Source: Cyanobacteriota bacterium
GTDB taxonomy: Bacteria > Cyanobacteriota > Cyanobacteriia > CACIAM-69d
Direction of reading: 5' to 3'
Assembly: GCA_022402445.1 (NCBI GenBank)
Contig: JAKRSF010000005.1
Span: 1-64,000 of the forward strand
Length of the DNA stretch: 64,000 nt
The position numbers were made by a program, and so were the translations under genes. Positions 1 to 64,000 of the stretch are shown here, piece after piece. Below the pieces are notes generated by a model. The model ran no database searches and was not told where the DNA came from. It saw only the letters and a program-made list of their open reading frames with translations. Within the stretch, counting starts at the first letter, position 1, and every line of letters starts with the position of its first letter.

Positions 1-35
1 TGACTACAGCCTAACTTCCTTAAGTTGAAGCCAGT

Positions 36-56
36 GGGGGAAACCCCGCCCCTACG
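36..56. repeat. dispersed GC-rich palindromic repeat, copy 1
   Basis: Just beyond the gatB stop lies a sequence that is the reverse complement of one at 35145-35170. The core is eight bases of G/C, a short T or A loop and their complement. It could act as a transcription end for gatB, but no clear T-run follows, so that role is only inference. Confidence 0.6.
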
Positions 57-1545
57 GGTTGCCGTCGAGCATCCGGGTGAGCAGTTGGTTGGTCAGTTTG
101 GGGTCGGCTTTGCCCTGGGTGGCTTTCATGACCTGGCCGACGAAGAAGCCCTTGAGTTTGGTTTTGCCGGCGCGGTACTGCTCCAGTTGGCCCGCGTTGG
201 CGTCGAGGATTTCCTGGATGATGGCTTCGATCGCGCCGGTGTCGGAGATTTGCACCAGGCCCCGTTCTTCGACGATCACCTTGGGAGAACCCCCCTGGGC
301 CAGCAGGTCCGGCAGGAGATCCTTGGCGATTTTGCCGCTGATGGTGCCGTCTTCGATCAGGGCGATCAGTTCCGCCAAATTCGTGGGGGTGAAGGGCAGG
401 TCCGCGATCGCGAGCTTCTCGGTTTTGATATAGGCGGCGATGTCCCCCATCACCCAGTTGGCCGCCAGTTTTGGCGGGGCTCCGGCGGCGACGGCGGCTT
501 CAAAATATTCGGCGTTGGCGCGATCGTCCACCAAAATATTGGCGTCATAGGCCGATAGCCCCAGTTCCGTTTGGTAGCGATCGCGCTTGGCGGCGGGCAA
601 CTCCGGCAGTTCCGCCCCCCAGGCATCCCGCTGCTCGACGGACACTTCAATCGGCGTCAGGTCCGGCTCGGGAAAATAGCGATAGTCGCTGGATCCTTCC
701 TTGGAGCGCATGGAAATGGTGCGCTGGCTGCCCTCTTCCCACAGGCGGGTTTCCTGGCGGATCGTGTCGTTGCCCGTTTCGATCGCGGCGATCTGCCGTT
801 CAATTTCGTAATCAATTGCCCGTTGGATGGCGCTGAAGGAGTTCATGTTTTTGATTTCGACCTTGGTGCCGAACTCCTTTTGGCCGACGGGCCGCACGGA
901 AATGTTCACGTCGCAGCGGAGGGACCCCTCTTGCATGTTGCCGTCGCCGATGCCCAGGTAGCGGACGATGCGCCGCAGTTCCCGGGCATATTCCGCCGCT
1001 TCGACCCCCGTGCGGATGTCCGGCTCCGAGACGATTTCCAGCAGGGGCACGCCCGCGCGGTTGTAGTCCACCAACGAGTAGGCGGATCCGGCGAGGCGAT
1101 CGGCCCCGGCGTGGACCAGTTTGCCCGCGTCCTCTTCCATGTGCAGGCGGGTGACGCCGATGGTTTTTTGGGTGGGAACGCCCTGTTTATCGACGATTTC
1201 GATGGTCAGGTGGCCGTGTTCCGCGATCGGCAGGTCGTACTGGGAAATTTGGTAGTTTTTGGGCAGATCCGGATAGAAATACTGCTTGCGATCAAATTTG
1301 CTGTAGGGGGCGATCGCGCAGTTGAGGGCGAGGCCCATCTTCACCGCCGACTCCAGCACCTTGCGGTTCAGCACCGGCAGGGTACCCGGCATCCCGACGC
1401 AGATCGGGTCGATGTGGGTGTTGGGTTCCGCGCCAAATTCCGTGGAACTGGGGGAAAAAATCTTGGTGGCGGTGTTGAGTTGGCAGTGGGTTTCGAGGCC
1501 GATGACGGCTTCGTACTGGGTCTTGGCCGGTGCTGCTGTGGTCAT
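52..1545 (-). CDS. gatB: Aspartyl/glutamyl-tRNA amidotransferase subunit B (GatB)
   Basis: GatB is the kinase/tRNA-binding subunit of GatCAB, which converts Glu-tRNA(Gln) (and Asp-tRNA(Asn)) to the correctly amidated form in the cytoplasm. The N-terminus has the family signature [10 protein letters not shown], followed by [20 protein letters not shown] and a C-terminal YqeY-like helical domain. The frame is open 18 codons further upstream (to 1599), but the ATG at 1545 ([12 protein letters not shown]) gives the usual length of about 497 residues and removes a non-conserved extension. gatA and gatC are not in the window; in cyanobacteria the three genes are commonly scattered. The next gene upstream, cobN, lies on the same strand but is functionally unrelated. 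Confidence 0.97.
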
Positions 1546-1608
1546 GGTTATGCTGTGTTCTCGGGCGGTTTCATTGTACCGTGCGGGTTTGACCGCCATC
1601 GGTTGCCC

Positions 1609-4600
1609 CTAGACCCCTTCGAGTTTGGCGTCGGCGTCGAGGGCGATCGCGTGGAGCATGTCGAGGGTGTCGGGGTTGGCGTCTTTCCACAGGCCGCGCT
1701 GGTGGGCTTCGAGGAGCCGCTCGGCCATGTCCCGCAAGGCCCAGGGGTTGACTTGCTTCAAAAATTCCTGGACGGGGCGATCGCCGCAGTAGGCTTGGGC
1801 GACCCCCTCATACATAAAGTCTTCGACACAGTGGGCGCTGGCGTCGTAGGCGAAGAGATAGTCCACGGTGGCGGCCATTTCAAAGGCTCCTTTGTAACCG
1901 TGGCGCATGGCTCCGGCGATCCATTTTGGGTTGATGACGCGCGATCGATAGACGCGGCTAATTTCGGCGCTGAGCGATCGCACCTGGGGCCGTTCGGGGC
2001 GGGAATGGTCACCAAAATAAGTCACCGGTTGTTGGCCGCGCACGGTGCGAACGGCGGCCGTTAATCCCCCTTGAAACTGATAGTAATCGTCGGAATCTAA
2101 GAGGTCATGTTCGCGGTTGTCCTGGTTCTGTAGAACAATTTCCATGGCGGCGAGGCGGGCCTGAAAGGCTTCCGGGGCCGCGTGGCCGATCGCCGCGATC
2201 GCGAGGTTACTGGGGGCGTCGCCGGTTTGGGGGGTGGCGGTGGTGGCGATCGCGGCGGCGGTGCTGTAGGCGTAGCTGCTCCAGTTAATGTAGGCCCGCG
2301 CCAGATCCGCGTCCGTCTCCCAATTCTGAGCTTCTATTAAACCCTGGAGACCGGCCCCATAGGCTCCGGGTTTAGACCCAAAAATGCGGTACCGGGCGCG
2401 ATCGCGAGCTTGGTTTTCCCCGAGGCCCGCCGCCTGCCACTGGGTTTCCTCCTGGCGCACACGATCAGCCAGGGGATTGTCATCTGGCGATTCATCCAAA
2501 TCCGCCACCGCCCGCACGGCACGATCAAATAGATCAATCAAATTCGGAAACGCATCGCGGAAAAAGCCAGAAATCCGCAGGGTCACATCCACCCGAGGAC
2601 GCCCCATTTGTGAGATTGGCAAAATCTCAAAGCCCACCACCCGCCGCGCCGCCCCATCCCACTGGGGACGCACCCCCAACAGGGCCAACGCTTCAGCAAT
2701 ATCGTCGCCGCCGGTGCGCATGGTGGCGGTGCCCCACACGGACAGGCCGAGGGTTTTGGGATAGTCCCCATGCTCCTGGGTGTATTGCTCCACCAGGGTT
2801 TCGGCGGCGGCGCGACCGACGGCCCAGGCGCTTTCGGTGGGCAGGGCGCGCAAATCCACGGAATAGAAGTTGCGGCCCGTGGGCAAGACTTCGGGGCGGC
2901 CTCGGGTGGGGGCTCCGCTGGGACCGGCGGGAATAAATTCGCCGTTTAAGCCCTTGAGTAAATGATGGATTTCGCGATCGCATTGACGCAGATTCGGCAG
3001 CAGGCGATCGCGGATCCAATTCAGCACGAGGGTCGTTTTGGGGCCAGGGGAATTTTTAGACGGGGGCTCAGCTTTTTCTAATAGAAGTTCTACCTGTTGA
3101 ATGGCTTCCTGTTCCAGCAGCGCGATCGCATCCCCCACCGTCCGAATTGGTGTATCTTCCCCCTGGAAACTTTTCAAAAGCGCCTGATCTGAATCGGTCA
3201 AAAAATTGCCCATTTCATCCGTCAGCGGATCGAGCCCTAGGCCCCAGTCCCGCGCGATCGCCCGCGTCAGCCCCAGCACCCCCGGATGGCCGAGCCGCGC
3301 GATCGCGATAATCAAATCCCGCAGTTGGGCACCGTCCGGGCAGCGGCCCAAGATATGCAGCCCATCGCGGATTTGCGCCTCCTTGAGGTCACATAAATAG
3401 CCATCCAGAACCGTCACCCAGTCCTCCACTTGCTCTGTTGATGGATCAATGACTTGATCCCCCCGCGATCGCGTCGCCAAATCCTGATCTAAATGCTCCG
3501 TTTTCACCAAATCCGCCACCCGTTCCGCCACCGCCTGGGTCCGCTTGGGATCTAGACTTTGGGCCTCGTAATATTCATCAATGAGGCCCTCTAATTTTTC
3601 TAGATTTCCATACAATTCCGCGCGGGTCAGAGGCGGCGTTAAGTGATCTAAAATCACCGCCTGGGCGCGGCGCTTTGCCTGGGATCCTTCTCCCGGATCG
3701 TTGACAATAAAGGGATAAAAATGGGGATAGGCCCCTAAGGCTACCTCGGGATAGCATTGCTCCGAAAGGGCGATGCTTTTTCCCGGCAACCATTCTAAAT
3801 TGCCATGCTTCCCCACATGGACGATCGCCTGGGCTTGAAACCGCGATCGTAGCCATTCATAAAAGGCCAAATATTCATGGGTGGGCTCTAGGTCCGGCGC
3901 ATGGTAATTCAAGCTGGGGTCGCGATCATAACCCCGCGATGGCTGAATTCCCACAAATATCTTGCCCCACTGGATCCCCGCGATCGCTAAATCTTCCCCC
4001 AAATCATCGGCAGGTTCATCGCCCCAGCGATCACGAATTCCCCCCTGCGCCGCCTCCGATAACGTATTAAACCAAGTGTTATAGTCCGCCCGCGAGAGGG
4101 ATTGATAGACCGTGCGCCCATGGACAAATTCCGGATCATTCGTCACCCCTTCCGTGAGCCTTTGGATCAGTTCACCCCCCGTTTTCGGTAACGGCAACCC
4201 ATCGGAATTATCCTGACCCAAATCATAGCCAGCGGCGGCCAACGCTTGGAGGATTTCCACACAGCTTTGGGGCGTATCAAGACCCACCCCATTGGCAAGG
4301 CGGCCATCACGATTGGGATAGTTCGCCAGAATCAGCGCCACCCGCCGATCACCCACCGCCGATCGCCGCAACTCACACCAACGCAAAGCCAAATCCGCCA
4401 CAAACTCCACGCGATCGCCCAGCGGTTCAACCCCAACCACCTCCGTTTCCAGCCGTTCATCGCGCCGATGGACCGCCTTGAACGCGATCGCGCGGCCCAC
4501 AATCCGCCCATCCACCTCCGGCAGGGCCACATTCATCGCCATATCGCGCGGGGCAAGGCCAAAATTACCCGCCGCCCACTGGTCCGCCGTGCCGCCACTC

Positions 4601-5526
4601 AAAATTGCCTGAATAACCGGCACATTCAATTTCTCCCATAGGCTAGATTGCATCATTTCACCGGGCCGCGCGATCGCAAATCCCGTCGTCGTAATGAGGC
4701 AATCCACCCCCGCTAACTGGGTTAATAATTCCCCCTGCACCTCCGGATCCTGAAGGGACGAAACGAAGTAGGGGCAAGGCTTTAAGCCCCGCTGGGTCAG
4801 GGCCAAACAAAGGGCATCAATCGCCGCCAGATTGCCCGACTGGAAATGGGCACGGTAGAACAAAATTCCCACCCGAGCCCCCAAATTCACCGGTTCAGAC
4901 AAGGGGCTTAAGCCCCTTGCTACCGCCGATTTATTAGATTCATTTTTACCATCAGCAGTGCCTAGCCCCGCCGAAATTGGATCATAGAGTCCCACCTTCG
5001 GCACCGATCGCGGCGGCGGCGGATTGTAGGCCGTGCCCAGGTGGCGATCGCAAAGCTCCATCAGGGCATGGCGAGCATTTTCGACGCCCCCCTCATTTAA
5101 ATACCGCCAGATTTGGTGAACCTCCGTCAGGGGCACCGTCGAGCAGGCCATCAGATCCGGATCCGGGCGATCGTCCCCAGGCAGCACCAGCAACGCTATC
5201 CCGCGATCTCGCGCCGCCCGTTCCACCACCTCCAGGCCATAGCTCCAATAGGCCCGCCCCCCCAGCAGCCGCAGGACAATCACCTGTGCGTGATTGAGCA
5301 CGTCTTCTACATAGGTATCAATCGTCAACTGCTGCTGCAACTGCAACAGATTCGCCGCCCGCACCATGGGAAACTCCGGTGGCAACGGCGCGATCGCAGC
5401 GGCCAGGGTTTGGATATCCGTATCCTTCGCCGTCAAAACCACCACCGGAGCCGGGGACTGCTCCACAAAAATCACCCCCTCCAGGGACGCATCCCAGCCC
5501 CCCGGCACTGCGGCTAGTCGGTGCAT
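1609..5526 (-). CDS. cobN: Cobaltochelatase subunit CobN
   Basis: This is the large subunit of the ATP-dependent cobalt chelatase, which inserts Co2+ into a cobyrinic-acid ring in cobalamin synthesis. At about 1305 residues it has the full CobN/BchH length. It begins MHRLAAVPGGW and has long CobN-type blocks such as IVHVGKHGNLEWLPGKS and the C-terminal GYKGAFEMAATVDYLFAYDA. Two in-frame ATGs (5532 and 5526) compete; a purine-rich GGGGGA is about 8 bases from the second and only 2 from the first, so I use 5526. A stretch of about 33 residues near position 185-217, between KVGLYD and LGARVGILFYR, is encoded by a dispersed repeat (4882-4980). ChlH is the main alternative, but the N-terminus and the cobalt-transport neighbours favour CobN. 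It is divergent from the lipoprotein-cbiL-cbiM operon. Confidence 0.93.
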   Translation of the reverse strand: MHRLAAVPGGWDASLEGVIFVEQSPAPVVVLTAKDTDIQTLAAAIAPLPPEFPMVRAANLLQLQQQLTIDTYVEDVLNHAQVIVLRLLGGRAYWSYGLEVVERAARDRGIALLVLPGDDRPDPDLMACSTVPLTEVHQIWRYLNEGGVENARHALMELCDRHLGTAYNPPPPRSVPKVGLYDPISAGLGTADGKNESNKSAVARGLSPLSEPVNLGARVGILFYRAHFQSGNLAAIDALCLALTQRGLKPCPYFVSSLQDPEVQGELLTQLAGVDCLITTTGFAIARPGEMMQSSLWEKLNVPVIQAILSGGTADQWAAGNFGLAPRDMAMNVALPEVDGRIVGRAIAFKAVHRRDERLETEVVGVEPLGDRVEFVADLALRWCELRRSAVGDRRVALILANYPNRDGRLANGVGLDTPQSCVEILQALAAAGYDLGQDNSDGLPLPKTGGELIQRLTEGVTNDPEFVHGRTVYQSLSRADYNTWFNTLSEAAQGGIRDRWGDEPADDLGEDLAIAGIQWGKIFVGIQPSRGYDRDPSLNYHAPDLEPTHEYLAFYEWLRSRFQAQAIVHVGKHGNLEWLPGKSIALSEQCYPEVALGAYPHFYPFIVNDPGEGSQAKRRAQAVILDHLTPPLTRAELYGNLEKLEGLIDEYYEAQSLDPKRTQAVAERVADLVKTEHLDQDLATRSRGDQVIDPSTEQVEDWVTVLDGYLCDLKEAQIRDGLHILGRCPDGAQLRDLIIAIARLGHPGVLGLTRAIARDWGLGLDPLTDEMGNFLTDSDQALLKSFQGEDTPIRTVGDAIALLEQEAIQQVELLLEKAEPPSKNSPGPKTTLVLNWIRDRLLPNLRQCDREIHHLLKGLNGEFIPAGPSGAPTRGRPEVLPTGRNFYSVDLRALPTESAWAVGRAAAETLVEQYTQEHGDYPKTLGLSVWGTATMRTGGDDIAEALALLGVRPQWDGAARRVVGFEILPISQMGRPRVDVTLRISGFFRDAFPNLIDLFDRAVRAVADLDESPDDNPLADRVRQEETQWQAAGLGENQARDRARYRIFGSKPGAYGAGLQGLIEAQNWETDADLARAYINWSSYAYSTAAAIATTATPQTGDAPSNLAIAAIGHAAPEAFQARLAAMEIVLQNQDNREHDLLDSDDYYQFQGGLTAAVRTVRGQQPVTYFGDHSRPERPQVRSLSAEISRVYRSRVINPKWIAGAMRHGYKGAFEMAATVDYLFAYDASAHCVEDFMYEGVAQAYCGDRPVQEFLKQVNPWALRDMAERLLEAHQRGLWKDANPDTLDMLHAIALDADAKLEGV
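4882..4980. repeat. dispersed repeat inserted in frame in cobN
   Basis: The segment contains a perfect 20-base palindrome at 4900-4919 (CAAGGGGCTTAAGCCCCTTG). The same palindrome with two changes is at 58055-58074, and a partial copy is near 35112. In cobN it reads through without a stop and encodes a low-complexity linker rich in Ser, Ala and Asn. Confidence 0.7.
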
Positions 5527-5532
5527 CGTCAT

Positions 5533-5920
5533 TTCCCCCGTACTGCGTTTAACTGCCTTAGGAATTGGGCCTGGTCAAGGTGGGCCGACCTCCCCAAAAA
5601 GCAATAAATTCTAAGCTTTTTTTGCAAATGGCGTAAACTTTTGATCTAATTTTCGAGCCAATTGTGATCCGCCTTTAAACTAACAATTTCTTAATCTCAA
5701 GATGAATCATCGGGATGCCCTTCCCATCATCCTGCAACGGCCTCAATTCCTAGGGGGTTATCTCCATTTCTTGGGGGGGAATCTGCGGCGGCCCGCGCGA
5801 TCGCGGCCTCGGTAGCGCACCGCCATCCCCGGATGGGGCATTGCCAGGGGTGGGCATTTCCCCTTAACTCGCAGTGGACCGCTGCATTGTTTCAGCGTCC
5901 ATTGGATCCTGTCGAGGTTA
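5533..5920. other. divergent intergenic region between cobN and the cbiM operon
   Basis: This gap of about 390 bases is visibly more A/T-rich than its surroundings, especially 5600-5710, and must hold the promoters of both the cobN gene and the cobalt-uptake operon. I searched by eye for a B12-box-like cobalamin riboswitch core and found none. No tRNA or convincing small gene was seen. Confidence 0.5.
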
Positions 5921-5932
5921 TTGATTATTTTT

Positions 5933-6796
5933 GTGATAAACGATTGGCAATTCCGTTGGCCCGCCCGGTGTCGTTCCATGGCCGCGATCGCCGCAGCGAT
6001 CGCCCTGGCAAGCTGCACCGCCCCAACCCCGTCTGAAGGCGAGGGTGCCACCACCGAAGGCACCGCCACCCCCGCCGCTGGCAGCAGCCTCATCACCGTG
6101 CGGGCTAACGGCGAAGCCTTTGTGCAGGAGGGGCTCACCAGTCGCGATGGCTGGCAGGTCACCTTTGATCGCCTCCTGGTGGGCATTCAAGACGTGGTGG
6201 TCCACCAAACGGAGCCCCCCTTCGATGCCCAAGCCGCCGCCCCCCTTGCGGCCCAGGTGAGCGTCCCCGTCCCCACCGCCGAACCGGTCAACCTCAAGGT
6301 GGCCGAGGGGGCTGAATTGCCCGCCGTCGGTCAAGCCACCGCCGCCCCCGGCCGCTACAATGCCCTGTCCTGGCACCTGGCCCCCACGGTGGAAACCGAA
6401 GGGGGGAACCGCGCCTCGATTCTCCTGGCGGGCCAAGCGACGAAGGATGGCCGCACGGTGCCCTTTACGATCGCGGTGGCTCCGGATTTGCGCTTTGAAT
6501 GTGGCGACTATGTGGGGGATGAGCGCAAGGGGGTCGTCACTGCCGAGGGGGGTGAGCTGGAAATTACCCTCCACTTCGACCATTGGTTTGGCGATGCGTC
6601 CCTGGCGGCGGATGATCCGATGAACCAGGAGTCCTTGGGGATCGAGCCGCTGATTGCCCTAGCCCAGGGCGATCGCCTCACCCTAGAACCCGAGGCGATC
6701 GCGCAACTGCCCGCCGCCGATCAGGAAACCCTCACGAAGGTCTTTAATAATCTCGCCCATGTGGGGGAAGGCCACTGTCGTTTACAGGAGAATTAG
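5933..6796 (+). CDS. Putative metal-binding periplasmic lipoprotein, first gene of CbiM operon
   Basis: A secreted lipoprotein of about 287 residues. A basic n-region (RWPARCR), a short Ala/Ile h-region and the lipobox LASC are followed by a Ser/Thr/Gly/Ala linker and a beta-rich domain. The C-terminal part carries FECGDYVGDERKG and LHFDHWFGDA, with a further His and Cys near the end (GEGHCRLQ). I cannot assign a named family with certainty; it resembles the DUF4382/MbnP-like group of extracytoplasmic proteins seen beside metal transporters. The start is uncertain: a TTG at 5921, the GTG at 5933 used here, or the ATG at 5978, which would leave only a very short signal peptide. It ends 6 bases before the next gene, which argues for co-transcription and, by inference, a role in delivering cobalt or nickel to CbiM. 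Confidence 0.7.
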   Translation: MINDWQFRWPARCRSMAAIAAAIALASCTAPTPSEGEGATTEGTATPAAGSSLITVRANGEAFVQEGLTSRDGWQVTFDRLLVGIQDVVVHQTEPPFDAQAAAPLAAQVSVPVPTAEPVNLKVAEGAELPAVGQATAAPGRYNALSWHLAPTVETEGGNRASILLAGQATKDGRTVPFTIAVAPDLRFECGDYVGDERKGVVTAEGGELEITLHFDHWFGDASLAADDPMNQESLGIEPLIALAQGDRLTLEPEAIAQLPAADQETLTKVFNNLAHVGEGHCRLQEN

Positions 6797-6802
6797 ATTG
6801 AT

Positions 6803-7378
6803 ATGTCGCCCCCCCTATCACCACCGTTGAGGGCTCGGTTGCGGGATCAGGGTTGGCCCACGGGCTGGCGTGCTCCCGTGGCGATCGCGCCCCTGGCCGC
6901 TGCCTTGATCCTTGGCCTTCCCACCATTGCCCGCGCCCATGGGGCCAAGCTGGATCATCAAACGGTCCAGGCGATCGAGGCGATCGCCCGCTACGATTCC
7001 GGTGAACCCATGGCCGGAGCCTCCGTGACCGTCTATGGCCCCGAGGATCCCCAAAACCCCTGGAGTACCGGCACCACCGATGGGGAGGGGCGCTTTTGGT
7101 TTCGGCCCGATCGCCCCGGCACCTGGGAACTCAAGGTGCGGCAGGCGGGCCATGGTGCCCTCGTGGCGATCGCCGTGGAAGAATCCGCCCTAACCCCCAC
7201 CGGCAGCGTTTCCCCCGGAGTGACCCCCGCCGCCGCCCCCGCCGCCCCCCTGGGGGCCACCCTCAGCCCCCCCAGCGGCGCACCCTCCCCCCTCAGCCGC
7301 TGGATTACGATCGCAGCGGTCACCTGGGGCTGCATCGGCACGGCCCTCTTTTTCTCGCGCCGCAGCCCCACCCCCTAG
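6803..7378 (+). CDS. CbiL/NikL-like accessory protein of a cobalt/nickel transporter
   Basis: A protein of 191 residues with an N-terminal signal segment ending IARA, then a mature domain that begins HGAKLDHQ. A carboxypeptidase-regulatory-like beta-sandwich follows (GEPMAGASVTVYGPED, TDGEGRFWFRPDRPGTWEL), then a Pro/Ala linker and a C-terminal membrane helix (about residues 165-183) ending in RR. This signal-Ig-like-membrane-anchor layout is that of the extra component (CbiL or NikL) found next to CbiM/NikM. If cleaved after ARA, the new N-terminus would start with His, a plausible metal ligand (inference). It sits 6 bases after the lipoprotein gene and 21 bases before cbiM. Confidence 0.75.
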   Translation: MSPPLSPPLRARLRDQGWPTGWRAPVAIAPLAAALILGLPTIARAHGAKLDHQTVQAIEAIARYDSGEPMAGASVTVYGPEDPQNPWSTGTTDGEGRFWFRPDRPGTWELKVRQAGHGALVAIAVEESALTPTGSVSPGVTPAAAPAAPLGATLSPPSGAPSPLSRWITIAAVTWGCIGTALFFSRRSPTP

Positions 7379-7399
7379 CCCCTCCAGGAGCCTTGCCCC

Positions 7400-8083
7400 A
7401 TGCACCTTCCCGACGGACTGATCCCGGCCCCCATTTGCCTCGGGGGCTATGGCCTCACGGGCTTGACCACCTGGCTGTGCCTGCGGCGCATCGATCGCCA
7501 TCCGGACCCGAGCCGTGGCATTGCCCGGGCGGCCCTGCTGACGGCGGCCTTTTTTGCGGCATCGAGTCTCCGTATCCCGATTCCGCCAGCGAGTGTGCAT
7601 TTGGTGCTCAATGGATTGCTGGGGGTGATGCTGGGGGCCTTTGCCTTTCCGGCGGTGCTGGTGGGGCTGACCCTCCAGGCGCTGCTGTTTGGCCATGGGG
7701 GCATGACGACGTTGGGGGTGAATGCGGTGCTGATGGGGTGGCCTGCCCTGGTGGCGGGGGCGATTTTTCAGCGGCGGCTGGTGCTGCGGCCTTGGTTGGG
7801 CGATCGCGGGGCGGCCCTGGTGGCGTCGGGGGTGGCCGGGAGTGTTGCCCTGGGCCTTTCGACGGCGATCTTTTTCGTGATCGCCCTGGGCACCATCACC
7901 CCCGATCTCAATGAACAGGCGGAACGGGCGGCCCTGCTGGGGTTGGCGATCGCCCATGGGCCGGTCATTCTGCTGGAGGGGCTGTTCACCGCCGCCGTGG
8001 TGGGCTTTTTGCAGCGGGTGAATCCGGAACTACTCGAGGGCCTCGGGGGGCCGCCGCGATCGCCCATCCAGGACTGCCCCTAG
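7400..8083 (+). CDS. cbiM: Cobalt/nickel ECF transporter S component CbiM
   Basis: This is the membrane substrate-binding subunit of an energy-coupling-factor transporter for Co2+ or Ni2+. The N-terminus MHLPDG provides the conserved His2 next to the free amino group. The second metal-site region is seen in SVHLVLNGLLGVMLG, and FGHGGMTTLGVNA follows. About six hydrophobic segments fill the 227 residues. MHLPDG is close to the NikM consensus MHIPDG, so nickel cannot be excluded, but the divergent cobN favours cobalt. The partner genes cbiQ and cbiO do not follow; the next gene, after 238 bases, is a signalling protein. The transporter must therefore use components encoded elsewhere or work as a solitary S component. 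Confidence 0.92.
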   Translation: MHLPDGLIPAPICLGGYGLTGLTTWLCLRRIDRHPDPSRGIARAALLTAAFFAASSLRIPIPPASVHLVLNGLLGVMLGAFAFPAVLVGLTLQALLFGHGGMTTLGVNAVLMGWPALVAGAIFQRRLVLRPWLGDRGAALVASGVAGSVALGLSTAIFFVIALGTITPDLNEQAERAALLGLAIAHGPVILLEGLFTAAVVGFLQRVNPELLEGLGGPPRSPIQDCP

Positions 8084-8221
8084 GTCCCCATCTTCGGGAA
8101 CGCGATCGGCGGCCCCGTGGTTTTCCGCCTTGCCCCTGTTCCCCGGTGCAATCTCGCACCCCCATTCCTAAGCCCGAAGGGAATCGCGTAGTATACAGAA
8201 GTACTCAAGACTCGCTTCAGG

Positions 8222-8233
8222 TCAACCGGTTGA
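8222..8233. promoter_or_regulatory. 12-bp perfect palindrome upstream of the GGDEF-EAL gene
   Basis: TCAACCGGTTGA lies about 90 bases upstream of the start at 8322, in the 238-base gap after cbiM. It is symmetrical enough to be an operator, but the assignment is only inference. Confidence 0.25.
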
Positions 8234-8321
8234 TTCCTCGCGATGGGTGCATCCACGCGCTGCCCTTTCACGGTAATCCCCCCTAGGGGTTCTGAAGCAC
8301 CCCGCGACGGGACAGGGAGAC

Positions 8322-10259
8322 ATGCAGGCGATGAAAATCGACCAACCCGGCCACATTCCAGAGTTGGAGCACCCCCTCCCGACCGATTCCGCTGGTCCAG
8401 CCCGTGTCGCCGACCCCTGTGGAATGGACTCCGACGCCGCGATCGCCCCTGGCCCTTGCGATCGCCCCTCCGAAGTTTTAGTCGTGGACGACACCCCCGA
8501 AAACCTTTCCCTGCTCGCCATCCTGCTGGAGCGGGAGGGGTACATCGTCCGCAAGGCCCGCAACGGCCGCGCCGCCCTCCAGCAGATCCAAATCCGCCAG
8601 CCGGATCTGATTTTGCTGGACATCATGATGCCGGAAATGGACGGCTACAGCACCTGCGAAGCCCTCAAGTCCCACCCGGACCACGCCCGCATTCCCATCA
8701 TTTTCCTGAGCGCCCTCGATGGCACCTTTGATAAGGTGCGGGCCTTCACCGTGGGGGCCGCCGACTTTATCAATAAACCCTTCGAGGTGGAGGAGGTGCT
8801 GATCCGGGTGCGCAATCAGCTTCAGCTTCAGGCCAAGGAGCGGGAGGTGTGCGCCCTCAATGCCACCCTAGAGGCCCGGGTGCGGGAGCGGACCCAGCAG
8901 CTTCAGGAGGCCAACCGCCGCCTGCTGCATATGGCGATGCACGATGATCTAACCTCGTTGCCGAACCGGACCCTGCTGCTCCAGCGGATCGAGGCGGCCC
9001 TCCTTCAGGTGCAGCAGGATCCGAGCCGCCAGTTTGCGGTGCTGTTTCTCGATTGCGATCGCTTCAAATTGGTCAACGATTCCCTGGGCCATTCCATTGG
9101 CGATCGCCTGCTGGTGGCCATGGGTCAACGGTTGCAGGGGCTTTTGGGCCAGGACGATACCCTAGCGCGGCTGGGGGGCGATGAATTTGCCATGTTCCTC
9201 GCTTCGGCCCAAACCCTAGAGGCGGCGCGGGATGTGGCCCAGGCGGCCCTCGACAGTTTGGCGCGGCCGTTTTTGATCGAGGGGCGGCAGGTGTTTGTCA
9301 GCACCAGTATTGGCGTGGCGATCGGCGGCAACCACTACCACCAGGCGGAGCACCTGCTGCGGGATGCGGACATTGCCATGTATCGCGCTAAGGCGTCGGG
9401 CCAGGGACGCTATCAAATTTTTGACCCGCCCATGCACGCCCAGATCCTTGATCGCCTGCACCTGGAGACGGATCTGCGGCGGGCGGCGAATATGGGGGCG
9501 ATTATTCCCTTCTATCAGCCGCTGGTGTGCCTCAAGACCAATCGGGTGGCGGGGTTCGAGGTGCTGGCCCGGTGGCACCACCCCCAGCGGGGCTGGATTC
9601 GCCCCGATATTTTTGTGGAAATTGCGGAAGAGATTGGCATCCTGCGCCAGATTGATGCGGCGATTTTGGCGGCGGCCTGTCGGGATTTGCGATCGTGGCG
9701 ATCGCGCGGCAGTGCGGCGGAGGAGATGTTTATTAGCGTGAACCTATCGCCTAGGGAGTTCGCCAGCCCGGACGTGGTGGAGCGGATCTGTGACCCGATC
9801 GCGGCGGCGGGCGTGCCCTACCACTGCATCAAGCTAGAAATTACGGAGCGGTGCCCGGTGGACGATCGCGAGGCGGTGGCCCTGCTGCTGGCGGCGTTCC
9901 GGGAGAAGGGCATCCAAATTTGCCTGGATGATTTCGGCACGGGCTACTCATCCCTGAGCTACCTGAGCCAGTTGCCCATTGATGTGGTCAAAATTGACCG
10001 ATCCTGCACGATTACCCTCAATGCGGACGATGCGCGGCGATCGCTGGCCGGGGCGATCGCCACCCTCGCCAATACGCTCCAAATGAAAGTGGTGGCCGAA
10101 GGGGTCGAAACGGAAATGCAGGTGCAGCAACTGCGCAACCTCGACTGCCACTTCGGCCAGGGCTTCGTGTTCGCCAAGCCCATGGCCGCCAACGAAGCCG
10201 AAGCCCTACTCCTCAACCAACCCTCCTGGGATACGTTGGGCATGGGCAACGGCTCCTAG
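8322..10259 (+). CDS. Response regulator with GGDEF and EAL domains
   Basis: A 645-residue cytoplasmic c-di-GMP signalling protein. The receiver domain (about residues 50-165) has the acidic pair D56/D57, the phospho-acceptor D100 in LILLDIMMP and K152 in FINKPFE. A coiled-coil linker (about 170-202) leads to a GGDEF domain with an intact GGDEF motif at 285-289, so diguanylate cyclase activity is possible. The usual RxxD inhibitory site just upstream is replaced by GQDD. The EAL domain (about 385-635) has EVL in place of EAL (413-415) but keeps the metal-site DDFGTGYSS (536-544). No sensor domain is present, so input must come from a separate histidine kinase, which is not adjacent. A GGGAG sequence precedes the ATG. 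The gene converges on the large DUF4347 gene with a 24-base gap. Confidence 0.93.
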   Translation: MQAMKIDQPGHIPELEHPLPTDSAGPARVADPCGMDSDAAIAPGPCDRPSEVLVVDDTPENLSLLAILLEREGYIVRKARNGRAALQQIQIRQPDLILLDIMMPEMDGYSTCEALKSHPDHARIPIIFLSALDGTFDKVRAFTVGAADFINKPFEVEEVLIRVRNQLQLQAKEREVCALNATLEARVRERTQQLQEANRRLLHMAMHDDLTSLPNRTLLLQRIEAALLQVQQDPSRQFAVLFLDCDRFKLVNDSLGHSIGDRLLVAMGQRLQGLLGQDDTLARLGGDEFAMFLASAQTLEAARDVAQAALDSLARPFLIEGRQVFVSTSIGVAIGGNHYHQAEHLLRDADIAMYRAKASGQGRYQIFDPPMHAQILDRLHLETDLRRAANMGAIIPFYQPLVCLKTNRVAGFEVLARWHHPQRGWIRPDIFVEIAEEIGILRQIDAAILAAACRDLRSWRSRGSAAEEMFISVNLSPREFASPDVVERICDPIAAAGVPYHCIKLEITERCPVDDREAVALLLAAFREKGIQICLDDFGTGYSSLSYLSQLPIDVVKIDRSCTITLNADDARRSLAGAIATLANTLQMKVVAEGVETEMQVQQLRNLDCHFGQGFVFAKPMAANEAEALLLNQPSWDTLGMGNGS

Positions 10260-10283
10260 ACCCCATCCATCCCTAGGCCATCC

Positions 10284-13200
10284 CTAGGCCATCCCCTTGC
10301 GGCCCTCCGCGCGGCCAAACAGGATATAGTGCTCCACCCCCGTCTCGAAGGTGCCCACATCCACCTGGGCTTTCACATCGGGATTATTGCGCAGATAGGT
10401 CTGCTCCTCGAAGGTGGGATTCGGCTGCCAGCCCGCGAATTGCCCAAAGCGAATGAACTGGTCGTAGGCATCCAGGAAGTCCCCCTGGGCGATGCCCTGG
10501 GCCACCTGGGGATGGTTCGCCAGATAGAAGTCCGCATCGAACAGCAGCGTCCCCTGGCCGCGCCCCTGGCCGATGCCCCGGATGAGATAGTGCTCGAACG
10601 GGCCACTAAACTGCCCCGCCGCGATCGCCCCCTGGGCCTCCGGATTTTCGAGGAGATATTGCGCCCCATCGAATCCAGGCGTCGGCACATGGCCTGCCTT
10701 CAAACCAAAGCGCACGAAATAGTCAAACAGGCCCGCCGCCTGACCCCCCTGCACCGCCGCCAACGCCTCCGGATGGCGCTGGGCATAGAACGCCGCATCA
10801 AACAGGGCACTTGGATTGAGCCCCGCCTTCTGGCCCGTCGAGAGGAAATGCCCCAGGCCCGCCGCCACATCCGTCGGCGCGATCGTCCCCCGCAGGTCCG
10901 GATTCGCCGCCAGGTAATAGCCCAAATCAAACAGCAGCAGCGGCGTATAGCGATTCTCAAACTGCCCAAACTTCACATAATGGTCAAAGCCACTGGTGAT
11001 CGGCCCGCCAATCAGCGGCACAATATCCGGATTCAGTTGCCGATACAGCGCCTCATCAAAGGCACCGCTGGGGCTCAGGCCCGCAAATTGCCCAAATTTG
11101 ACGTAATGGTCGAACAAATCCTGGGCCAGCCCCGCCGCCACTTCCGCCGCCGCCTGGGGAGCCTGGGCTAGGTAGAAATTGGGATCAAAAAGCAGATTGG
11201 CCAGCCCCGCCCCCGCGCCGGTTCCTAGCTTGAAGTCCAGCAGGTCGATCGCGGGCAACACGCTCAAGGGCAGCGGCGACGGTCCCCCAGGAGGAACGGG
11301 CGGTACACCGGGCTCACCGGGCGGCGGGGGCGTTGGACTCGGGGCCGGACCCGGATTGGGGCTCGGGCCGGGGGATGGGCCGGGGCCGGGGGGTACCGGT
11401 GGCACTCCGGGCGGCGTGGGTGTGCCGGGTTCACCGGGCGGCGTGGGGCTCGGGGCCGGGGCGCTGGCATCGATCGCGATCACCACCGGGAAATTGAATA
11501 ATCCATCCGGCACCCCATCGGTGGGAATGCCGATGATGCCCTTATAGGTACCCGGTACGGTGCCGCCGAACAGCAGGCGGATATTGGCCTGTTGCCCCGG
11601 CCCGAGGCTGCTGGGCAGGGGATTGCCCAACACAAACCCGGTGGGCAGTTGGATCGCCCCGAGTGTGGTTGTGTTGGCGGTGCTGTTTTGCAGGGTGAGG
11701 GTGGTTTCAAAGACGGCCCCCGGTGCGATCGCCCCCAGCACCACATCCGTCGGGGTGCCATCACTCAAGGGACCGCCCCCCGCGATCGTCACCACCAAAT
11801 TACCGGGGGACGGCAGCGGTGCGGGGGCAGGCACCGGGGTTGGCGTGGGCACCGGCGGCGGGGGTGGCGGCACCACAACGGCGGTAATAGAGGTATTCAG
11901 GTTCGCAGTACTGGCGGAGATGGCCGTGGTGCCTCCATTGGCCAACGCATTGGTCAGTTGGCGCGCGGCACCGGTGGTGAATGAGCCGCCGAAGGTGTTG
12001 TCGATCGCGCGGACCGTGAGACTGGGGGGCGCTCCGGTGAAGCCCGCCGCTGGCACAAACCGCAGCCGCGAGGTGGCCGACAGGGCCAGGGCCGTGGCAT
12101 CATCCGCGACAGCTCCCACATCGAACCAGTTGGTGCCGTCGGTGGAATATTGCCAGGTGCCTTGGGTGGCGGCGATCGCGGTATTCCCCACGATCGCAAC
12201 GCCCGTCAGGGCAGATCCCGCATCCGGATCGGTGACGATGCCGCCAAACAGGGCCGTGACGGTGTTCCCCGGTGGGTTGGCGGTGCCCGCCGCGATCGCC
12301 GCCAGGGTCGCCGTCGTCCCGGTGAAGCTAGGAGCGACATTGTTATCAATCACCGAAATCTGCAACTGACCCGTCGCCATTGAAAAGGGCGTAGTGGTGC
12401 CATTGACCGACACATCCCGCGCAACGGGCGTTTCCACCGCCCCACTGATCGAAAAGCCTCCCGTATAGGTGTTATCCACCGCCCGCACCGTCAGGGGCGT
12501 CGGAGTGCCCGTATAGCCCGCCGCTGGCACAAACCGCACCTGCGACGCCACCGACAGCATCTTGGCCGTCGCTGGGGTCACCGCACCGATGGGGCTCCAA
12601 TCCGTGCCATTGCTGGAATATTGCCAAACCCCTTCCGTCCCCGGCGCGTTATTCTCCACCACCGCTAGGCCCGTGAAGCGATTGGCAGGCGGCACCGTCG
12701 GTTCCGGCCCCGTATCATTCACCACCGTCCCAAAGGGCAGCAGCGCCGCGATCGCCACCCCCGTCGGATTCGCCGTATCCCGAACCACCGCCCCCAGGGA
12801 ACCATTGCCAGAAATCACCGGGGCCACATTCGCAGTCACACTGACCCCCAGGGCCGCTGTATTCCCCGAAATGGGCGTCGTTCCCCCACTGGTGGTCACA
12901 TTCAATGTCGCCGGTGTACCCACCCCAGTGCTGTCAGAGAACCCACCCAGGTAGGTATTATCCAGGGCATGAACCACCAGGGAATCGAGGGCGGGGGCGG
13001 TGCCGCTGAACCCCGCCACCGGCAAAAATCGCAGTTTTGAGTCCGCCTTCACCACCAGGGCCGCCGCATTGCTGACGGCCCCCACGTTCTGCCAAGTGGT
13101 GCCGCCATCACTGGAGTATTGCCACGCCCCTTCCGTCACCGGGTCGGCTGCATTGGCCGCGATCGCGATACCCGCCACCGCCGCCCCCGTATCCCCATCC

Positions 13201-16200
13201 ACAACTGCCGTCGCCCCCAGGGGAAATAGGGTACTCACCACCTCACCCGCCGACGGGAACGGAGCCTGGAACGTCGCGGGCAACGTCGGCGCAAAACCAA
13301 CAGCAAAGGCCGGAGCCGTATTCACCCCCGTCACATTTACCGTGATTGCCTGCTCCAATCCCGTGTAGGGCGCAGCAAAGTTATTCTCCCGAGACCATAG
13401 GTAAAAATTGGCCTGGAAAGTTTGAGCAGTTGCTGACTCAAACGTCAGGTTCGGTAGATCTGCGATGTTGATCTCATAGACCTCCTTCAGATCTCCGTCC
13501 GGCTCAATCTCCTCAAAACCAGGTTGAAGGCCCATATCCGGACCACCCACGGAGGTCAGGACTGTTGCCCCATTTCGCACCGTCACCCCCCCCGGTACCC
13601 CATCGAAAATGATTCGTCCCGGCGTAAAGACCAGGGTATCCCCCGGAGTATTCGCCCGCCACGCACCAATAGTTTCTGCCGAACCTGCATCCGTATCTCG
13701 GGCTGCCACGCGGGTGGCCACGGGATTGAAGCGGCTACCAATCGGAATTGGCGTATCCTTCAAACCTGTGATTGTTGAATCACTCGGCGTCAAGACGGGA
13801 GCTGTTGCCTCATTTTCTACTTCGATGTCATAGGTTTGGCTAACGACATTGACCAGATCACTCACCGCTACCGAAATACCAATAGCGGGGGTGGCACTGA
13901 GCAGATTGGCAACGTAGGGAGTTGGGGTAAAGACCATACCCCGCAGGGCCGCACTGATGTTCGCGGGGGAACCCGTTAATTCCACTGCGCTGCTTGCATC
14001 TCCTGTCACCGTGAGCCCTGGCAGGGTTGTAAGGATTGCGTTGTCGAGGTCAATGGTGCCGTTGATGCCCCCTAAATTCACAATGACACTGGGGGAATCC
14101 GCATCCTCCACTACAATTGCCCGATCTGTCTTGGCACTTGCAGATGTGTTGTCAATACTAGCCGTAGCCGTCGGGTCAAAAGTTAGTGTTCTTGGTCTAT
14201 TCAACAAACCCGCATCTGGAGCCGGGTTGTTTTCCTTCATTGCCGGAGCATCAATGAAGGTAAAGGGAATTGCAACCCCATCTTTTCTCAATGAAATTAC
14301 CGGCGGCGCACTCACCAACAACTCGAATGCCCCCACATCCTGCTGACCCGTCGGTCGGGCAATTCCCCGCTGATCTACCGTTGCGGCACTGCTGACTGCC
14401 CCATTAAAGGCTGGATTGACCGCCGGCGCTACGGGGGCGATGAGGGCATGGGTTTTGGTGGTGCCGCCATTCAGCGCCAAGGTCGTATTGAAGCGGGCTG
14501 GACCTAGCAAGCTATTGTCAAGGTCAACGATGGTGCCCGCGATCGAGCCGGTGGTTGCGGATGATCCACTGCCTGCCGGTTGCCCAGAGACACCGAAAAA
14601 GTCAGAGAAGTTTTTGATGATTGAGTTAGTGACGTTGTAGTTCCTGCCTGCGGGGGTAGTTGCACCACCCTCCGTTACGATCGCGCGGTCACCACCAACC
14701 CCCAGAAAAGTCGAGTGGCTAGCATTGAGCGTCACCACGCCATTTGTAAGTCGAATAACACCTGAGTCCGAGCTTACATTACCGGAGAAGGTCGAATTTT
14801 CCACAACAACATTGCCGCGACCGACTCGAATTGTTGATTTGTTACCACCAGCTCCAACGTTGTTGAGAATAGAGCTTTGACGAATGTTAAAGCTGCCATC
14901 AGTTGTACCTGTAACGAAAATTGCAGAGCCCTGGGCCGTAGTCTGGCTCCCTTCGATGGAAGTGCCACTGAGGGTTATATTTCCGCCCGAGATATCAACG
15001 TAGATCCCCGCGCCTGCCCCCGTGTAGGTAGAGCTGCCACCAGTGATGGTCATGCCAGACAGGGTGACGATGCGGTTACTGCCAATTTGAAAAGCTCGGG
15101 TGTCGGTGCGGGAGCGAATGGTGAGCAGATTGGCCCCAGGACCGGTAATTGTGACGTCCCGGGTGATATCTAAGTCACCCACAGTCGCATCAACAGCAGT
15201 TACCCCTTCTACAGGACCAAGCGCAAGAGTAATCGTTTGGGGCGTACTAAAAGCAGAATCAAAAACAATCGTGTCGTTCGTTCCGTAGGCATCACCAGTC
15301 GCCACCACACCATTTAGATCCGAGCCTGCATTGATGGCAATGATCGCTTCCCGCAGCGTCGTGGCCCCATCAGCGGCAATGGTATCGGCAGTGGAATTCA
15401 CCGTAATGGTGGCGAGGGTATCGCGGTAGGCGGCCAGGAGATTTCGAGACACGGCCACATCGGTTTCAACCTGGCCAATGAATCGTTCAAAATCCCAATC
15501 TCCGCCGTAGCCGCTGAGATCATCGGACGCGGCAATGTCGGCCCCAAGCTGTTGGTGCAGTTGCTGCAAGAAGGCTTCGCCCGTGGCTCCGGCGGCCACG
15601 TTACAGCCATAGATGTGCAAATCCGCTCCGGGGGCGATCGCGGTGGCCCAGGTGGCCAACTCATCGGCGCGATCGCCCAGGGCCGCCAAATCCAGCGTCG
15701 AGGAGCCCAATTGCAGGGAACCCGAGTCCCCGTGGGAAATCAGATCAATCGCCCGCAGGCCCGATCGCCCATTGAGGGCCGTCGAAATCTGGGCAATGCC
15801 GTCCTGGGTCGGATCCAGAATCAACACATCGGTGGTGGAGCGATCAATCCCCGCCAACAGGGTATCGAGATCTCCCACCGCCCCATCAATAATCGCGAGG
15901 CGATCGCGCGGAGCCGCCGACCGGCCAAACCGCAGCGCCCCCGTCAGCCAATCGGTGCCGAGGTCCTGGAGATTGAGGCTACCCAGGTCTAGGTTGCCAA
16001 GGTCCACATTGCCCAGATCGAGGCTATTGACCCAATCGCCCACCTGATTCAGATCGATGCCCCCCAAAACGCCGCCAAAGGCATCGTCGAGGCCCGACAG
16101 ATCCAGCCCCTTGATCCAGCGCCCCACATCGGCAGGATTTTGTGTGGCGACCCATGCCTGGAGGGCGGGGCCGTTGCGATCGAGGAACGTGGTCACCCAG

Positions 16201-16376
16201 GGGCGCACGGTTTCCCCCAACTCCAGCAGGGCACCGGCCAGGGCGACGGGATTGCCCGCAAAGGGGCTGAAGGTGTAGCCCAGGGCCGCCACCGGCAGTT
16301 GGTCAAACCCCAGTTCGCTCAGCCGGTGGGTCAATCCTGAGAGGGCGGTGGGGGCGTTGAAGGCTTGAGTATCCAT
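10284..16376 (-). CDS. Giant DUF4347 / beta-helix / repeat surface protein
   Basis: A 2030-residue mosaic protein, probably extracellular. Residues 90-140 carry short DLGNL-like repeats. A DUF4347 domain follows at about 155-320, with His215 in DLISHGDSGS and Cys258 in IYGCNVAAGATG. Next is a right-handed beta-helix of the choice-of-anchor type (about 325-690; TVNSTADTIAADGATTLREA). Three repeats of about 155 residues come next, each containing a WQYSS(D/N)G unit and a VRAxDNTYxGGFS unit (about 1010-1500). Pro/Gly-rich linkers precede a C-terminal block of seven repeats of about 43 residues (1730-2030). No classical signal peptide is visible; DUF4347 proteins of cyanobacteria are typically large and exported, so a dedicated secretion route is inferred. 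The His and Cys pair resembles clan CD cysteine peptidases, but activity is unproven. DNA at 13167-15633 lacks HIP1 entirely. Confidence 0.85.
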   Translation of the reverse strand: MDTQAFNAPTALSGLTHRLSELGFDQLPVAALGYTFSPFAGNPVALAGALLELGETVRPWVTTFLDRNGPALQAWVATQNPADVGRWIKGLDLSGLDDAFGGVLGGIDLNQVGDWVNSLDLGNVDLGNLDLGSLNLQDLGTDWLTGALRFGRSAAPRDRLAIIDGAVGDLDTLLAGIDRSTTDVLILDPTQDGIAQISTALNGRSGLRAIDLISHGDSGSLQLGSSTLDLAALGDRADELATWATAIAPGADLHIYGCNVAAGATGEAFLQQLHQQLGADIAASDDLSGYGGDWDFERFIGQVETDVAVSRNLLAAYRDTLATITVNSTADTIAADGATTLREAIIAINAGSDLNGVVATGDAYGTNDTIVFDSAFSTPQTITLALGPVEGVTAVDATVGDLDITRDVTITGPGANLLTIRSRTDTRAFQIGSNRIVTLSGMTITGGSSTYTGAGAGIYVDISGGNITLSGTSIEGSQTTAQGSAIFVTGTTDGSFNIRQSSILNNVGAGGNKSTIRVGRGNVVVENSTFSGNVSSDSGVIRLTNGVVTLNASHSTFLGVGGDRAIVTEGGATTPAGRNYNVTNSIIKNFSDFFGVSGQPAGSGSSATTGSIAGTIVDLDNSLLGPARFNTTLALNGGTTKTHALIAPVAPAVNPAFNGAVSSAATVDQRGIARPTGQQDVGAFELLVSAPPVISLRKDGVAIPFTFIDAPAMKENNPAPDAGLLNRPRTLTFDPTATASIDNTSASAKTDRAIVVEDADSPSVIVNLGGINGTIDLDNAILTTLPGLTVTGDASSAVELTGSPANISAALRGMVFTPTPYVANLLSATPAIGISVAVSDLVNVVSQTYDIEVENEATAPVLTPSDSTITGLKDTPIPIGSRFNPVATRVAARDTDAGSAETIGAWRANTPGDTLVFTPGRIIFDGVPGGVTVRNGATVLTSVGGPDMGLQPGFEEIEPDGDLKEVYEINIADLPNLTFESATAQTFQANFYLWSRENNFAAPYTGLEQAITVNVTGVNTAPAFAVGFAPTLPATFQAPFPSAGEVVSTLFPLGATAVVDGDTGAAVAGIAIAANAADPVTEGAWQYSSDGGTTWQNVGAVSNAAALVVKADSKLRFLPVAGFSGTAPALDSLVVHALDNTYLGGFSDSTGVGTPATLNVTTSGGTTPISGNTAALGVSVTANVAPVISGNGSLGAVVRDTANPTGVAIAALLPFGTVVNDTGPEPTVPPANRFTGLAVVENNAPGTEGVWQYSSNGTDWSPIGAVTPATAKMLSVASQVRFVPAAGYTGTPTPLTVRAVDNTYTGGFSISGAVETPVARDVSVNGTTTPFSMATGQLQISVIDNNVAPSFTGTTATLAAIAAGTANPPGNTVTALFGGIVTDPDAGSALTGVAIVGNTAIAATQGTWQYSTDGTNWFDVGAVADDATALALSATSRLRFVPAAGFTGAPPSLTVRAIDNTFGGSFTTGAARQLTNALANGGTTAISASTANLNTSITAVVVPPPPPPVPTPTPVPAPAPLPSPGNLVVTIAGGGPLSDGTPTDVVLGAIAPGAVFETTLTLQNSTANTTTLGAIQLPTGFVLGNPLPSSLGPGQQANIRLLFGGTVPGTYKGIIGIPTDGVPDGLFNFPVVIAIDASAPAPSPTPPGEPGTPTPPGVPPVPPGPGPSPGPSPNPGPAPSPTPPPPGEPGVPPVPPGGPSPLPLSVLPAIDLLDFKLGTGAGAGLANLLFDPNFYLAQAPQAAAEVAAGLAQDLFDHYVKFGQFAGLSPSGAFDEALYRQLNPDIVPLIGGPITSGFDHYVKFGQFENRYTPLLLFDLGYYLAANPDLRGTIAPTDVAAGLGHFLSTGQKAGLNPSALFDAAFYAQRHPEALAAVQGGQAAGLFDYFVRFGLKAGHVPTPGFDGAQYLLENPEAQGAIAAGQFSGPFEHYLIRGIGQGRGQGTLLFDADFYLANHPQVAQGIAQGDFLDAYDQFIRFGQFAGWQPNPTFEEQTYLRNNPDVKAQVDVGTFETGVEHYILFGRAEGRKGMA
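10287..11189 (-). repeat. seven tandem repeats of about 43 residues in the DUF4347 protein
   Basis: Each unit starts FDxxFYLxxNP or FDxxYYLAANPD and ends HYxxFGQxAGxxP. Units are 42-44 residues long, seven in a row up to the C-terminus. Similar units occur at the ends of large cyanobacterial exoproteins. A role in surface attachment or export is inference. Confidence 0.85.
11880..13350 (-). repeat. three tandem repeats of about 155 residues in the DUF4347 protein
   Basis: Copies start near NTAPAF, NVAPVI and NNVAPSF and share TEGxWQYSSxG, LRFVPAAGF/YTG and VRAxDNTY elements. They look like cadherin-like/Ig-like surface modules. Coordinates are approximate. Confidence 0.7.
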
Positions 16377-16738
16377 CGGTTTCAGGCTGCGGTAGGGCCA
16401 ATGCAGGGACGATTGGAGGGGGGCGCGATCGCGGGGGGAAGGGGCGATCGCGGGGGAGCAGACCGGACGGGGTCTCTGGGGAAATCTAAAGGTTTGGGGC
16501 TGATGCTTGACCTGATGCCTTATCTAAAGACTAGACGATGGGCGGGGCGGGAAAGTTGCTAGGGCCGCATCGCCAAGGCTTTGATTTGTGTTCTAGCTTA
16601 CCCAGGGGATCGATGCCTGCGATCGCGATCGCACCGCCGATTTCTATCGGTCCAGATGGCCTTGGTCAAGGGGGCGGCCACCGTCGGCAATGGGGCAAAA
16701 TCCGACGCGATCGCGGCAAAAACCCCACAAACCCCCAA
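16377..16738. other. intergenic region upstream of the DUF4347 gene
   Basis: About 360 bases without a supported gene. It contains several HIP1 copies and should hold the promoter for the large DUF4347 gene. No RNA gene was recognised. Confidence 0.4.
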
Positions 16739-16765
16739 CAAAAAACCCCCAGCCGGGGCCGGGGG
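16739..16765 (-). terminator. Rho-independent terminator after the TrpD2-like gene
   Basis: On the minus strand a G/C hairpin (CCCCCGGC...GGCTGGGGG, 16746-16765) is followed by a run of six T. It lies 55 bases after the stop at 16820 and would end the two-gene unit of NDH-2 and TrpD2-like protein. Confidence 0.7.
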
Positions 16766-16819
16766 CAAAATCGTCAGGGTGCATCTACCATTGCTTTGTT
16801 CTGGGGGATGGGTGGCCCA

Positions 16820-17899
16820 TCAGGATAATTTGACCGGCTCGGCGATCGCGGATCCCACTTCCGCCCGCAGCCGTTGCAGCAGGGCCGCCGGAGCCCCCGC
16901 CGCCAGGAGCGATCGCGCCTGGGCAATGCCTGCTTCGACGGATTCGGCCCGCTGGGCTAGCCACAGGTACAGGCCCCCGTTCCAGGCGATCGCGTCCGCC
17001 AATGGCCCCGGTTCGCCTTCTAAAGCCGATCGCAACGCCGCCGCTAGGATCGCCGTGTCCGCCAGGGGGAGATCCGGCCCCTCGATGCCCAGCGATCGCG
17101 CCGACAGCCGCAGCCGCTCGAACTGCTCCGAGCCCTCCACAAGGCGATTAATGCCCCCGATCACCGTCCGCTCCCGGGGCGCATCGCAACTGCCTTCGAG
17201 CCCCTTGATCGTCACGAAATCCACCGTGCCGCGCAGGGCAAAGGCTTCGCGCATCATCACCTCCGTGGGAGGATGCACAAACCCGCAGACGATCCGCTGG
17301 CGTCCCTGGTAGGGCGACCACATCAACTCCAGCGTCGCGAGGGGGGGGCGCTTGCCGATGTCGTCCCGGTAGCCCATGAGGCCCTGGGCCAACGGAAAAT
17401 CCCGCCGCAGGTACATAAACCCCACACCGCAGGTTTCTAAGGTGGTGCGGGTGGCGGCTAGATCCTGCGATCGCCAGTCCACCCCCAGCGCATCCCAGAG
17501 TTCCACCAAAGGCAGGCCGTATTTCGTCGCCACGCGATCGCCCCCGTGGAGCAGCACCGGCTGACCCGCCGCCGCCAGCACCAGGGCCGTGGCAATGCCC
17601 AAAGGAACCGTCCGCGATCGCCCATCGTAGGGAATGCCAAAGGCCATCACCGGCCCGTCCACCGCGATCGGCGCGATCGCGGGGCCAAGCTCGTCATAGG
17701 CATCCAAAAACCCCGCCAACTCCTCCGGCAGCGGACGGGCAATCCGATGGGCAATCAAAAACGCCCCGATCTGGGCCGGGGTTGCCACCCCCGTGAGCAT
17801 CAGCCGCGCCGCATCTGCCGCCTCCGCCCGCGTCAGGGATCGACGGGTATGGCGACCGCTGCCCACCTTTTTGAGATAGTCCCGAAAAATCTCACTCAC
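16820..17899 (-). CDS. Anthranilate phosphoribosyltransferase family protein (TrpD2-like)
   Basis: A 359-residue member of the glycosyltransferase family 3 fold (TrpD/YbiB group). A small N-terminal helical domain (SLTRAEAADAARLMLTGVATPAQIGAFLIAHR) is followed by the alpha/beta domain with the phosphate-binding-type segment LLHGGDRVATKYG. The canonical TrpD signature around the PRPP site is altered, so tryptophan synthesis is unlikely. TrpD2/YbiB proteins are known to bind nucleic acid, and that is a reasonable alternative role. The start codon lies 6 bases after the stop of the NDH-2 gene, so the two are probably co-transcribed, and a clear terminator follows. Confidence 0.85.
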   Translation of the reverse strand: MSEIFRDYLKKVGSGRHTRRSLTRAEAADAARLMLTGVATPAQIGAFLIAHRIARPLPEELAGFLDAYDELGPAIAPIAVDGPVMAFGIPYDGRSRTVPLGIATALVLAAAGQPVLLHGGDRVATKYGLPLVELWDALGVDWRSQDLAATRTTLETCGVGFMYLRRDFPLAQGLMGYRDDIGKRPPLATLELMWSPYQGRQRIVCGFVHPPTEVMMREAFALRGTVDFVTIKGLEGSCDAPRERTVIGGINRLVEGSEQFERLRLSARSLGIEGPDLPLADTAILAAALRSALEGEPGPLADAIAWNGGLYLWLAQRAESVEAGIAQARSLLAAGAPAALLQRLRAEVGSAIAEPVKLS

Positions 17900-17905
17900 G
17901 ACAGC

Positions 17906-19324
17906 TTACCGGCCCCCCGTGGTCAGGGCCTTTTCCGGCTCTCGCTGGCGCACCTCCGTCGGGTCCACAATGCGCGCATCTTCGCCGGTAATCAGCCGCG
18001 CGCCCCGGCTCTTGGTGACGTAGTTCCAGCCCCACTGGATCATGACGATCAGCTTGTTATCAAACTCGATCAGGTAGTAGATGTGGGCAAAGACCCACAC
18101 CAGCCACGCCAAAGGCCCCGCGAATTTCACAAAGCCCAGATCCACCACGGCAGAGTTTTTGCCAATCACGGCAAGGCTGCCCAGATCCAGATAGCGGAAG
18201 GGATTGACGGTTTCTCCCTTGAGCCGCTGGACGATGGATTTCGCCACATATTCCCCCTCCTGCATGGCGACGGGGGCCACTCCGGGCAGGGGGCGATCGC
18301 CCTGGTGGGGGAAATTCGCCAGGTCACCAATGACAAAAATATTGCCGTGGCCGCTGACACTCAGGTCCGGCTCGACGACGACGCGCCCCGCCCGATCCAG
18401 TTCTGCGCCCGTGCGATCGGCCAGGATTTGGCCCATGGAGGAGGCTTTCACGCCCGCCGCCCAGAGGACCGTTTTGGTGGCGATCGCCTCGGTGGTATCC
18501 CCCTGTTTGAGGGTAACGCCCTGCTCGTCGATGTTGGTCACCATGGCCTGGGTCCGCACCGTGACGCCGAGGCGCTGGAGGGATTCTTTAGCCGTGGCGG
18601 ACAGGCTGGGATCGTAGGGGGGCAACACCCGATCCATCCCCTCAATGAGGATGATTTCCGCTTGGCTGGTGTCGATATGGCGGAAGTTGTGGCGCAGGGT
18701 GCCGTGGGCGATTTCCGCGATCGCGCCGGCCAATTCCACCCCCGTCGGCCCACCGCCCACGATCGCGAAGGTCATCCACGCCTTTTGCAGGGCCGGATCC
18801 TCGATCTTTTCCGCCGTTTCAAAGGCCGAAAAAATCCGGCGGCGCATTTCTAAGGCATCCTCAACGGTCTTGAGCCCCGGCGCGATCGTCTGCCATTGAT
18901 CATTGCCGAAATAGTGATGGCTCACCCCCGTCGCCACGATCAGCGTGTCGTAGTGGAGGGCATCGCCATTTTTGAGGATCAGGATTTGCGTTTCCGGATT
19001 GAGATCCGTCACCTCATTGAGCAGCACCCGCGTATTTTTGTTGCGGGCCAGCACCCCCCGCAGGGGCGAGGCAATATCCGCCGGTGAAATGGCCCCCGTC
19101 GCCACCTGATAGAGCAGCGGCTGAAACAGGTGGAAATTGCGCTTGTCAATGAGGGTCACATCCACGGGGGCGCGGCCCAGGGCCTTGGCGGCATAGAGCC
19201 CCCCAAATCCACCGCCGACGATGACCACATGGTGGCGGTGGCTACTGCCGGTCCAGATGGGGTCCGTGCCGGTGGCGCTGGTGGTGGGCGGTGGCGAGGA
19301 TTGGTTATCGATCGTGCTGACCAT
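17906..19324 (-). CDS. Type II NADH dehydrogenase family protein (NDH-2)
   Basis: A flavoprotein that passes electrons from NAD(P)H to quinone at the membrane without pumping protons. The FAD-binding Rossmann motif VVIVGGGFGGLYAAKALG is near residue 30, the NAD(P)H-binding motif FAIVGGGPTGVELAGAIAE near 190, and the second FAD motif IFVIGDLANF near 325. The C-terminal region has the hydrophobic, membrane-associating segment AWLVWVFAHIYYLI. The frame is open to 19504, but the extra 60 residues look like non-coding sequence; ATG 19324 (MVSTIDNQ) gives about 472 residues. Cyanobacteria have several paralogues (NdbA, NdbB, NdbC) and I cannot say which this is. It is upstream of, and probably co-transcribed with, the TrpD2-like gene. 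Confidence 0.92.
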   Translation of the reverse strand: MVSTIDNQSSPPPTTSATGTDPIWTGSSHRHHVVIVGGGFGGLYAAKALGRAPVDVTLIDKRNFHLFQPLLYQVATGAISPADIASPLRGVLARNKNTRVLLNEVTDLNPETQILILKNGDALHYDTLIVATGVSHHYFGNDQWQTIAPGLKTVEDALEMRRRIFSAFETAEKIEDPALQKAWMTFAIVGGGPTGVELAGAIAEIAHGTLRHNFRHIDTSQAEIILIEGMDRVLPPYDPSLSATAKESLQRLGVTVRTQAMVTNIDEQGVTLKQGDTTEAIATKTVLWAAGVKASSMGQILADRTGAELDRAGRVVVEPDLSVSGHGNIFVIGDLANFPHQGDRPLPGVAPVAMQEGEYVAKSIVQRLKGETVNPFRYLDLGSLAVIGKNSAVVDLGFVKFAGPLAWLVWVFAHIYYLIEFDNKLIVMIQWGWNYVTKSRGARLITGEDARIVDPTEVRQREPEKALTTGGR

Positions 19325-19523
19325 AGCTGTGATTGGGTGCGATCTGCTGGACTTGCCCGGTGATTCGATGAAGCGGATGAAAGCTGCCCTAGATCCCGCG
19401 ATCGCGGCAGCTTTATCCCCGACTCTATCGCCCCTGCGATCAGGGCACTGTTCGGAATGGTCGATTTTACTAGGTTTTTGGACCGGGCTTGAACGCGAGA
19501 CCATGGCCTCGGGCTAGGGGAAT

Positions 19524-20027
19524 TTATTGGAGGGCGGCAAGACCGGCCAGATCGAATTTCTTCAGCCAGGAGGCGCGATCGCTAACCCCAAAGGCTTCAC
19601 TCTTAGAAATGGCGCTGACCTGGAAGCGATCGCCCACCAGGAGAGCGGTGCGGCTATTGCCAATTTGGGCGGCGGGATAGCCAGAAATTTTCAAGGTTGC
19701 CCCCTCGTATTTCGCCAGGGATTTGGTATCGCCAATGGCGTCATTGATGGACAATTGGGCCAAATTTTCGCCCCCTTGATTGAGATTGGCCTGGGCAAAG
19801 CCCGCCTTTTCCTGGACGAACACCACGTCATAGCCATCGCCGGATTTGGGGAAAAATTTATTAAATTCTCCGCCCGCTAGGGGTTTGGCGGCCCCAGCGA
19901 CGGTTTCGGTGGCCGGGGCGCTGGCGGTCGTGGGGGGGGTGACGGTTTGGGTCAGGCCAATGCAGCCCCCCACCAGCAGCAGGGGCAGCAGGACGGCGGC
20001 GAGAATACGGCCCAGTTTTTGATTCAT
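19524..20027 (-). CDS. Small cyanobacterial lipoprotein of unknown function
   Basis: A 167-residue protein with a basic start (MNQKLGR), a hydrophobic stretch and a lipobox LVGGC, then a Thr/Ala/Pro linker. The conserved-looking domain begins GGEFNKFFPKSGDGYDVVFVQEKAGFAQA and includes ALLVGDRFQVSAISKS. It is probably anchored in the plasma or thylakoid membrane facing the lumen or periplasm. I recognise it as a type common in cyanobacteria but know of no function. It is divergent from glcE with a 63-base gap. Confidence 0.8.
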   Translation of the reverse strand: MNQKLGRILAAVLLPLLLVGGCIGLTQTVTPPTTASAPATETVAGAAKPLAGGEFNKFFPKSGDGYDVVFVQEKAGFAQANLNQGGENLAQLSINDAIGDTKSLAKYEGATLKISGYPAAQIGNSRTALLVGDRFQVSAISKSEAFGVSDRASWLKKFDLAGLAALQ

Positions 20028-20090
20028 GATGGTCTACGGTGGAAATCCAATCGTGGCAATTGCTTCCAGGATAGGCATTTGAGGACGACT

Positions 20091-21398
20091 ATGGCAGGGC
20101 AGGGTGGTGCGGCGGCGGCGGCAATTTTTGGGCGGCTCGGGGAGGTGCTTCCGGGCGATCGCGCGGTGCTGTGGGGGGCGTTTGATCCGGCCTTGGGCGA
20201 TCGCTTGGGGCGGGCGATCGCACCGGGGGCGGCCCCTCCGGCGGTGGTGGTGACGCCGGAAACGGATGAGGAATTGGCGACGGTGGTGCAGGTGGCGGCC
20301 CAGCATCGGTGGCGGATTTTGCCCTGCGGCGCTGCGACGAAACTGGCCTGGGGCACGGCGACGACGGGGATTGATGTGCTGGTGCGCTGCGATCGCCTCA
20401 ATGGTTTGGTGGACTGGGCCGTGGGGGATTTGACCGTCACGGCGGCGGCGGGCATGACCCTGGCGACGCTCCAGGAAAAATTAGCCACGGCGGGTCAATT
20501 TCTGCCCATCGATCCGGCTTTTCCTGACACGGCCACCCTGGGGGGCATTGTGGCGACGGCGGATGCGGGCTCCTGGCGGCATCGCTACGGCGGCGTGCGG
20601 GATCTGCTGCTGGGGTTGTCCTTTGTGCGCTGGGATGGGGCGATCGCCAAGGCCGGGGGCCGCGTGGTCAAGAATGTGGCGGGCTATGACCTGATGAAGC
20701 TGATGACCGGCTCCTGGGGCACCTTGGGCATCGTTTCCCAGGTGACGTTTCGCACCTATGCCCTGCCGGAAACTTCGGCGACCCTGGTGATTCGCGGCGA
20801 GCTTGCCAAGCTGGATCAACTGATGCGGGGGCTCCTTGCCTCTAGCTTGAGTCCCATGGCGGTGGACTGGATCCAGGAATCGGGGGCGATCGCGATCGCG
20901 GTGCGGTTTGGGTCCGTGGCCCCCAGCGTGGCGGAACAGGCCCGACGGCTCCAGGCCAGCGCGACGGATTTGGGCCTTTCCTGGGAGGCGATCGCCCCCG
21001 ATCGCGAGGCTGCTTTTTGGAAATCCGCGCGATCGCAGCGGGACAGCACCCAGGGGGGGGCGATGATCCTCAAGGTGGGACTGTTGCCCACGGCGATCGC
21101 GGCCCTGCTCACGGAAACGGCAAAATTCGGCGCGATCGCCCAAATCCACGCCAGCAGCGGCATCGGTCGGTTGCGCATTCCCGTAGCGGATCCGGCCCAG
21201 GCGATCGCCCAAATCCAAACCCTGCGGCAGCGGTGCCAAACCTCCGACGGCTATCTAACGGTCCTGGCGGCCCCGGCGGCGGTCAAGGGCGCGATCGACC
21301 CCTGGGGCACCGTCGGCACCGGCCGCGACGCCATGGCCCAACTCAAACAACAATTTGATCCCCACGGCCTCCTGAGCCCCGGTCGGTTCATCGTCTAA
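20091..21398 (+). CDS. glcE: Glycolate oxidase FAD-binding subunit GlcE
   Basis: A FAD-binding oxidoreductase of the PCMH/VAO family, about 435 residues. The FAD segment [30 protein letters not shown] and [21 protein letters not shown] are diagnostic of GlcE rather than the longer GlcD. It would act in photorespiratory glycolate oxidation together with GlcD and the iron-sulfur subunit GlcF, neither of which is nearby. The frame runs upstream to 19947, but the ATG at 20091 (MAGQGG) has a GAGG sequence in front and avoids overlap with the divergent lipoprotein gene. Confidence 0.9.
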
Positions 21399-21568
21399 AC
21401 CTAATCGTCTAGGCCCCTTGCGATCGCCCCCCCATTGCGATCGCCCGCAATTGCAGTTAAGACAGCGGCAGGATTAGCCACCGCAGGAATCCCCACGGGC
21501 AACCCGATCCCTGCCCTGCATCCCCCAATTGGGGGAAACTTTTCCATTGCCGGTCAACATTTGGGGCC

Positions 21569-22633
21569 ATGTTTTTCCAATCCATCCACTACTTCCGCGC
21601 GATCGCCATCTTCCTCGTGGTCCTCAGCCACTGCAACAGCATCGGCCGCTGGGAACCTACCACCTTCGCCGACTCCTTCATCTTTGCCCTCGTGCGAAAT
21701 GTGACGGTTTATTTTGTCTTCATCGCCGGATTTTTATTCCACCATATCTACATCGCCAAACGCCCCTTCAATTACCGCAAATTCCTAACCAAACGTCTGC
21801 TGTTTGTCGCCCTGCCCTACGGCATCTTAGCGGGCAGCGCCAGCCTCTATTCCGTCCTGACGGGCGACTGGCCCCCCCACACCCCTGAAGGCTTAGGAAG
21901 CTGGCCCATGGTGCTGTTTGCGTGGTTTATGGCCACGGGACGGGTCTTTGTCGCCTATTGGTACATTCCCATGGCGATCTTGATTTACCTCAGTTCGCCC
22001 CTCTGGATTGCCCTGGCGCGATCGCGCTACATCATTCCGATCCTGGGGGTTGGCCTAGCGATCTCTAGTTTTATTCACCGGCCCGACGACGATCTCAATC
22101 CCCTCCATGCCCTGATTTATTTTGCGCCGATCTATCTCCTGGGCATGACCGTTTCTACCCACCGCGATCGCGTCTTTCGGGCCATTGTGCGCTACCGCTG
22201 GGGACTGTTGGCGGCGGGTCTACTGCTGGGCATCGCCCAGGTGATGTGGCTGGGCAGCGGCAACAGTTTTGTTAAAGATCTGGATGAGATTTTTGTCTTC
22301 CAGGGCATCGACATCAACCTCTTCCAAAAAATCTTCCTTTGCCTCTTTTTGCTCTCCATTTTGCAAACCCTAGAGCAGACCAAAATTCAATGGCTCTCCC
22401 TGGTGGCGGACACCAGTTTCCCCATCTATTTCATCCATCCCCTCCTGTTGACCCTCAGCAATCAACCATTTTTCTATGGCCGGGTCCAAAACCTCTTGGC
22501 GGCCCTCCACTTGCAGGGGCACCTGCCGGGGATCCTGGCGATCGCGGTGGCCCTGACGGCAGCATCCATGGCGATCGCCCTGGGCCTCAAACAACTCCTG
22601 GGCGATCGCAGCCGCTACCTCATCGGCTGGTAG
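21569..22633 (+). CDS. Acyltransferase 3 family membrane protein
   Basis: A 354-residue polytopic membrane protein with about ten hydrophobic segments. The start FFQSIHYFRAIAIFLVVLSHC carries the Arg and His that mark the acyltransferase-3 family, and the late segment DTSFPIYFIHPLLLTL is also typical. Such proteins transfer acyl groups to sugars or lipids at the membrane. The substrate cannot be read from the sequence, and there are no glycosyltransferase neighbours. The ATG at 21569 is the only reasonable start. Confidence 0.85.
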   Translation: MFFQSIHYFRAIAIFLVVLSHCNSIGRWEPTTFADSFIFALVRNVTVYFVFIAGFLFHHIYIAKRPFNYRKFLTKRLLFVALPYGILAGSASLYSVLTGDWPPHTPEGLGSWPMVLFAWFMATGRVFVAYWYIPMAILIYLSSPLWIALARSRYIIPILGVGLAISSFIHRPDDDLNPLHALIYFAPIYLLGMTVSTHRDRVFRAIVRYRWGLLAAGLLLGIAQVMWLGSGNSFVKDLDEIFVFQGIDINLFQKIFLCLFLLSILQTLEQTKIQWLSLVADTSFPIYFIHPLLLTLSNQPFFYGRVQNLLAALHLQGHLPGILAIAVALTAASMAIALGLKQLLGDRSRYLIGW

Positions 22634-22698
22634 CGCTTAGGCAACACGGGCCGCAGATTTTTCTCAAGTTCTCAATTTTTCAACTCCCCAACGCCCCC

Positions 22699-22962
22699 TC
22701 AGGTTGCCAGCTCCCCCTGGGCCGCGTCATCCTCAACCGCGATCGCCCGGATCAAATGCTTAGTCAACAGTTGCGCCACCGCCGGTTCCACTACCCGCAC
22801 CTCATAGCCCGTACAGTGGCTCAGGCGCGCCACGGTGATTGGAATGCCCCGGTCATAGCAGGTTTGGATCGCCTCCAAAACCTCCCGCTGGACGCTGGAG
22901 AGTTCCTGCGGGCGGCGGTGGTGATGGGAATGCAGGGCAGGGTGATGGGCAGTGAAAACCAT
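22699..22962 (-). CDS. Small winged-helix-like protein with His-rich N-terminus
   Basis: An 87-residue protein. The first 18 residues contain six His (TAHHPALHSHHHRRPQ), and the rest (SSVQREVLEAIQTCYDRGIP, TVARLSHCTG, VRVVEPAVAQLL) looks like a small winged-helix domain. The pattern suggests a DNA-binding or adaptor protein and possibly metal binding. No function is known to me. It stands alone between the acyltransferase and argH. Confidence 0.6.
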   Translation of the reverse strand: MVFTAHHPALHSHHHRRPQELSSVQREVLEAIQTCYDRGIPITVARLSHCTGYEVRVVEPAVAQLLTKHLIRAIAVEDDAAQGELAT

Positions 22963-23271
22963 GGTGGTGTCCCCCTCGGGTCCGTTGCGCGGCTCAATGG
23001 GTCAGATGCTGGACGCCCTAACGAGGGGCAAACCTCCTGGGCTTCGGGGCCAGACCTGCGGCCCAGTGGGCTGAAACCGAGCAGAGCCGTGGGGGGAACG
23101 ATTTTAGCCAAGGGCGCGGGGGTGTTGCGGGGCCTTTGCGTACTTTTACGGAGGTCCTAGGCCGATCCTAACCCAAGGGACCGGGGGCTGTCACCCATGG
23201 GGCGGCGGATTATGCGCAGGGTCGGGGCCAGCTCCTAGGTTCGAGGCCGTTGGGGGTGATCGGGGCAGACC
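22963..23271. other. intergenic region between the small winged-helix gene and argH
   Basis: About 310 bases of GC-rich sequence. Possible upstream region of the small gene; argH ends at its right edge. No RNA gene or repeat was recognised. Confidence 0.35.
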
Positions 23272-24675
23272 CTAGGGGGTGCTGTTTTTGCAGGCTTCCC
23301 AGCGATCGCGGGCCGCCGCCAGGGCCTCGCGCACCCGTTCAAACCCCGTGCCGCCATAGCTATTGCGAGCAGAAATGACCCGCTCCGGCGCGATCGCGGC
23401 GTAGATATCCTCCTCGAACTGGGGATGGAGCGCCTGCCACTCCTCCAGGGTCAAATCCTTGAGCAGCTTACCCGCCGCCAAACTGGCCCGCACCACCTTG
23501 CCCACCAGGTTATAGGCTTCCCGGAAGGGCACCCCCTTGGCGGCGAGGTAGTCCGCCACATCCGTCGCATTGGAAAAATCTTCGGCCACCGCCGCCGCCA
23601 GCCGCTCGGGCCGAAACTCCAGCCCCTCCTCCAGGAGGATCGTCATGGCCTCTAGGCAAGCGTCCGTGGTTTCTACGCAGTCGAAGATCGCCTCCTTGTC
23701 CTCCTGCAAATCCTTGTTGTAGGCCAGGGGCAGCCCCTTCATCAGCACCAGCAGGCCGTGGAGGTGGCCAAAGACGCGCCCCGCCTTGCCCCGCACCAGT
23801 TCCGGCACGTCGGGGTTTTTCTTCTGGGGCATGATGCTCGATCCGGTGGAGCAGGAGTCCTTGAGGGTGACGAAGCTAAATTCTTCGGAGCTCCAGAGGA
23901 TGACTTCCTCCGACAGGCGCGACAGGTGCATGAGGATGAGGCTACTGGCGCAGGCGAATTCGATCGCAAAGTCGCGATCGCTCACCCCATCGAGGCTATT
24001 GGCATAGACGCCCCCAAACCCCAGCAGTTCGGCGGCGTAGTGGCGATCGATGGGAAACGTGGTGCCCGCCAAGGCCCCGGACCCGAGGGGGGAAATATTG
24101 GTGCGGCGGTAGATTTCCCCGAGGCGTTCCCAGTCCCGCTGGGCCATTTCTACATAGGCCAACAGGTGGTGGGCGAGGCTCAGGGGCTGGGCGCGCTGGA
24201 GGTGGGTGTAGCCCGGAATGGGGGTTTCCACGTGGCGTTCGGCCAGTTTGAGCAGCACCTCCTGGAAGGCGAGGATCCGCTGCCGGATGCCCTGGATGCG
24301 ATCGCGGAGATAGAGCCGCGTATCGGTACCCACCTGGTCATTGCGCGATCGCGCCGTGTGGAGCTTTTTGCCCACATCCCCCACCAGTTCCGTTAGGCGA
24401 CGCTCGACGGCGAAGTGGACATCCTCCGCATCAATCCCCGGCGTGAATTGGCCGCTGCGGTATTCCTGGCGGATTTGCTCAAGCCCTTCCACCAGTTGCG
24501 TCGCCTCCTCGGGGGAGATGATGCCGCATTTGCCCAACATGCGGGCGTGGGCCTGGGAGCCGGTCAGGTCGTATTCGATCAGCTTGATATCAAAACCGAT
24601 GCTGGCATTGAAGCGGGCGATCGCCGGATGGAGCGCAGATTCAAAGCGTTGGCTCCAGGTTTGCGCTTGGGTCAT
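23272..24675 (-). CDS. argH: Argininosuccinate lyase
   Basis: ArgH cleaves argininosuccinate to arginine and fumarate, the last step of arginine synthesis. It has the full length of 467 residues. It shows the fumarase/aspartase superfamily signature [16 protein letters not shown] with the mobile catalytic loop, the [11 protein letters not shown]-type His region ([17 protein letters not shown] here) and [20 protein letters not shown]. The ATG at 24675 is natural ([12 protein letters not shown]). It is the last gene of a long co-directional series running leftward from the HpsJ pair. Confidence 0.97.
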
Positions 24676-24820
24676 GGCTCCTCGGACGTGGGGCTAGAAG
24701 ACGGCCTCTAGTATCCCACGGGAGCGCGGTGGCGGGGCGATCGCGTGGCCCCTTGGCGATCGCCTCCGTACAATTCCGCAGGCCCATTCCACCGGGCGCG
24801 ATCGCGGCTCCAGGCAAGCC

Positions 24821-25078
24821 CTACATCGAAAACTTGCGAAAGGTATAGCCAATGATCAGCCCAATAATCAACGCCCAGATCTGGCCGCTGTTGACAAATC
24901 CTGACCAGGCCCGCTGCACCTGCCCCATCAGGTCCGGATCCTTAAACTGCTGCGCCAAAACGGGCTGGGTTTCCATCGGCAGGGCCGCGATCGCCCCCGT
25001 CTCCAGCATCGTCATCGCCTGGGGGCCAACGGGCAGGGGCGCAACCCCGCCCGAGAACGGAAAATCAATCGTTTGCAT
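24821..25078 (-). CDS. Small single-pass membrane protein
   Basis: An 85-residue protein with a soluble N-terminal part (QFKDPDLMGQVQRAWSGFVNSG) and one C-terminal membrane helix (IWALIIGLIIGYTFRKF). It lies between argH and the SpoIIE-type phosphatase on the same strand. Function unknown; it could be a membrane tether for a partner protein. Confidence 0.65.
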   Translation of the reverse strand: MQTIDFPFSGGVAPLPVGPQAMTMLETGAIAALPMETQPVLAQQFKDPDLMGQVQRAWSGFVNSGQIWALIIGLIIGYTFRKFSM

Positions 25079-25184
25079 GGCCTTTTAGTCCAGTGGAACG
25101 GAGGTCCAAAATCCCAAGGGGACAGCGGCCCTCCCTGTGCTCCCTAACAGTATGCCAGGATGCCCCCCACCCCCCGCACCGGCC

Positions 25185-26576
25185 CTAGGCCCCCTCCGTC
25201 ACCCGCAAAATAATCGCCGTCATGTCATCCCCATTGCGCTGGTCCGGGCCGATGAACGCCTCCACCGTCGCAAAGAGCCGATCCAAAATATCCTGGGCGC
25301 TGCTGTAGTTCGCGCAGCCCCACCGCACCGCATCCATCAGGCGATCGTCATCAAAGCGATTGCCCCGGCGATCGGCCGCATCCGTTAGGCCATCGGTGTA
25401 GTAAATCACCGTATCTCCGGGCTGTAGGACTTCCTGGGCGTCCTCATAGTGGCTGTCCGCCTCTAGGCCAATGAGCATTCCCGCCGTATCGAGCCGCTCG
25501 ACGCGCCCGGTGGCCTGTCGCCACAGCAGGGGGGGATGGTGGGCCGCATTGCTGTAGGACAGGATGCGGGTTTGGGGATCGTATTCGGAATAGAACAGGG
25601 TGACGAACCGGTGGGAGTTCTCTAAGTCGTCATACATGACCCGGTTGAGGTGCTGCAAAATGCGCGCTGGGGAGTGGCGATTGAGTACCTCGGCCCGCAG
25701 CATCCCTCGGGTCATGGTCATGATCAGCCCCGCCGGGACGCCCTTGCCCATGACGTCGCCGATCGCGATGCTCCAGGGGGCCGTGGCGCAGCCGACGGAG
25801 GTGGGGGCTGATCGGCCAGCGGGGTCGCCCACCCAGCGATCGCGATCAGTCGGGATGAAGTCGTAGTAATCGCCCCCCACGCGGCTGGCGGTTTTGCAGC
25901 GGGCCGCCAAATCTACCCCCTGGATGGTGGGGGCCTGCCGGGGCAGCAGCCGCAGTTGGATCTCTGCGCCGATTTCTAGCTCGCGATCAAGCCGTTCCTT
26001 TTTGCGCAGTTCCACCGTCAGGGCATCGTTTTCGATCGCCACCGCCGTTTGATCCGCCACGAGGCGCACCAGATTTTGCAGATTTTGGCTCCAGCTTGCC
26101 TCTTCCCCTTCGCCAAAGACATAGAGCCGCCCCCGCTCCTCGCTTTGCACCCAAATCGGTGCCCCAAAAAATCGCCACTGATTCCCCAACTGGACCGCCA
26201 GGGCGCGATCGAGGGCGGCGCTGCGATCGCCCGGATTCGGGTCCGGTCCCTCCCGCAGGGCCAATTCCGCCTGTCGGGCCGCCAGTTCAATGCGCCGCCG
26301 CAGGTCCTGGAGCCGCTGCGCATGGTCCGGCGCATCCTGGCAGTGCAGTTGCTCTAGGCGAATGCGGTTGCCCGTCTGGAACAGCACCAGCGCCCCCCCG
26401 TCCGCGTCGGTCACCCGGCTGACCATCAGGGGAATCAGTTCCAGGAATTGGGTGAGGTTCTTAAAACTGCGCAGGGCGAACCCCAGGGAACCGAGCAGGT
26501 CCTGCACCTTGTACTGTTCCCGGTTCAGCCGCGCAACCAGTTCTTTGAGGGCAAATATGGGGGAGGGATCGGCCAT
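25185..26576 (-). CDS. GAF-SpoIIE (RsbU-type) serine/threonine phosphatase
   Basis: A 463-residue PP2C-type phosphatase. After a short conserved start (FALKELVARLNREQYKVQDL) there is a GAF domain (about residues 45-215) and then a SpoIIE/RsbU catalytic domain. It has the metal-binding elements VGGDYYDF, WSIAIGDVMGKGVPAGL and DTVIYYTDGLTDAADRRGN. Enzymes of this type dephosphorylate anti-sigma antagonists or STAS proteins in partner-switching pathways. The frame is open to 26681, but ATG 26576 (MADPSPIF) matches the conserved start. It follows ftsY by about 170 bases on the same strand. Confidence 0.92.
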   Translation of the reverse strand: MADPSPIFALKELVARLNREQYKVQDLLGSLGFALRSFKNLTQFLELIPLMVSRVTDADGGALVLFQTGNRIRLEQLHCQDAPDHAQRLQDLRRRIELAARQAELALREGPDPNPGDRSAALDRALAVQLGNQWRFFGAPIWVQSEERGRLYVFGEGEEASWSQNLQNLVRLVADQTAVAIENDALTVELRKKERLDRELEIGAEIQLRLLPRQAPTIQGVDLAARCKTASRVGGDYYDFIPTDRDRWVGDPAGRSAPTSVGCATAPWSIAIGDVMGKGVPAGLIMTMTRGMLRAEVLNRHSPARILQHLNRVMYDDLENSHRFVTLFYSEYDPQTRILSYSNAAHHPPLLWRQATGRVERLDTAGMLIGLEADSHYEDAQEVLQPGDTVIYYTDGLTDAADRRGNRFDDDRLMDAVRWGCANYSSAQDILDRLFATVEAFIGPDQRNGDDMTAIILRVTEGA

Positions 26577-26744
26577 TGCTGGCATGTCCGGGGTGAAACG
26601 ATGGGAACGGGGGAGGCGGGGAGCGGATCCGGGGCGTTGGGCGATCGCTGTGGGGGTCTGTGCCGCCATGGGGGGAGCCATGGGGCCGGGGGATGGCTGG
26701 GGGGGCGCTAGGGGAGAGACGGTTAGATTGCGCCCGCCGGATCC

Positions 26745-28595
26745 CTAGCCATTGAGGAGCGCTTCAACGAATTCGTAGCTCGAGAAGGGGCGCAGATCTT
26801 CGATGCCTTCCCCAGCGCCGATGAAGCGAATGGGGAGGTTGAGCTGTTCGCTGACGGCCAGGGCGATGCCCCCCTTGGCGGTGCCGTCGAGTTTGGTGAG
26901 GACTGCGCCGCTGAGGTTGGCGGCCTCGGAGAAGGCGATCGCCTGTCGCAGGCCGTTTTGTCCCAGGGTGGCATCGAGGACCACGAGGGCTTCGACGCGG
27001 GCTTCGGGGGCTTGTTTGTCGATGATGCGGCGGATTTTACCGAGTTCCTCCATCAGGTTCTTTTTGTTTTGTAGGCGACCGGCGGTGTCCACCAACAGGA
27101 GTTCGGTGTTGCGCGATCGCGCAGCGGAGATGGCGTCATAGACCACGGCGGCGGGGTCGGTGTTTTTGCCCGGATTGGCGATGACTTCGACCCCGGCCCG
27201 TTCGCCCCACACTTTAACCTGTTCTACGGCGGCGGCCCGGAAGGTGTCGGCGGCGGCGATCAGGCAGCGGTAGCCGGATTTGGTGGCGAGGCGCGACAGT
27301 TTGCCGATGGTGGTGGTTTTGCCCGCGCCGTTGACGCCGACCATGAGCCAAATGTTGAGCTGGCCTTTGTCGGGCACCAGGAGGCCGGGGTAGGATTCAC
27401 CGCGATCGCTCCAGGGGCGATCGAGCAGGTCCCGCAGGATTTGTTTGAGGTAGGCGATCGCGGCGTCGGGGGGCAGGGCTTCCTCGCGCAGTTTGGCCTG
27501 GAGGGCTTGGACGATGGCGTCGGTGGCTTCGACCCCGGCGTCCGATTGCAGGAGCAGGGACTCGATTTCATCGACGGCTTCGGGGTTCAGTGGCCCTTGA
27601 CCAACGAGGGATTTGAGCTGATTGACAAGGCTGCGGCGGGTTTTATCGAGGCCCTGGCGCAGGCGCTTGAGCCAGGTGATTTCTTCGACGGAGATGTCTT
27701 CGGGGCGGCGGCCCTGGGCGGCGAGGATTTCGGCGGACCACAGGAAGTCTTCGTCGAATTGCAGGGCGGGGATGGGGGCCGGTTCCGGTTCCGGGGCGGG
27801 CTCGGGTTCCGGTTCGGCGATCGCTTCGGCCCGGACCCGCTCTAGCCGCTCTAGCCGTTCCGCTTCGGCCCGCTCTAGGAAGGAGAGGCTTGGGGCCGCT
27901 TCGGGTTCTTCGGTCGGTTCGGCGATCGCTTCAGCCACGTCCGGCGTTTCAATGGCTTCCGGTTCCTGGGGCTCTTCCACTTCTGGAGCTTCGGGAACTT
28001 CCGGCGTTTCGGGGGCGATCGCCTCCGGTTCGACTAATGCTTCAGGTTCAGGTTCAGCGATCGCTTCAGGAACATCCGGCGTTTCAATGGCTTCCGGTTC
28101 CTGGGGCTCTTCAACTGCGGGAGTTTCGGGGGCGATCGTTTCCGGTTCGGCTAGCGCTTCAGGCTCCGCGATCGCGTCAATAACTTCAGGGGCTTCAACC
28201 TCAGGCGCTTCAACGGCTTCCGGCTCTACCGTCTCCGGCTCTGCTGGTTCCGGTTCTGTCGCAGCCTCCACCGGCTCCGGTTCAGGGGATTGCGCCTCCA
28301 CCTCAGCCACCGGTTCAGACGGTTCAGGCGATTCCGACGCCTCAGCCGGGGCCGCCGTTTGGGCCTGTAGATTTTGATAGGCCATCTTCGCCCAGGCCAG
28401 GTAATCCTCCTGGACCGTCGGCGCTTCCGGGGGAGCCTCAGTCGCCGTGCCCTCACCGCCATCCGTGGGGGGCGCATCGGCGATCGCGTCCCCAGACGAC
28501 TCCGGCGCGGGCGGCATCTGGCCGTCGCCGTCTGCCGGTGTCCCATCACCCTCATTTGCAAACTGACGGCGGAACCAGTTAAACACCATATCCAA
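26745..28595 (-). CDS. ftsY: Signal recognition particle receptor FtsY
   Basis: The SRP receptor GTPase that docks ribosome-SRP complexes at the membrane. The C-terminal NG domain (about residues 290-616) has the P-loop GVNGAGKTTTIGK, the DTAGR motif and the TKLDGTAKGG specificity motif. The N-terminal acidic A domain is unusually long (about 290 residues), made of repeated Pro/Glu/Ala motifs such as EPQEPEAIETPDVPEAIAEP, and contains a 135-base duplication. Total length of 616 is well above most bacterial FtsY proteins. The order nusB-ftsY-phosphatase-argH is one I recall as recurring in cyanobacteria. Confidence 0.96.
   Translation of the reverse strand: MDMVFNWFRRQFANEGDGTPADGDGQMPPAPESSGDAIADAPPTDGGEGTATEAPPEAPTVQEDYLAWAKMAYQNLQAQTAAPAEASESPEPSEPVAEVEAQSPEPEPVEAATEPEPAEPETVEPEAVEAPEVEAPEVIDAIAEPEALAEPETIAPETPAVEEPQEPEAIETPDVPEAIAEPEPEALVEPEAIAPETPEVPEAPEVEEPQEPEAIETPDVAEAIAEPTEEPEAAPSLSFLERAEAERLERLERVRAEAIAEPEPEPAPEPEPAPIPALQFDEDFLWSAEILAAQGRRPEDISVEEITWLKRLRQGLDKTRRSLVNQLKSLVGQGPLNPEAVDEIESLLLQSDAGVEATDAIVQALQAKLREEALPPDAAIAYLKQILRDLLDRPWSDRGESYPGLLVPDKGQLNIWLMVGVNGAGKTTTIGKLSRLATKSGYRCLIAAADTFRAAAVEQVKVWGERAGVEVIANPGKNTDPAAVVYDAISAARSRNTELLLVDTAGRLQNKKNLMEELGKIRRIIDKQAPEARVEALVVLDATLGQNGLRQAIAFSEAANLSGAVLTKLDGTAKGGIALAVSEQLNLPIRFIGAGEGIEDLRPFSSYEFVEALLNG
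27941..28112 (-). repeat. 135-bp duplication in the ftsY acidic domain
   Basis: A 37-base sequence at 27941-27977 recurs exactly at 28076-28112, a distance of 135 bases or 45 codons. It keeps the frame and lengthens the Glu/Pro-rich A domain. Confidence 0.8.
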
Positions 28596-28772
28596 CGATC
28601 TCAGTGGCTAGCCAATGGTCAAAAACTACGGTCAAGTGCGGGGCTGCGGTGGGGTTCAGACGCTTCTGGGGCGCGATCGCGCGGCCCCACAGCCAAGCTA
28701 GTGAAGACCATAAACCCTATCTCTGCCCCTGTCGATGAGCCCAGCGGTGCGGAAAGCCCTAACCCTAAGGGC

Positions 28773-29471
28773 CTAGTCGCGATCGCGGCGGGGCGGGCGA
28801 CCCTCCTGCCGATGGCCCTCCGCAGACGGCGGCAATTGATGATCCGCCTTGAGGCGATCGAGCGCCCGCCGCAACACCCCATTGATGAACCGGTAGCTCT
28901 CCGGATCGCCATAGCGCTTCGCCAACTCCACCGCCTCATTGACCGCCACGCGATCGGGCGTCCCCAGGTGCAAAATCTCCGCCATCGCCAGCCGCAGCAC
29001 GTCCCGATCCACCCGCGCCAAACGGCTCAACTGCCAATCCACCATGCTGTCATTGAGGCACTGATCCAACGCCTCCCGATGCTCCAGCACCGCCGAAATC
29101 AACTCCATGGCGTGGTCCTGCACATTAAGCTGCCCCGCCATCTGGAGCATTTCCGGCAGATCCAGCGCCATGCCCAGCCGGTTAATCGCCCCCTGGGTCA
29201 GGCCGATCGCCTCCTTCACCATCGCGATCGCCCGCTGGGCATCACTAGCCTGCACCTCATGGCGCAACAACTCCGTCTTCAGGACGCGATCATTCCCCCG
29301 CTGCAACTCCGCCGCCGCCGTTTCCAGCGTCTCGCGCACCTCCGCCGTCAGGGTCCGCACCGCCGCCGCCAGCAAATCCTTTAAGTCCTTATCCCGCAAC
29401 TTCTCGGGGCTATTGGGCAATTGGCTGATGCTCAGCAGGGCAAGCTCACGGGCGACTCGGCGGGGTTGCAT
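28773..29471 (-). CDS. nusB: Transcription antitermination factor NusB
   Basis: NusB binds boxA RNA with NusE (S10) in rRNA antitermination. The 232-residue protein is longer than E. coli NusB because of an inserted N-terminal helical region (cyanobacterial type, MQPRRVARELALLSISQLP). The conserved C-terminal NusB core is seen in VDRDVLRLAMAEILHLGTPDRVAVNEAVELAKRYGDPES and FINGVLRRA. A short charged tail follows. It lies upstream of ftsY on the same strand with a gap of about 180 bases. Confidence 0.93.
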   Translation of the reverse strand: MQPRRVARELALLSISQLPNSPEKLRDKDLKDLLAAAVRTLTAEVRETLETAAAELQRGNDRVLKTELLRHEVQASDAQRAIAMVKEAIGLTQGAINRLGMALDLPEMLQMAGQLNVQDHAMELISAVLEHREALDQCLNDSMVDWQLSRLARVDRDVLRLAMAEILHLGTPDRVAVNEAVELAKRYGDPESYRFINGVLRRALDRLKADHQLPPSAEGHRQEGRPPRRDRD

Positions 29472-29547
29472 GGCGTGTTGCGAAAGGGTGTTCAGGGGTG
29501 GAGCGGATTAACAATAGCGTACAATCGCGCCCCTGGACGATCGCGCC

Positions 29548-30348
29548 CTAGCCACCGCTGCCCTCCTCCGCGATCGCCCCCCCACGACCGATGGCCGCCG
29601 CGATCGCCCCCTCCTCCACCGGCCCCCGCTCAACCCCCTCTCGGCCCCCCAGGTCAGCACCCGCCGCCAACCCCGGCACCGTCCCAGAACTCACACCAGG
29701 CACCGCCCCCGGCGTCGCCCCCGGAGCCACAATCCCCCCCGACACCAAAATCTTGAATGCATCCTCCACCGAAATATCCAAATCCAGCGCATCCGCCACC
29801 GGCACAATGCAATACCAGCCCGACGTTGGATTCGGCGTCGTCGGAAAAAACACACTCAGCGCCGGCTCGCGCACCACCTGCTGGATCTTCTCCCCCGCCT
29901 GCCCCGTCACAAACCCCATCGTCCAAATCCCCGGACGCGGATATTCCACCAGCACCACCCGCCGGAAGCGCGTCTTAGAATCCTTCAGCAGCGTCTCGAG
30001 CAACTGCTTGAGCGTCTTATAAATCGACCCAGCCAGGGGAATCGCCTGCACCGTCTGCTCACTGACCCCCAGCAGCCACTGCCCCGCAATATTGCGCGCC
30101 ATCAAGCCGATCAACAAGATCCCCCCCAGCGGCACCGACAGGCCCACCGCCAGGTTAAGCAAATTGCCCAAAAAGGGATCGAGATCCACAAAAGGATTGA
30201 ACTGCTTCGGGACGCGGGTCAAAAACCGAATGACCCCGCTGCCCAAGGTCACCGTCAGCCAAATCGTCGTGGCCAAGGGAATGACCACCAACAACCCGGC
30301 AATCAGGTCATTTTTTAAGGCTTGCTTGAATCTGTGGAGTGCGGACAA
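29548..30348 (-). CDS. DUF502 family membrane protein
   Basis: A 266-residue protein of the DUF502 family. Two membrane segments are near the N-terminus (NDLIAGLLVVIPLATTIWLT and LNLAVGLSVPLGGILLIGL). The conserved core follows, with PLAGSIYKTLKQLLETL, FRRVVLVEYPRPGIWTMGFVT and VFFPTTPNPTSGW. The last 50 residues are a Gly/Glu/Ala-rich tail. Function is not established. It is co-directional with nusB, separated by 76 bases. Confidence 0.9.
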   Translation of the reverse strand: MSALHRFKQALKNDLIAGLLVVIPLATTIWLTVTLGSGVIRFLTRVPKQFNPFVDLDPFLGNLLNLAVGLSVPLGGILLIGLMARNIAGQWLLGVSEQTVQAIPLAGSIYKTLKQLLETLLKDSKTRFRRVVLVEYPRPGIWTMGFVTGQAGEKIQQVVREPALSVFFPTTPNPTSGWYCIVPVADALDLDISVEDAFKILVSGGIVAPGATPGAVPGVSSGTVPGLAAGADLGGREGVERGPVEEGAIAAAIGRGGAIAEEGSGG

Positions 30349-30413
30349 TCCAAACGCCTCCCCGTGACACTTGAAACGATGGACCCGTGATTGTCCCCAG
30401 TATGCCAGGGACG

Positions 30414-30431
30414 CCGTATCTCGTGATACGG
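30414..30431. promoter_or_regulatory. 18-bp palindrome upstream of the DUF502 gene
   Basis: CCGTATC and GATACGG flank a TCGT loop, 66 bases upstream of the DUF502 start, in an A/T-richer gap. It may be an operator or a short hairpin; there is no T-run on the minus strand. Confidence 0.3.
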
Positions 30432-30588
30432 AGTTTTGCGATCGCGCCGCCCCCGATCCCGGCGACGCACTTCACATAATTTAACAATTTTTAACGACAT
30501 TCGGACGGCCATTTTTCTGCGCCGCCCCCTTCGGATTCCGGGAACGCCCGATCCTTCGATGACCGTGGCCCCGACCCCAACGATCAAA

Positions 30589-30621
30589 GCGGGCCTCCTC
30601 ACCCTCTGGAAGGAGACCCGC
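30589..30621 (-). terminator. hairpin after the first HpsJ-like gene
   Basis: On the minus strand GCGGG-CTCCT pairs with AGGAG-CCCGC across an imperfect stem, followed by TTTG. It lies about 58 bases after the stop at 30679. The T-run is short, so it is a weak or partial terminator. Confidence 0.45.
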
Positions 30622-30678
30622 CCCCGTCGAATTCCACCGCAAGGGCACTCGACGGTCCTAGCCCAACCCCTGGCAACC

Positions 30679-31431
30679 CTAGGACTTGCGCCCCTGGATG
30701 CCCATCCCCGCCAGGGAGAGATAGCCCACCGCCAGGATGAGGCTGCTCAAGCCGGTGCGAATACCGGACTGGATTGCCTGGGTCTGGGCCTGGGCGAGGG
30801 CCTCCTCGCGCCGCTGGGTAATTTGCTGGGAGGCCCGCTCCTTGAATTCCGCCGCCTGGGCATTGAGGGAGGCGGGGTTGCTGCGCAGTTGCCGCAGTTG
30901 TTCCGCCTGCTGGGGGGGGATTTGGCCACTGGCGAGAATCTGGTCAAATTCCTGGGGATTGGCTAGCAGGGCACGGAAGCGCTCGCTCTGTTGGTTGACC
31001 TGGACTTCGAGCTGCTGGGTGGCTTCCTGGGCCTGGGCTTCAATGCTTCTGGCCCGCTCCTGCTGCAACAGCCGCACGCCGTTGATGTGCAGGGGGGTGA
31101 GGATCAGGAATAGGAAACCGAGGATGGTGGACAGCAGCAAGGCCCAAACGCGCACGTCGCCCGCCATACCGCGTCGGGCGGGGCTCAGGCCGCTCTTGGC
31201 ATCGACCCAAACGCTGGCGAACAGCAGCCCAATGCCCACCATGGGCACCACGCCGCGATCCACCAATTGGGTGACGGTCTGAAAGACCCACTGACGGCTG
31301 GAAAAGTCCGGTGGGAAGAGGGCGATCAGGACATCGAGGAGGGAGGAGGCCACGAGAACGAGGCCCACAATCAACAGAACGCGGGCAACGAGGGGGGAGG
31401 TGCGTTTACCCTTTTGGCTTTTGGCTTTCAT
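30679..31431 (-). CDS. HpsJ-like membrane protein, copy A
   Basis: A 250-residue protein with four membrane segments: LVARVLLIVGLVLVASSLLD, VVPMVGIGLLFASVWV, VWALLLSTILGFLFLIL and a last one near SLILAVGYLSLAGMG. A long Gln/Glu-rich coiled coil (about residues 115-215) separates the last two. This topology and the VDRGVVPMVGIGLL motif match HpsJ-like proteins, linked to polysaccharide export or exosortase systems in filamentous cyanobacteria. The neighbour at 31504-32319 is a diverged paralogue. No other hps genes are near. Assignment to HpsJ is by memory of family features. Confidence 0.7.
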   Translation of the reverse strand: MKAKSQKGKRTSPLVARVLLIVGLVLVASSLLDVLIALFPPDFSSRQWVFQTVTQLVDRGVVPMVGIGLLFASVWVDAKSGLSPARRGMAGDVRVWALLLSTILGFLFLILTPLHINGVRLLQQERARSIEAQAQEATQQLEVQVNQQSERFRALLANPQEFDQILASGQIPPQQAEQLRQLRSNPASLNAQAAEFKERASQQITQRREEALAQAQTQAIQSGIRTGLSSLILAVGYLSLAGMGIQGRKS

Positions 31432-31503
31432 CGGTGTGGATTGTATGGATGTGGCTAATGGGCGGGCTGCCGGGGGGCAGGGGGGGTATTAGGGGATGGT
31501 TCC

Positions 31504-32319
31504 CTAGGGCTGGGATGGTCGTGAGGGTCGGCTCCGACGCCCTTTTTTGTTGGGTAGAAGGCCGACTGCGGCGATCGCGAGGTAACCGGCCCCCAGGACA
31601 ATGCCGCTGAATCCCGTGCGGACCCCGGACCGGAGCGCCTGCACCCGGGCGCGCTGTTCAAGTTCTTGGCGTCGCTGGCGGATGCGCCCGAGCACCTCCA
31701 CCGGGAAATTTTGGTTTTGCTGCTGGATTAGGCGATCCATTTCCTCTGGATTTTCGCGGGCGCTGCGCAGGAAGTCCTTCTGGGCTTCGTTGAGCTCGTC
31801 CCCCGCCAGGAGTTCTTCGATTCTGGCGTTGTCGCTGAGGAGGGCGTCGGCCTGCTGTTTGAGGATTTGCTGCCGCTGCTCTAGGTTGTTTTTGAAGGCG
31901 TCGGAGTCGATTTGCTCCTCCGCTTCGCGCCCTTCCCGAACGATGCGGGCGAGGGTTTCGCGGGCGGTGGCGCGGACATTGAGTAAATGCACGGGGGACA
32001 AGATGGCGAAGCTGATCCCCAACAGCAGGGCTAGGGCCAGGGCCGACAGCCGCAGGGGCTTCGATTGGCCGACGCTGTTGGTTTCCCGCTCATACATCCA
32101 CAGGCCCCAGAACAGCAGGGCGAGCCCTAGGCCGGGGACGATGCCCAGATCGACCACCTGGGCGGTGAAGACCTGAAGGCGGGCGGCGTTCGGGGGCAGC
32201 AGGATGGAGGCAAAGACGGCGTAGTTCACGAGGGCCAGGGCGATCGCCGTGATGCCGATGACAATGAGACTCCGGGCGGGTAGAAGGGCTCCGGATCTGG
32301 GGGGTTGGCCGGTTTGCAT
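31504..32319 (-). CDS. HpsJ-like membrane protein, copy B
   Basis: A protein of about 271 residues with the same plan as its downstream neighbour: membrane segments near SLIVIGITAIALALVNYAVF, LGIVPGLGLALLFWGLWM, LSALALALLLGISFAILS and FSGIVLGAGYLAIAAVGL, and a charged coiled coil between the third and fourth. It ends in a basic tail (KKGRRSRPSRPSQP). The frame extends to 32448, but the extra 43 residues are Pro/Arg-rich and unlike coding sequence, so I use ATG 32319 (MQTGQPPRSG). The 72-base gap to copy A suggests co-transcription and an old tandem duplication. Confidence 0.68.
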   Translation of the reverse strand: MQTGQPPRSGALLPARSLIVIGITAIALALVNYAVFASILLPPNAARLQVFTAQVVDLGIVPGLGLALLFWGLWMYERETNSVGQSKPLRLSALALALLLGISFAILSPVHLLNVRATARETLARIVREGREAEEQIDSDAFKNNLEQRQQILKQQADALLSDNARIEELLAGDELNEAQKDFLRSARENPEEMDRLIQQQNQNFPVEVLGRIRQRRQELEQRARVQALRSGVRTGFSGIVLGAGYLAIAAVGLLPNKKGRRSRPSRPSQP

Positions 32320-32602
32320 AGGGTCCGATGGGTCTAAAGGTCTCTGGTTTGGGGGGTGGGGGATAGGGGGTGGGTGGGGCGATCGCGGCGGCCTGAGAAA
32401 TTTTACCCCGTTCCCCGAAGGGACCGAATCGCGCCTCGGGCGTTGCAATAGAAGTTATTGCTCGGCCATGATCCGGGGGCGGCTTTCGGGGTAGATGCGG
32501 CGGCGGTGAACGGCGGACCGGTCCCTGGCCAGGGGCTACGGGTGGGGCCTAGATCCTAAGTTCCCAGTCCAGTCATAGCCTGTGGGGCCGGGGGGCGGCG
32601 AG
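32320..32602. other. divergent intergenic region
   Basis: This gap must hold the promoter of the HpsJ-like pair and that of pgl. I see no RNA gene or repeat. A short ORF (32603-32761) follows on the plus strand. Confidence 0.35.
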
Positions 32603-32761
32603 ATGCCCTGGGGAGTCAATGCACCGCAAATCTGGCGAGATCCGGGTCATTTGCCTAGACCTGGGCCGCTGGCGACTAAATTGGGGGAGGTGGATGGCAG
32701 TCAAGGGCAGGTGTTGATTGGAATTGCCGATTGCCCACAGCGGGGGATGACCCAGGACTGA
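32603..32761 (+). CDS. possible small ORF just upstream of pgl
   Basis: An ATG-started frame of 52 codons (MPWGVNAPQIWRDPGH...) that stops 4 bases before the pgl start. Close spacing is the only support; there is no recognisable domain and it may be chance or a leader. Confidence 0.2.
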   Translation: MPWGVNAPQIWRDPGHLPRPGPLATKLGEVDGSQGQVLIGIADCPQRGMTQD

Positions 32762-32765
32762 GCAG

Positions 32766-33527
32766 ATGACGACGGTATCAAATTTTCAGATCGTGGCGGA
32801 TCGGGCGGCGTTGGTTGAGCGGGCGGCGACCCTGACGGTGGAGGCGATCGCGGCGGCGATCGCCCAGCGCGGCCAATGTACCCTGGCCCTGTCCGGTGGC
32901 AGCACGCCGCGACCGGTCTATGAACGGCTGGCCGCCGCTGATTTGGATTGGCAAAAGATTTTGATTTTCTGGGGCGATGAGCGCTATGTGCCCCAGGATC
33001 ACCCCGACAGCAATGCCCGCATGGCCCGGGAAGCGTGGCTCGATCGCGTCCCCATGCCGCCGGACCACATCTACCCGGTGCCGACGGACTCGGGCGATGC
33101 GGCCATCGACGCCGCCCGCTATGAGGCCACCGTGCGATCGGCCCTCGGCTGCCCCGAAGGGGTACCCACCCTTGATGTGGTTTTGTTGGGCATGGGCGAT
33201 GATGGGCATACGGCGTCCCTGTTTCCCGGTACGGCGGTGCTCACGGAACGCCAACGGCTGGTTCAGGCGGGCAGTAAGGATGGCGAGCCGCGCATTACGT
33301 TTACCTTTCCGTTGATTAACGGCGCGCGCTGGATCTACTTTTGGGTTGCTGGAGCCAGTAAGCAGGCGGCCCTGGGCCAGATCTTTGCACCGGGGGCCGC
33401 AGCGGGCGATCGCCTGACCCAATATCCCGCCAGTGGGGTTCAGCCCACCACCGCCGAGGGGCAACTGCTCTGGCTGCTGGATCGCGCGGCGGCCCAGGGG
33501 TTGCCGGAGTACTTGCGTGAGGGCTAG
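32766..33527 (+). CDS. pgl: 6-phosphogluconolactonase
   Basis: Pgl hydrolyses 6-phosphogluconolactone in the oxidative pentose phosphate pathway, a main NADPH source for cyanobacteria in the dark. The 253-residue protein shows the DevB-type signatures LALSGGSTPRPVYERL, WGDERYVPQDHPDSNARMA and LLGMGDDGHTASLFPG, and LWLLDRAAA near the end. The ATG at 32766 fits the family. zwf and opcA are not adjacent. Confidence 0.95.
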   Translation: MTTVSNFQIVADRAALVERAATLTVEAIAAAIAQRGQCTLALSGGSTPRPVYERLAAADLDWQKILIFWGDERYVPQDHPDSNARMAREAWLDRVPMPPDHIYPVPTDSGDAAIDAARYEATVRSALGCPEGVPTLDVVLLGMGDDGHTASLFPGTAVLTERQRLVQAGSKDGEPRITFTFPLINGARWIYFWVAGASKQAALGQIFAPGAAAGDRLTQYPASGVQPTTAEGQLLWLLDRAAAQGLPEYLREG

Positions 33528-33622
33528 GGGCGGCAGGGCTGGGGGATGGCCAGCCCAGGGATAAAACTGGGACATGAAGGATTAGTTTTTAAAGGACTCG
33601 AGCGATCGCGTAGGGGCCCACA

Positions 33623-34579
33623 ATGATTTGTCCAAACTGTAATCACACCAATCCCGATGGGGCGGTCCAGTGCGAGGCGTGTCTGGCTCCCCTGCCGACC
33701 GCCGATGCGTGCCCCAGTTGCGGTGCGCCGGTGCTCAAGGATGCCAACTTTTGCGGCCAGTGCGGGACTCGGCTGCGGGACGAGGAGGGGTTTGGGGCCA
33801 TGGCGACCTTTGAGGCGATGCCGGACAATCTGGCGGCGGCGATGGGGCAGCGTCCGGACCCGGCCCTGAAGGGGATGCCGTTGCCGACGATGGCGGTGGA
33901 GTTTGGGGCGGCGGATGGGCTCGGGGCAGAGGGCGATCGCGCGGCGGCCCAGGAGCTTGATGGGATGGAGCTGGGGGAGGGTTTTGAATCGCCGGGGGAC
34001 CTAGAGGCCCTCGGGGGCATGGCGGCCCTGGCGGATCTGGGGGAGTTGGAGGAGGATGCGGAGGGCGAGGAGGAAGCCCTGGATGCGGGGGATTTGGGGG
34101 AATTGTTTGCGGCGGAGGTGCAGCGTCCGCTCAATTCGGCGGCGATCGAGGCGGCGATCCGCAATGATGCCCTGGCGGTGCTGGCGGATGGACCGGCCCT
34201 GGGGGGCACCGCGATCGCGCCGCCGGAAGGCCCCACTACTAAAATTCAGCAGCCCACGGCCCGCCTGCTGCACCTGCAAACCGATGGCACCATTGAGCTG
34301 CCGCCGAATCTGCTGCTGATCCACATCGGCAAGGCCAATAACCGCGTGCCGCCGGACATTGACCTGTCGGGATTTCCCCATGCGGAGGTGGTGTCGCGCA
34401 TCCATGCGGATATCCGCTGCGAGGGGGGCACCTACTACCTGGAGGATTCCGGCAGCGCTAATGGCACCTATGTGAACAATATGCCCCTGCCGGTGGGCAA
34501 TCGCCATCGGCTGCGGTCGGGCGATCGCATTTCCCTGGGGAAACATGACCTCGTTTCGTTCCTATTTCAGTTAGACTAG
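33623..34579 (+). CDS. Zinc-ribbon and FHA domain protein
   Basis: A 318-residue soluble protein. Residues 1-55 carry two zinc ribbons (CPNCNHTNPDGAVQCEAC and CPSCGAPVLKDANFCGQCG). A long acidic low-complexity linker (about 60-190, many Glu, Asp and Ala) follows. A C-terminal FHA domain (about 225-318) has VVSRIHADIR and DSGSANGTYVNN, the motifs that bind phosphothreonine. It probably reads Ser/Thr kinase signals. No kinase is adjacent, although a SpoIIE-type phosphatase lies about 7 kb away. Confidence 0.9.
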   Translation: MICPNCNHTNPDGAVQCEACLAPLPTADACPSCGAPVLKDANFCGQCGTRLRDEEGFGAMATFEAMPDNLAAAMGQRPDPALKGMPLPTMAVEFGAADGLGAEGDRAAAQELDGMELGEGFESPGDLEALGGMAALADLGELEEDAEGEEEALDAGDLGELFAAEVQRPLNSAAIEAAIRNDALAVLADGPALGGTAIAPPEGPTTKIQQPTARLLHLQTDGTIELPPNLLLIHIGKANNRVPPDIDLSGFPHAEVVSRIHADIRCEGGTYYLEDSGSANGTYVNNMPLPVGNRHRLRSGDRISLGKHDLVSFLFQLD

Positions 34580-34675
34580 CTTCGCGAGTTGGGCGGGCCG
34601 TCCGGCGCGATCGCGCCCTTCCATGGTTCCCTAGCCCAGCGCTTCTGATGGCAGCCCCAAGGGAGAGGAAATGGC

Positions 34676-35044
34676 ATGAGCATCAATGTGGTCAACCTTG
34701 TGGGTCGGGCGGGCCGCGATCCAGATGTCCGTTACTTCGAGAATGGCAACGTTCTCTGCAAGGTCACACTTGCGGTGGACCGCCCCACCAAAGACAGTCA
34801 AGCGGACTGGTTCAACCTAGAAATTTGGGGCAAAACCGCTGAGAGAGCGGCCAATTATGTCCGAAAGGGCACGCTGTTGGGGGTCCAGGGCAGTCTGAAG
34901 ATTGATAGCTGGACCGATCGCGCCACCGGAGCCCAGCGCTTCAGCCCTGTGATCCGTGTTGAACAGTTTCGCCTTCTGGGGAGCCGCAAGGACAATGAGG
35001 CCGCCGCCGGGGCCAACTACGGCAACAACTACGACGAATTTTAG
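34676..35044 (+). CDS. ssb: Single-stranded DNA-binding protein
   Basis: A 122-residue OB-fold protein (MSINVVNLVGRAGRDPDVRY, VDRPTKDSQADWFNLEIWGK, VRKGTLLGVQGSLKIDSW). The acidic tip is short: it ends NNYDEF rather than DDDIPF, so protein recruitment through the tail may be weak. GGGAGAGG lies just upstream of the start. Cyanobacteria often carry more than one Ssb, so this need not be the main replication protein. Confidence 0.93.
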   Translation: MSINVVNLVGRAGRDPDVRYFENGNVLCKVTLAVDRPTKDSQADWFNLEIWGKTAERAANYVRKGTLLGVQGSLKIDSWTDRATGAQRFSPVIRVEQFRLLGSRKDNEAAAGANYGNNYDEF

Positions 35045-35453
35045 TCAGCCTTCAAACAAGCCCACGGATCCTGAGAAGAACCAAGGCTCTGATTCATCCA
35101 TCCGTTCAGAGCAAGGGGCTGAGAGCCCATCATCAATCGATCAGCCGTAGGGGCGGGGTTTCCCCGCCCGCCCCCGCCTGCCACCGCCCGCCGCCACCGC
35201 CCGCCGTCACCCCGTTCCCGCGATCTCTGATATTCCTAAGGTTGAACAGGTTTGGGATGATCCGCTCGGGCCAGGGTTGAGAGACCCACCCCCCACGGCA
35301 ACGGCATTGGTGACAGGCCCGAGGACTTGGACCCTTGTTTCAGGAACCGGGGCGTGGTTTGATGACACGTTCTAGGGCTATTGATCGTCCCCATTGCTCC
35401 CGCCCTCCCGATTTATTCCGTCAGATTATTTCGTCAGATTTTTTCCTTGCCCC
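35045..35453. other. intergenic region between ssb and argS
   Basis: About 410 bases without a gene. It holds the palindromic repeat at 35145-35170 and Pro/Ala-like CCGCC runs at 35171-35215. argS could be read from a TTG at 35394, but the ATG at 35454 is preferred. Confidence 0.5.
35145..35170. repeat. dispersed GC-rich palindromic repeat, copy 2
   Basis: GGGCGGGG, TTT and CCCCGCCC (35151-35169) form a perfect 8-bp hairpin. The reverse complement is at 36-56 at the left edge of the window. It lies about 100 bases after ssb and could also serve as a weak transcription end. Confidence 0.75.
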
Positions 35454-37220
35454 ATGAAAGACGCGATCGCCCGTTTAACTGCTGCCTTCGACACGGCCCT
35501 GGTGGCCACCTTTGGGGAGGCGTGGGCGGGGACGGATCCCCTCTTGGCGGCGACGAATAACCCGAAATTTGGCGATTACCAGGCCAATGCGGCCCTGTCG
35601 CTGGCGAAGGGTCTGGGCAAACCACCCCGGGCGATCGCGGAGGCGCTGGCGGGGGCGATCGCGCCGACGGTGGCGGATTTTTGTGAGGCTCCCACGGTGG
35701 CGGGGCCGGGGTTTATTAATTTCACCCTCAAGGCCGATTATCTGGTGGCCCAACTGCGGACCATGCGGGCCAGCGATCGCCTAGGGGTTGCCCCCAGCGC
35801 CAAGCCCCAGCGGACGATCGTCGATTTTTCGAGCCCCAATATCGCCAAGGAAATGCATGTGGGGCACCTGCGCTCCACGATCATTGGCGATGCGATCGCG
35901 CGGATCCTCGAATTCCTGGGCCACGACGTGCTGCGGCTCAACCATGTAGGGGATTGGGGCACCCAGTTCGGGATGCTCATCGCCCATTTGCAGGACACCT
36001 GCCCGGAGGCGCTCACCACGGCGGATGCCCTAGATATCGGCGATTTGGTGACGTTCTACCAGCAGGCCAAGCGGCGGTTTGATGAGGATGAGGCGTTCAA
36101 GGCGCGATCGCGCGAGGGGGTGGTGGGCCTCCAGGGGGGCGACCCGGACAGCCGCCGCGCCTGGGAATTGTTGTGTGAGCAATCCCGGCGGGAATTTCAG
36201 AAGATTTATGATCGCCTGGGCGTCACCCTCACGGAGCGGGGGGAATCTTTTTATAATCCCCTGCTGGCGGATACGGTGGAGGCGATCGCGGCGTCGGGCC
36301 TGCTGGTGGAGGATCAGGGGGCGCGCTGCGTCTTCCTCGAAGGGTTTCAGAATAAGGACGGCAACCCCCTGCCCCTGATCGTCCAGAAGTCCGACGGCGG
36401 CTACAACTATGCCACCACGGATCTGGCGGCCCTGCGCTACCGCATTGGCGAAGACCGGGCCGAGCGCATCATTTATGTGACCGATGCGGGGCAGGCGAAC
36501 CACTTTACGCAAGTGTTCCAGGTGGCCCAGCGGGCGGGTCTGGTGCCGCCGACGGTGGAGCTGGTCCATGTGCCCTTTGGTCTGGTGCAGGGGGAGGATG
36601 GCAAAAAGCTGAAGACGCGATCGGGGGATACGCCCAAATTGCGGGACTTGCTGGATGAGGCGGTGGCGCGATCGCGGGCCTCCCTAGAGCAGCGGCTGGC
36701 GGACGAGGGGCGCGAAGAACCGGCGGATTTCATTGACACCGTGGCGACAACCGTGGGCATCGCCGCCGTCAAGTACGCGGATCTGAGCCAAAATCGCACC
36801 AGTAGCTATATTTTTAGCTACGATAAAATGCTGTCCCTCCAGGGCAATACGGCCCCCTATTTGCTCTATGCCTATGTGCGGATCCAGAGCATTAGCCGCA
36901 AGGGATCGATTGATTTTGCCGCCGAAGCAATTGAGGATTTACCGATCGCCCTAGGGGATCCCCTCGAACTGGCCCTGGCGAAGCATCTATTGAAATTGGA
37001 TGAGATCCTAGAGACGATCGCGGAGGAATTGCTGCCCAATCGCCTCTGCGAATATCTCTTTGATCTGAGCAAAAAGTTTAATCAATTCTACGATCGCTGC
37101 CCCGTGCTTCAGGCGGAGGAACCGGCGCGATCGTCCCGGCTGCTGCTGTGCGATCTGACGGCCCGCACCCTGAAGCTGGGATTGAACCTGCTGGGTTTGA
37201 CGACCCTAGATCGAATGTAA
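35454..37220 (+). CDS. argS: Arginyl-tRNA synthetase
   Basis: ArgS charges tRNA(Arg). It is a class I synthetase with an N-terminal Add1 domain (about 1-115), the HIGH-type motif [13 protein letters not shown] and a degenerate KMSKS-type segment (KLKTRSGDT). The C-terminal anticodon-binding domain includes [23 protein letters not shown]. Using ATG 35454 ([12 protein letters not shown]) the protein has 588 residues; the in-frame TTG at 35394 would add 20 unlikely residues. Confidence 0.97.
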
Positions 37221-37403
37221 ACACGGTTGCCGGAGGGGGATTGCTTGGGGGCGCGATCGCGGTTTCTGCGCCCCCCAATCCACCAATCAAGCGGCGGCGA
37301 CTTGAAAGGGGGCGATGCGTTCGCGGTGGCCACATCCCGATGAAATTCAGCGGTTGCGAACGCCCCCCAGTGACCATCAATTGAGTGTTCGAGTTCAGTC
37401 AGA

Positions 37404-37625
37404 TTAGCTAATAGAAATTCCCTGAACCGAACCGGAGCCATTGTCGCCGTTGCGTTCCTCGGGGAAGGTTTCGTAAAACTCGTCCATCAAATCATCGATT
37501 TCTTCGATCGCTTGGTTCACATCCAGCCGTAGGGAACCGGTTTCCGGCTTTTCCAGTAGTTCGAGTAACCAGGGGCGCTTCGCCGCGATCGCCCGAACGC
37601 CGTCCTTGAGTCCCTGCACGTCCAT
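37404..37625 (-). CDS. Small acidic protein of unknown function
   Basis: A 73-residue, helix-rich, acidic protein (MDVQGLKDGVRAIAAKRP..., AIEEIDDLMDEFYETFPEE). The ATG at 37625 has a good AGGAGA about 6 bases upstream, better than the earlier start at 37658. I do not recognise a domain; it stands alone between argS and the DUF2854 gene. Confidence 0.55.
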   Translation of the reverse strand: MDVQGLKDGVRAIAAKRPWLLELLEKPETGSLRLDVNQAIEEIDDLMDEFYETFPEERNGDNGSGSVQGISIS

Positions 37626-37826
37626 CGGTTGTCTCCTGTCAGCACTAGCGGTGGCCATTGGCCCCTACGCTCCCGTTGAGCGCAGCAGCGTAACCAATTG
37701 TAAACTCTAGTTAAGGAAACCCACCGATTCGCCCGCGCGGCCCTTCCAACTAGTCCCTGGGGCTGGGGGCGTGGGCGAGGGATCCGGCCCAGGTAGACAC
37801 CCAGTTAAACGTTGAAGGAATACGCC

Positions 37827-38402
37827 ATGCTTGGAAAATTGCGCCTCTCGATTCTATTGCTTGTGGTGGGGGCGATCCTGACGGTGGTTGGGTTTGGGGC
37901 CTATGCGGTGGGCAATTCCACCTTGAATTTGGTGGGCTTTTTCTATGGCATTCCCGTGCTGCTGGGGGGGGCGGCCCTCAAGGCGGCGGAACTGAAGCCG
38001 GTGCCCTTCAAAACGCCGCCTACGCCGGAGGTGGTGGCCCTGCGCCAAACCCAGGCTACGGCTACCCTCAACCAAATCCGCAAGGATGTGACCCGCTACC
38101 GCTATGGCCAGGAGGCCCATTTGGATGTGGCCCTGGAGCGGCTGGGCCTGTCACCGACGGATGAGCAGCGGCCGGTGCTGGCGGCGATCGCGGAGGAGGC
38201 GATCGCGGGGGCCTATGCCCTGGTGCTGGAGTTTGAGTCGCCGTTCATCCCCTTCGAGACCTGGCAGGGGAAGCGGGATAAGTTCGAGCGGTTTTTTGGT
38301 CCCCAGGTATGCGCGGCGGTTGACGACCTCGGGGGCGATCGCGTGGCCCTGACCCTGACGGTGCAGACGGCGGCGGCGGCGACGACCCCAACGGCGGCCT
38401 AG
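37827..38402 (+). CDS. DUF2854 family membrane protein
   Basis: A 191-residue protein typical of cyanobacteria and chloroplasts. Two N-terminal membrane segments (LRLSILLLVVGAILTVVGFG and LNLVGFFYGIPVLLGGAAL) precede a soluble domain with FKTPPTPEVVALRQ, DVALERLGLSPTDEQRPVL and FFGPQV. The ATG at 37827 has GAAGGAA upstream, so the TTG at 37812 is not needed. The stop overlaps that of the convergent MFS gene through a shared CTAG. Function is not known. Confidence 0.85.
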   Translation: MLGKLRLSILLLVVGAILTVVGFGAYAVGNSTLNLVGFFYGIPVLLGGAALKAAELKPVPFKTPPTPEVVALRQTQATATLNQIRKDVTRYRYGQEAHLDVALERLGLSPTDEQRPVLAAIAEEAIAGAYALVLEFESPFIPFETWQGKRDKFERFFGPQVCAAVDDLGGDRVALTLTVQTAAAATTPTAA

Positions 38403-39787
38403 GGCAACGGGCGGGGCGTTTGGGGGGCGGCGGTTTGGCCCAGATCCCTGGCCAGCAGGGCGATCGCAATGAAGGTCACCTGCCCCCAGCGCCCGAGGTT
38501 GGCGTCACTGCCCAAAACGTTGGCGGCGATCGCGGGGATGCCCAGCAGGAGATTGGTGGCGGCGAAACCGCCGAAGTAGAGGCCAATGGCAAACCCTTCG
38601 CGGCCCAGGGGGACGGCCCCCAACAGGAGGGGAATGGCTCCGTTGAAGAGGGTGCTCCAGCCGACGATGGCCAAAATCAGCAGGACGATGCCGCCGTAGG
38701 GACTGGCGAGGATGGCGAAAAATGGCCACAGCATGGCGAGGGCGATCGCGGCTCGCATGAGGGTGCGCCCCAACCCCCACAGGGCGGCGACGGCCCCGGC
38801 GGGTACGGCCAGGAAGGCCACCGCAATCCCGGCCCCAAAGGGGATCAGGGCACCGTCGAGGTTAGGAAACCAGCGATCGCCAGCGGCCCCCAGGGTGGCG
38901 AACCACAGCCGCAGGGCCATCGCCACGGCCATGCCCAGGACAACAATGGTCAGGTGGGGCAACCGCGATCGCGGGGGGGGCAGGTCTGGCGCGCTGGGCT
39001 GGGGAGGCTCGTCCCAGCCGTCCCCCACGGATGCCGGTAGGTCTGGCGGTGAATCTGGGGAGTCCGCCAGTTTTGCGCCGTCGGCGGGAGGTGCTTCGAT
39101 CGCGAGGGTATTGGCGGGCCGCGCGATCGCCATCAACCCCGCCGCCGCCACCAGCAGAGCCGAACTGCCCCCCAGGGCCACCGCCGCCCCCAAGCTCGCC
39201 AGCCACCCCTGCAATGGCCCCGCGATCGCCCCCACCAGGGCCAGGGCAAAGGTCAGCAGACCCATGGCCTGGGGCAGTTGCGACGCGAGGGCATAGTTCC
39301 GCAGCAGGGCGATCGCGGGACTGCGGAAGGCGGCCATGGCCACGGCCCACCCCACCAGCACCGCCACCAGCAGAATCGCCACCCCCGGCCCCACCGCCGC
39401 CAGCAACGGCAGCCCCATCAACAGCACCGCCGCCACCGCCACGGCGATCGCCACCAGGGGAAATCGACGTTCCAGCCGCCGCCAGTCGCGATCGCTCCAC
39501 CAGCCCGCCAGGGGTTCGAGGGCCACCGCCAAGCCCGTTTCCAGCAGCAGCACCGACGGCCCCCAGCCCGCCAGCCCCACGGACGCCAACAGATCCGGCA
39601 GATAGAGCCGATAGGTCACCCAGGCACAGGCGATCGCCCCCTGGAGAGCCGCCAGGGCAATGACATTCGCCCACAATACCGTCCGCACGACCGCCCGCTG
39701 GACCGCCATCGCGCCTTCGCCCCCATCGTCACAACATTCTGGTTCTAACTGAGGTTGTAACCGATCACGATCGCGGTTCTGGGGCAA
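38399..39787 (-). CDS. Major facilitator superfamily transporter
   Basis: A 462-residue protein with about twelve membrane segments in two halves, joined by a Pro/Asp-rich loop (about residues 238-285). The loop after the second segment, GWWSDRDWRRLERRFP, is the MFS motif A region. The substrate is not evident. The start is uncertain: ATG 39787 or the internal MAVQRAVVRTVLWAN (39709), which would remove 26 non-conserved residues. It converges on the DUF2854 gene. Confidence 0.75.
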   Translation of the reverse strand: MPQNRDRDRLQPQLEPECCDDGGEGAMAVQRAVVRTVLWANVIALAALQGAIACAWVTYRLYLPDLLASVGLAGWGPSVLLLETGLAVALEPLAGWWSDRDWRRLERRFPLVAIAVAVAAVLLMGLPLLAAVGPGVAILLVAVLVGWAVAMAAFRSPAIALLRNYALASQLPQAMGLLTFALALVGAIAGPLQGWLASLGAAVALGGSSALLVAAAGLMAIARPANTLAIEAPPADGAKLADSPDSPPDLPASVGDGWDEPPQPSAPDLPPPRSRLPHLTIVVLGMAVAMALRLWFATLGAAGDRWFPNLDGALIPFGAGIAVAFLAVPAGAVAALWGLGRTLMRAAIALAMLWPFFAILASPYGGIVLLILAIVGWSTLFNGAIPLLLGAVPLGREGFAIGLYFGGFAATNLLLGIPAIAANVLGSDANLGRWGQVTFIAIALLARDLGQTAAPQTPRPLP

Positions 39788-40012
39788 TCTTTCCGCAATC
39801 TTTCCGAGGGCTTCGCTGGGTTTCAGGTTTGGTCGCGATCGTTGATGTGGCGCACCGCCGCGATCGCGGCCTACTGACTCCCAGTTTTGGCAAAATCAAT
39901 AGGAATTAAACCATCGCCGCGCCCTTGGATCTTGGCTCTTAAAATCTTGGCTTTTGAACCTAGGGCCGGAGCGATGGGGCAACGGAACCAATCGTGAAGG
40001 AAAACACTGACC

Positions 40013-40411
40013 ATGGGTCGCCAATCCAGACGGAAAGCCCTCGAAAGACACATCAGAAACGTCTTCTTAAACGACGAGATGTTTTCAATTGAAGCCTTCT
40101 TGGAGATTCTAGAGGCAGAAATAGATGAACTTTCCGAGTCAAAATGGATCGACGAGGAGGATTATATTTTTGCCGTGGCTGAGCTGCGAGGCCGTCTTGG
40201 CATGGTGTTGATTGATCAAGCGGATGAGGTTTATGCCAACGAGGATGCTCGCGCCATGCTGAAAAAGCTATGGCCCGCCGCCTACGAAAAAAACATCATC
40301 AGGCTGATTCCGAACATGGTTGAGGATCTGATTGGCGGTGACCGATTTACGATGGGGGTTACGGTTAATGATGATCGTCTTAGAAGGGAGGTTATTCCGC
40401 GATTGCCTTGA
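40013..40411 (+). CDS. Acidic orphan protein, atypical composition
   Basis: A 132-residue soluble protein, helical and acidic in the first half (FSIEAFLEILEAEIDELSESKWIDEEDYIF), with basic ends (MGRQSRRKALERHIR and DDRLRREVIPR). AAGGAAA stands about 10 bases before the ATG. The DNA is clearly more A/T-rich than its neighbours and has no HIP1, so it may be a recent arrival. No recognised domain. Codon phase and Shine-Dalgarno support a real gene. Confidence 0.65.
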   Translation: MGRQSRRKALERHIRNVFLNDEMFSIEAFLEILEAEIDELSESKWIDEEDYIFAVAELRGRLGMVLIDQADEVYANEDARAMLKKLWPAAYEKNIIRLIPNMVEDLIGGDRFTMGVTVNDDRLRREVIPRLP

Positions 40412-40426
40412 TCCTGGGGAGGATTT

Positions 40427-40861
40427 CTAGGGCTGGGCCGGGTCCGGGGCGCAGGCTTTTTGCAGTTCACTGAGGACGGTGGTTTCCTCATTTTGAAGCT
40501 GTTCGAGGGATTGCACCGCCACTTCGGCGAGGTTGCGATCCTGCTGCTCGACAGCGGTGAGAAATTCGCGGATGGCTTGGCTGGTGTTGCCGTAGAGGGT
40601 GCTCAGTTGCGATCGCGCCTCGGTCAGGGGTTCCTCCGACAGGCGCAGGGTTTCGAGGGCTTCAACGGCCTCATCAAACCCCGTGGCGGCGGCCCTCAGG
40701 GCGTCTTCTTGGCCCGAGGCGGCGGGGGCGGCGCTGTTATGAACCCCCTGGGCGATCGCCAGGGTCTGGGCACATTGATCGGCTTTGCTGGGGGCGCAGG
40801 CACTGAGGAGTAGGGCCACCAGGGGCAGGGGATACAGCTTTTTTTTAAGGTGATTTTTCAT
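40427..40861 (-). CDS. Small helical lipoprotein
   Basis: A 144-residue protein with a basic start (MKNHLKKK), hydrophobic stretch and lipobox LSAC, then an alpha-helical domain (EAVEALETLRLSEEPLTEARSQL, NLAEVAVQSLEQLQ). It should be a lipid-anchored periplasmic or lumenal helical bundle. Function unknown. It lies downstream of the phospholipase D-like gene on the same strand. Confidence 0.75.
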   Translation of the reverse strand: MKNHLKKKLYPLPLVALLLSACAPSKADQCAQTLAIAQGVHNSAAPAASGQEDALRAAATGFDEAVEALETLRLSEEPLTEARSQLSTLYGNTSQAIREFLTAVEQQDRNLAEVAVQSLEQLQNEETTVLSELQKACAPDPAQP

Positions 40862-40909
40862 GGGGCGATTATTAATTTTTTGGCGTGACTGCTGGCGTGA
40901 TTGCTGGCG

Positions 40910-42391
40910 TTAATTGCTCGGTGATCCGTTGCGGGCACAGCGATCGCGATCGCGGTCCAGCAGGGTTTGCAGTTGGGGTGAAATGCCCAGTTGCGCATTG
41001 ACGAGGAGCCGATCAAATTCCCGGCGATAGTGGGCGGCCACGGTGGGATTTTCGATGATGAGAAGGGTTTCATCATTTTGCTGATCGGCGGCGGCGGACC
41101 AGTTGTGGGAACCGACGATGACCGTGCGATCGTCCATGAGGCCAAATTTATGGTGCAGCAAATCCCCCACGGGCAGTGTGGGCACTCCAACGGCGGCGGC
41201 GGGGCTGGCCCAGGGGCGGTTACCGGGCTCTAGCTGGCAGTTGCGGTTGGGGCGGGCTGTCCCCAGCAGGTCTAGCCCCTCACTGTAGTCCCGATGGACA
41301 AAGCTCGGATCAATTAAGGCCCGCACCTGGACCCCGGCGGCGGCGCGATCGCCCAGCACATCAGCAAGGCGCTGCTCGGAAAAGACAAAGAGGGCCAGAT
41401 CGACGGAACGCTGGGCCTGGGCGAGGGTGGCCGCGATCGCCCCATTGGTGCCGCTTTCCCAGGGGCGTTTGGGGGAGGTGGGCGAAAATTTCACCGCGAT
41501 CGTCCCCTGGCCGACGGGGAAGGTTTGGGTGGGGCGGGGCGGTTTTTGCAGCCCAAAGCGGCTGTCGGGCTGGCCGCCGGGACCGTCCCCCCACATCAGG
41601 TCAAATTCCTGCCGGAAGCTCGCCGCGATCGCCCCGCTCTCGATCTGCACCAGACTGTTGGGATTGCCCCGCGAGTCGGGCCGCCCCAAATCCCCGTGGA
41701 TGTCGCTGGTGGTGAAATTGGCTGAAGTGACTAGGGTGAGGCGGCCATCCACCAGAACAAATTTATGGTGCATCAGGCCGCTGCCCTTGGAGCCGTCGGC
41801 CCGGTCATCAATCCAGGGAATCCCCGCCTCCGTCAGCATCACCAGGGTGTCGCGCGATCGCACCTCCGCCGCCGACACCTGCCCATCCCCATCCGCATCC
41901 CCGAGCCGCCGATAGTCCTCAATGCGCCCGCGATCGCGCTCCGGCAGGGCCGCCAACTCCCCATCGCCATAGCTACTCCAGGGGCGGGCATAGTCATTTT
42001 CGAGGATCACCCGCACCCGCACCCCCGCTCGCTGCCGTTCGATCAGGGCCGCCGCGATCGCCGGGAGCCGCAACTCCTGCACTGCCACCTCAATACTCGT
42101 TTTCGCCTGGGCGATCGCCGCCAAAATCACCGCCTCCAGATCATCCCCCGGCCGTTCAATCCGCCGGTAGCGATCGCCATAGCGGCCCGATCGCGCTTGA
42201 TTAAACCACACCTGCACCTGCGGATCCTGGGGCAACGGCGACAGAACCTCATCCGCCTCCGCCGTCAGGGCAGGGCCAGCCGCCAGGGGCAGAGCCCCCC
42301 CCGAGGACCAACGCACCGCCAGGGGCCGCGCCACCAACCAGCCCCCCAGCGCCGCCACCCCCAGGGCGATCGCCCAACCCCATCGACCCAT
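40910..42391 (-). CDS. Phospholipase D-like protein with two HKD motifs
   Basis: A 493-residue protein with an N-terminal membrane anchor (WAIALGVAALGGWLVA) and a presumably periplasmic PLD domain pair. The first catalytic motif is HHKFVLVDG followed by TSANFT, and the second is HHKFGLMDDRTVIVGSHNWS. Members cleave phosphodiester bonds in lipids or nucleic acids, or act as cardiolipin-synthase-like transferases; the substrate cannot be told here. Just before the first motif an EF-hand-like loop, DADGDGQVSAAE, is inserted, suggesting calcium binding. It is 39 bases downstream of ppa on the same strand. Confidence 0.88.
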   Translation of the reverse strand: MGRWGWAIALGVAALGGWLVARPLAVRWSSGGALPLAAGPALTAEADEVLSPLPQDPQVQVWFNQARSGRYGDRYRRIERPGDDLEAVILAAIAQAKTSIEVAVQELRLPAIAAALIERQRAGVRVRVILENDYARPWSSYGDGELAALPERDRGRIEDYRRLGDADGDGQVSAAEVRSRDTLVMLTEAGIPWIDDRADGSKGSGLMHHKFVLVDGRLTLVTSANFTTSDIHGDLGRPDSRGNPNSLVQIESGAIAASFRQEFDLMWGDGPGGQPDSRFGLQKPPRPTQTFPVGQGTIAVKFSPTSPKRPWESGTNGAIAATLAQAQRSVDLALFVFSEQRLADVLGDRAAAGVQVRALIDPSFVHRDYSEGLDLLGTARPNRNCQLEPGNRPWASPAAAVGVPTLPVGDLLHHKFGLMDDRTVIVGSHNWSAAADQQNDETLLIIENPTVAAHYRREFDRLLVNAQLGISPQLQTLLDRDRDRCARNGSPSN

Positions 42392-42430
42392 GGCCCCCTG
42401 CCCCCAACCGGCGCGATCGCGTCCGACCGC

Positions 42431-42940
42431 CTAGCTAGCGGCCTTCACGCACTCCTCCACCAGGGCCGCCACCTTATCCGCCTCCTGCCAACCCAGGATT
42501 TCCGTCACCTTCTTCTCCAGGTTCTTGTAGCTGCGGAAAAATTCAGCGATTTCATCCAACCGGTGCGGGGCCACATCCGCCAGGGACTTCACCCCCGCGT
42601 AGCGCGGATCGGCGGCGGGCACGCACAGGATCTTCTCGTCGCGATCGCCCCCATCAATCATCTCCAAAAAGCCAATGGGCCGCGCCGCAATCACACAGCC
42701 CGGAAACGTGGGCTCATCCATGATCACCATGCCATCGAGGGGATCCCCATCGTCCGCCAAGGTGTTGGGGATAAAGCCATAGTCAAAGGGGTAGCGCACG
42801 GACGAAAACAGGACGCGATCAAGGGCAAACGCCTGCATGTCCTTATCGAACTCATATTTGTTCTTGCTACCGCCGGGGATTTCCACCAGCACATTGACCA
42901 GACCGGGCTTCGGTTGGGCGGGAATCAGCGCTAAGTCCAT
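42431..42940 (-). CDS. ppa: Inorganic pyrophosphatase
   Basis: Family I soluble pyrophosphatase, 169 residues, which removes PPi made by biosynthetic reactions. The active-site blocks [27 protein letters not shown] and [13 protein letters not shown] are all present. The ATG at 42940 fits the family. It probably shares a transcript with the PLD-like gene downstream. Confidence 0.96.
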
Positions 42941-43194
42941 AGGTTCGTCGCAACAATTGCTTAAAGGTGCTTAAAGGATCCGTCAACGGTTGAGGCCCTG
43001 GGGGAGTTGCCGCGATCGCGCCCCGACCACCGCGCCCAACCCAGCGATCGCCAAGGCCGAATTCGACGGCCCGATCCCTTGGGTTAGCCCCCCAGTCTGC
43101 GCCCTACATAATCGCACTAAATGTCGCATCCTGTAAGCGCCGGGGTCTCGTCCCCCACGGCCCCCGCCCCCGCCACAACCGTTGCGGGCCAGGG
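42941..43194. other. intergenic region upstream of ppa
   Basis: GC-rich sequence that should hold the ppa promoter. I see no RNA gene or repeat; the nearest candidate gene is the small minus-strand ORF that starts the next stretch. Confidence 0.35.
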
Positions 43195-43419
43195 CTATCG
43201 GCGACCATTCAACTCCACCGTTCCCGGCAGCGGCGGCCCCCCCGGCAGCGTGGCCGAAAAGGACACCACCGCCGCCGCAGGCAGCACCAGGGTCAGCAGC
43301 GCAATGGAAGAACCAATCAATTGGGCAAAGGCGGACGGGGGAACTTGCCCCCCGCCAGGGTGAGGATCTACATCCGCGTCCGGGGCAGGGGATCGGTCTA
43401 TGGGGCCAGCGCCATCCAT
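43195..43419 (-). CDS. Possible small membrane protein
   Basis: A 74-residue frame with a hydrophilic N-terminal half and a membrane segment (FAQLIGSSIALLTLVLPAAAVVSF), then a Pro/Gly-rich end. The hydrophobic segment resembles small cyanobacterial membrane proteins, but no family name can be given and no strong Shine-Dalgarno is seen. The plus-strand frame at 43121-43363 covers the same DNA and looks less protein-like. Confidence 0.4.
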   Translation of the reverse strand: MDGAGPIDRSPAPDADVDPHPGGGQVPPSAFAQLIGSSIALLTLVLPAAAVVSFSATLPGGPPLPGTVELNGRR

Positions 43420-43662
43420 GGGAAAAACACTCTAACGATTCAGCCTAAAGACTCAGCCTAGCGAACGATGGGCTCCCCGAGGCCGGGGGCAAACCGCGAT
43501 CGCGGCGCAATCGAACCCTAGGCCAGCAAGTGAGGGGATCAAATCCGGATATTTCCTCCCCATTATCCTAACCATTTTGGCCGGATCCACCGTCAAGGTC
43601 GCCACATTCCTAGGGCCTTCCTTGCCAAACCGCTCCAAACCGCGATCGCCCCGGCCCCCGCT
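43420..43662. other. intergenic region between the small ORF and the cyclase stop
   Basis: About 240 bases. A minus-strand frame (43453-43638) exists here but has no recognisable features. No terminator with a T-run was recognised after the cyclase gene. Confidence 0.3.
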
Positions 43663-46584
43663 CTACTTCGTCGTCATCGTAAACGCCCCATCCCACTCCT
43701 CCGACGGCGGCGTCGTCAAATAATGCTGACAGCGGCTCAACTGGAGAGATGCCGCCTTATCCCCATGGTCAATCTCCATCACCCGCGCAAATTCCCCCAT
43801 CGCCAGGGCAAACTGCCGATTGAGGTAATACTTACGCCCCTCCGCATAATGGCCCAGGATCTCAATCTTGGAATCCGCGATCGGGCGGGCCAAATCCCCC
43901 TCGCGGATGCCCACCACCTCATAGACCGACACGGGGCGATTCTTGCCCTTCACCTTAATGAAATCCAGCTCCCGCGCCCAAAGCTTCTCGGGGCCGCATT
44001 TGAGGTAGGTGCTCTCACTAATCAAAATATCGCAGCCGTACTGTTTAGTTGCCCCCTCCAGCCGGGAGCCGAGGTTCACCCCATCGCCGATCGCGGTGAA
44101 CTCCATCCGCCGACTCGAGCCAATGTTGCCGCTGATTACCTCATCGGAATGGAGGCCAATGCCAATGCTGATGGGGCTCTTATCCATGGAAATGCGGCGA
44201 TTATTAAAGTCCACCAGCCGATGGCGCATGTCCACCGCCGTTTGCACCGCCATCCAGGCGTGGTCCTCCAGGGGCAGCGGCGAGCCAAAGACCGCCATGA
44301 TCGCATCGCCGATGTATTTATCCAGGGTGCCCTTGTGCTTGAAGACCGCATCCACCATGGATTCGAAGTACTCGTTGAGCATGGCCACCACCTCTTCGGC
44401 GGTCATGGATTCCGTCAGGGTGGTGTAGCTGCGGATGTCCGAGAACAGGACCGACACTTCCTTGCGATCGCCCCCCATCTTGGTTTCGCCGCTGGCCAGA
44501 AGCTGCTCGGCGAGCTCCTGGGTCATGTAGCGATACATGGTGCTCTTGAGGCGTTTTTCGTCGCTGATGTCCTCCATGACAATCAACGCGCCGCGCACCT
44601 GGGTAGGATCCGTTGCATCCGCGATCGAGTTCAGGGACAGGTTGACGCTATGTTCCGTTTCCGGCTCCGGCTCGGGCTCCGGTTCCGGCGCGGGGGGCGG
44701 GGCCTCGGCCCACAGGTCATCGAGATCCCCTGGGGCCGCCGCTGGCGGGGCCGCCGCTGGTGCGGAAGCGGTCGCCGGGGCGGGGGTGGCCTTAGCCGCG
44801 CCAGAGCCCCCCAGGAGTGACGGCAGCAGGGTTTGGTCGGGATAGTATTGCTGGCGGTTGCGCTCATCGCCGGACAGGGCCGCCCCGAGCCATTGGGAAA
44901 AGCGATTTTCCGCCTGGGATTCTTCCTTGTCCTTGATCCGCAGGGTCTCGGCGATCATCAACCCTTCGATCACATCCTCCGGCGCGAGGCCCAGCAGTTC
45001 CTTCGCCCGTTCATTGGCGGCAATGATCCGCCCGTTGCGATCGGTGGAAATGACGCCATCGGAGAGCGATCGCAGGATATCCTTCTGCATTTGCTCCTGC
45101 TGCTTCACCTCCGCGAAGAGCTTGGCATTTTGCAGGGCCACCCCCGCCTGAATATTAAAGGTCTCCATGAAATCCTGATCGCCCCGGTTGAAGCTGGCCT
45201 TCCAGCATTCCGGCGCGTGGGGCCAATCGTTGGGATCATAGGCCCCGTAATCCCCCTGGCGCTTTTTGTTAATGAGCTGGGTGACGCCGATCAAGGCCCC
45301 GTCGGAGTTGAACACGGGCATACACAACATGCTGCACGTGCGGTAGCCGCTCTTGCGATCGGTTTCCTGGGAGGTTTCGGAATCCGGGTGGTCGTACAGG
45401 TCAAAGGGGATCAGCAGGGGCTGCCGCGATCGCGCCACCTGGGCCGCAAAGGACGTGCCATCGACGGGGATGCGGTATTCCATGAGCTGCCCCTGGATGG
45501 GGATTTTGGTCCACAGCTCCTCCTTCACGTCATCGAGCAGCCATAGGGTGCTGCGATCGGCCTGCATCAACTCCTTCGCCTGGTTCATCACGTTGGCGAG
45601 GGTTTCCTCCAGGTCGAGGCTGCTCTTGCTGAGGGCTTCGGTGGCCTTCATCAGGGCGGTGGCGGCCCGCTGGCGCTGGACGGCGGCGTAGAAGGCTTTG
45701 GAGGATTCGAGGATCAGGCGAATCGAGGGGGCAAATTCCAGGAAAACCTGTTCATCGTCTTCGGTGAACCCTGCCAGGTCGATTTTGTCGTCGAGGGCCA
45801 GGTCGGCGCGATCAATCAGATCCCGCTTGAGTTTGTTGATCAGTTGCACCACGGCCACGAGATCCCCGTGCTCATTGAGCAGGGGCATCACCAGCATGGT
45901 GTAGGTGCGGTAGTGGTTTTGCTGGTCGAATTTTTTGGCGGCGGCCGATCGCGGGTCGTCGTAGAAATCGTAGGGAATATTGACGGCGCGGCGGAAGGTG
46001 GCCACCTCCCCGGCGATGCCGACGGTGGCGGGGAAGCGCAGTTCCGGGGCTCCCTTGGCCACCTTGGACCAGAGTTCGTTGCGCTCTTCGTCGAGCAGAT
46101 AGATGGTGGTGCGATCGGCGCTGAGGAGTTCGCCCGTCTTGAGGCTGATGGACTCGAGCATTTCCTCGAGGACCGCCTCAAAGCCCCCCTGGCTGTCGTC
46201 GAGGACATCCAGCATCGAGAGGGTTTGGTTGACGACGCCGAGTTTGGCCTCAACGCCGGAGACCACCTGTTTGAAGGTGTCGCGCTTGAGGGGGGCCAGG
46301 AGGGACTTAAAACTTCCCTTGCGGGCGACGACGAGGCCACCGCCCAGGGAGGAGTCCGATTGGTTGGGGCTGGGGCTTGGGGCGGGGGTTGGGGCGGGGC
46401 TGCTGGGGCTGCCGCTGGGGTTGATATCGACGGTTACGGCGTCGCGATCGCGGGGTTTTACGTTGTGGATTGAGGGTTCATGGGCCGTCGCCTCGCGGGT
46501 GGGTGTCTCAGCAGACACGTCTACGACGGTAGCTTCCAAGACGGGACCGGGCGTGGGGGGTTGTTTGGAAGACGGTGAGGTCAT
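43663..46584 (-). CDS. Adenylate cyclase, GAF-GAF-PAS-cyclase (CyaB type)
   Basis: A 973-residue soluble class III adenylate cyclase. After a disordered N-terminus (1-80) there are two GAF domains (about 130-300 and 320-490), a PAS domain (about 497-680) and the cyclase domain (about 705-885), with a helical TPR-like tail. Metal ligands are D716 and D760; K756 and T830 occupy the purine-selecting positions, and N837 and R841 the transition-state positions. The Thr marks class IIIb, the bicarbonate-responsive group. The first GAF has the NKFDE elements NK250, F273 and D277-E278; in the second the last pair reads DQ. The layout is that of Anabaena CyaB1 and CyaB2, in which GAF domains bind cAMP. 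A Pro/Ala/Glu-rich stretch (598-645) interrupts the PAS. Confidence 0.93.
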   Translation of the reverse strand: MTSPSSKQPPTPGPVLEATVVDVSAETPTREATAHEPSIHNVKPRDRDAVTVDINPSGSPSSPAPTPAPSPSPNQSDSSLGGGLVVARKGSFKSLLAPLKRDTFKQVVSGVEAKLGVVNQTLSMLDVLDDSQGGFEAVLEEMLESISLKTGELLSADRTTIYLLDEERNELWSKVAKGAPELRFPATVGIAGEVATFRRAVNIPYDFYDDPRSAAAKKFDQQNHYRTYTMLVMPLLNEHGDLVAVVQLINKLKRDLIDRADLALDDKIDLAGFTEDDEQVFLEFAPSIRLILESSKAFYAAVQRQRAATALMKATEALSKSSLDLEETLANVMNQAKELMQADRSTLWLLDDVKEELWTKIPIQGQLMEYRIPVDGTSFAAQVARSRQPLLIPFDLYDHPDSETSQETDRKSGYRTCSMLCMPVFNSDGALIGVTQLINKKRQGDYGAYDPNDWPHAPECWKASFNRGDQDFMETFNIQAGVALQNAKLFAEVKQQEQMQKDILRSLSDGVISTDRNGRIIAANERAKELLGLAPEDVIEGLMIAETLRIKDKEESQAENRFSQWLGAALSGDERNRQQYYPDQTLLPSLLGGSGAAKATPAPATASAPAAAPPAAAPGDLDDLWAEAPPPAPEPEPEPEPETEHSVNLSLNSIADATDPTQVRGALIVMEDISDEKRLKSTMYRYMTQELAEQLLASGETKMGGDRKEVSVLFSDIRSYTTLTESMTAEEVVAMLNEYFESMVDAVFKHKGTLDKYIGDAIMAVFGSPLPLEDHAWMAVQTAVDMRHRLVDFNNRRISMDKSPISIGIGLHSDEVISGNIGSSRRMEFTAIGDGVNLGSRLEGATKQYGCDILISESTYLKCGPEKLWARELDFIKVKGKNRPVSVYEVVGIREGDLARPIADSKIEILGHYAEGRKYYLNRQFALAMGEFARVMEIDHGDKAASLQLSRCQHYLTTPPSEEWDGAFTMTTK

Positions 46585-47015
46585 AGATGCGGGGGGTGGA
46601 CGAAGGACGAGGTCGTGGGGGCCGTGCCTAACGCCCTGCGTCCAGAGGACAGGACGTACACGCCCTAGTTTATTGGTGACGTTTGGCTTCCCACAAGGCG
46701 ATCGCGCGATCGCGGGGCGGTGGGACTAGGGCAAGTGAAGGGGGCGAGGGGTTGAATTTTTGTCTCAATCTTAGGATGAATTCCGGGAATTTTCCCGGAG
46801 GGGCTGGGGGGATGGGTCGGGGGGAGGATCCGGAGCGGAGCCGCTGGGAGTTTAGTATGGGCGCAAAGGGAAATTGGCTGTGTGATGGGTTTTACGATCG
46901 CCGGGGACGGTCTTGCCGCTAGGGCACCGTGCCGGGGCGTCCGGATCCAGGCCATGGATGTTGAGAGGATGCCTAGAATTCTAGCCTGCTCCCCTGGGGT
47001 GGATCGGGGCGGTCC
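46585..47015. other. intergenic region between recN and the adenylate cyclase gene
   Basis: About 430 bases. A small inverted repeat (CCGGGAA and TTCCCGG, 46783-46798) sits 200 bases upstream of the cyclase start. Otherwise no gene, tRNA or terminator was recognised. Confidence 0.4.
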
Positions 47016-48836
47016 CTAGGGGGTGGGTTGCCGGAGGCTGGCGGCGCGATCGAGGAGGGAGTCGGCAAAGGCGCTGGCGGCGGCGAGGGTGTGGGCTTCG
47101 TCGGTGCGATCGCCCAGGGCACCGCTGGCGAGTTGGGCCAGTTCGATGCGGCGGCGATCGGGATCGAGCATGGTCAGACGCACGACGGTGCGGACGCTTG
47201 GGCTGGGGTCTGCACCGGGCGGCGGGGGCTGATCGGGGGCGGGATCGGCGGCGGGATCGGGGGTTTGGATGGTGCGTTTATCGACGCGGTAGTGGCGATC
47301 GGCCATGGCGGCGACGATGGGCTGGTGGGTGACGCACAGCACCTGGTGATGCTGGGCCAGTTGGTGCAGTTGTTGGGCGATCGCCTGGGCGACGCGGCCC
47401 GAGACGCCGGCATCAATTTCATCAAAAATCAAGGTTTCCACCGGATCCACCTGGCTGAAGCAGGTTTTGAGGGCCAGGAGAAAGCGGCTCATTTCCCCCC
47501 CGGAGGCGGTGTCCTGGAGGGGTTGGAGGGGTTCGCCCGGATTGGGGCTGAAGCAGTAGATGATGCGATCGCGGCCCTGGGGGGTGGGGGCGATGTCCTC
47601 GAAGGACACCTGGAATTGCACCTGATCCATGCCTAGGGGGGCGATCGCGGCGGTGAGGCGGGCTTCGAGGGTGTGGGCGGCGGTTTGGCGCAGGCTGCGG
47701 AGGCGATCGCAGGCGGTTTCGAGGGCTTGGCGGGTGCGATCGCGCTCCTGTTCTAATTTTTCTAGGGTGGAATTTTGGCCGTCATTGTCCCCCAGCAGAT
47801 TTTCCAGTTCCCGCTGGCGGGCGATCGCATCGGCCAGGTCGGGGCCATATTTCCGGCAGATGATTTTTAGGGTGGCGAGGCGATCGTTGACGGTTTCGAG
47901 GCGCTGGGGATCCCCTTCGAGGTCCGTGCCGTAGCGGTGGATGTCCTGGCCCGCCGCCACCACCTGGGCCAGGGCGCTGCTGACCATTTCGAGGGTGCCC
48001 GCAAGGCGATCGTCGTAGGGCAACATTTGCGAAAGGACCGCTTCCGCCTTGCCCAGCAGGTCGGCGCAGGCGCGATCGTCCCCCTCGCCGCCATAGAGCA
48101 GTTGATACACCTGGTAGCTGTGCTGTTGCAGTTCGACGGCGTGGCTGAGGCGATCGCGCTCCTGGGTCAGTTGGATCAGCTCCTGGGGATCGTCCAACTG
48201 GGCAGTTCGCAGTTCGGTCAATTGAAAGGCTAAAAATTCCCGCTGTTCCTTCTGGGAGGCGATCGCGGTGCGGTGTTGATCGAGGGCCTGCTGGGCGGCG
48301 CGGGCGGCGGCGTGGGCGGTGGCGACGGTTTGGCGCGCCTTGAGGAGTTTCGGGCCGCCGTAGTCATCGAGCCAATCCCGCTGGCAGTTGCCATCCATCA
48401 GGGCCGCCGTTTGCCCCTGGGCGGCGATTTCCACTAGGCGATCGCGCAGGCGCAGGACCGTTGCCTTGGGGGTAATGCGGCCATTGACCCGCAGGCGGCT
48501 GCGAACCGTGGGGCGGCCCTTGGGGCTTTTGGGCTCCGTCAGGGTCAGATCCACCGCGCAGGTGAGGCGATCGCCCGCCACCGCAATTCCGAGCTCTGCT
48601 TCAAGCCACTGGCGCAATTCAGCAGACAGGGCAAATTCCGCCGTGATCGCCGCCGCTGTCGCCCCACTGCGGATACTGCGAACCGTCGTCCGGCCACCGA
48701 GCACCGCATCAATGGCATCGAGCAGAATCGACTTGCCCGCCCCCGTTTCCCCCGTCAGCACATGGAGCCCCCGGCCAAACTCCACCGTCAGGGCATCAAT
48801 CAGGGCAAAATTTTCAATCTTGAGGGACAGCAGCAT
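47016..48836 (-). CDS. recN: DNA repair protein RecN
   Basis: An SMC-like ATPase for double-strand break repair. The 606-residue protein has the Walker A motif TGETGAGKSILLDAI near the N-terminus and a central coiled coil (about 150-390). The C-terminal head carries the ABC signature TASGGEMSRFLLALK and the Walker B DEIDAGVSG. The late loop with Pro-rich insertion (DPAADPAPDQPPPPGAD) is not conserved. The start ATG at 48836 is typical (MLLSLKIENFALID). Confidence 0.97.
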   Translation of the reverse strand: MLLSLKIENFALIDALTVEFGRGLHVLTGETGAGKSILLDAIDAVLGGRTTVRSIRSGATAAAITAEFALSAELRQWLEAELGIAVAGDRLTCAVDLTLTEPKSPKGRPTVRSRLRVNGRITPKATVLRLRDRLVEIAAQGQTAALMDGNCQRDWLDDYGGPKLLKARQTVATAHAAARAAQQALDQHRTAIASQKEQREFLAFQLTELRTAQLDDPQELIQLTQERDRLSHAVELQQHSYQVYQLLYGGEGDDRACADLLGKAEAVLSQMLPYDDRLAGTLEMVSSALAQVVAAGQDIHRYGTDLEGDPQRLETVNDRLATLKIICRKYGPDLADAIARQRELENLLGDNDGQNSTLEKLEQERDRTRQALETACDRLRSLRQTAAHTLEARLTAAIAPLGMDQVQFQVSFEDIAPTPQGRDRIIYCFSPNPGEPLQPLQDTASGGEMSRFLLALKTCFSQVDPVETLIFDEIDAGVSGRVAQAIAQQLHQLAQHHQVLCVTHQPIVAAMADRHYRVDKRTIQTPDPAADPAPDQPPPPGADPSPSVRTVVRLTMLDPDRRRIELAQLASGALGDRTDEAHTLAAASAFADSLLDRAASLRQPTP

Positions 48837-49049
48837 AGGGCCAACGGGGAATGCGCGGAACCAGAACCAGTCAGCGGCCCCCGCAAACCGTTCTAGTCTA
48901 TCGGGGTGCGCCCCTTCGCAAACGTCGCCGCCGCACGGAAGGGGAAACGGGGATTGTTACAATAGTTTTCAATCCAAGGTTTGCATACCTTGACGCCCAT
49001 CCCCCGTTTTCCGATTCGAGCCCCAACCGCGAGCGTTTGCGCCAGCCCC

Positions 49050-51044
49050 ATGAGCGTTTCTCCCCAGCCCTTGACCGCCGCCGCCGTCCGTGAAGTCGGA
49101 GCCAACGGCAGTCCGCGATCGCGCGATCGCGCCCCCCACTACGACCCGGCCACCATCGAAGCCTACTACCGCCGTCGGCCCTTCGCTGCCCTGGGTCGCG
49201 CGATCGCGGTGCTGACCCCCTGCCTGTGGTTTGCCCTCCAGGTGTGGCTCGATCAAAAATTTGGGCGCATCAAAGCCAACGAAAGCCGCCGCGCCCAAAG
49301 CCTGCGGGAACTGCTCACCACCCTTGGCCCCGCCTTCATCAAAATTGGCCAAGCCCTCTCCACCCGCCCCGATCTCGTTTCGCCGGTCTACCTGGAAGAA
49401 CTCACCCACCTTCAGGACCAACTGCCCCCCTTCCCCAACGAAATCGCCTACCGGTTCATCGAAGAGGAACTCGGCGCACACCCCAGCGCTCTCTATGCGG
49501 AACTGAGCCCCAGCCCCCTCGCCGCCGCCTCCCTCGGGCAGGTCTACAAGGGCAAGCTCAAAAGCGGCGAAACCGTAGCCGTGAAGGTGCAGCGCCCCGG
49601 TCTGACAGCCCAGATCGCCCTAGATATTTACCTGCTGCGGCAAATCGCCAAGTGGGCCAAGGCCAATATCCGTCGCCTGCGCAGCGATTTGGTGGCGATT
49701 ACGGACGAATTTGCCGCCCGCATTTTCGAGGAAATGGACTACACCCAGGAAGGCGAAAACGCCGAACGCTTCCGGGATCTGTACGGCCATCTGCCGGAAA
49801 TTTATGTGCCGTCGATCTATTGGGAATTCACGGGCCGCCGCGTTCTGACGATGGAATGGATTGACGGCACCAAGCTCACCAATCTGGAGGCGATCGCGCG
49901 GCAGGGCATCGACGCGGGCCATCTGGTGGAAGTGGGGGTGCAATGCTCCCTGCGGCAGTTGCTCGAACATGGGTTTTTCCATGCGGATCCGCACCCCGGC
50001 AACCTGCTGGCGACCCCCGCTGGAAAATTGGCCTACCTGGACTTCGGCATGATGAGCCAGGTGAAACCCCAGCAGCGCTATGGCCTGATCGAGGCGGTGG
50101 TCCACATGGTCAACCGCGACTTTAGCAATTTGGCGAAGGATTACGTCAAGCTGGAATTTTTGACGGAAGACACGGATCTGGTGCCCATTTCCGCCGCGTT
50201 GGGGGAAGTGTTTGGCAATGCCTTGGGGGCCAGCGTGGCGGAGCTGAATTTCAAGAGCATCACCGATCAGCTTTCGGAGGTGATGTACGAATATCCCTTC
50301 CGGGTACCGGCCTACTATGCCCTGATCATTCGGTCCCTGGTGACGCTGGAGGGCATTGCGATCGGGGTGGATCCGGACTTTAAGGTGTTGAGTAAAGCCT
50401 ATCCCTACATTGCCAAACGGCTGCTGACGGATCCGTCGCCGGAGCTGCGGGCGTCGTTGCAGGATTTGCTGTTCCGCGATGGGCAGTTCCGCTGGAATCG
50501 CCTGGAAAATCTCCTGCGCAATGCCAAGGACAGCAGTGATTACGATTTGAATGAGGGGCTCGATCGCGCCCTGGAGTTCCTGTTTTCCGATCGCGGGGAG
50601 TTCATCCGCGAACAGATTGTGGTGCGGCTGGTGGAAGCGATTGAACAGTCGGGCCAGGGGGCGGTGCGATCGTTTGTGCAAACCTGGGGGCCGCGTCTGG
50701 GCTGGTCGGCTCCGGGGGCGGCGCGATCGCCCGATGGGGAAAATGACGCCCTCCAGCGGCTCCAAAATATCTGGGGTTTGTTGCAGGAGACGCCGGGATT
50801 TGATCGGATGAAGTTTGCCCAAATGCTGGCGAAGCTGTTGGTGCGGCCCGAAACCCAGCAGATGGGGCAGCAAATTGCCGGGGAACTGGCCCAGCGGGCG
50901 ATCGCGCGGTTCGTGCGGGATGTGCTGCTGCGGGACAATCCGGAGGCGATCGCGGCGGGGCGACCCAGACCGGGGGGATATCCGGGGCGATCGCTGCCCC
51001 CGGCGGCCCTGGGGATGGGAGGATCCTCAACCCCCTGGCCCTAG
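49050..51044 (+). CDS. AarF/ABC1/UbiB family kinase-like protein
   Basis: A 664-residue atypical kinase of the ABC1/UbiB family. Conserved elements include GPAFIKIGQALSTRPDL, the Ala-rich loop AAASLGQVYKGKLKSG, the Lys in VAVKVQRPG, HADPHPGNLL and the metal-binding DFGMM. The C-terminal third is helical and variable, with Gly/Pro at the end. Cyanobacterial and plastid members act in quinone, tocopherol or carotenoid lipid metabolism; the target here is unknown. The ATG at 49050 is preferred over the TTG at 48981. Confidence 0.9.
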   Translation: MSVSPQPLTAAAVREVGANGSPRSRDRAPHYDPATIEAYYRRRPFAALGRAIAVLTPCLWFALQVWLDQKFGRIKANESRRAQSLRELLTTLGPAFIKIGQALSTRPDLVSPVYLEELTHLQDQLPPFPNEIAYRFIEEELGAHPSALYAELSPSPLAAASLGQVYKGKLKSGETVAVKVQRPGLTAQIALDIYLLRQIAKWAKANIRRLRSDLVAITDEFAARIFEEMDYTQEGENAERFRDLYGHLPEIYVPSIYWEFTGRRVLTMEWIDGTKLTNLEAIARQGIDAGHLVEVGVQCSLRQLLEHGFFHADPHPGNLLATPAGKLAYLDFGMMSQVKPQQRYGLIEAVVHMVNRDFSNLAKDYVKLEFLTEDTDLVPISAALGEVFGNALGASVAELNFKSITDQLSEVMYEYPFRVPAYYALIIRSLVTLEGIAIGVDPDFKVLSKAYPYIAKRLLTDPSPELRASLQDLLFRDGQFRWNRLENLLRNAKDSSDYDLNEGLDRALEFLFSDRGEFIREQIVVRLVEAIEQSGQGAVRSFVQTWGPRLGWSAPGAARSPDGENDALQRLQNIWGLLQETPGFDRMKFAQMLAKLLVRPETQQMGQQIAGELAQRAIARFVRDVLLRDNPEAIAAGRPRPGGYPGRSLPPAALGMGGSSTPWP

Positions 51045-51158
51045 GAGGATCGTAGGGGTGAATTGGGGGGGCGTTCGGCCACCGGCCGGGGACAGGGCGT
51101 AAAATTTTTTCGGAGACCTCGCCCTGCCCACCCGTTGAGATAAGAGACATATCATTTC

Positions 51159-51911
51159 ATGATCTATCCCCCTATCACCCCCCAAAATCTTCCAATCCTG
51201 CACCGTTTTTCTGGCCCCTCGACCTTCGCCCATCCCTGGCGCGCGATCGCGGGGATCCTCATCACCCTCGTCGCCACGATTGGCACCTGGCTGGGCAGCG
51301 CCGCCCCCGCGATCGCCACGGGCGTGTACGAAATGCCCCCCCTAGAGGCCGACACCCTGGTGATCGACGAGGCCAAACTCTTTAGCCGCATCAACAAGGG
51401 CAACCTGGAACGGGGCCTGCGAGACATCGCCGACGACACCGGCGTTACCGTGCGGTTCGTCACCTTCCGGCGGCTGGACTACGGCGAAACCATCGACAGC
51501 TTCAACGACGAACTCTTTGAAACCTGGTACCCGGACGCCGAAACCCAGGCCAACCAAATCCTGATGTCCCTGGATGTGGTTACCAATAATTCCGCCATCC
51601 GCGTGGGGCCGGGGGTGAATGATCGCCTGCCCGCCGCGATCGCCACCAGCATCGCCCAGGAAACCCTGCAAGTGCCCATCCGCGACGGCAACTATAACGA
51701 AGCCTTTCTAGATGCCAAGGATCGCCTCGCCGCCGTCCTCAGCGGCCAAGAGGATCCCGGTCCGCCCGTGGTGGAAAGCAAAATTTCCGTAGAAAGCACC
51801 TATAAAAAAGCCGAAGAGACCGATCGCGGCGGCGCAACCATCATCGTCGTCGTCCTGCTGATCCTGGCGACGGCCATCCCCATGGTTACCTACTACGCCT
51901 ACCAGCGTTAG
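51159..51911 (+). CDS. psb32: TPM domain protein, Psb32-like
   Basis: A 250-residue protein with an N-terminal signal segment (ILITLVATIGTWLGSAAPAIA), a TPM (phosphatase-like) domain and a C-terminal membrane helix (TIIVVVLLILATAIPMVTYY). The TPM domain starts with LEADTLVIDEAKLFSRINKG and includes VRFVTFRRLDYGETIDSFNDEL and MSLDVVTNNSAIRVG. This is the layout of cyanobacterial Psb32, which protects and helps to repair photosystem II. The symbol is given on sequence pattern alone. A strong terminator follows. Confidence 0.85.
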   Translation: MIYPPITPQNLPILHRFSGPSTFAHPWRAIAGILITLVATIGTWLGSAAPAIATGVYEMPPLEADTLVIDEAKLFSRINKGNLERGLRDIADDTGVTVRFVTFRRLDYGETIDSFNDELFETWYPDAETQANQILMSLDVVTNNSAIRVGPGVNDRLPAAIATSIAQETLQVPIRDGNYNEAFLDAKDRLAAVLSGQEDPGPPVVESKISVESTYKKAEETDRGGATIIVVVLLILATAIPMVTYYAYQR

Positions 51912-51944
51912 GCCCGTCGGCCCCGTGGGGCCACACCCGTCCGG

Positions 51945-51973
51945 CGAGGGAGATCCCATCCCTCGTTTTTTTT
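51945..51973 (+). terminator. Rho-independent terminator after psb32
   Basis: CGAGGGA and TCCCTCG form a 7-bp stem around a 7-base loop, followed directly by eight T. It lies 33 bases after the stop at 51911. Confidence 0.88.
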
Positions 51974-52136
51974 GCCCCATGGTCCGCCCCAGAACGGGCC
52001 TAGGGCTTCCCGAACGGAACTTTTTGGGGGGTGATACGGTGGCAAGGAGAGGGGCCGGGGCGATCGCACCCCACCCCAGCCCCCCAGCCCCGTCCCGCCG
52101 CCCCCTCGACCCGCACCCCGGTTTCGGTCCTACCCT

Positions 52137-54920
52137 ATGGCCTTCCCTAACCCGTTCTTCACATCGTCCGGTACCCGGCGATCGGTGCGGTTGCGCTGGT
52201 TTTTGGTCATTCCCTTTGTCCTACAGATTTTTGGGGCGGTGGCGGCCACGGGGGCCTTGTCCCTCCGCAACGGCCGCAGCGCCGTCACTGAACTGGGCAC
52301 CAAACTCAGCCAATCCCTGGCGGAGCGGATCGAAGAGCAGGTGCAGGATTATTTCAAAACGGCCCAGTTGATGCTGCACAACTCCGCCGTGGCGATCCAG
52401 CAGGGGGGGCTCGATCCCAATGATTTTCAGCGGCTTCAGCCGTTCCTCTGGGAGCAGGCGGCCCTGTCGCCGGTGGTCAAAACCCTCTATTTCGTGAATC
52501 CGGCGGGGTATTTGCTCCAGGTGGAACGCCAGGGGGTGCCATCCATTTCGGTGCGGACGGCGGCGACGGCTCCCAATTGGGAGGTGTATCAGGCGAATGA
52601 GACGGGCGATCGCGGGCCGTTGCTGCGGCGGGAACCCTTTGATCCGCGCGATCGCCCCTGGTACCAAACCACGATCACCCAGGGGGAACTCACCTGGTCA
52701 TCGGTGTATGTGTTTGCCAATCCGACGGTGCCCGGTATCACCGGCGCGCGGCCCCTCTACGATCGCGATGGCCAGTTGACGGGGGTTTTGGCCCTGGATT
52801 TGCAACTGACGGAGATCGATCGGTTCCTCAAACGGGTGGCCCGCAATCTACCTGGCCAGGTGGAAATTGTCGATGGCACGGGCAAATTGGTGGCCAGCTC
52901 CACGGATGCGCCGGTCTATGCGGGATCTGGGGCGGCGGCCCGTCGCCTTGGTCCGGGCGACAGCGCCGATCCCCTCCTGCGGGCCACGGGGCGGACGGTG
53001 CAGCTTGCCCTGGCCAGGGGCCTGACGGAGCGCCAACGGACGGCGGTGATTGATCCGGAGACGGGCGATCGCCTGTTCATTGAATTGGTGCCGCTGGCGG
53101 GGCCGGGGCCGCGATCATGGCTGGCGGCGGTGATTTTATCGGAGGATCAAATGCTCGCCCGCATCGGTGATCAAACCCGCTGGACGATCATTCTCTGTTC
53201 GGCGGCGACGGCGCTGGCGGCCCTGCTGAGCGTCCTGACGGCCCGGTGGCTGGCCCAACCCATCTCCCGCTTTAGCGGCGCGGCGGAGGCGATCGCCCGG
53301 GGCCAGTTGGATCAGCGGCTCCCCCCCAGCGCGATCGCGGAACTGTCGGAATTGGCCACCACCTTCAATGGCATGGCCGATCGCCTCGCCGAAACCTTCG
53401 CCGCCTGGGAAACCGCCAAGGACAAGCTCGAACGGGCGATCGCCGAGCGCACCACCGACCTGCGCTACTCCGAAGAACGGTTCGCCACCGCCTTCCGCAT
53501 GAGCCCCTACCCCATCGCCATTAGCCTGCTGCCGGAGGGCACCCTCATTGAGGCCAATGACAGTTTTTTGATGGCCCTGGGGCGATCGGCGGCGGAGGTG
53601 ATCGGCAAAACCGCCGATGAATTGAACATTTGGCACGATCCTCGGGAGCGCGATCGCGTCCTGCTGGCGGTGCGGCAACGGGGGCGCGCCATCGGCCAGG
53701 AGGTGAGCCTACGGACCGGCGACGGCCAGCGGCGGCTGGTGCTGGTGTCCGCCGAACCGATCCGCCTCGACGATCGCGATTGCATCCTCTGGGTGGGCAA
53801 CGACATCACCGAACGCAAGCGGGCCGAAGATGCCCTGCGCCAGAGCGAACGCTACCTGCGCCTGATCCTCGACAGCATTCCCCAGCACGTGTTCTGGAAA
53901 GATACGGACCTGCGCTTCTTGGGCTGCAACAAAAATTGGGCGATCGCCGCCGGTTTCCGATCGCCCGAAGAGGTGGTAGGCAAAACCGACTTTGATCTAC
54001 CCATTGACCCCGCCGCCGCCGCCGCCTTCCAGGAACAGGACCGCCGCGCCATCGAACTTGATCGCCCCATCTTCCACGCGATCGCCCCGAAACTGCGCCC
54101 CGACGCCACCGGCGAAACCATCTGGCTCGACATCAGCAAAATCCCCATCCACGACGACCACGGCCACGTCATCGGCATCCTCGGCGTCATCGAAGACATC
54201 ACCCTCCGCCGCCGCGCCGAAACCGCCCTCGAAATCGAGCGGGAAAAATCCGAACGGCTTCTGCTCAATATCCTGCCGCGCCCCGTGGCCGATCGCCTCA
54301 AGGAGGAGCCCAACCTCGTCCAGAGCGGCGAACTGCGCGCCCCCATCGCCGATCAATTTGACGAAGTGGGCATCCTCTTTGCGGATATCGTCGGCTTCAC
54401 CCCCCTGGCGGCCCGCCTCTCACCCATCGAAATGGTGACCTGGCTCAACCGCATCTTTTCCGGCTTTGACACCCTCGCCGACGACCTGGGCCTCGAAAAG
54501 ATCAAAACCCTGGGGGATGCCTACATGGTGGCGGCGGGGCTCCCGACCCCCCTCGCGGATCCCGCCGAGGCGATGGCGGACATGGCCCTGGCGATGCAGG
54601 GGGTGATCCGCCAATTTGAGGGGGAATTTGAGGGGCGCTTCCAGCATCCGCTCCAGATCCGCATTGGCATGAATGTGGGGCCGGTGGTGGCGGGGGTGAT
54701 TGGCCTGAAGAAGTTTATCTATGACCTGTGGGGCGATACGGTCAATGTGGCCTCGCGCATGGAATCCCAGGGGGAACCGGGCCACATTCAGGTGACGGAA
54801 TTGGTCTATGGGCGGCTGCGCGATCGCTTCATCTTCGAGCGGCGGGGGGAAATTGTCGTGAAGGGACGTGGCCCCATGATGACCTACTGGCTACGGGGGC
54901 GGCGGGACGTCCCTAACTAG
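52137..54920 (+). CDS. Membrane adenylate cyclase, Cache-HAMP-PAS-PAS-cyclase
   Basis: A 927-residue receptor-type class III cyclase. A first membrane helix (about 20-42), an extracytoplasmic Cache-like domain (about 45-335), a second helix (349-370) and HAMP (370-425) are followed by two PAS domains (about 445-565 and 573-695), a short coiled coil and the cyclase domain (740-920). Metal ligands are D750 and D794; K790 and D863 at the purine-selecting positions indicate ATP rather than GTP, class IIIa-like. N870 and R874 complete the site. The output is cAMP in response to a small-molecule ligand outside the membrane. The start is ATG 52137. Confidence 0.93.
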   Translation: MAFPNPFFTSSGTRRSVRLRWFLVIPFVLQIFGAVAATGALSLRNGRSAVTELGTKLSQSLAERIEEQVQDYFKTAQLMLHNSAVAIQQGGLDPNDFQRLQPFLWEQAALSPVVKTLYFVNPAGYLLQVERQGVPSISVRTAATAPNWEVYQANETGDRGPLLRREPFDPRDRPWYQTTITQGELTWSSVYVFANPTVPGITGARPLYDRDGQLTGVLALDLQLTEIDRFLKRVARNLPGQVEIVDGTGKLVASSTDAPVYAGSGAAARRLGPGDSADPLLRATGRTVQLALARGLTERQRTAVIDPETGDRLFIELVPLAGPGPRSWLAAVILSEDQMLARIGDQTRWTIILCSAATALAALLSVLTARWLAQPISRFSGAAEAIARGQLDQRLPPSAIAELSELATTFNGMADRLAETFAAWETAKDKLERAIAERTTDLRYSEERFATAFRMSPYPIAISLLPEGTLIEANDSFLMALGRSAAEVIGKTADELNIWHDPRERDRVLLAVRQRGRAIGQEVSLRTGDGQRRLVLVSAEPIRLDDRDCILWVGNDITERKRAEDALRQSERYLRLILDSIPQHVFWKDTDLRFLGCNKNWAIAAGFRSPEEVVGKTDFDLPIDPAAAAAFQEQDRRAIELDRPIFHAIAPKLRPDATGETIWLDISKIPIHDDHGHVIGILGVIEDITLRRRAETALEIEREKSERLLLNILPRPVADRLKEEPNLVQSGELRAPIADQFDEVGILFADIVGFTPLAARLSPIEMVTWLNRIFSGFDTLADDLGLEKIKTLGDAYMVAAGLPTPLADPAEAMADMALAMQGVIRQFEGEFEGRFQHPLQIRIGMNVGPVVAGVIGLKKFIYDLWGDTVNVASRMESQGEPGHIQVTELVYGRLRDRFIFERRGEIVVKGRGPMMTYWLRGRRDVPN

Positions 54921-55109
54921 GATTTCAGGCAAGGAAATTCAGGCGGGAAAATATCGTCACTTCGCAGCACAAATAGCCGGTTCGCCACTGCGGAAACTGC
55001 GGGGAAATGCCCTAGGAAGGGTTGCATTGGCCATAGTCTCCCCTGTCGGCCCCTCGGGCGATCGCGGCTCAGCGGCTAAACTGATGGACAAGCATTCTCG
55101 GAAGCTGCC

Positions 55110-55841
55110 ATGGTTGCCACTCCTCCCCCCCACGTCATCACCTGGCAAAAACTGCCCGACGACTTTCCCCTGCCGAACGGCCCCGTGGATAGCATCGCAC
55201 AGCCCGCGATCGCCGCAGCCCTTACCGAAAGCCTGCGCATTGCCAACCGCCTCCCCGCCCATGGCTTCACCTGCACCAATTACGGCATTTGTGCCACCCT
55301 CAACGGCAAAATGGTTGTCAAAGCCCCTGACTGGGCCTATGTTTCCCGCATCACCGTGCCACGGGAGGAAATTAACCGCAGCTACACCCCCCAGCTCCAG
55401 GGAGATATTCCCGCGATCGTCTTAGAATTTTTGTCAGAAACCGAAGGCACGGAATATTCAATTAAATCCACCTATCCGCCCGGAAAATTCTTCTTCTATG
55501 GGCAGATTCTCCAGGTGCCAAACTACGGAATCTTTGATCCTAAAACGGGGAGTCTAGAACTTTATCGCCCAGAAAATCCCGGCTCCCCCTACCAACTGCA
55601 GTCCCCCGATCGCCAAGGCAGATTCTGGATTCCTGAACTGGAGCTATTCCTTGGCCCCTGGCAGGGGGAATGGGAAAACCTCCAGGGCCATTGGCTGCGC
55701 TGGTGGGATGCGGCGGAAAATTTGCTCCTCTGGGGGCCAGAGCAGGTTGCCCTGGAACAGCGGCGGGCTGAACAGGAACGAGAACGGGCCGAACGGCTGC
55801 TGGCTCAACTGCGGGCGGCGGGCCTGGAACCGGAGGATTAG
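55110..55841 (+). CDS. Uma2 family endonuclease-like protein
   Basis: A 243-residue protein of the Uma2 (DUF820) family, very common in cyanobacteria. The PD-(D/E)XK-like nuclease core is seen in KAPDWAYV, IPAIVLEFLSE and LQVPNYGIFDPKTG. The C-terminal 30 residues form a charged helix (EQRRAEQERERAERLLAQLRAAG). Although called endonucleases, the biological role of these proteins is not settled. No antitoxin or transposase is adjacent. Confidence 0.9.
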   Translation: MVATPPPHVITWQKLPDDFPLPNGPVDSIAQPAIAAALTESLRIANRLPAHGFTCTNYGICATLNGKMVVKAPDWAYVSRITVPREEINRSYTPQLQGDIPAIVLEFLSETEGTEYSIKSTYPPGKFFFYGQILQVPNYGIFDPKTGSLELYRPENPGSPYQLQSPDRQGRFWIPELELFLGPWQGEWENLQGHWLRWWDAAENLLLWGPEQVALEQRRAEQERERAERLLAQLRAAGLEPED

Positions 55842-56013
55842 CAGGCTTGTGGCTCAGCCGATCGCGGCCCCAAAACGCCGAAAAATAGGAGCCCGAACAG
55901 ACTTGAACATAAAAGCAGGATCCCGCCCAAGCGAGATCCCCAAACCGATCGCAAAACTGATGGCAAAATCGATCGCGGGCGATCGCCCCAAATCCTAGGG
56001 AGATCCTCAGGAT

Positions 56014-56265
56014 CTAAGGGGCCGGACAAATTTCCCCAAGGGCATCGAGGCAAACGGTCGCTTCCCCATGGCCAGGAATCCACGCCACCCACGCCTGGGG
56101 AGCCGACTGGCACAGCAGCAGGGCCGATTCACCGCTCCATTCCTGGGGCAACACCTGCAACTGCACCCACTGGCCAGCCTGGAGATCCTGACGGGGATCA
56201 AGATCCAAGCGGCAATTTCCAGAAAAGGCGCTGGGGGCAATCATGGGATCAAGGACACGGGCCAT
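56014..56265 (-). CDS. Small soluble protein of unknown function
   Basis: An 83-residue beta-rich frame (CRLDLDPRQDLQAGQWVQLQV, LLLCQSAPQAWVAWIPGHGEATV). The Gly and Trp pattern looks like a real small domain. It converges on the Uma2 gene. Function unknown; the start ATG 56265 is the first in frame, and 56244 is an alternative. Confidence 0.55.
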   Translation of the reverse strand: MARVLDPMIAPSAFSGNCRLDLDPRQDLQAGQWVQLQVLPQEWSGESALLLCQSAPQAWVAWIPGHGEATVCLDALGEICPAP

Positions 56266-56599
56266 GGGTCAACGCTCCTTAGGCGAAGGGGGGCGACAGG
56301 GAAAGGCTGGCGCTTGAAAAAGCTGCACATTTTTTCAGGCTGTCTGTATCGAGGATGACGAAATGATGACATTTTCGTCAAGGGAACGTCGCAGAACGTT
56401 ACGGCGGGGCGCGGGGCGATCGCCTGTGCAAGAATGGGGTAGCGGGGGCGAGTGGGCCTCTGGGCGCTGAAATTGGCTTTTGATGTGAGGGTTGGGGCAG
56501 CCGTGGGTGGGCGGGCCGGTGCGCCGTGGGGCGGGTGCGATCGCCGGGCGGCTGGGGATAGTTGGCATGGTTCTGCGATAGGTAAGGAGGGATGGACCG
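56266..56599. other. intergenic region upstream of the SSADH gene
   Basis: About 330 bases with an A/T-rich patch (56320-56390), probably a promoter area for both divergent genes. GGTAAGGAGGG lies before the ATG at 56600. No RNA gene was recognised. Confidence 0.45.
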
Positions 56600-57991
56600 A
56601 TGGCGATCGCGACGGTGAATCCTGCAACGGGGGGTTTAGTGAAGTCGTTCGAGGCGATCGCGCCTCCGGTCTGGTTAGGGAAGGTGGAGGGGGCGGCGGC
56701 GGCGTTTGAGATCTATCGCAGGACGACGTTTGAGCAACGGGCGGCGTGGCTGCATCGGGCGGCGGAAATTCTGGAGCGTGATCGCGATCGCTTGGCGGCC
56801 CTGGCGACGCTGGAGATGGGTAAACCGCTGGCGGCGGCGATCGCGGAGGTGGAGAAGTGTGCCCTGGTGTGCCGGTTCTATGGCGATCGGGCGGCGGCGT
56901 TTTTGGCGGATGAGGTGATCGAAACGGATGCGGGGTCTAGTTATGTGACCCATCAACCGCTGGGGGCGATCCTGGCGGTGATGCCTTGGAATTTCCCCTT
57001 TTGGCAGGTGTTTCGCTTTGCGGCTCCGGCCCTGATGGCGGGGAATGTGGCCCTGCTGAAACATGCGTCCAATGTGCCCCAGGTGGCCCTGGCGATCGAG
57101 GCGGTGTGGGCGGAGGCGGGCCTGCCGGAGGGGGTGTTTCAAACGCTGCTGGTGGGGGCGGATCAGGTGGCGGCGATCGCGGCGGACCCTCGGATCAAGG
57201 CGGCGACGCTGACGGGGAGCGAACCGGCGGGGGCGAGCTTAGGGGCGGCCTGCGGCGCGGCGCTGAAAAAGGTGGTGCTGGAGCTGGGGGGCAGTGATCC
57301 GTTCATCGTGACGGAGACGGCGGACCTGGCGGCGGCGGTGCGGACGGCGGTGGTCGGGCGGCTGCTCAATAATGGCCAGTCCTGCATTGCGGCGAAGCGG
57401 TTCATCCTATTGGAGGCGATCGCGGATGAGTTTTTAGATCGGCTAACGGCGGCGTTTGCGGCGGTGCGGGTGGGGGATCCGATGGATCCGGCGGTGGACC
57501 TGGGTCCCCTGGCGACGGCGGCGATCGCGGATGAGTTGGATCAGCAGGTGCGGGGGGCGATCGCGGCGGGGGCTAAGGCCATCATTGGCGGCGATCGCGC
57601 GGCTCTGGTGGCCCAGTTGCCGGAACCGCTGCGGGGGGGCAGTTTCTATCCGGCCACGATTTTGACGGATATCCCCGAGGGCTGCGCTGCCCGTCAGGCG
57701 GAATTTTTTGGCCCCGTGGCCCTCACCTTTCGGGTGCCGGATTTCGATGCCGCGATCGCCCTGGCCAATGATATTCCCTTCGGTCTCGGGGCCAGTTGCT
57801 GGACCCAAAACCCGGCCGAAATGCACCGCGCGATCGCGGATCTCGAAGCGGGCAGCGTCTTCATCAATGGCCTCGTCAAATCCGATCCACGGCTCCCCTT
57901 CGGTGGCATCAAGCGATCGGGCTACGGCCGCGAACTCAGTCGCCAAGGCATCCAGGAATTTGTCAATATCAAAACAGTCTGGATCGCCTAA
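56600..57991 (+). CDS. gabD: Succinate-semialdehyde dehydrogenase (NAD(P)+)
   Basis: An aldehyde dehydrogenase of 463 residues. It shows the ALDH motifs LATLEMGKPL, MPWNFPFWQVFR, the catalytic Glu in LELGGSDPF and the catalytic Cys in NNGQSCIAAKR. Neighbouring placement with the 2-oxoglutarate decarboxylase gene (183 bases downstream, same strand) points to succinic semialdehyde as substrate. Together they replace 2-oxoglutarate dehydrogenase and succinyl-CoA synthetase in the cyanobacterial TCA cycle, as shown for Synechococcus PCC 7002. Strong Shine-Dalgarno AAGGAGGG precedes the start. Confidence 0.92.
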   Translation: MAIATVNPATGGLVKSFEAIAPPVWLGKVEGAAAAFEIYRRTTFEQRAAWLHRAAEILERDRDRLAALATLEMGKPLAAAIAEVEKCALVCRFYGDRAAAFLADEVIETDAGSSYVTHQPLGAILAVMPWNFPFWQVFRFAAPALMAGNVALLKHASNVPQVALAIEAVWAEAGLPEGVFQTLLVGADQVAAIAADPRIKAATLTGSEPAGASLGAACGAALKKVVLELGGSDPFIVTETADLAAAVRTAVVGRLLNNGQSCIAAKRFILLEAIADEFLDRLTAAFAAVRVGDPMDPAVDLGPLATAAIADELDQQVRGAIAAGAKAIIGGDRAALVAQLPEPLRGGSFYPATILTDIPEGCAARQAEFFGPVALTFRVPDFDAAIALANDIPFGLGASCWTQNPAEMHRAIADLEAGSVFINGLVKSDPRLPFGGIKRSGYGRELSRQGIQEFVNIKTVWIA

Positions 57992-58054
57992 CCCCAGGTG
58001 CCAATTTTCCTAGCTAAACCACTACTTCTAATCTCCACAATTCACGACTTGAGA

Positions 58055-58074
58055 CAAGGGATTTAAGCCCCTTG
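58055..58074. repeat. second copy of the CAAGGGG/CCCCTTG palindromic repeat
   Basis: CAAGGGATTTAAGCCCCTTG differs at two bases from the perfect palindrome at 4900-4919 in cobN. It lies between the two TCA-bypass genes. Confidence 0.7.
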
Positions 58075-58174
58075 TGACCACACCCAAAAGTCTTCTATTC
58101 CAGACCCTAGAAGCCTCTTAAATTCCATCAAATTTCCTCCAGTCCTCAGCAAAAATTCGCCCAAAACTCCCTCT

Positions 58175-59812
58175 ATGAATACCGCAGAACTACTCGTCCA
58201 ATGCCTCGAAAATGAAGGGGTCCGCTACGTTTTTGGCCTACCGGGCGAAGAGAATTTGCATGTGCTCGAAGCCCTCGGCCAATCCTCCATCCAATTCATC
58301 ACCACCCGCCATGAACAGGGAGCCGCCTTCATGGCCGATGTGTACGGACGCCTCACGGGCCAAGCGGGGGTCTGCCTGTCCACCCTCGGTCCCGGCGCAA
58401 CTAATTTGATGACCGGCGTCGCCGATGCCAACCTCGATGGCGCGCCCCTCGTCGCCATTACCGGCCAAGTGGGCACCGATCGCATGCACATCGAGTCCCA
58501 TCAATACCTCGATTTGGTGGCCATGTTTGCGCCGGTTACGAAATGGAATAGCCAGATTGTGCGACCCAGCAACACGGCGGAAATTGTCCGCAAAGCCTTC
58601 AAGCGCGCCCAGAGCGAAAAGCCCGGTGCCGTCCACATTGATCTTCCGGAAAATATCGCCGCCATGCCCGCCGATGGGGTACCCCTCAAACGCGATCGCC
58701 AGGACAGCACCTTCGCATCCTTCGCCAGTTTGAATGAGGCCGCCGCCGCGATCGCCAAGGCCACCTACCCTCTGATTTTGGCGGGCAATGGGGTCATTCG
58801 TGGAAAGGCCAGCGACGCACTCACGGAATTTGCCACCCGCCTGAATATTCCTGTTGCCAACACCTTCATGGGCAAAGGGGCCATTCCCTACACCCATCCC
58901 CTGGCCCTGTGGACCACGGGCCTACAGAAGCGCGACTACATTAGCTGCGGTTTTGATCGCGCCGATCTCGTCATTGCCGTTGGCTACGATCTGGTGGAAT
59001 ATTCCCCGAAAAAGTGGAATCCCAATGGCGAAATTCCCATTGTCCACATCGGCATGACCCCTTCCGAAATTGACAGTAGCTACATTCCCATTGTGGATGT
59101 GGTGGGCGAGATTTCTGATTCCTTGATGGAGATTCTGCGGCGCTGCGATCGCGAGGGAAAAACCAGCAGCTATGCGGCCGAACTGCGGGCGGAAATTCGC
59201 GCCGACTATGAGCAATATGCCAACGACGACGCCTATCCCCTCAAGCCCCAAAAGATCATCTACGATCTGCGCCAAGCCCTCGGTTCCGATGACATTGCCA
59301 TCTCCGATGTGGGTGCCCATAAGATGTGGATGGCGCGCCATTTCCACTGCGATCGCCCCAACACCTGCATCATTTCCAATGGGTTTGCGGCCATGGGCAT
59401 CGCGATTCCCGGAGCCGTCGCCGCGAAGTTGGTCTATCCCGATCGCAAGGTGGTCGCCGTGACGGGGGATGGGGGCTTCATGATGAACTGTCAGGAATTG
59501 GAAACGGCCCTGCGGGTGGGCACGCCCTTCGTGACGCTGGTATTTAATGATGGGGGCTATGGGTTGATTGAATGGAAGCAGCAGGATTATTTCCAGCGAT
59601 CGCGGTTCATTGAATTCACCAACCCGGACTTTGTGAAATTTGCTGAAAGTATGGGCCTCAAGGGCTATCGCATTGAAAGCGCCGCCGACTTTTTGCCTAC
59701 CCTCAAGGAGGCGCTGGCGCAGGATGTGCCGACGGTGATTGATTGCCCGGTGGACTATCAGGAGAATTTCCGTTTTTCTCAAAAGTCGGGCCAGCTAAGC
59801 TGCAACACCTAA
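58175..59812 (+). CDS. 2-oxoglutarate decarboxylase (acetolactate synthase-like)
   Basis: A 545-residue ThDP enzyme with the acetolactate synthase fold: N-terminal PYR domain (VFGLPGEENLHVLEALG and the Glu in RHEQGAAFMADVYGR), a middle domain and a C-terminal PP domain with the ThDP motif GDGGFMMNCQELETAL and NDGGYGLIEWKQQ. By sequence alone it could be called acetolactate synthase large subunit. Its position after the succinate-semialdehyde dehydrogenase gene matches the known PCC 7002 pair, so I assign 2-oxoglutarate decarboxylase, which makes succinic semialdehyde and CO2. No ilvN regulatory subunit is adjacent, which fits. Confidence 0.88.
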   Translation: MNTAELLVQCLENEGVRYVFGLPGEENLHVLEALGQSSIQFITTRHEQGAAFMADVYGRLTGQAGVCLSTLGPGATNLMTGVADANLDGAPLVAITGQVGTDRMHIESHQYLDLVAMFAPVTKWNSQIVRPSNTAEIVRKAFKRAQSEKPGAVHIDLPENIAAMPADGVPLKRDRQDSTFASFASLNEAAAAIAKATYPLILAGNGVIRGKASDALTEFATRLNIPVANTFMGKGAIPYTHPLALWTTGLQKRDYISCGFDRADLVIAVGYDLVEYSPKKWNPNGEIPIVHIGMTPSEIDSSYIPIVDVVGEISDSLMEILRRCDREGKTSSYAAELRAEIRADYEQYANDDAYPLKPQKIIYDLRQALGSDDIAISDVGAHKMWMARHFHCDRPNTCIISNGFAAMGIAIPGAVAAKLVYPDRKVVAVTGDGGFMMNCQELETALRVGTPFVTLVFNDGGYGLIEWKQQDYFQRSRFIEFTNPDFVKFAESMGLKGYRIESAADFLPTLKEALAQDVPTVIDCPVDYQENFRFSQKSGQLSCNT

Positions 59813-60178
59813 CAACCTCTATGGAGTATTCAACAATTAATAAATCACTGGTAGGGTGCGTTCGCTACCGTTGGTTTTCATCGGAATGTAGCTCGTGCGA
59901 ACGCACCGCACGTTGAATGGCACTGGTCAATATCGTCAAGATCACCGAAATTCTGGGTTGGCATTGGCGATCGCGTTGATTTGGGAGGGCCGGTGCGTTC
60001 GGGATGAATACGCGATCGCGTTGATTGGATCGGCACCGAACGCACCCTACCATTAATTATTGATTTGGTCATAAGACCCTTGTGTTGAGGGTTGGGAGAG
60101 GAGCTATTCAGACATTTTTATGGGGGCGCGATCGCGGATTAGTTTCCCCCAACCGATGGGCCGTGGCAAAATACCCCC
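59813..60178. other. intergenic region carrying the foldback element
   Basis: About 366 bases between the decarboxylase and J-domain genes. Over half is taken up by the repeat at 59850-60051. The remainder holds the J-domain gene promoter. No RNA gene was recognised. Confidence 0.5.
59850..60051. repeat. foldback (MITE-like) repeat with 15-bp inverted ends
   Basis: The left end GGTAGGGTGCGTTCG (59850-59864) has its perfect reverse complement at the right end (60037-60051). Both ends are flanked by A/T-rich AATTAATAA-like sequence. Two further GTGCGTTCG-type elements inside (near 59896 and 59986) make each half a hairpin in its own right. There is no coding sequence. The motif resembles dispersed GTGCGT repeats found across cyanobacteria; the non-autonomous element reading is inference. 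Confidence 0.75.
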
Positions 60179-60892
60179 ATGGCGCACCTCGATCCCTACC
60201 AAACCCTAGACATTTCCCCCCAGGCTAGCCCCGACCAAATCAAGCAAGCCTACCGGAAACTGGCGAAGCAGTATCACCCCGATCGCAACCCCGATCGCGA
60301 CACCCACGCGACCATCACGGCGATCAACGCGGCCTATGAACTGCTCAGCGACCCCCAGCGGCGCAGCACCTATGATCGCCAGCGCCAGGGGGGCCTCAGT
60401 GACCAGGACATCCGCGATCGCGCCGAACGCACCGCCGCCGCCCAGGATCGCTACCGCCGCCGCGCCACCGGCAAAGCCCACGACGACGCCCTCGATCAAT
60501 GGCTCAAGGGGGTCTATCGGCCCCTCGATCGCCAGATCCGCGAAATCATGAAACCCCTGCGGCAGGAGATCAACGCCCTCTCCGGCGACCCCTTCGACGA
60601 CGACCTCATGGCCGCCTTTGAAACCTACCTGGAGCGATCGCGCACCCTCCTCGACCGGGGCCGCAGCCTCATGCGATCACACCCCAACCCCCCCAGCGCC
60701 GCCGCCGCCGCCGCCCACCTCTACTACTGCCTCGATCGCCTCGAAGACGGCCTCGACGAAATGGGCTACTTCCCCCTCAACTACGACGACAGCCGCCTCA
60801 ACGATGGCCGCGAACTGTTCCGCATCGCCGAAGGACTCCGCCGCGACGCCCGCGACGCCATCCGAGATCTGGACCTAGCGCGATCGCGATAG
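60179..60892 (+). CDS. J-domain protein
   Basis: A 237-residue DnaJ-type co-chaperone with the J domain at the N-terminus ([20 protein letters not shown] and the HPD motif in [10 protein letters not shown]). It has no zinc-finger or C-terminal DnaJ substrate domain. The rest is helical and rich in Asp, Arg and Ala (about 75-237). It probably recruits DnaK to a specific target. It converges on ccmK3. Confidence 0.93.
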
Positions 60893-60928
60893 CCACCCGC
60901 CCTGGATCCTAGCGGCTAAACCCTAGAC

Positions 60929-61237
60929 CTAGACCCTAAACGGCTCCGACTCCTCCGTATAGGCGATCGGCAGCACCTCCACCACATTCTCCGGCGGATT
61001 CGGCACGATGTAATGGCTCATCACCTGGCCGCCAAACACCTCCTCCACCGACGCGAGGCCCGCCGCCATGGCCGTATTCACCTCCGAAATCGGCCCGCGT
61101 ATGGCCACATAAAAATTCCCCTTCTCCGCCTTATCGAAATACACCAGCGTCACGCGGCCCCCCTTCAGCATCGCGTCGGACGCCGCCAAAATCGCCGGAA
61201 ATCCCAACGTTTCAATCACACCCACGGCCACAGGCAT
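60929..61237 (-). CDS. ccmK3: Carboxysome shell hexamer protein, CcmK3 type
   Basis: A BMC-domain shell protein of 102 residues. The start MPVAVGVIETLGFPAILAA, the segment GGRVTLVYFDKAEKGNFYVAIRG and SHYIVPNPPENVVEVLPI match CcmK3 rather than CcmK1, K2 or K4. The pore-loop region reads IRGPISE. CcmK3 is known to form mixed hexamers with CcmK4 that cap or tune shell permeability, and the two genes are usually adjacent. Here no ccmK4 is found on either side: the next genes are a J-domain protein and a desaturase. Start ATG 61237. Confidence 0.92.
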   Translation of the reverse strand: MPVAVGVIETLGFPAILAASDAMLKGGRVTLVYFDKAEKGNFYVAIRGPISEVNTAMAAGLASVEEVFGGQVMSHYIVPNPPENVVEVLPIAYTEESEPFRV

Positions 61238-61276
61238 CGCCTACTCTCCTAATCTCTCGCTTCGTTGTTCTTGCGG

Positions 61277-61308
61277 CGTTACGTCGCTGCGGCGATCGCT
61301 GCGTAACG
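61277..61308. promoter_or_regulatory. inverted repeat upstream of ccmK3
   Basis: CGTTACG and CGTAACG enclose a HIP1-containing 18-base loop, 40 bases upstream of the ccmK3 start. It may be a leader hairpin, an operator or a short dispersed repeat. Confidence 0.35.
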
Positions 61309-61395
61309 GACGGCTGCGTTCTCGCCAGACCAATCATCCACCAAAAGCCCCCCGAATGTATCCCAACGGGCCAACCCCCAGGGAAAAATCCAACA

Positions 61396-61421
61396 AAAAC
61401 CCCGCACCAACGGCACGGGGC
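61396..61421 (-). terminator. Rho-independent terminator after desB
   Basis: On the minus strand CCCCG pairs with CGGGG, extended by G-T and C-G pairs, around a GTT loop, followed by five T. It lies about 90 bases after the desB stop. Confidence 0.7.
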
Positions 61422-61509
61422 AACGGACGCAAGGGCAACCCATCCTTTTAGGGCCGCCACCATTCAACCTTTTCTAATTCCGCTTCAAAGTTCAAAAAAT
61501 TCTGTGGCC

Positions 61510-62586
61510 CTAGGCGCGATCGCCCGACGGCTTCGGCTGATAGTAAACCTTGCCCCCCTCATTGGGCACAAAATGGCAGGCCCAATAGGAGCGCCAAAAA
61601 CTTGTCCAGATCGACTCCTCGGACTTGCGGTAATAGTCCCCTAGCACGGGCTTAATCGCCTCCGTCGCCTCCAACAAATGGTAGTGGGGCATGTTGGAAA
61701 AGATGTGGTGGGCCACGTGGGTACCGATGTTGTGATGGATCGGATTGATGAAGCCATAATCGCGATCAATCGTCGAAAGGGCACCTTTCAGGAAATACCA
61801 ATCCTCACCGCGATACCAGGGAATATCCGCTTCGGTATGGTGCAAAAAGGTCACCAAATCGAGCCACATGACAAAAATGACGTAGGGGCCGACATAATAT
61901 TGCAGCGTAAAAATCGGCCCAAATTGATAGGTCAGCGCCCCCAAAAATCCGAGGAAGGCGATCAGGCAGGCGGTGCTGGTCAACACATCCCATTTTTCCG
62001 ACGGGCGGAACAGATCACTGCTGGGCAAAAAGTGGGAGCCTTTGCGATCGGGCGATCGCCGGAACAGGTAAACGGGATAGGCCAGCAGGGGGATATAAAA
62101 CCGCACCAGCTTTTCGGGCCAGGACATTTCGCCGTATTTTTTTTCGTTGACCGGATACCAGCTTTCGTCCGTGTCCAAATTGCCGGTGTTGGCGTGGTGG
62201 GTGCGGTGGCTGATGCGCCAGCCGTGGTAGGGCACCAGAATGGGCGTATGGGACAGGTGGCCCACCAGATCATTGAGCCACTTGTGCTTAGAAAAAGAGC
62301 CATGGCCGCAGTCGTGGCCCACCACAAATAGGGACCAGAAAAGGGTGCCCTGCGCCAACCAAAAGATGGGGAAAAACCACCAGGAATCGATCGCGGCGGC
62401 GATCGCATAGAGCCCCGCAATCAGTCCCAAATCCAGGAAAAAATAGGCCAGCGATCGCGCGGTCGATGGCTGGAAACAATGGTCAGGAATCGCAGCCCGC
62501 ACATCCTTAAGCGTGAAGGGCAAATCCCGACGCCCCCTTGAGGGCTCGGTCGAGTCTGACTGATCAGGAGGGCTATTGAGCAGCAC
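61510..62586 (-). CDS. desB: Omega-3 (delta-15) acyl-lipid desaturase
   Basis: A 358-residue membrane di-iron desaturase that adds the omega-3 double bond to lipid-bound fatty acids, important at low temperature. The three His boxes are HDCGH, HRTHH and HVAHH. The block FWSLFVVGHDCGHGSFSKHK and DIPWYRGEDWYFLKGAL are characteristic of DesB and plant FAD3/7/8. It has about four membrane segments. DesA (delta-12) shares the fold but has a different context of the boxes. The gene has its own terminator. Confidence 0.93.
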   Translation of the reverse strand: MLLNSPPDQSDSTEPSRGRRDLPFTLKDVRAAIPDHCFQPSTARSLAYFFLDLGLIAGLYAIAAAIDSWWFFPIFWLAQGTLFWSLFVVGHDCGHGSFSKHKWLNDLVGHLSHTPILVPYHGWRISHRTHHANTGNLDTDESWYPVNEKKYGEMSWPEKLVRFYIPLLAYPVYLFRRSPDRKGSHFLPSSDLFRPSEKWDVLTSTACLIAFLGFLGALTYQFGPIFTLQYYVGPYVIFVMWLDLVTFLHHTEADIPWYRGEDWYFLKGALSTIDRDYGFINPIHHNIGTHVAHHIFSNMPHYHLLEATEAIKPVLGDYYRKSEESIWTSFWRSYWACHFVPNEGGKVYYQPKPSGDRA

Positions 62587-62794
62587 GTAAGCTTCTACCT
62601 AACTTGATGGGATCGTTGTTTATTCTACAGGGACTCCCCAAAGCCGACCGATCGAGTTAGGTCAACTTCCCCGCGATCGCGCCCCCACAACCCTCCCGGC
62701 CACCCCACCCACCGCAGATCTTCCCCCCTCGCAAAACCGCCCCACGCACGATAAGATCTCACCCTCAACCCGGCAAGATCCCATCAAACTGCAC
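62587..62794. other. intergenic region upstream of desB
   Basis: About 200 bases with an A/T-rich patch just before the desB start. This should hold the desB promoter, which is cold-induced in other cyanobacteria. No small gene was recognised. Confidence 0.4.
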
Positions 62795-62820
62795 AAAAAA
62801 AGGTCCGCCGTCGGCGGACC
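62795..62820 (-). terminator. Rho-independent terminator after tkt
   Basis: On the minus strand GGTCCGC and GCGGACC form a stem around CGACG, followed by seven T (62795-62801). It lies about 60 bases after the transketolase stop. Confidence 0.9.
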
Positions 62821-62882
62821 CCAGTGCCTTCGCTAAAGCACGGTTGATTTACAGCAAAACGGAGGAGAGCACCCCGCCAGCC

Positions 62883-64000
62883 TTAGCCCAAAAGAGCCTT
62901 GGCGCGAGTTACCACGTTTTCGACCGTGAAGCCGAACTCTTTCATAATCGTACCCCCCGGAGCCGACGCACCGAAGCCATCGACACCGATGATGTCGCCA
63001 TCGGTCCCCGTGTAGCGGCACCAACCAAAGGTCGAACCCGCCTCAACGGCCAACCGCTTCGTCACCGCCTTGGGCAGCACCGACTCCTTATATTCAGCCG
63101 ACTGCTCCTCGAACAGCTCCCAGCAGGGCATCGACACCACGCGCACCTTCGTGCCCGCCGCGCTCAGCTCCTTGGCCGCATCCACACAAAGGCCCACTTC
63201 CGAACCGGTGCCGATCAGGATCAGATCCGGCGTGCCATCGCAGTCGATGACCGGATAGGCCCCCTTGGCCACCCCTTCCATGCTGGAGTTCGCCAGGTTG
63301 GGCACCCCTTGGCGCGTCAGGGCCAGCAGGCTCGGGCGCTTGCGGTTTTCCACGGCGATCTTGTACGCCCCCGAGGTTTCCGTGCCATCCGCCGGACGGA
63401 ACACCAGCAGATTCGGGATCACCCGCAGCGACGCCACCGTTTCCACCGGCTGGTGGGTCGGGCCATCTTCACCCAGGGCGATCGAATCGTGGGTCATCAC
63501 GTAGATCACACCGGCTTCAGACAGGGCCGACAGGCGAATCGCCGCCCGCATGTAGTCTGCGAACACCAGGAAGGTGGCGCAGTAGGGAATCAAACCGGAG
63601 TTGTGCAGCAACATGCCGTTGCAGATGGCCCCCATGGCGTGTTCGCGCACGCCGAAGTGGACGTTCCGGTTTTCGTAGGCCCCCTTCTGGAAGTCACCCG
63701 AGCAGTGCAGCTCCGTCAGGTTGGAGTGGGTCAGGTCCGCCGAGCCGCCGATCAATTCCGGCAGTTTCGGCGCGAGGGCATTGAGGCTAATTTCCGAGTG
63801 CTTGCGGGTGGCGAGCACCTTGTCCTCGGGCTTGTAGGTGGGCAGGTCGCTGTCCCAACCCTCGGGCAGGGCACCGGCGAGCAGGCGCTCGAATTCGGCG
63901 GCTTCGGCGGCGTACTTGGTTTTGTACTGGGCGAAGGCGGCTTCCCACTCGGCCTGGTGGCTGGCACCGCGCTCGATCGCCTTGCGGAAATGGCCCAGCA
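62883..64000 (-). CDS. tkt: Transketolase, C-terminal part (runs off the edge)
   Basis: Transketolase moves two-carbon units in the Calvin cycle and pentose phosphate pathway using ThDP. The window has the last 372 residues: the pyrimidine-binding domain ([16 protein letters not shown], the catalytic Glu region in [17 protein letters not shown]) and the C-terminal domain. The frame stays open to 64000 with no start codon needed; the GTG at 63818 is internal ([11 protein letters not shown]) and should not be taken as the start. The N-terminal half lies beyond the right edge. Confidence 0.96.

Follow-up and report, generated by a model that had tools for sequence, protein, structure and literature searches.

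Three genes in the window, the 64,000-nucleotide stretch of cyanobacterial DNA that was analysed, very probably constitute nikK-nikL-nikM of a NikKLMQO nickel ECF transporter of the cyanobacterial type, whose nikQ and nikO genes lie at two separate places elsewhere in the genome. Nickel transport by the whole operon has been shown in Synechocystis; here there is homology, conservation of the operon and the presence of all five subunits, and by analogy the same substrate would be expected in the source organism. The system is of a known kind, a nickel ECF transporter with scattered genes, and as such is ordinary and easily mislabelled. The main value of the analysis is a correction, in that a probable nickel system bears a cobalt-transporter annotation, and the locus also illustrates how an ECF operon may seem to lack parts when its T and A components are simply encoded elsewhere.

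The locus and its counterpart in Synechocystis

The source genome (13 contigs, 4.08 Mb, completeness 99.9%) carries at this site three consecutive plus-strand ORFs, spaced by 6 and 21 bases. nikK (5921..6796; start codon uncertain, TTG at 5921 or a more internal codon) encodes a lipoprotein with an LASC lipobox and Cys32, nikL (6803..7378) a predicted periplasmic protein with a signal peptide and a C-terminal membrane anchor, and nikM (7400..8083), annotated as cbiM, the S component. cobN (1609..5532, minus strand; TIGR02257, 1652 bits) is a neighbour only, outside the system, and is separated from nikK by a divergent intergenic region of 388 bases (5533..5920) that lacks an Rfam riboswitch. 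A gene for an EAL/GGDEF regulator lies downstream of nikM; no CbiQ or CbiO gene adjoins the three genes in the window, and no CbiN gene lies beside the window CbiM, which is preceded by nikL and followed by the regulator gene. Elsewhere in the window, Rfam gives a match at 16738-16790 to the nitrogen stress-induced RNA NsiR1 (54.4 bits), and a 2030-aa protein encoded at 10284-16376 has a DUF4347 domain.

These ORFs and their profile matches agree with a sequence-only reading of the same DNA, which had described a three-gene unit of a lipoprotein, a NikL-like protein and CbiM, divergent from cobN. The second ORF product features a CarboxypepD_reg domain (1.3e-9) and a sub-threshold match to NF058648 (39.5 bits against a cut-off of 100), and this profile is likewise sub-threshold on the NikL of Synechocystis salina. 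The third is a CbiM protein by PF01891 (1e-48) and NF004906 (270.9 bits, cut-off 205), and matches the solved CbiM structure 4m58 from residue 1 on.

In Synechocystis sp. PCC 6803, nikKLMQO (sll0381-sll0385) is a nickel ECF transporter whose deletion slowed growth, left urease undetectable and reduced hydrogenase activity to about one tenth, while growth in the presence of the chelator NTA stopped unless nickel, not cobalt, was added (PMC5904137). The downstream primer of that study, P4nik, has an exact match just past the end of the five-gene operon in Synechocystis salina (L159, and L074 as well), which ties the lipoprotein to Sll0381; the upstream primer, P1nik, had no match in five genomes from the genus Synechocystis. 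As the lipoprotein family heads a five-gene operon with the nikKLMQO gene order that is conserved across cyanobacteria, it corresponds to the cyanobacterial NikK. We thus infer that the window lipoprotein is a NikK of the Sll0381 type, by synteny and the primer match rather than by direct alignment. The window K, L and M proteins are 45%, 45% and 56% identical to those of the Synechocystis salina operon. The two systems share the first three genes, their order and their families, and orthologues of Q and O are present in the window genome; whereas Q and O belong to the operon in Synechocystis, here they lie on two other contigs, and nikK is flanked divergently by cobN.

The T and A components

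A CbiQ gene is located at C9:574815-575642 (TIGR02454 above cut-off), whose product is 45-46% identical to the CbiQ of the Synechocystis salina operon (L074), and a CbiO gene at C11:379257-380045, whose product is 52% identical to the CbiO of that operon, compared with 40% for the next-best ATPase of the source genome. Both are orphans, with no S component adjoining either. A second CbiQ-family protein, on C7, was not retrieved by the operon-CbiQ search. Because matching CbiQ and CbiO proteins are encoded elsewhere in the genome, the K-L-M transporter is split, not incomplete, and the separately encoded Q and O presumably work with the window K-L-M proteins. The absence of CbiQ and CbiO noted from the window sequence thus holds for the immediate surroundings of the operon but not for the genome.

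Matches to the operon CbiQ and CbiO are present in all 23 lipoprotein genomes that were checked, either linked or scattered. Some of these matches are weak, namely those to CbiQ in G092, G180 and G248 (34-35%) and to CbiO in G321 (37%). The CbiO match is interrupted by an in-frame stop in G092 and G180; in G005 this is true of the CbiQ match and of the partial CbiO match alike. Several genes following cbiM were considered as candidate subunits and rejected. In two genomes of the window's family, an ABC gene (G005, L112) and a gene of the same length (G004, L034) are LptB-like and are each followed by an LptF/G-like gene, and neither was accepted as CbiO; in four genomes belonging to a single other family, long ORFs in the same position were rejected as CbiQ by eye.

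Nickel, cobalt and rival readings of the locus

The substrate is most likely nickel, by analogy with the Synechocystis transporter. In the proposed mechanism, NikK would be lipid-anchored in the periplasm and NikL would be periplasmic with a C-terminal membrane anchor, and both would present Ni2+ to NikM, which would hold it via Met1, His2 and His67, a ligand set that follows from established knowledge of NikM/CbiM. These three NikM residues are conserved in 38, 39 and 39 of 39 sequences, respectively. NikL has two histidines that are invariant in 37 of 37 sequences and could share in putative metal handling: His117 and His46, the latter probably at the N terminus of the mature protein. The separately encoded NikQ and NikO would drive uptake through ATP hydrolysis, and the imported nickel would go to urease and Hox hydrogenase. 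Urease (C13) and HoxH (C9) are both encoded in the source genome, and urease, an enzyme common in cyanobacteria generally, occurs in 38 of 41 lipoprotein genomes.

The cobalt annotation comes from the S component. The Synechocystis-type NikM (L074:6262-6906) reaches 319 bits with NF004906, an NCBIfam equivalog named cobalt transporter CbiM. A tree of 61 CbiM proteins places the window CbiM with members of its own family (support 100/98), inside the K-linked clade and far from other cyanobacterial CbiM proteins. The naming of this clade as cobalt transporters is probably a misnaming and, since the Synechocystis member is a nickel transporter by genetics, cyanobacterial annotations under NF004906 probably name the wrong metal.

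The alternative that K-L-M imports cobalt for B12 synthesis and is expressed divergently with cobN must nevertheless be weighed, and we consider it unlikely. It fits the position of cobN, 388 bases from nikK on the opposite strand, and the naming of the S component as a cobalt transporter by both NF004906 and Pfam. CbiM and NikM are inseparable by motif, and nickel and cobalt cannot be separated from sequence for the NikL and K-linked CbiM families. Cobalt was also predicted by Zhang et al. for some proteobacterial NikKLMQO operons near B12 genes (PMC2667541). The equivalent operon is, however, nickel-specific by genetics (PMC5904137), and cobN adjoins nikK in none of 120 related loci, an arrangement that is unique to the source genome. 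(A second cobN-adjacent locus, L201, was rejected, as the gene in question lies about 5.5 kb away and, because it shows only 28% identity, rather encodes a ChlH-type chelatase subunit.) No cobalamin riboswitch was detected with Rfam upstream of nikK in the window or in the relatives scanned, yet HupE of the same genome has one: a riboswitch at C9:54719-54880 is followed by genes for DUF1636, HupE and CobW proteins (L261:2026-4881, on contig C9 of the source genome, G000). In Synechocystis and marine cyanobacteria, the literature regards HupE as transporting cobalt (PMC4284471), and this cluster likely serves cobalt uptake and handling and is a better cobalt candidate than K-L-M. In one relative (L073), a cobalamin riboswitch lies more than 4 kb from nikK on the opposite strand. 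Cobalt ECF systems of the CbiMNQO kind feature CbiN, a B12 riboswitch or a conserved B12-gene neighbourhood, and the window system has none of these. The pairing with cobN, which had been taken to suggest cobalt strongly, therefore loses its force in view of the nickel-transporting equivalent, the uniqueness of the adjacency and the HupE/CobW cluster.

Less probable still is that K-L-M is a solitary S-unit importer that works without T and A components, with the C9 CbiQ and C11 CbiO serving another substrate. In several lineages the K-L-M genes are indeed unlinked to those for Q and O, but the operon-type CbiQ and CbiO matches in 23 of 23 lipoprotein genomes checked, weak as they are in some, argue against it, as does the orphan state of both genes in the source genome, where no other S component lies beside them. 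The suggestion that CbiM might act alone here is accordingly superseded by the finding that T and A are both encoded elsewhere. An intact cbiMNQO operon at another site, which together with a lack of metal binding by the lipoprotein had been named beforehand as grounds for abandoning the sequence-only reading, was not found; there is no second CbiM in the source genome.

The NikK family and its predicted fold

NikK matches no Pfam or NCBIfam family above threshold. The proposal that the lipoprotein in the NikK position is not of the DUF4198 type was borne out, as PF10670 (DUF4198) has no match in the window lipoprotein or in 41 relatives, and the protein may well pass metal to the S component, as had been suggested. 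The DUF4198-type NikKLMQO/NikMNQO systems of other bacteria resemble the window system in combining CbiM/NikM and NikL with an extra periplasmic component, but differ in that this component is a DUF4198 protein; three NikK subtypes are given in PMC2667541. Weak sequence similarity to DUF4382 (PF14321), a domain of unknown function, was seen in 22 of 42 NikK members (best E 4.3e-5); the window NikK scores 15.3 bits, below the gathering score of 25, and the match was not used as an identification. Searches of the PDB by sequence, with a single sequence or a profile, gave no meaningful match, and a search of a plasmid collection gave none.

Of 386 genomes searched from the phylum, 39 have a match to the lipoprotein at E < 1e-40. 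All 39 encode CbiM, compared with 171 of the 386 overall, although these 39 genomes are mutually related and the co-occurrence is therefore not a set of independent events. Adding two further genomes from the window's family gives 41 lipoprotein loci, in 34 of which the lipoprotein gene lies within about 4 kb of those for NikL and CbiM; in six others the lipoprotein gene stands by itself and CbiM is encoded at another site, and the remaining locus is at the end of its contig. The association with CbiM proposed for this lipoprotein thus stands, as the family is not found mostly away from CbiM. A pattern scan of a contig collection confirmed 282 relatives, and nearly all of the best 80 of these are labelled as cyanobacteria. 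The lipoprotein had been called uncommon, which is apt in that no database family model covers it, but not as to its distribution. Among the scanned contigs, L134, L139 and L198 are from MAGs labelled Chloroflexi or Gracilibacteria and carry nikK genes close to cyanobacterial ones, and are possibly mis-binned.

Gene order was compared in 120 loci, made up of the best 80 of the 282 relatives and 40 from the genome searches, with some genomes in both. The order lipoprotein-NikL-CbiM-CbiQ-CbiO is complete in 61 of these, and a further 20 lack only a detected CbiO. Only the first three genes are present in 17 loci and only the first two in 2, and the lipoprotein is alone in 20, several of them at contig ends. 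Linkage of all five genes is therefore variable within the family and is no requirement for membership.

The lipobox Cys32 is kept in 37 of 41 relatives. Residues that are invariant in 42 NikK sequences include C194, H218, D220, H221, H280, H285 and C286; in the other NikK sample, H218 is present in 40 of 41 sequences, and C194, D220, H221, H280, H285 and C286 are invariant. An AlphaFold2 model of NikK (pLDDT 86, pTM 0.78) has its best fold match in MbnP (PDB 7l6g; Z 10.7 over 185 residues, 3.4 Å; Foldseek E 4.6e-4), with the next entry at only Z 5.7. MbnP is a periplasmic copper protein/lipoprotein with which NikK shares a predicted fold at 10% identity, where sequence similarity is undetectable. 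The MbnP Pfam model, PF20243, has no match in the source genome at E up to 10, and membership of NikK in the MbnP family by sequence was rejected on this basis.

A shared fold of this kind, as modelled, in itself says nothing about NikK function. We infer that NikK binds metal, and tentatively suggest, with somewhat more doubt than confidence, that cyanobacterial NikK may be an MbnP-fold lipoprotein whose HxDH, CG and GHVGEGHC motifs pick up Ni2+ and pass it on to NikL and NikM. If true, this would link a nickel-delivery protein to a copper-lipoprotein fold and distinguish the cyanobacterial protein from the DUF4198-type NikK found in other bacteria. NikK is of interest because it lacks a family model, has a strongly conserved set of His, Asp and Cys residues, and unexpectedly matches a copper-lipoprotein fold; its fold is the one point that is apparently little described.

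Two variations were observed among the relatives. In two genomes of one family (L071:7156-7950 and L084:7831-8643), NikK lacks the lipobox Cys and its gene lies away from CbiM; judging from the sequence, these proteins may be soluble instead of lipid-anchored. In four genomes of one genus (L077:8686-10962, also L080, L088 and L091), nikK and nikL are separated by a gene for an Asp-rich protein of 758-794 aa that carries RTX calcium-binding repeats as well as a choice-of-anchor K domain.
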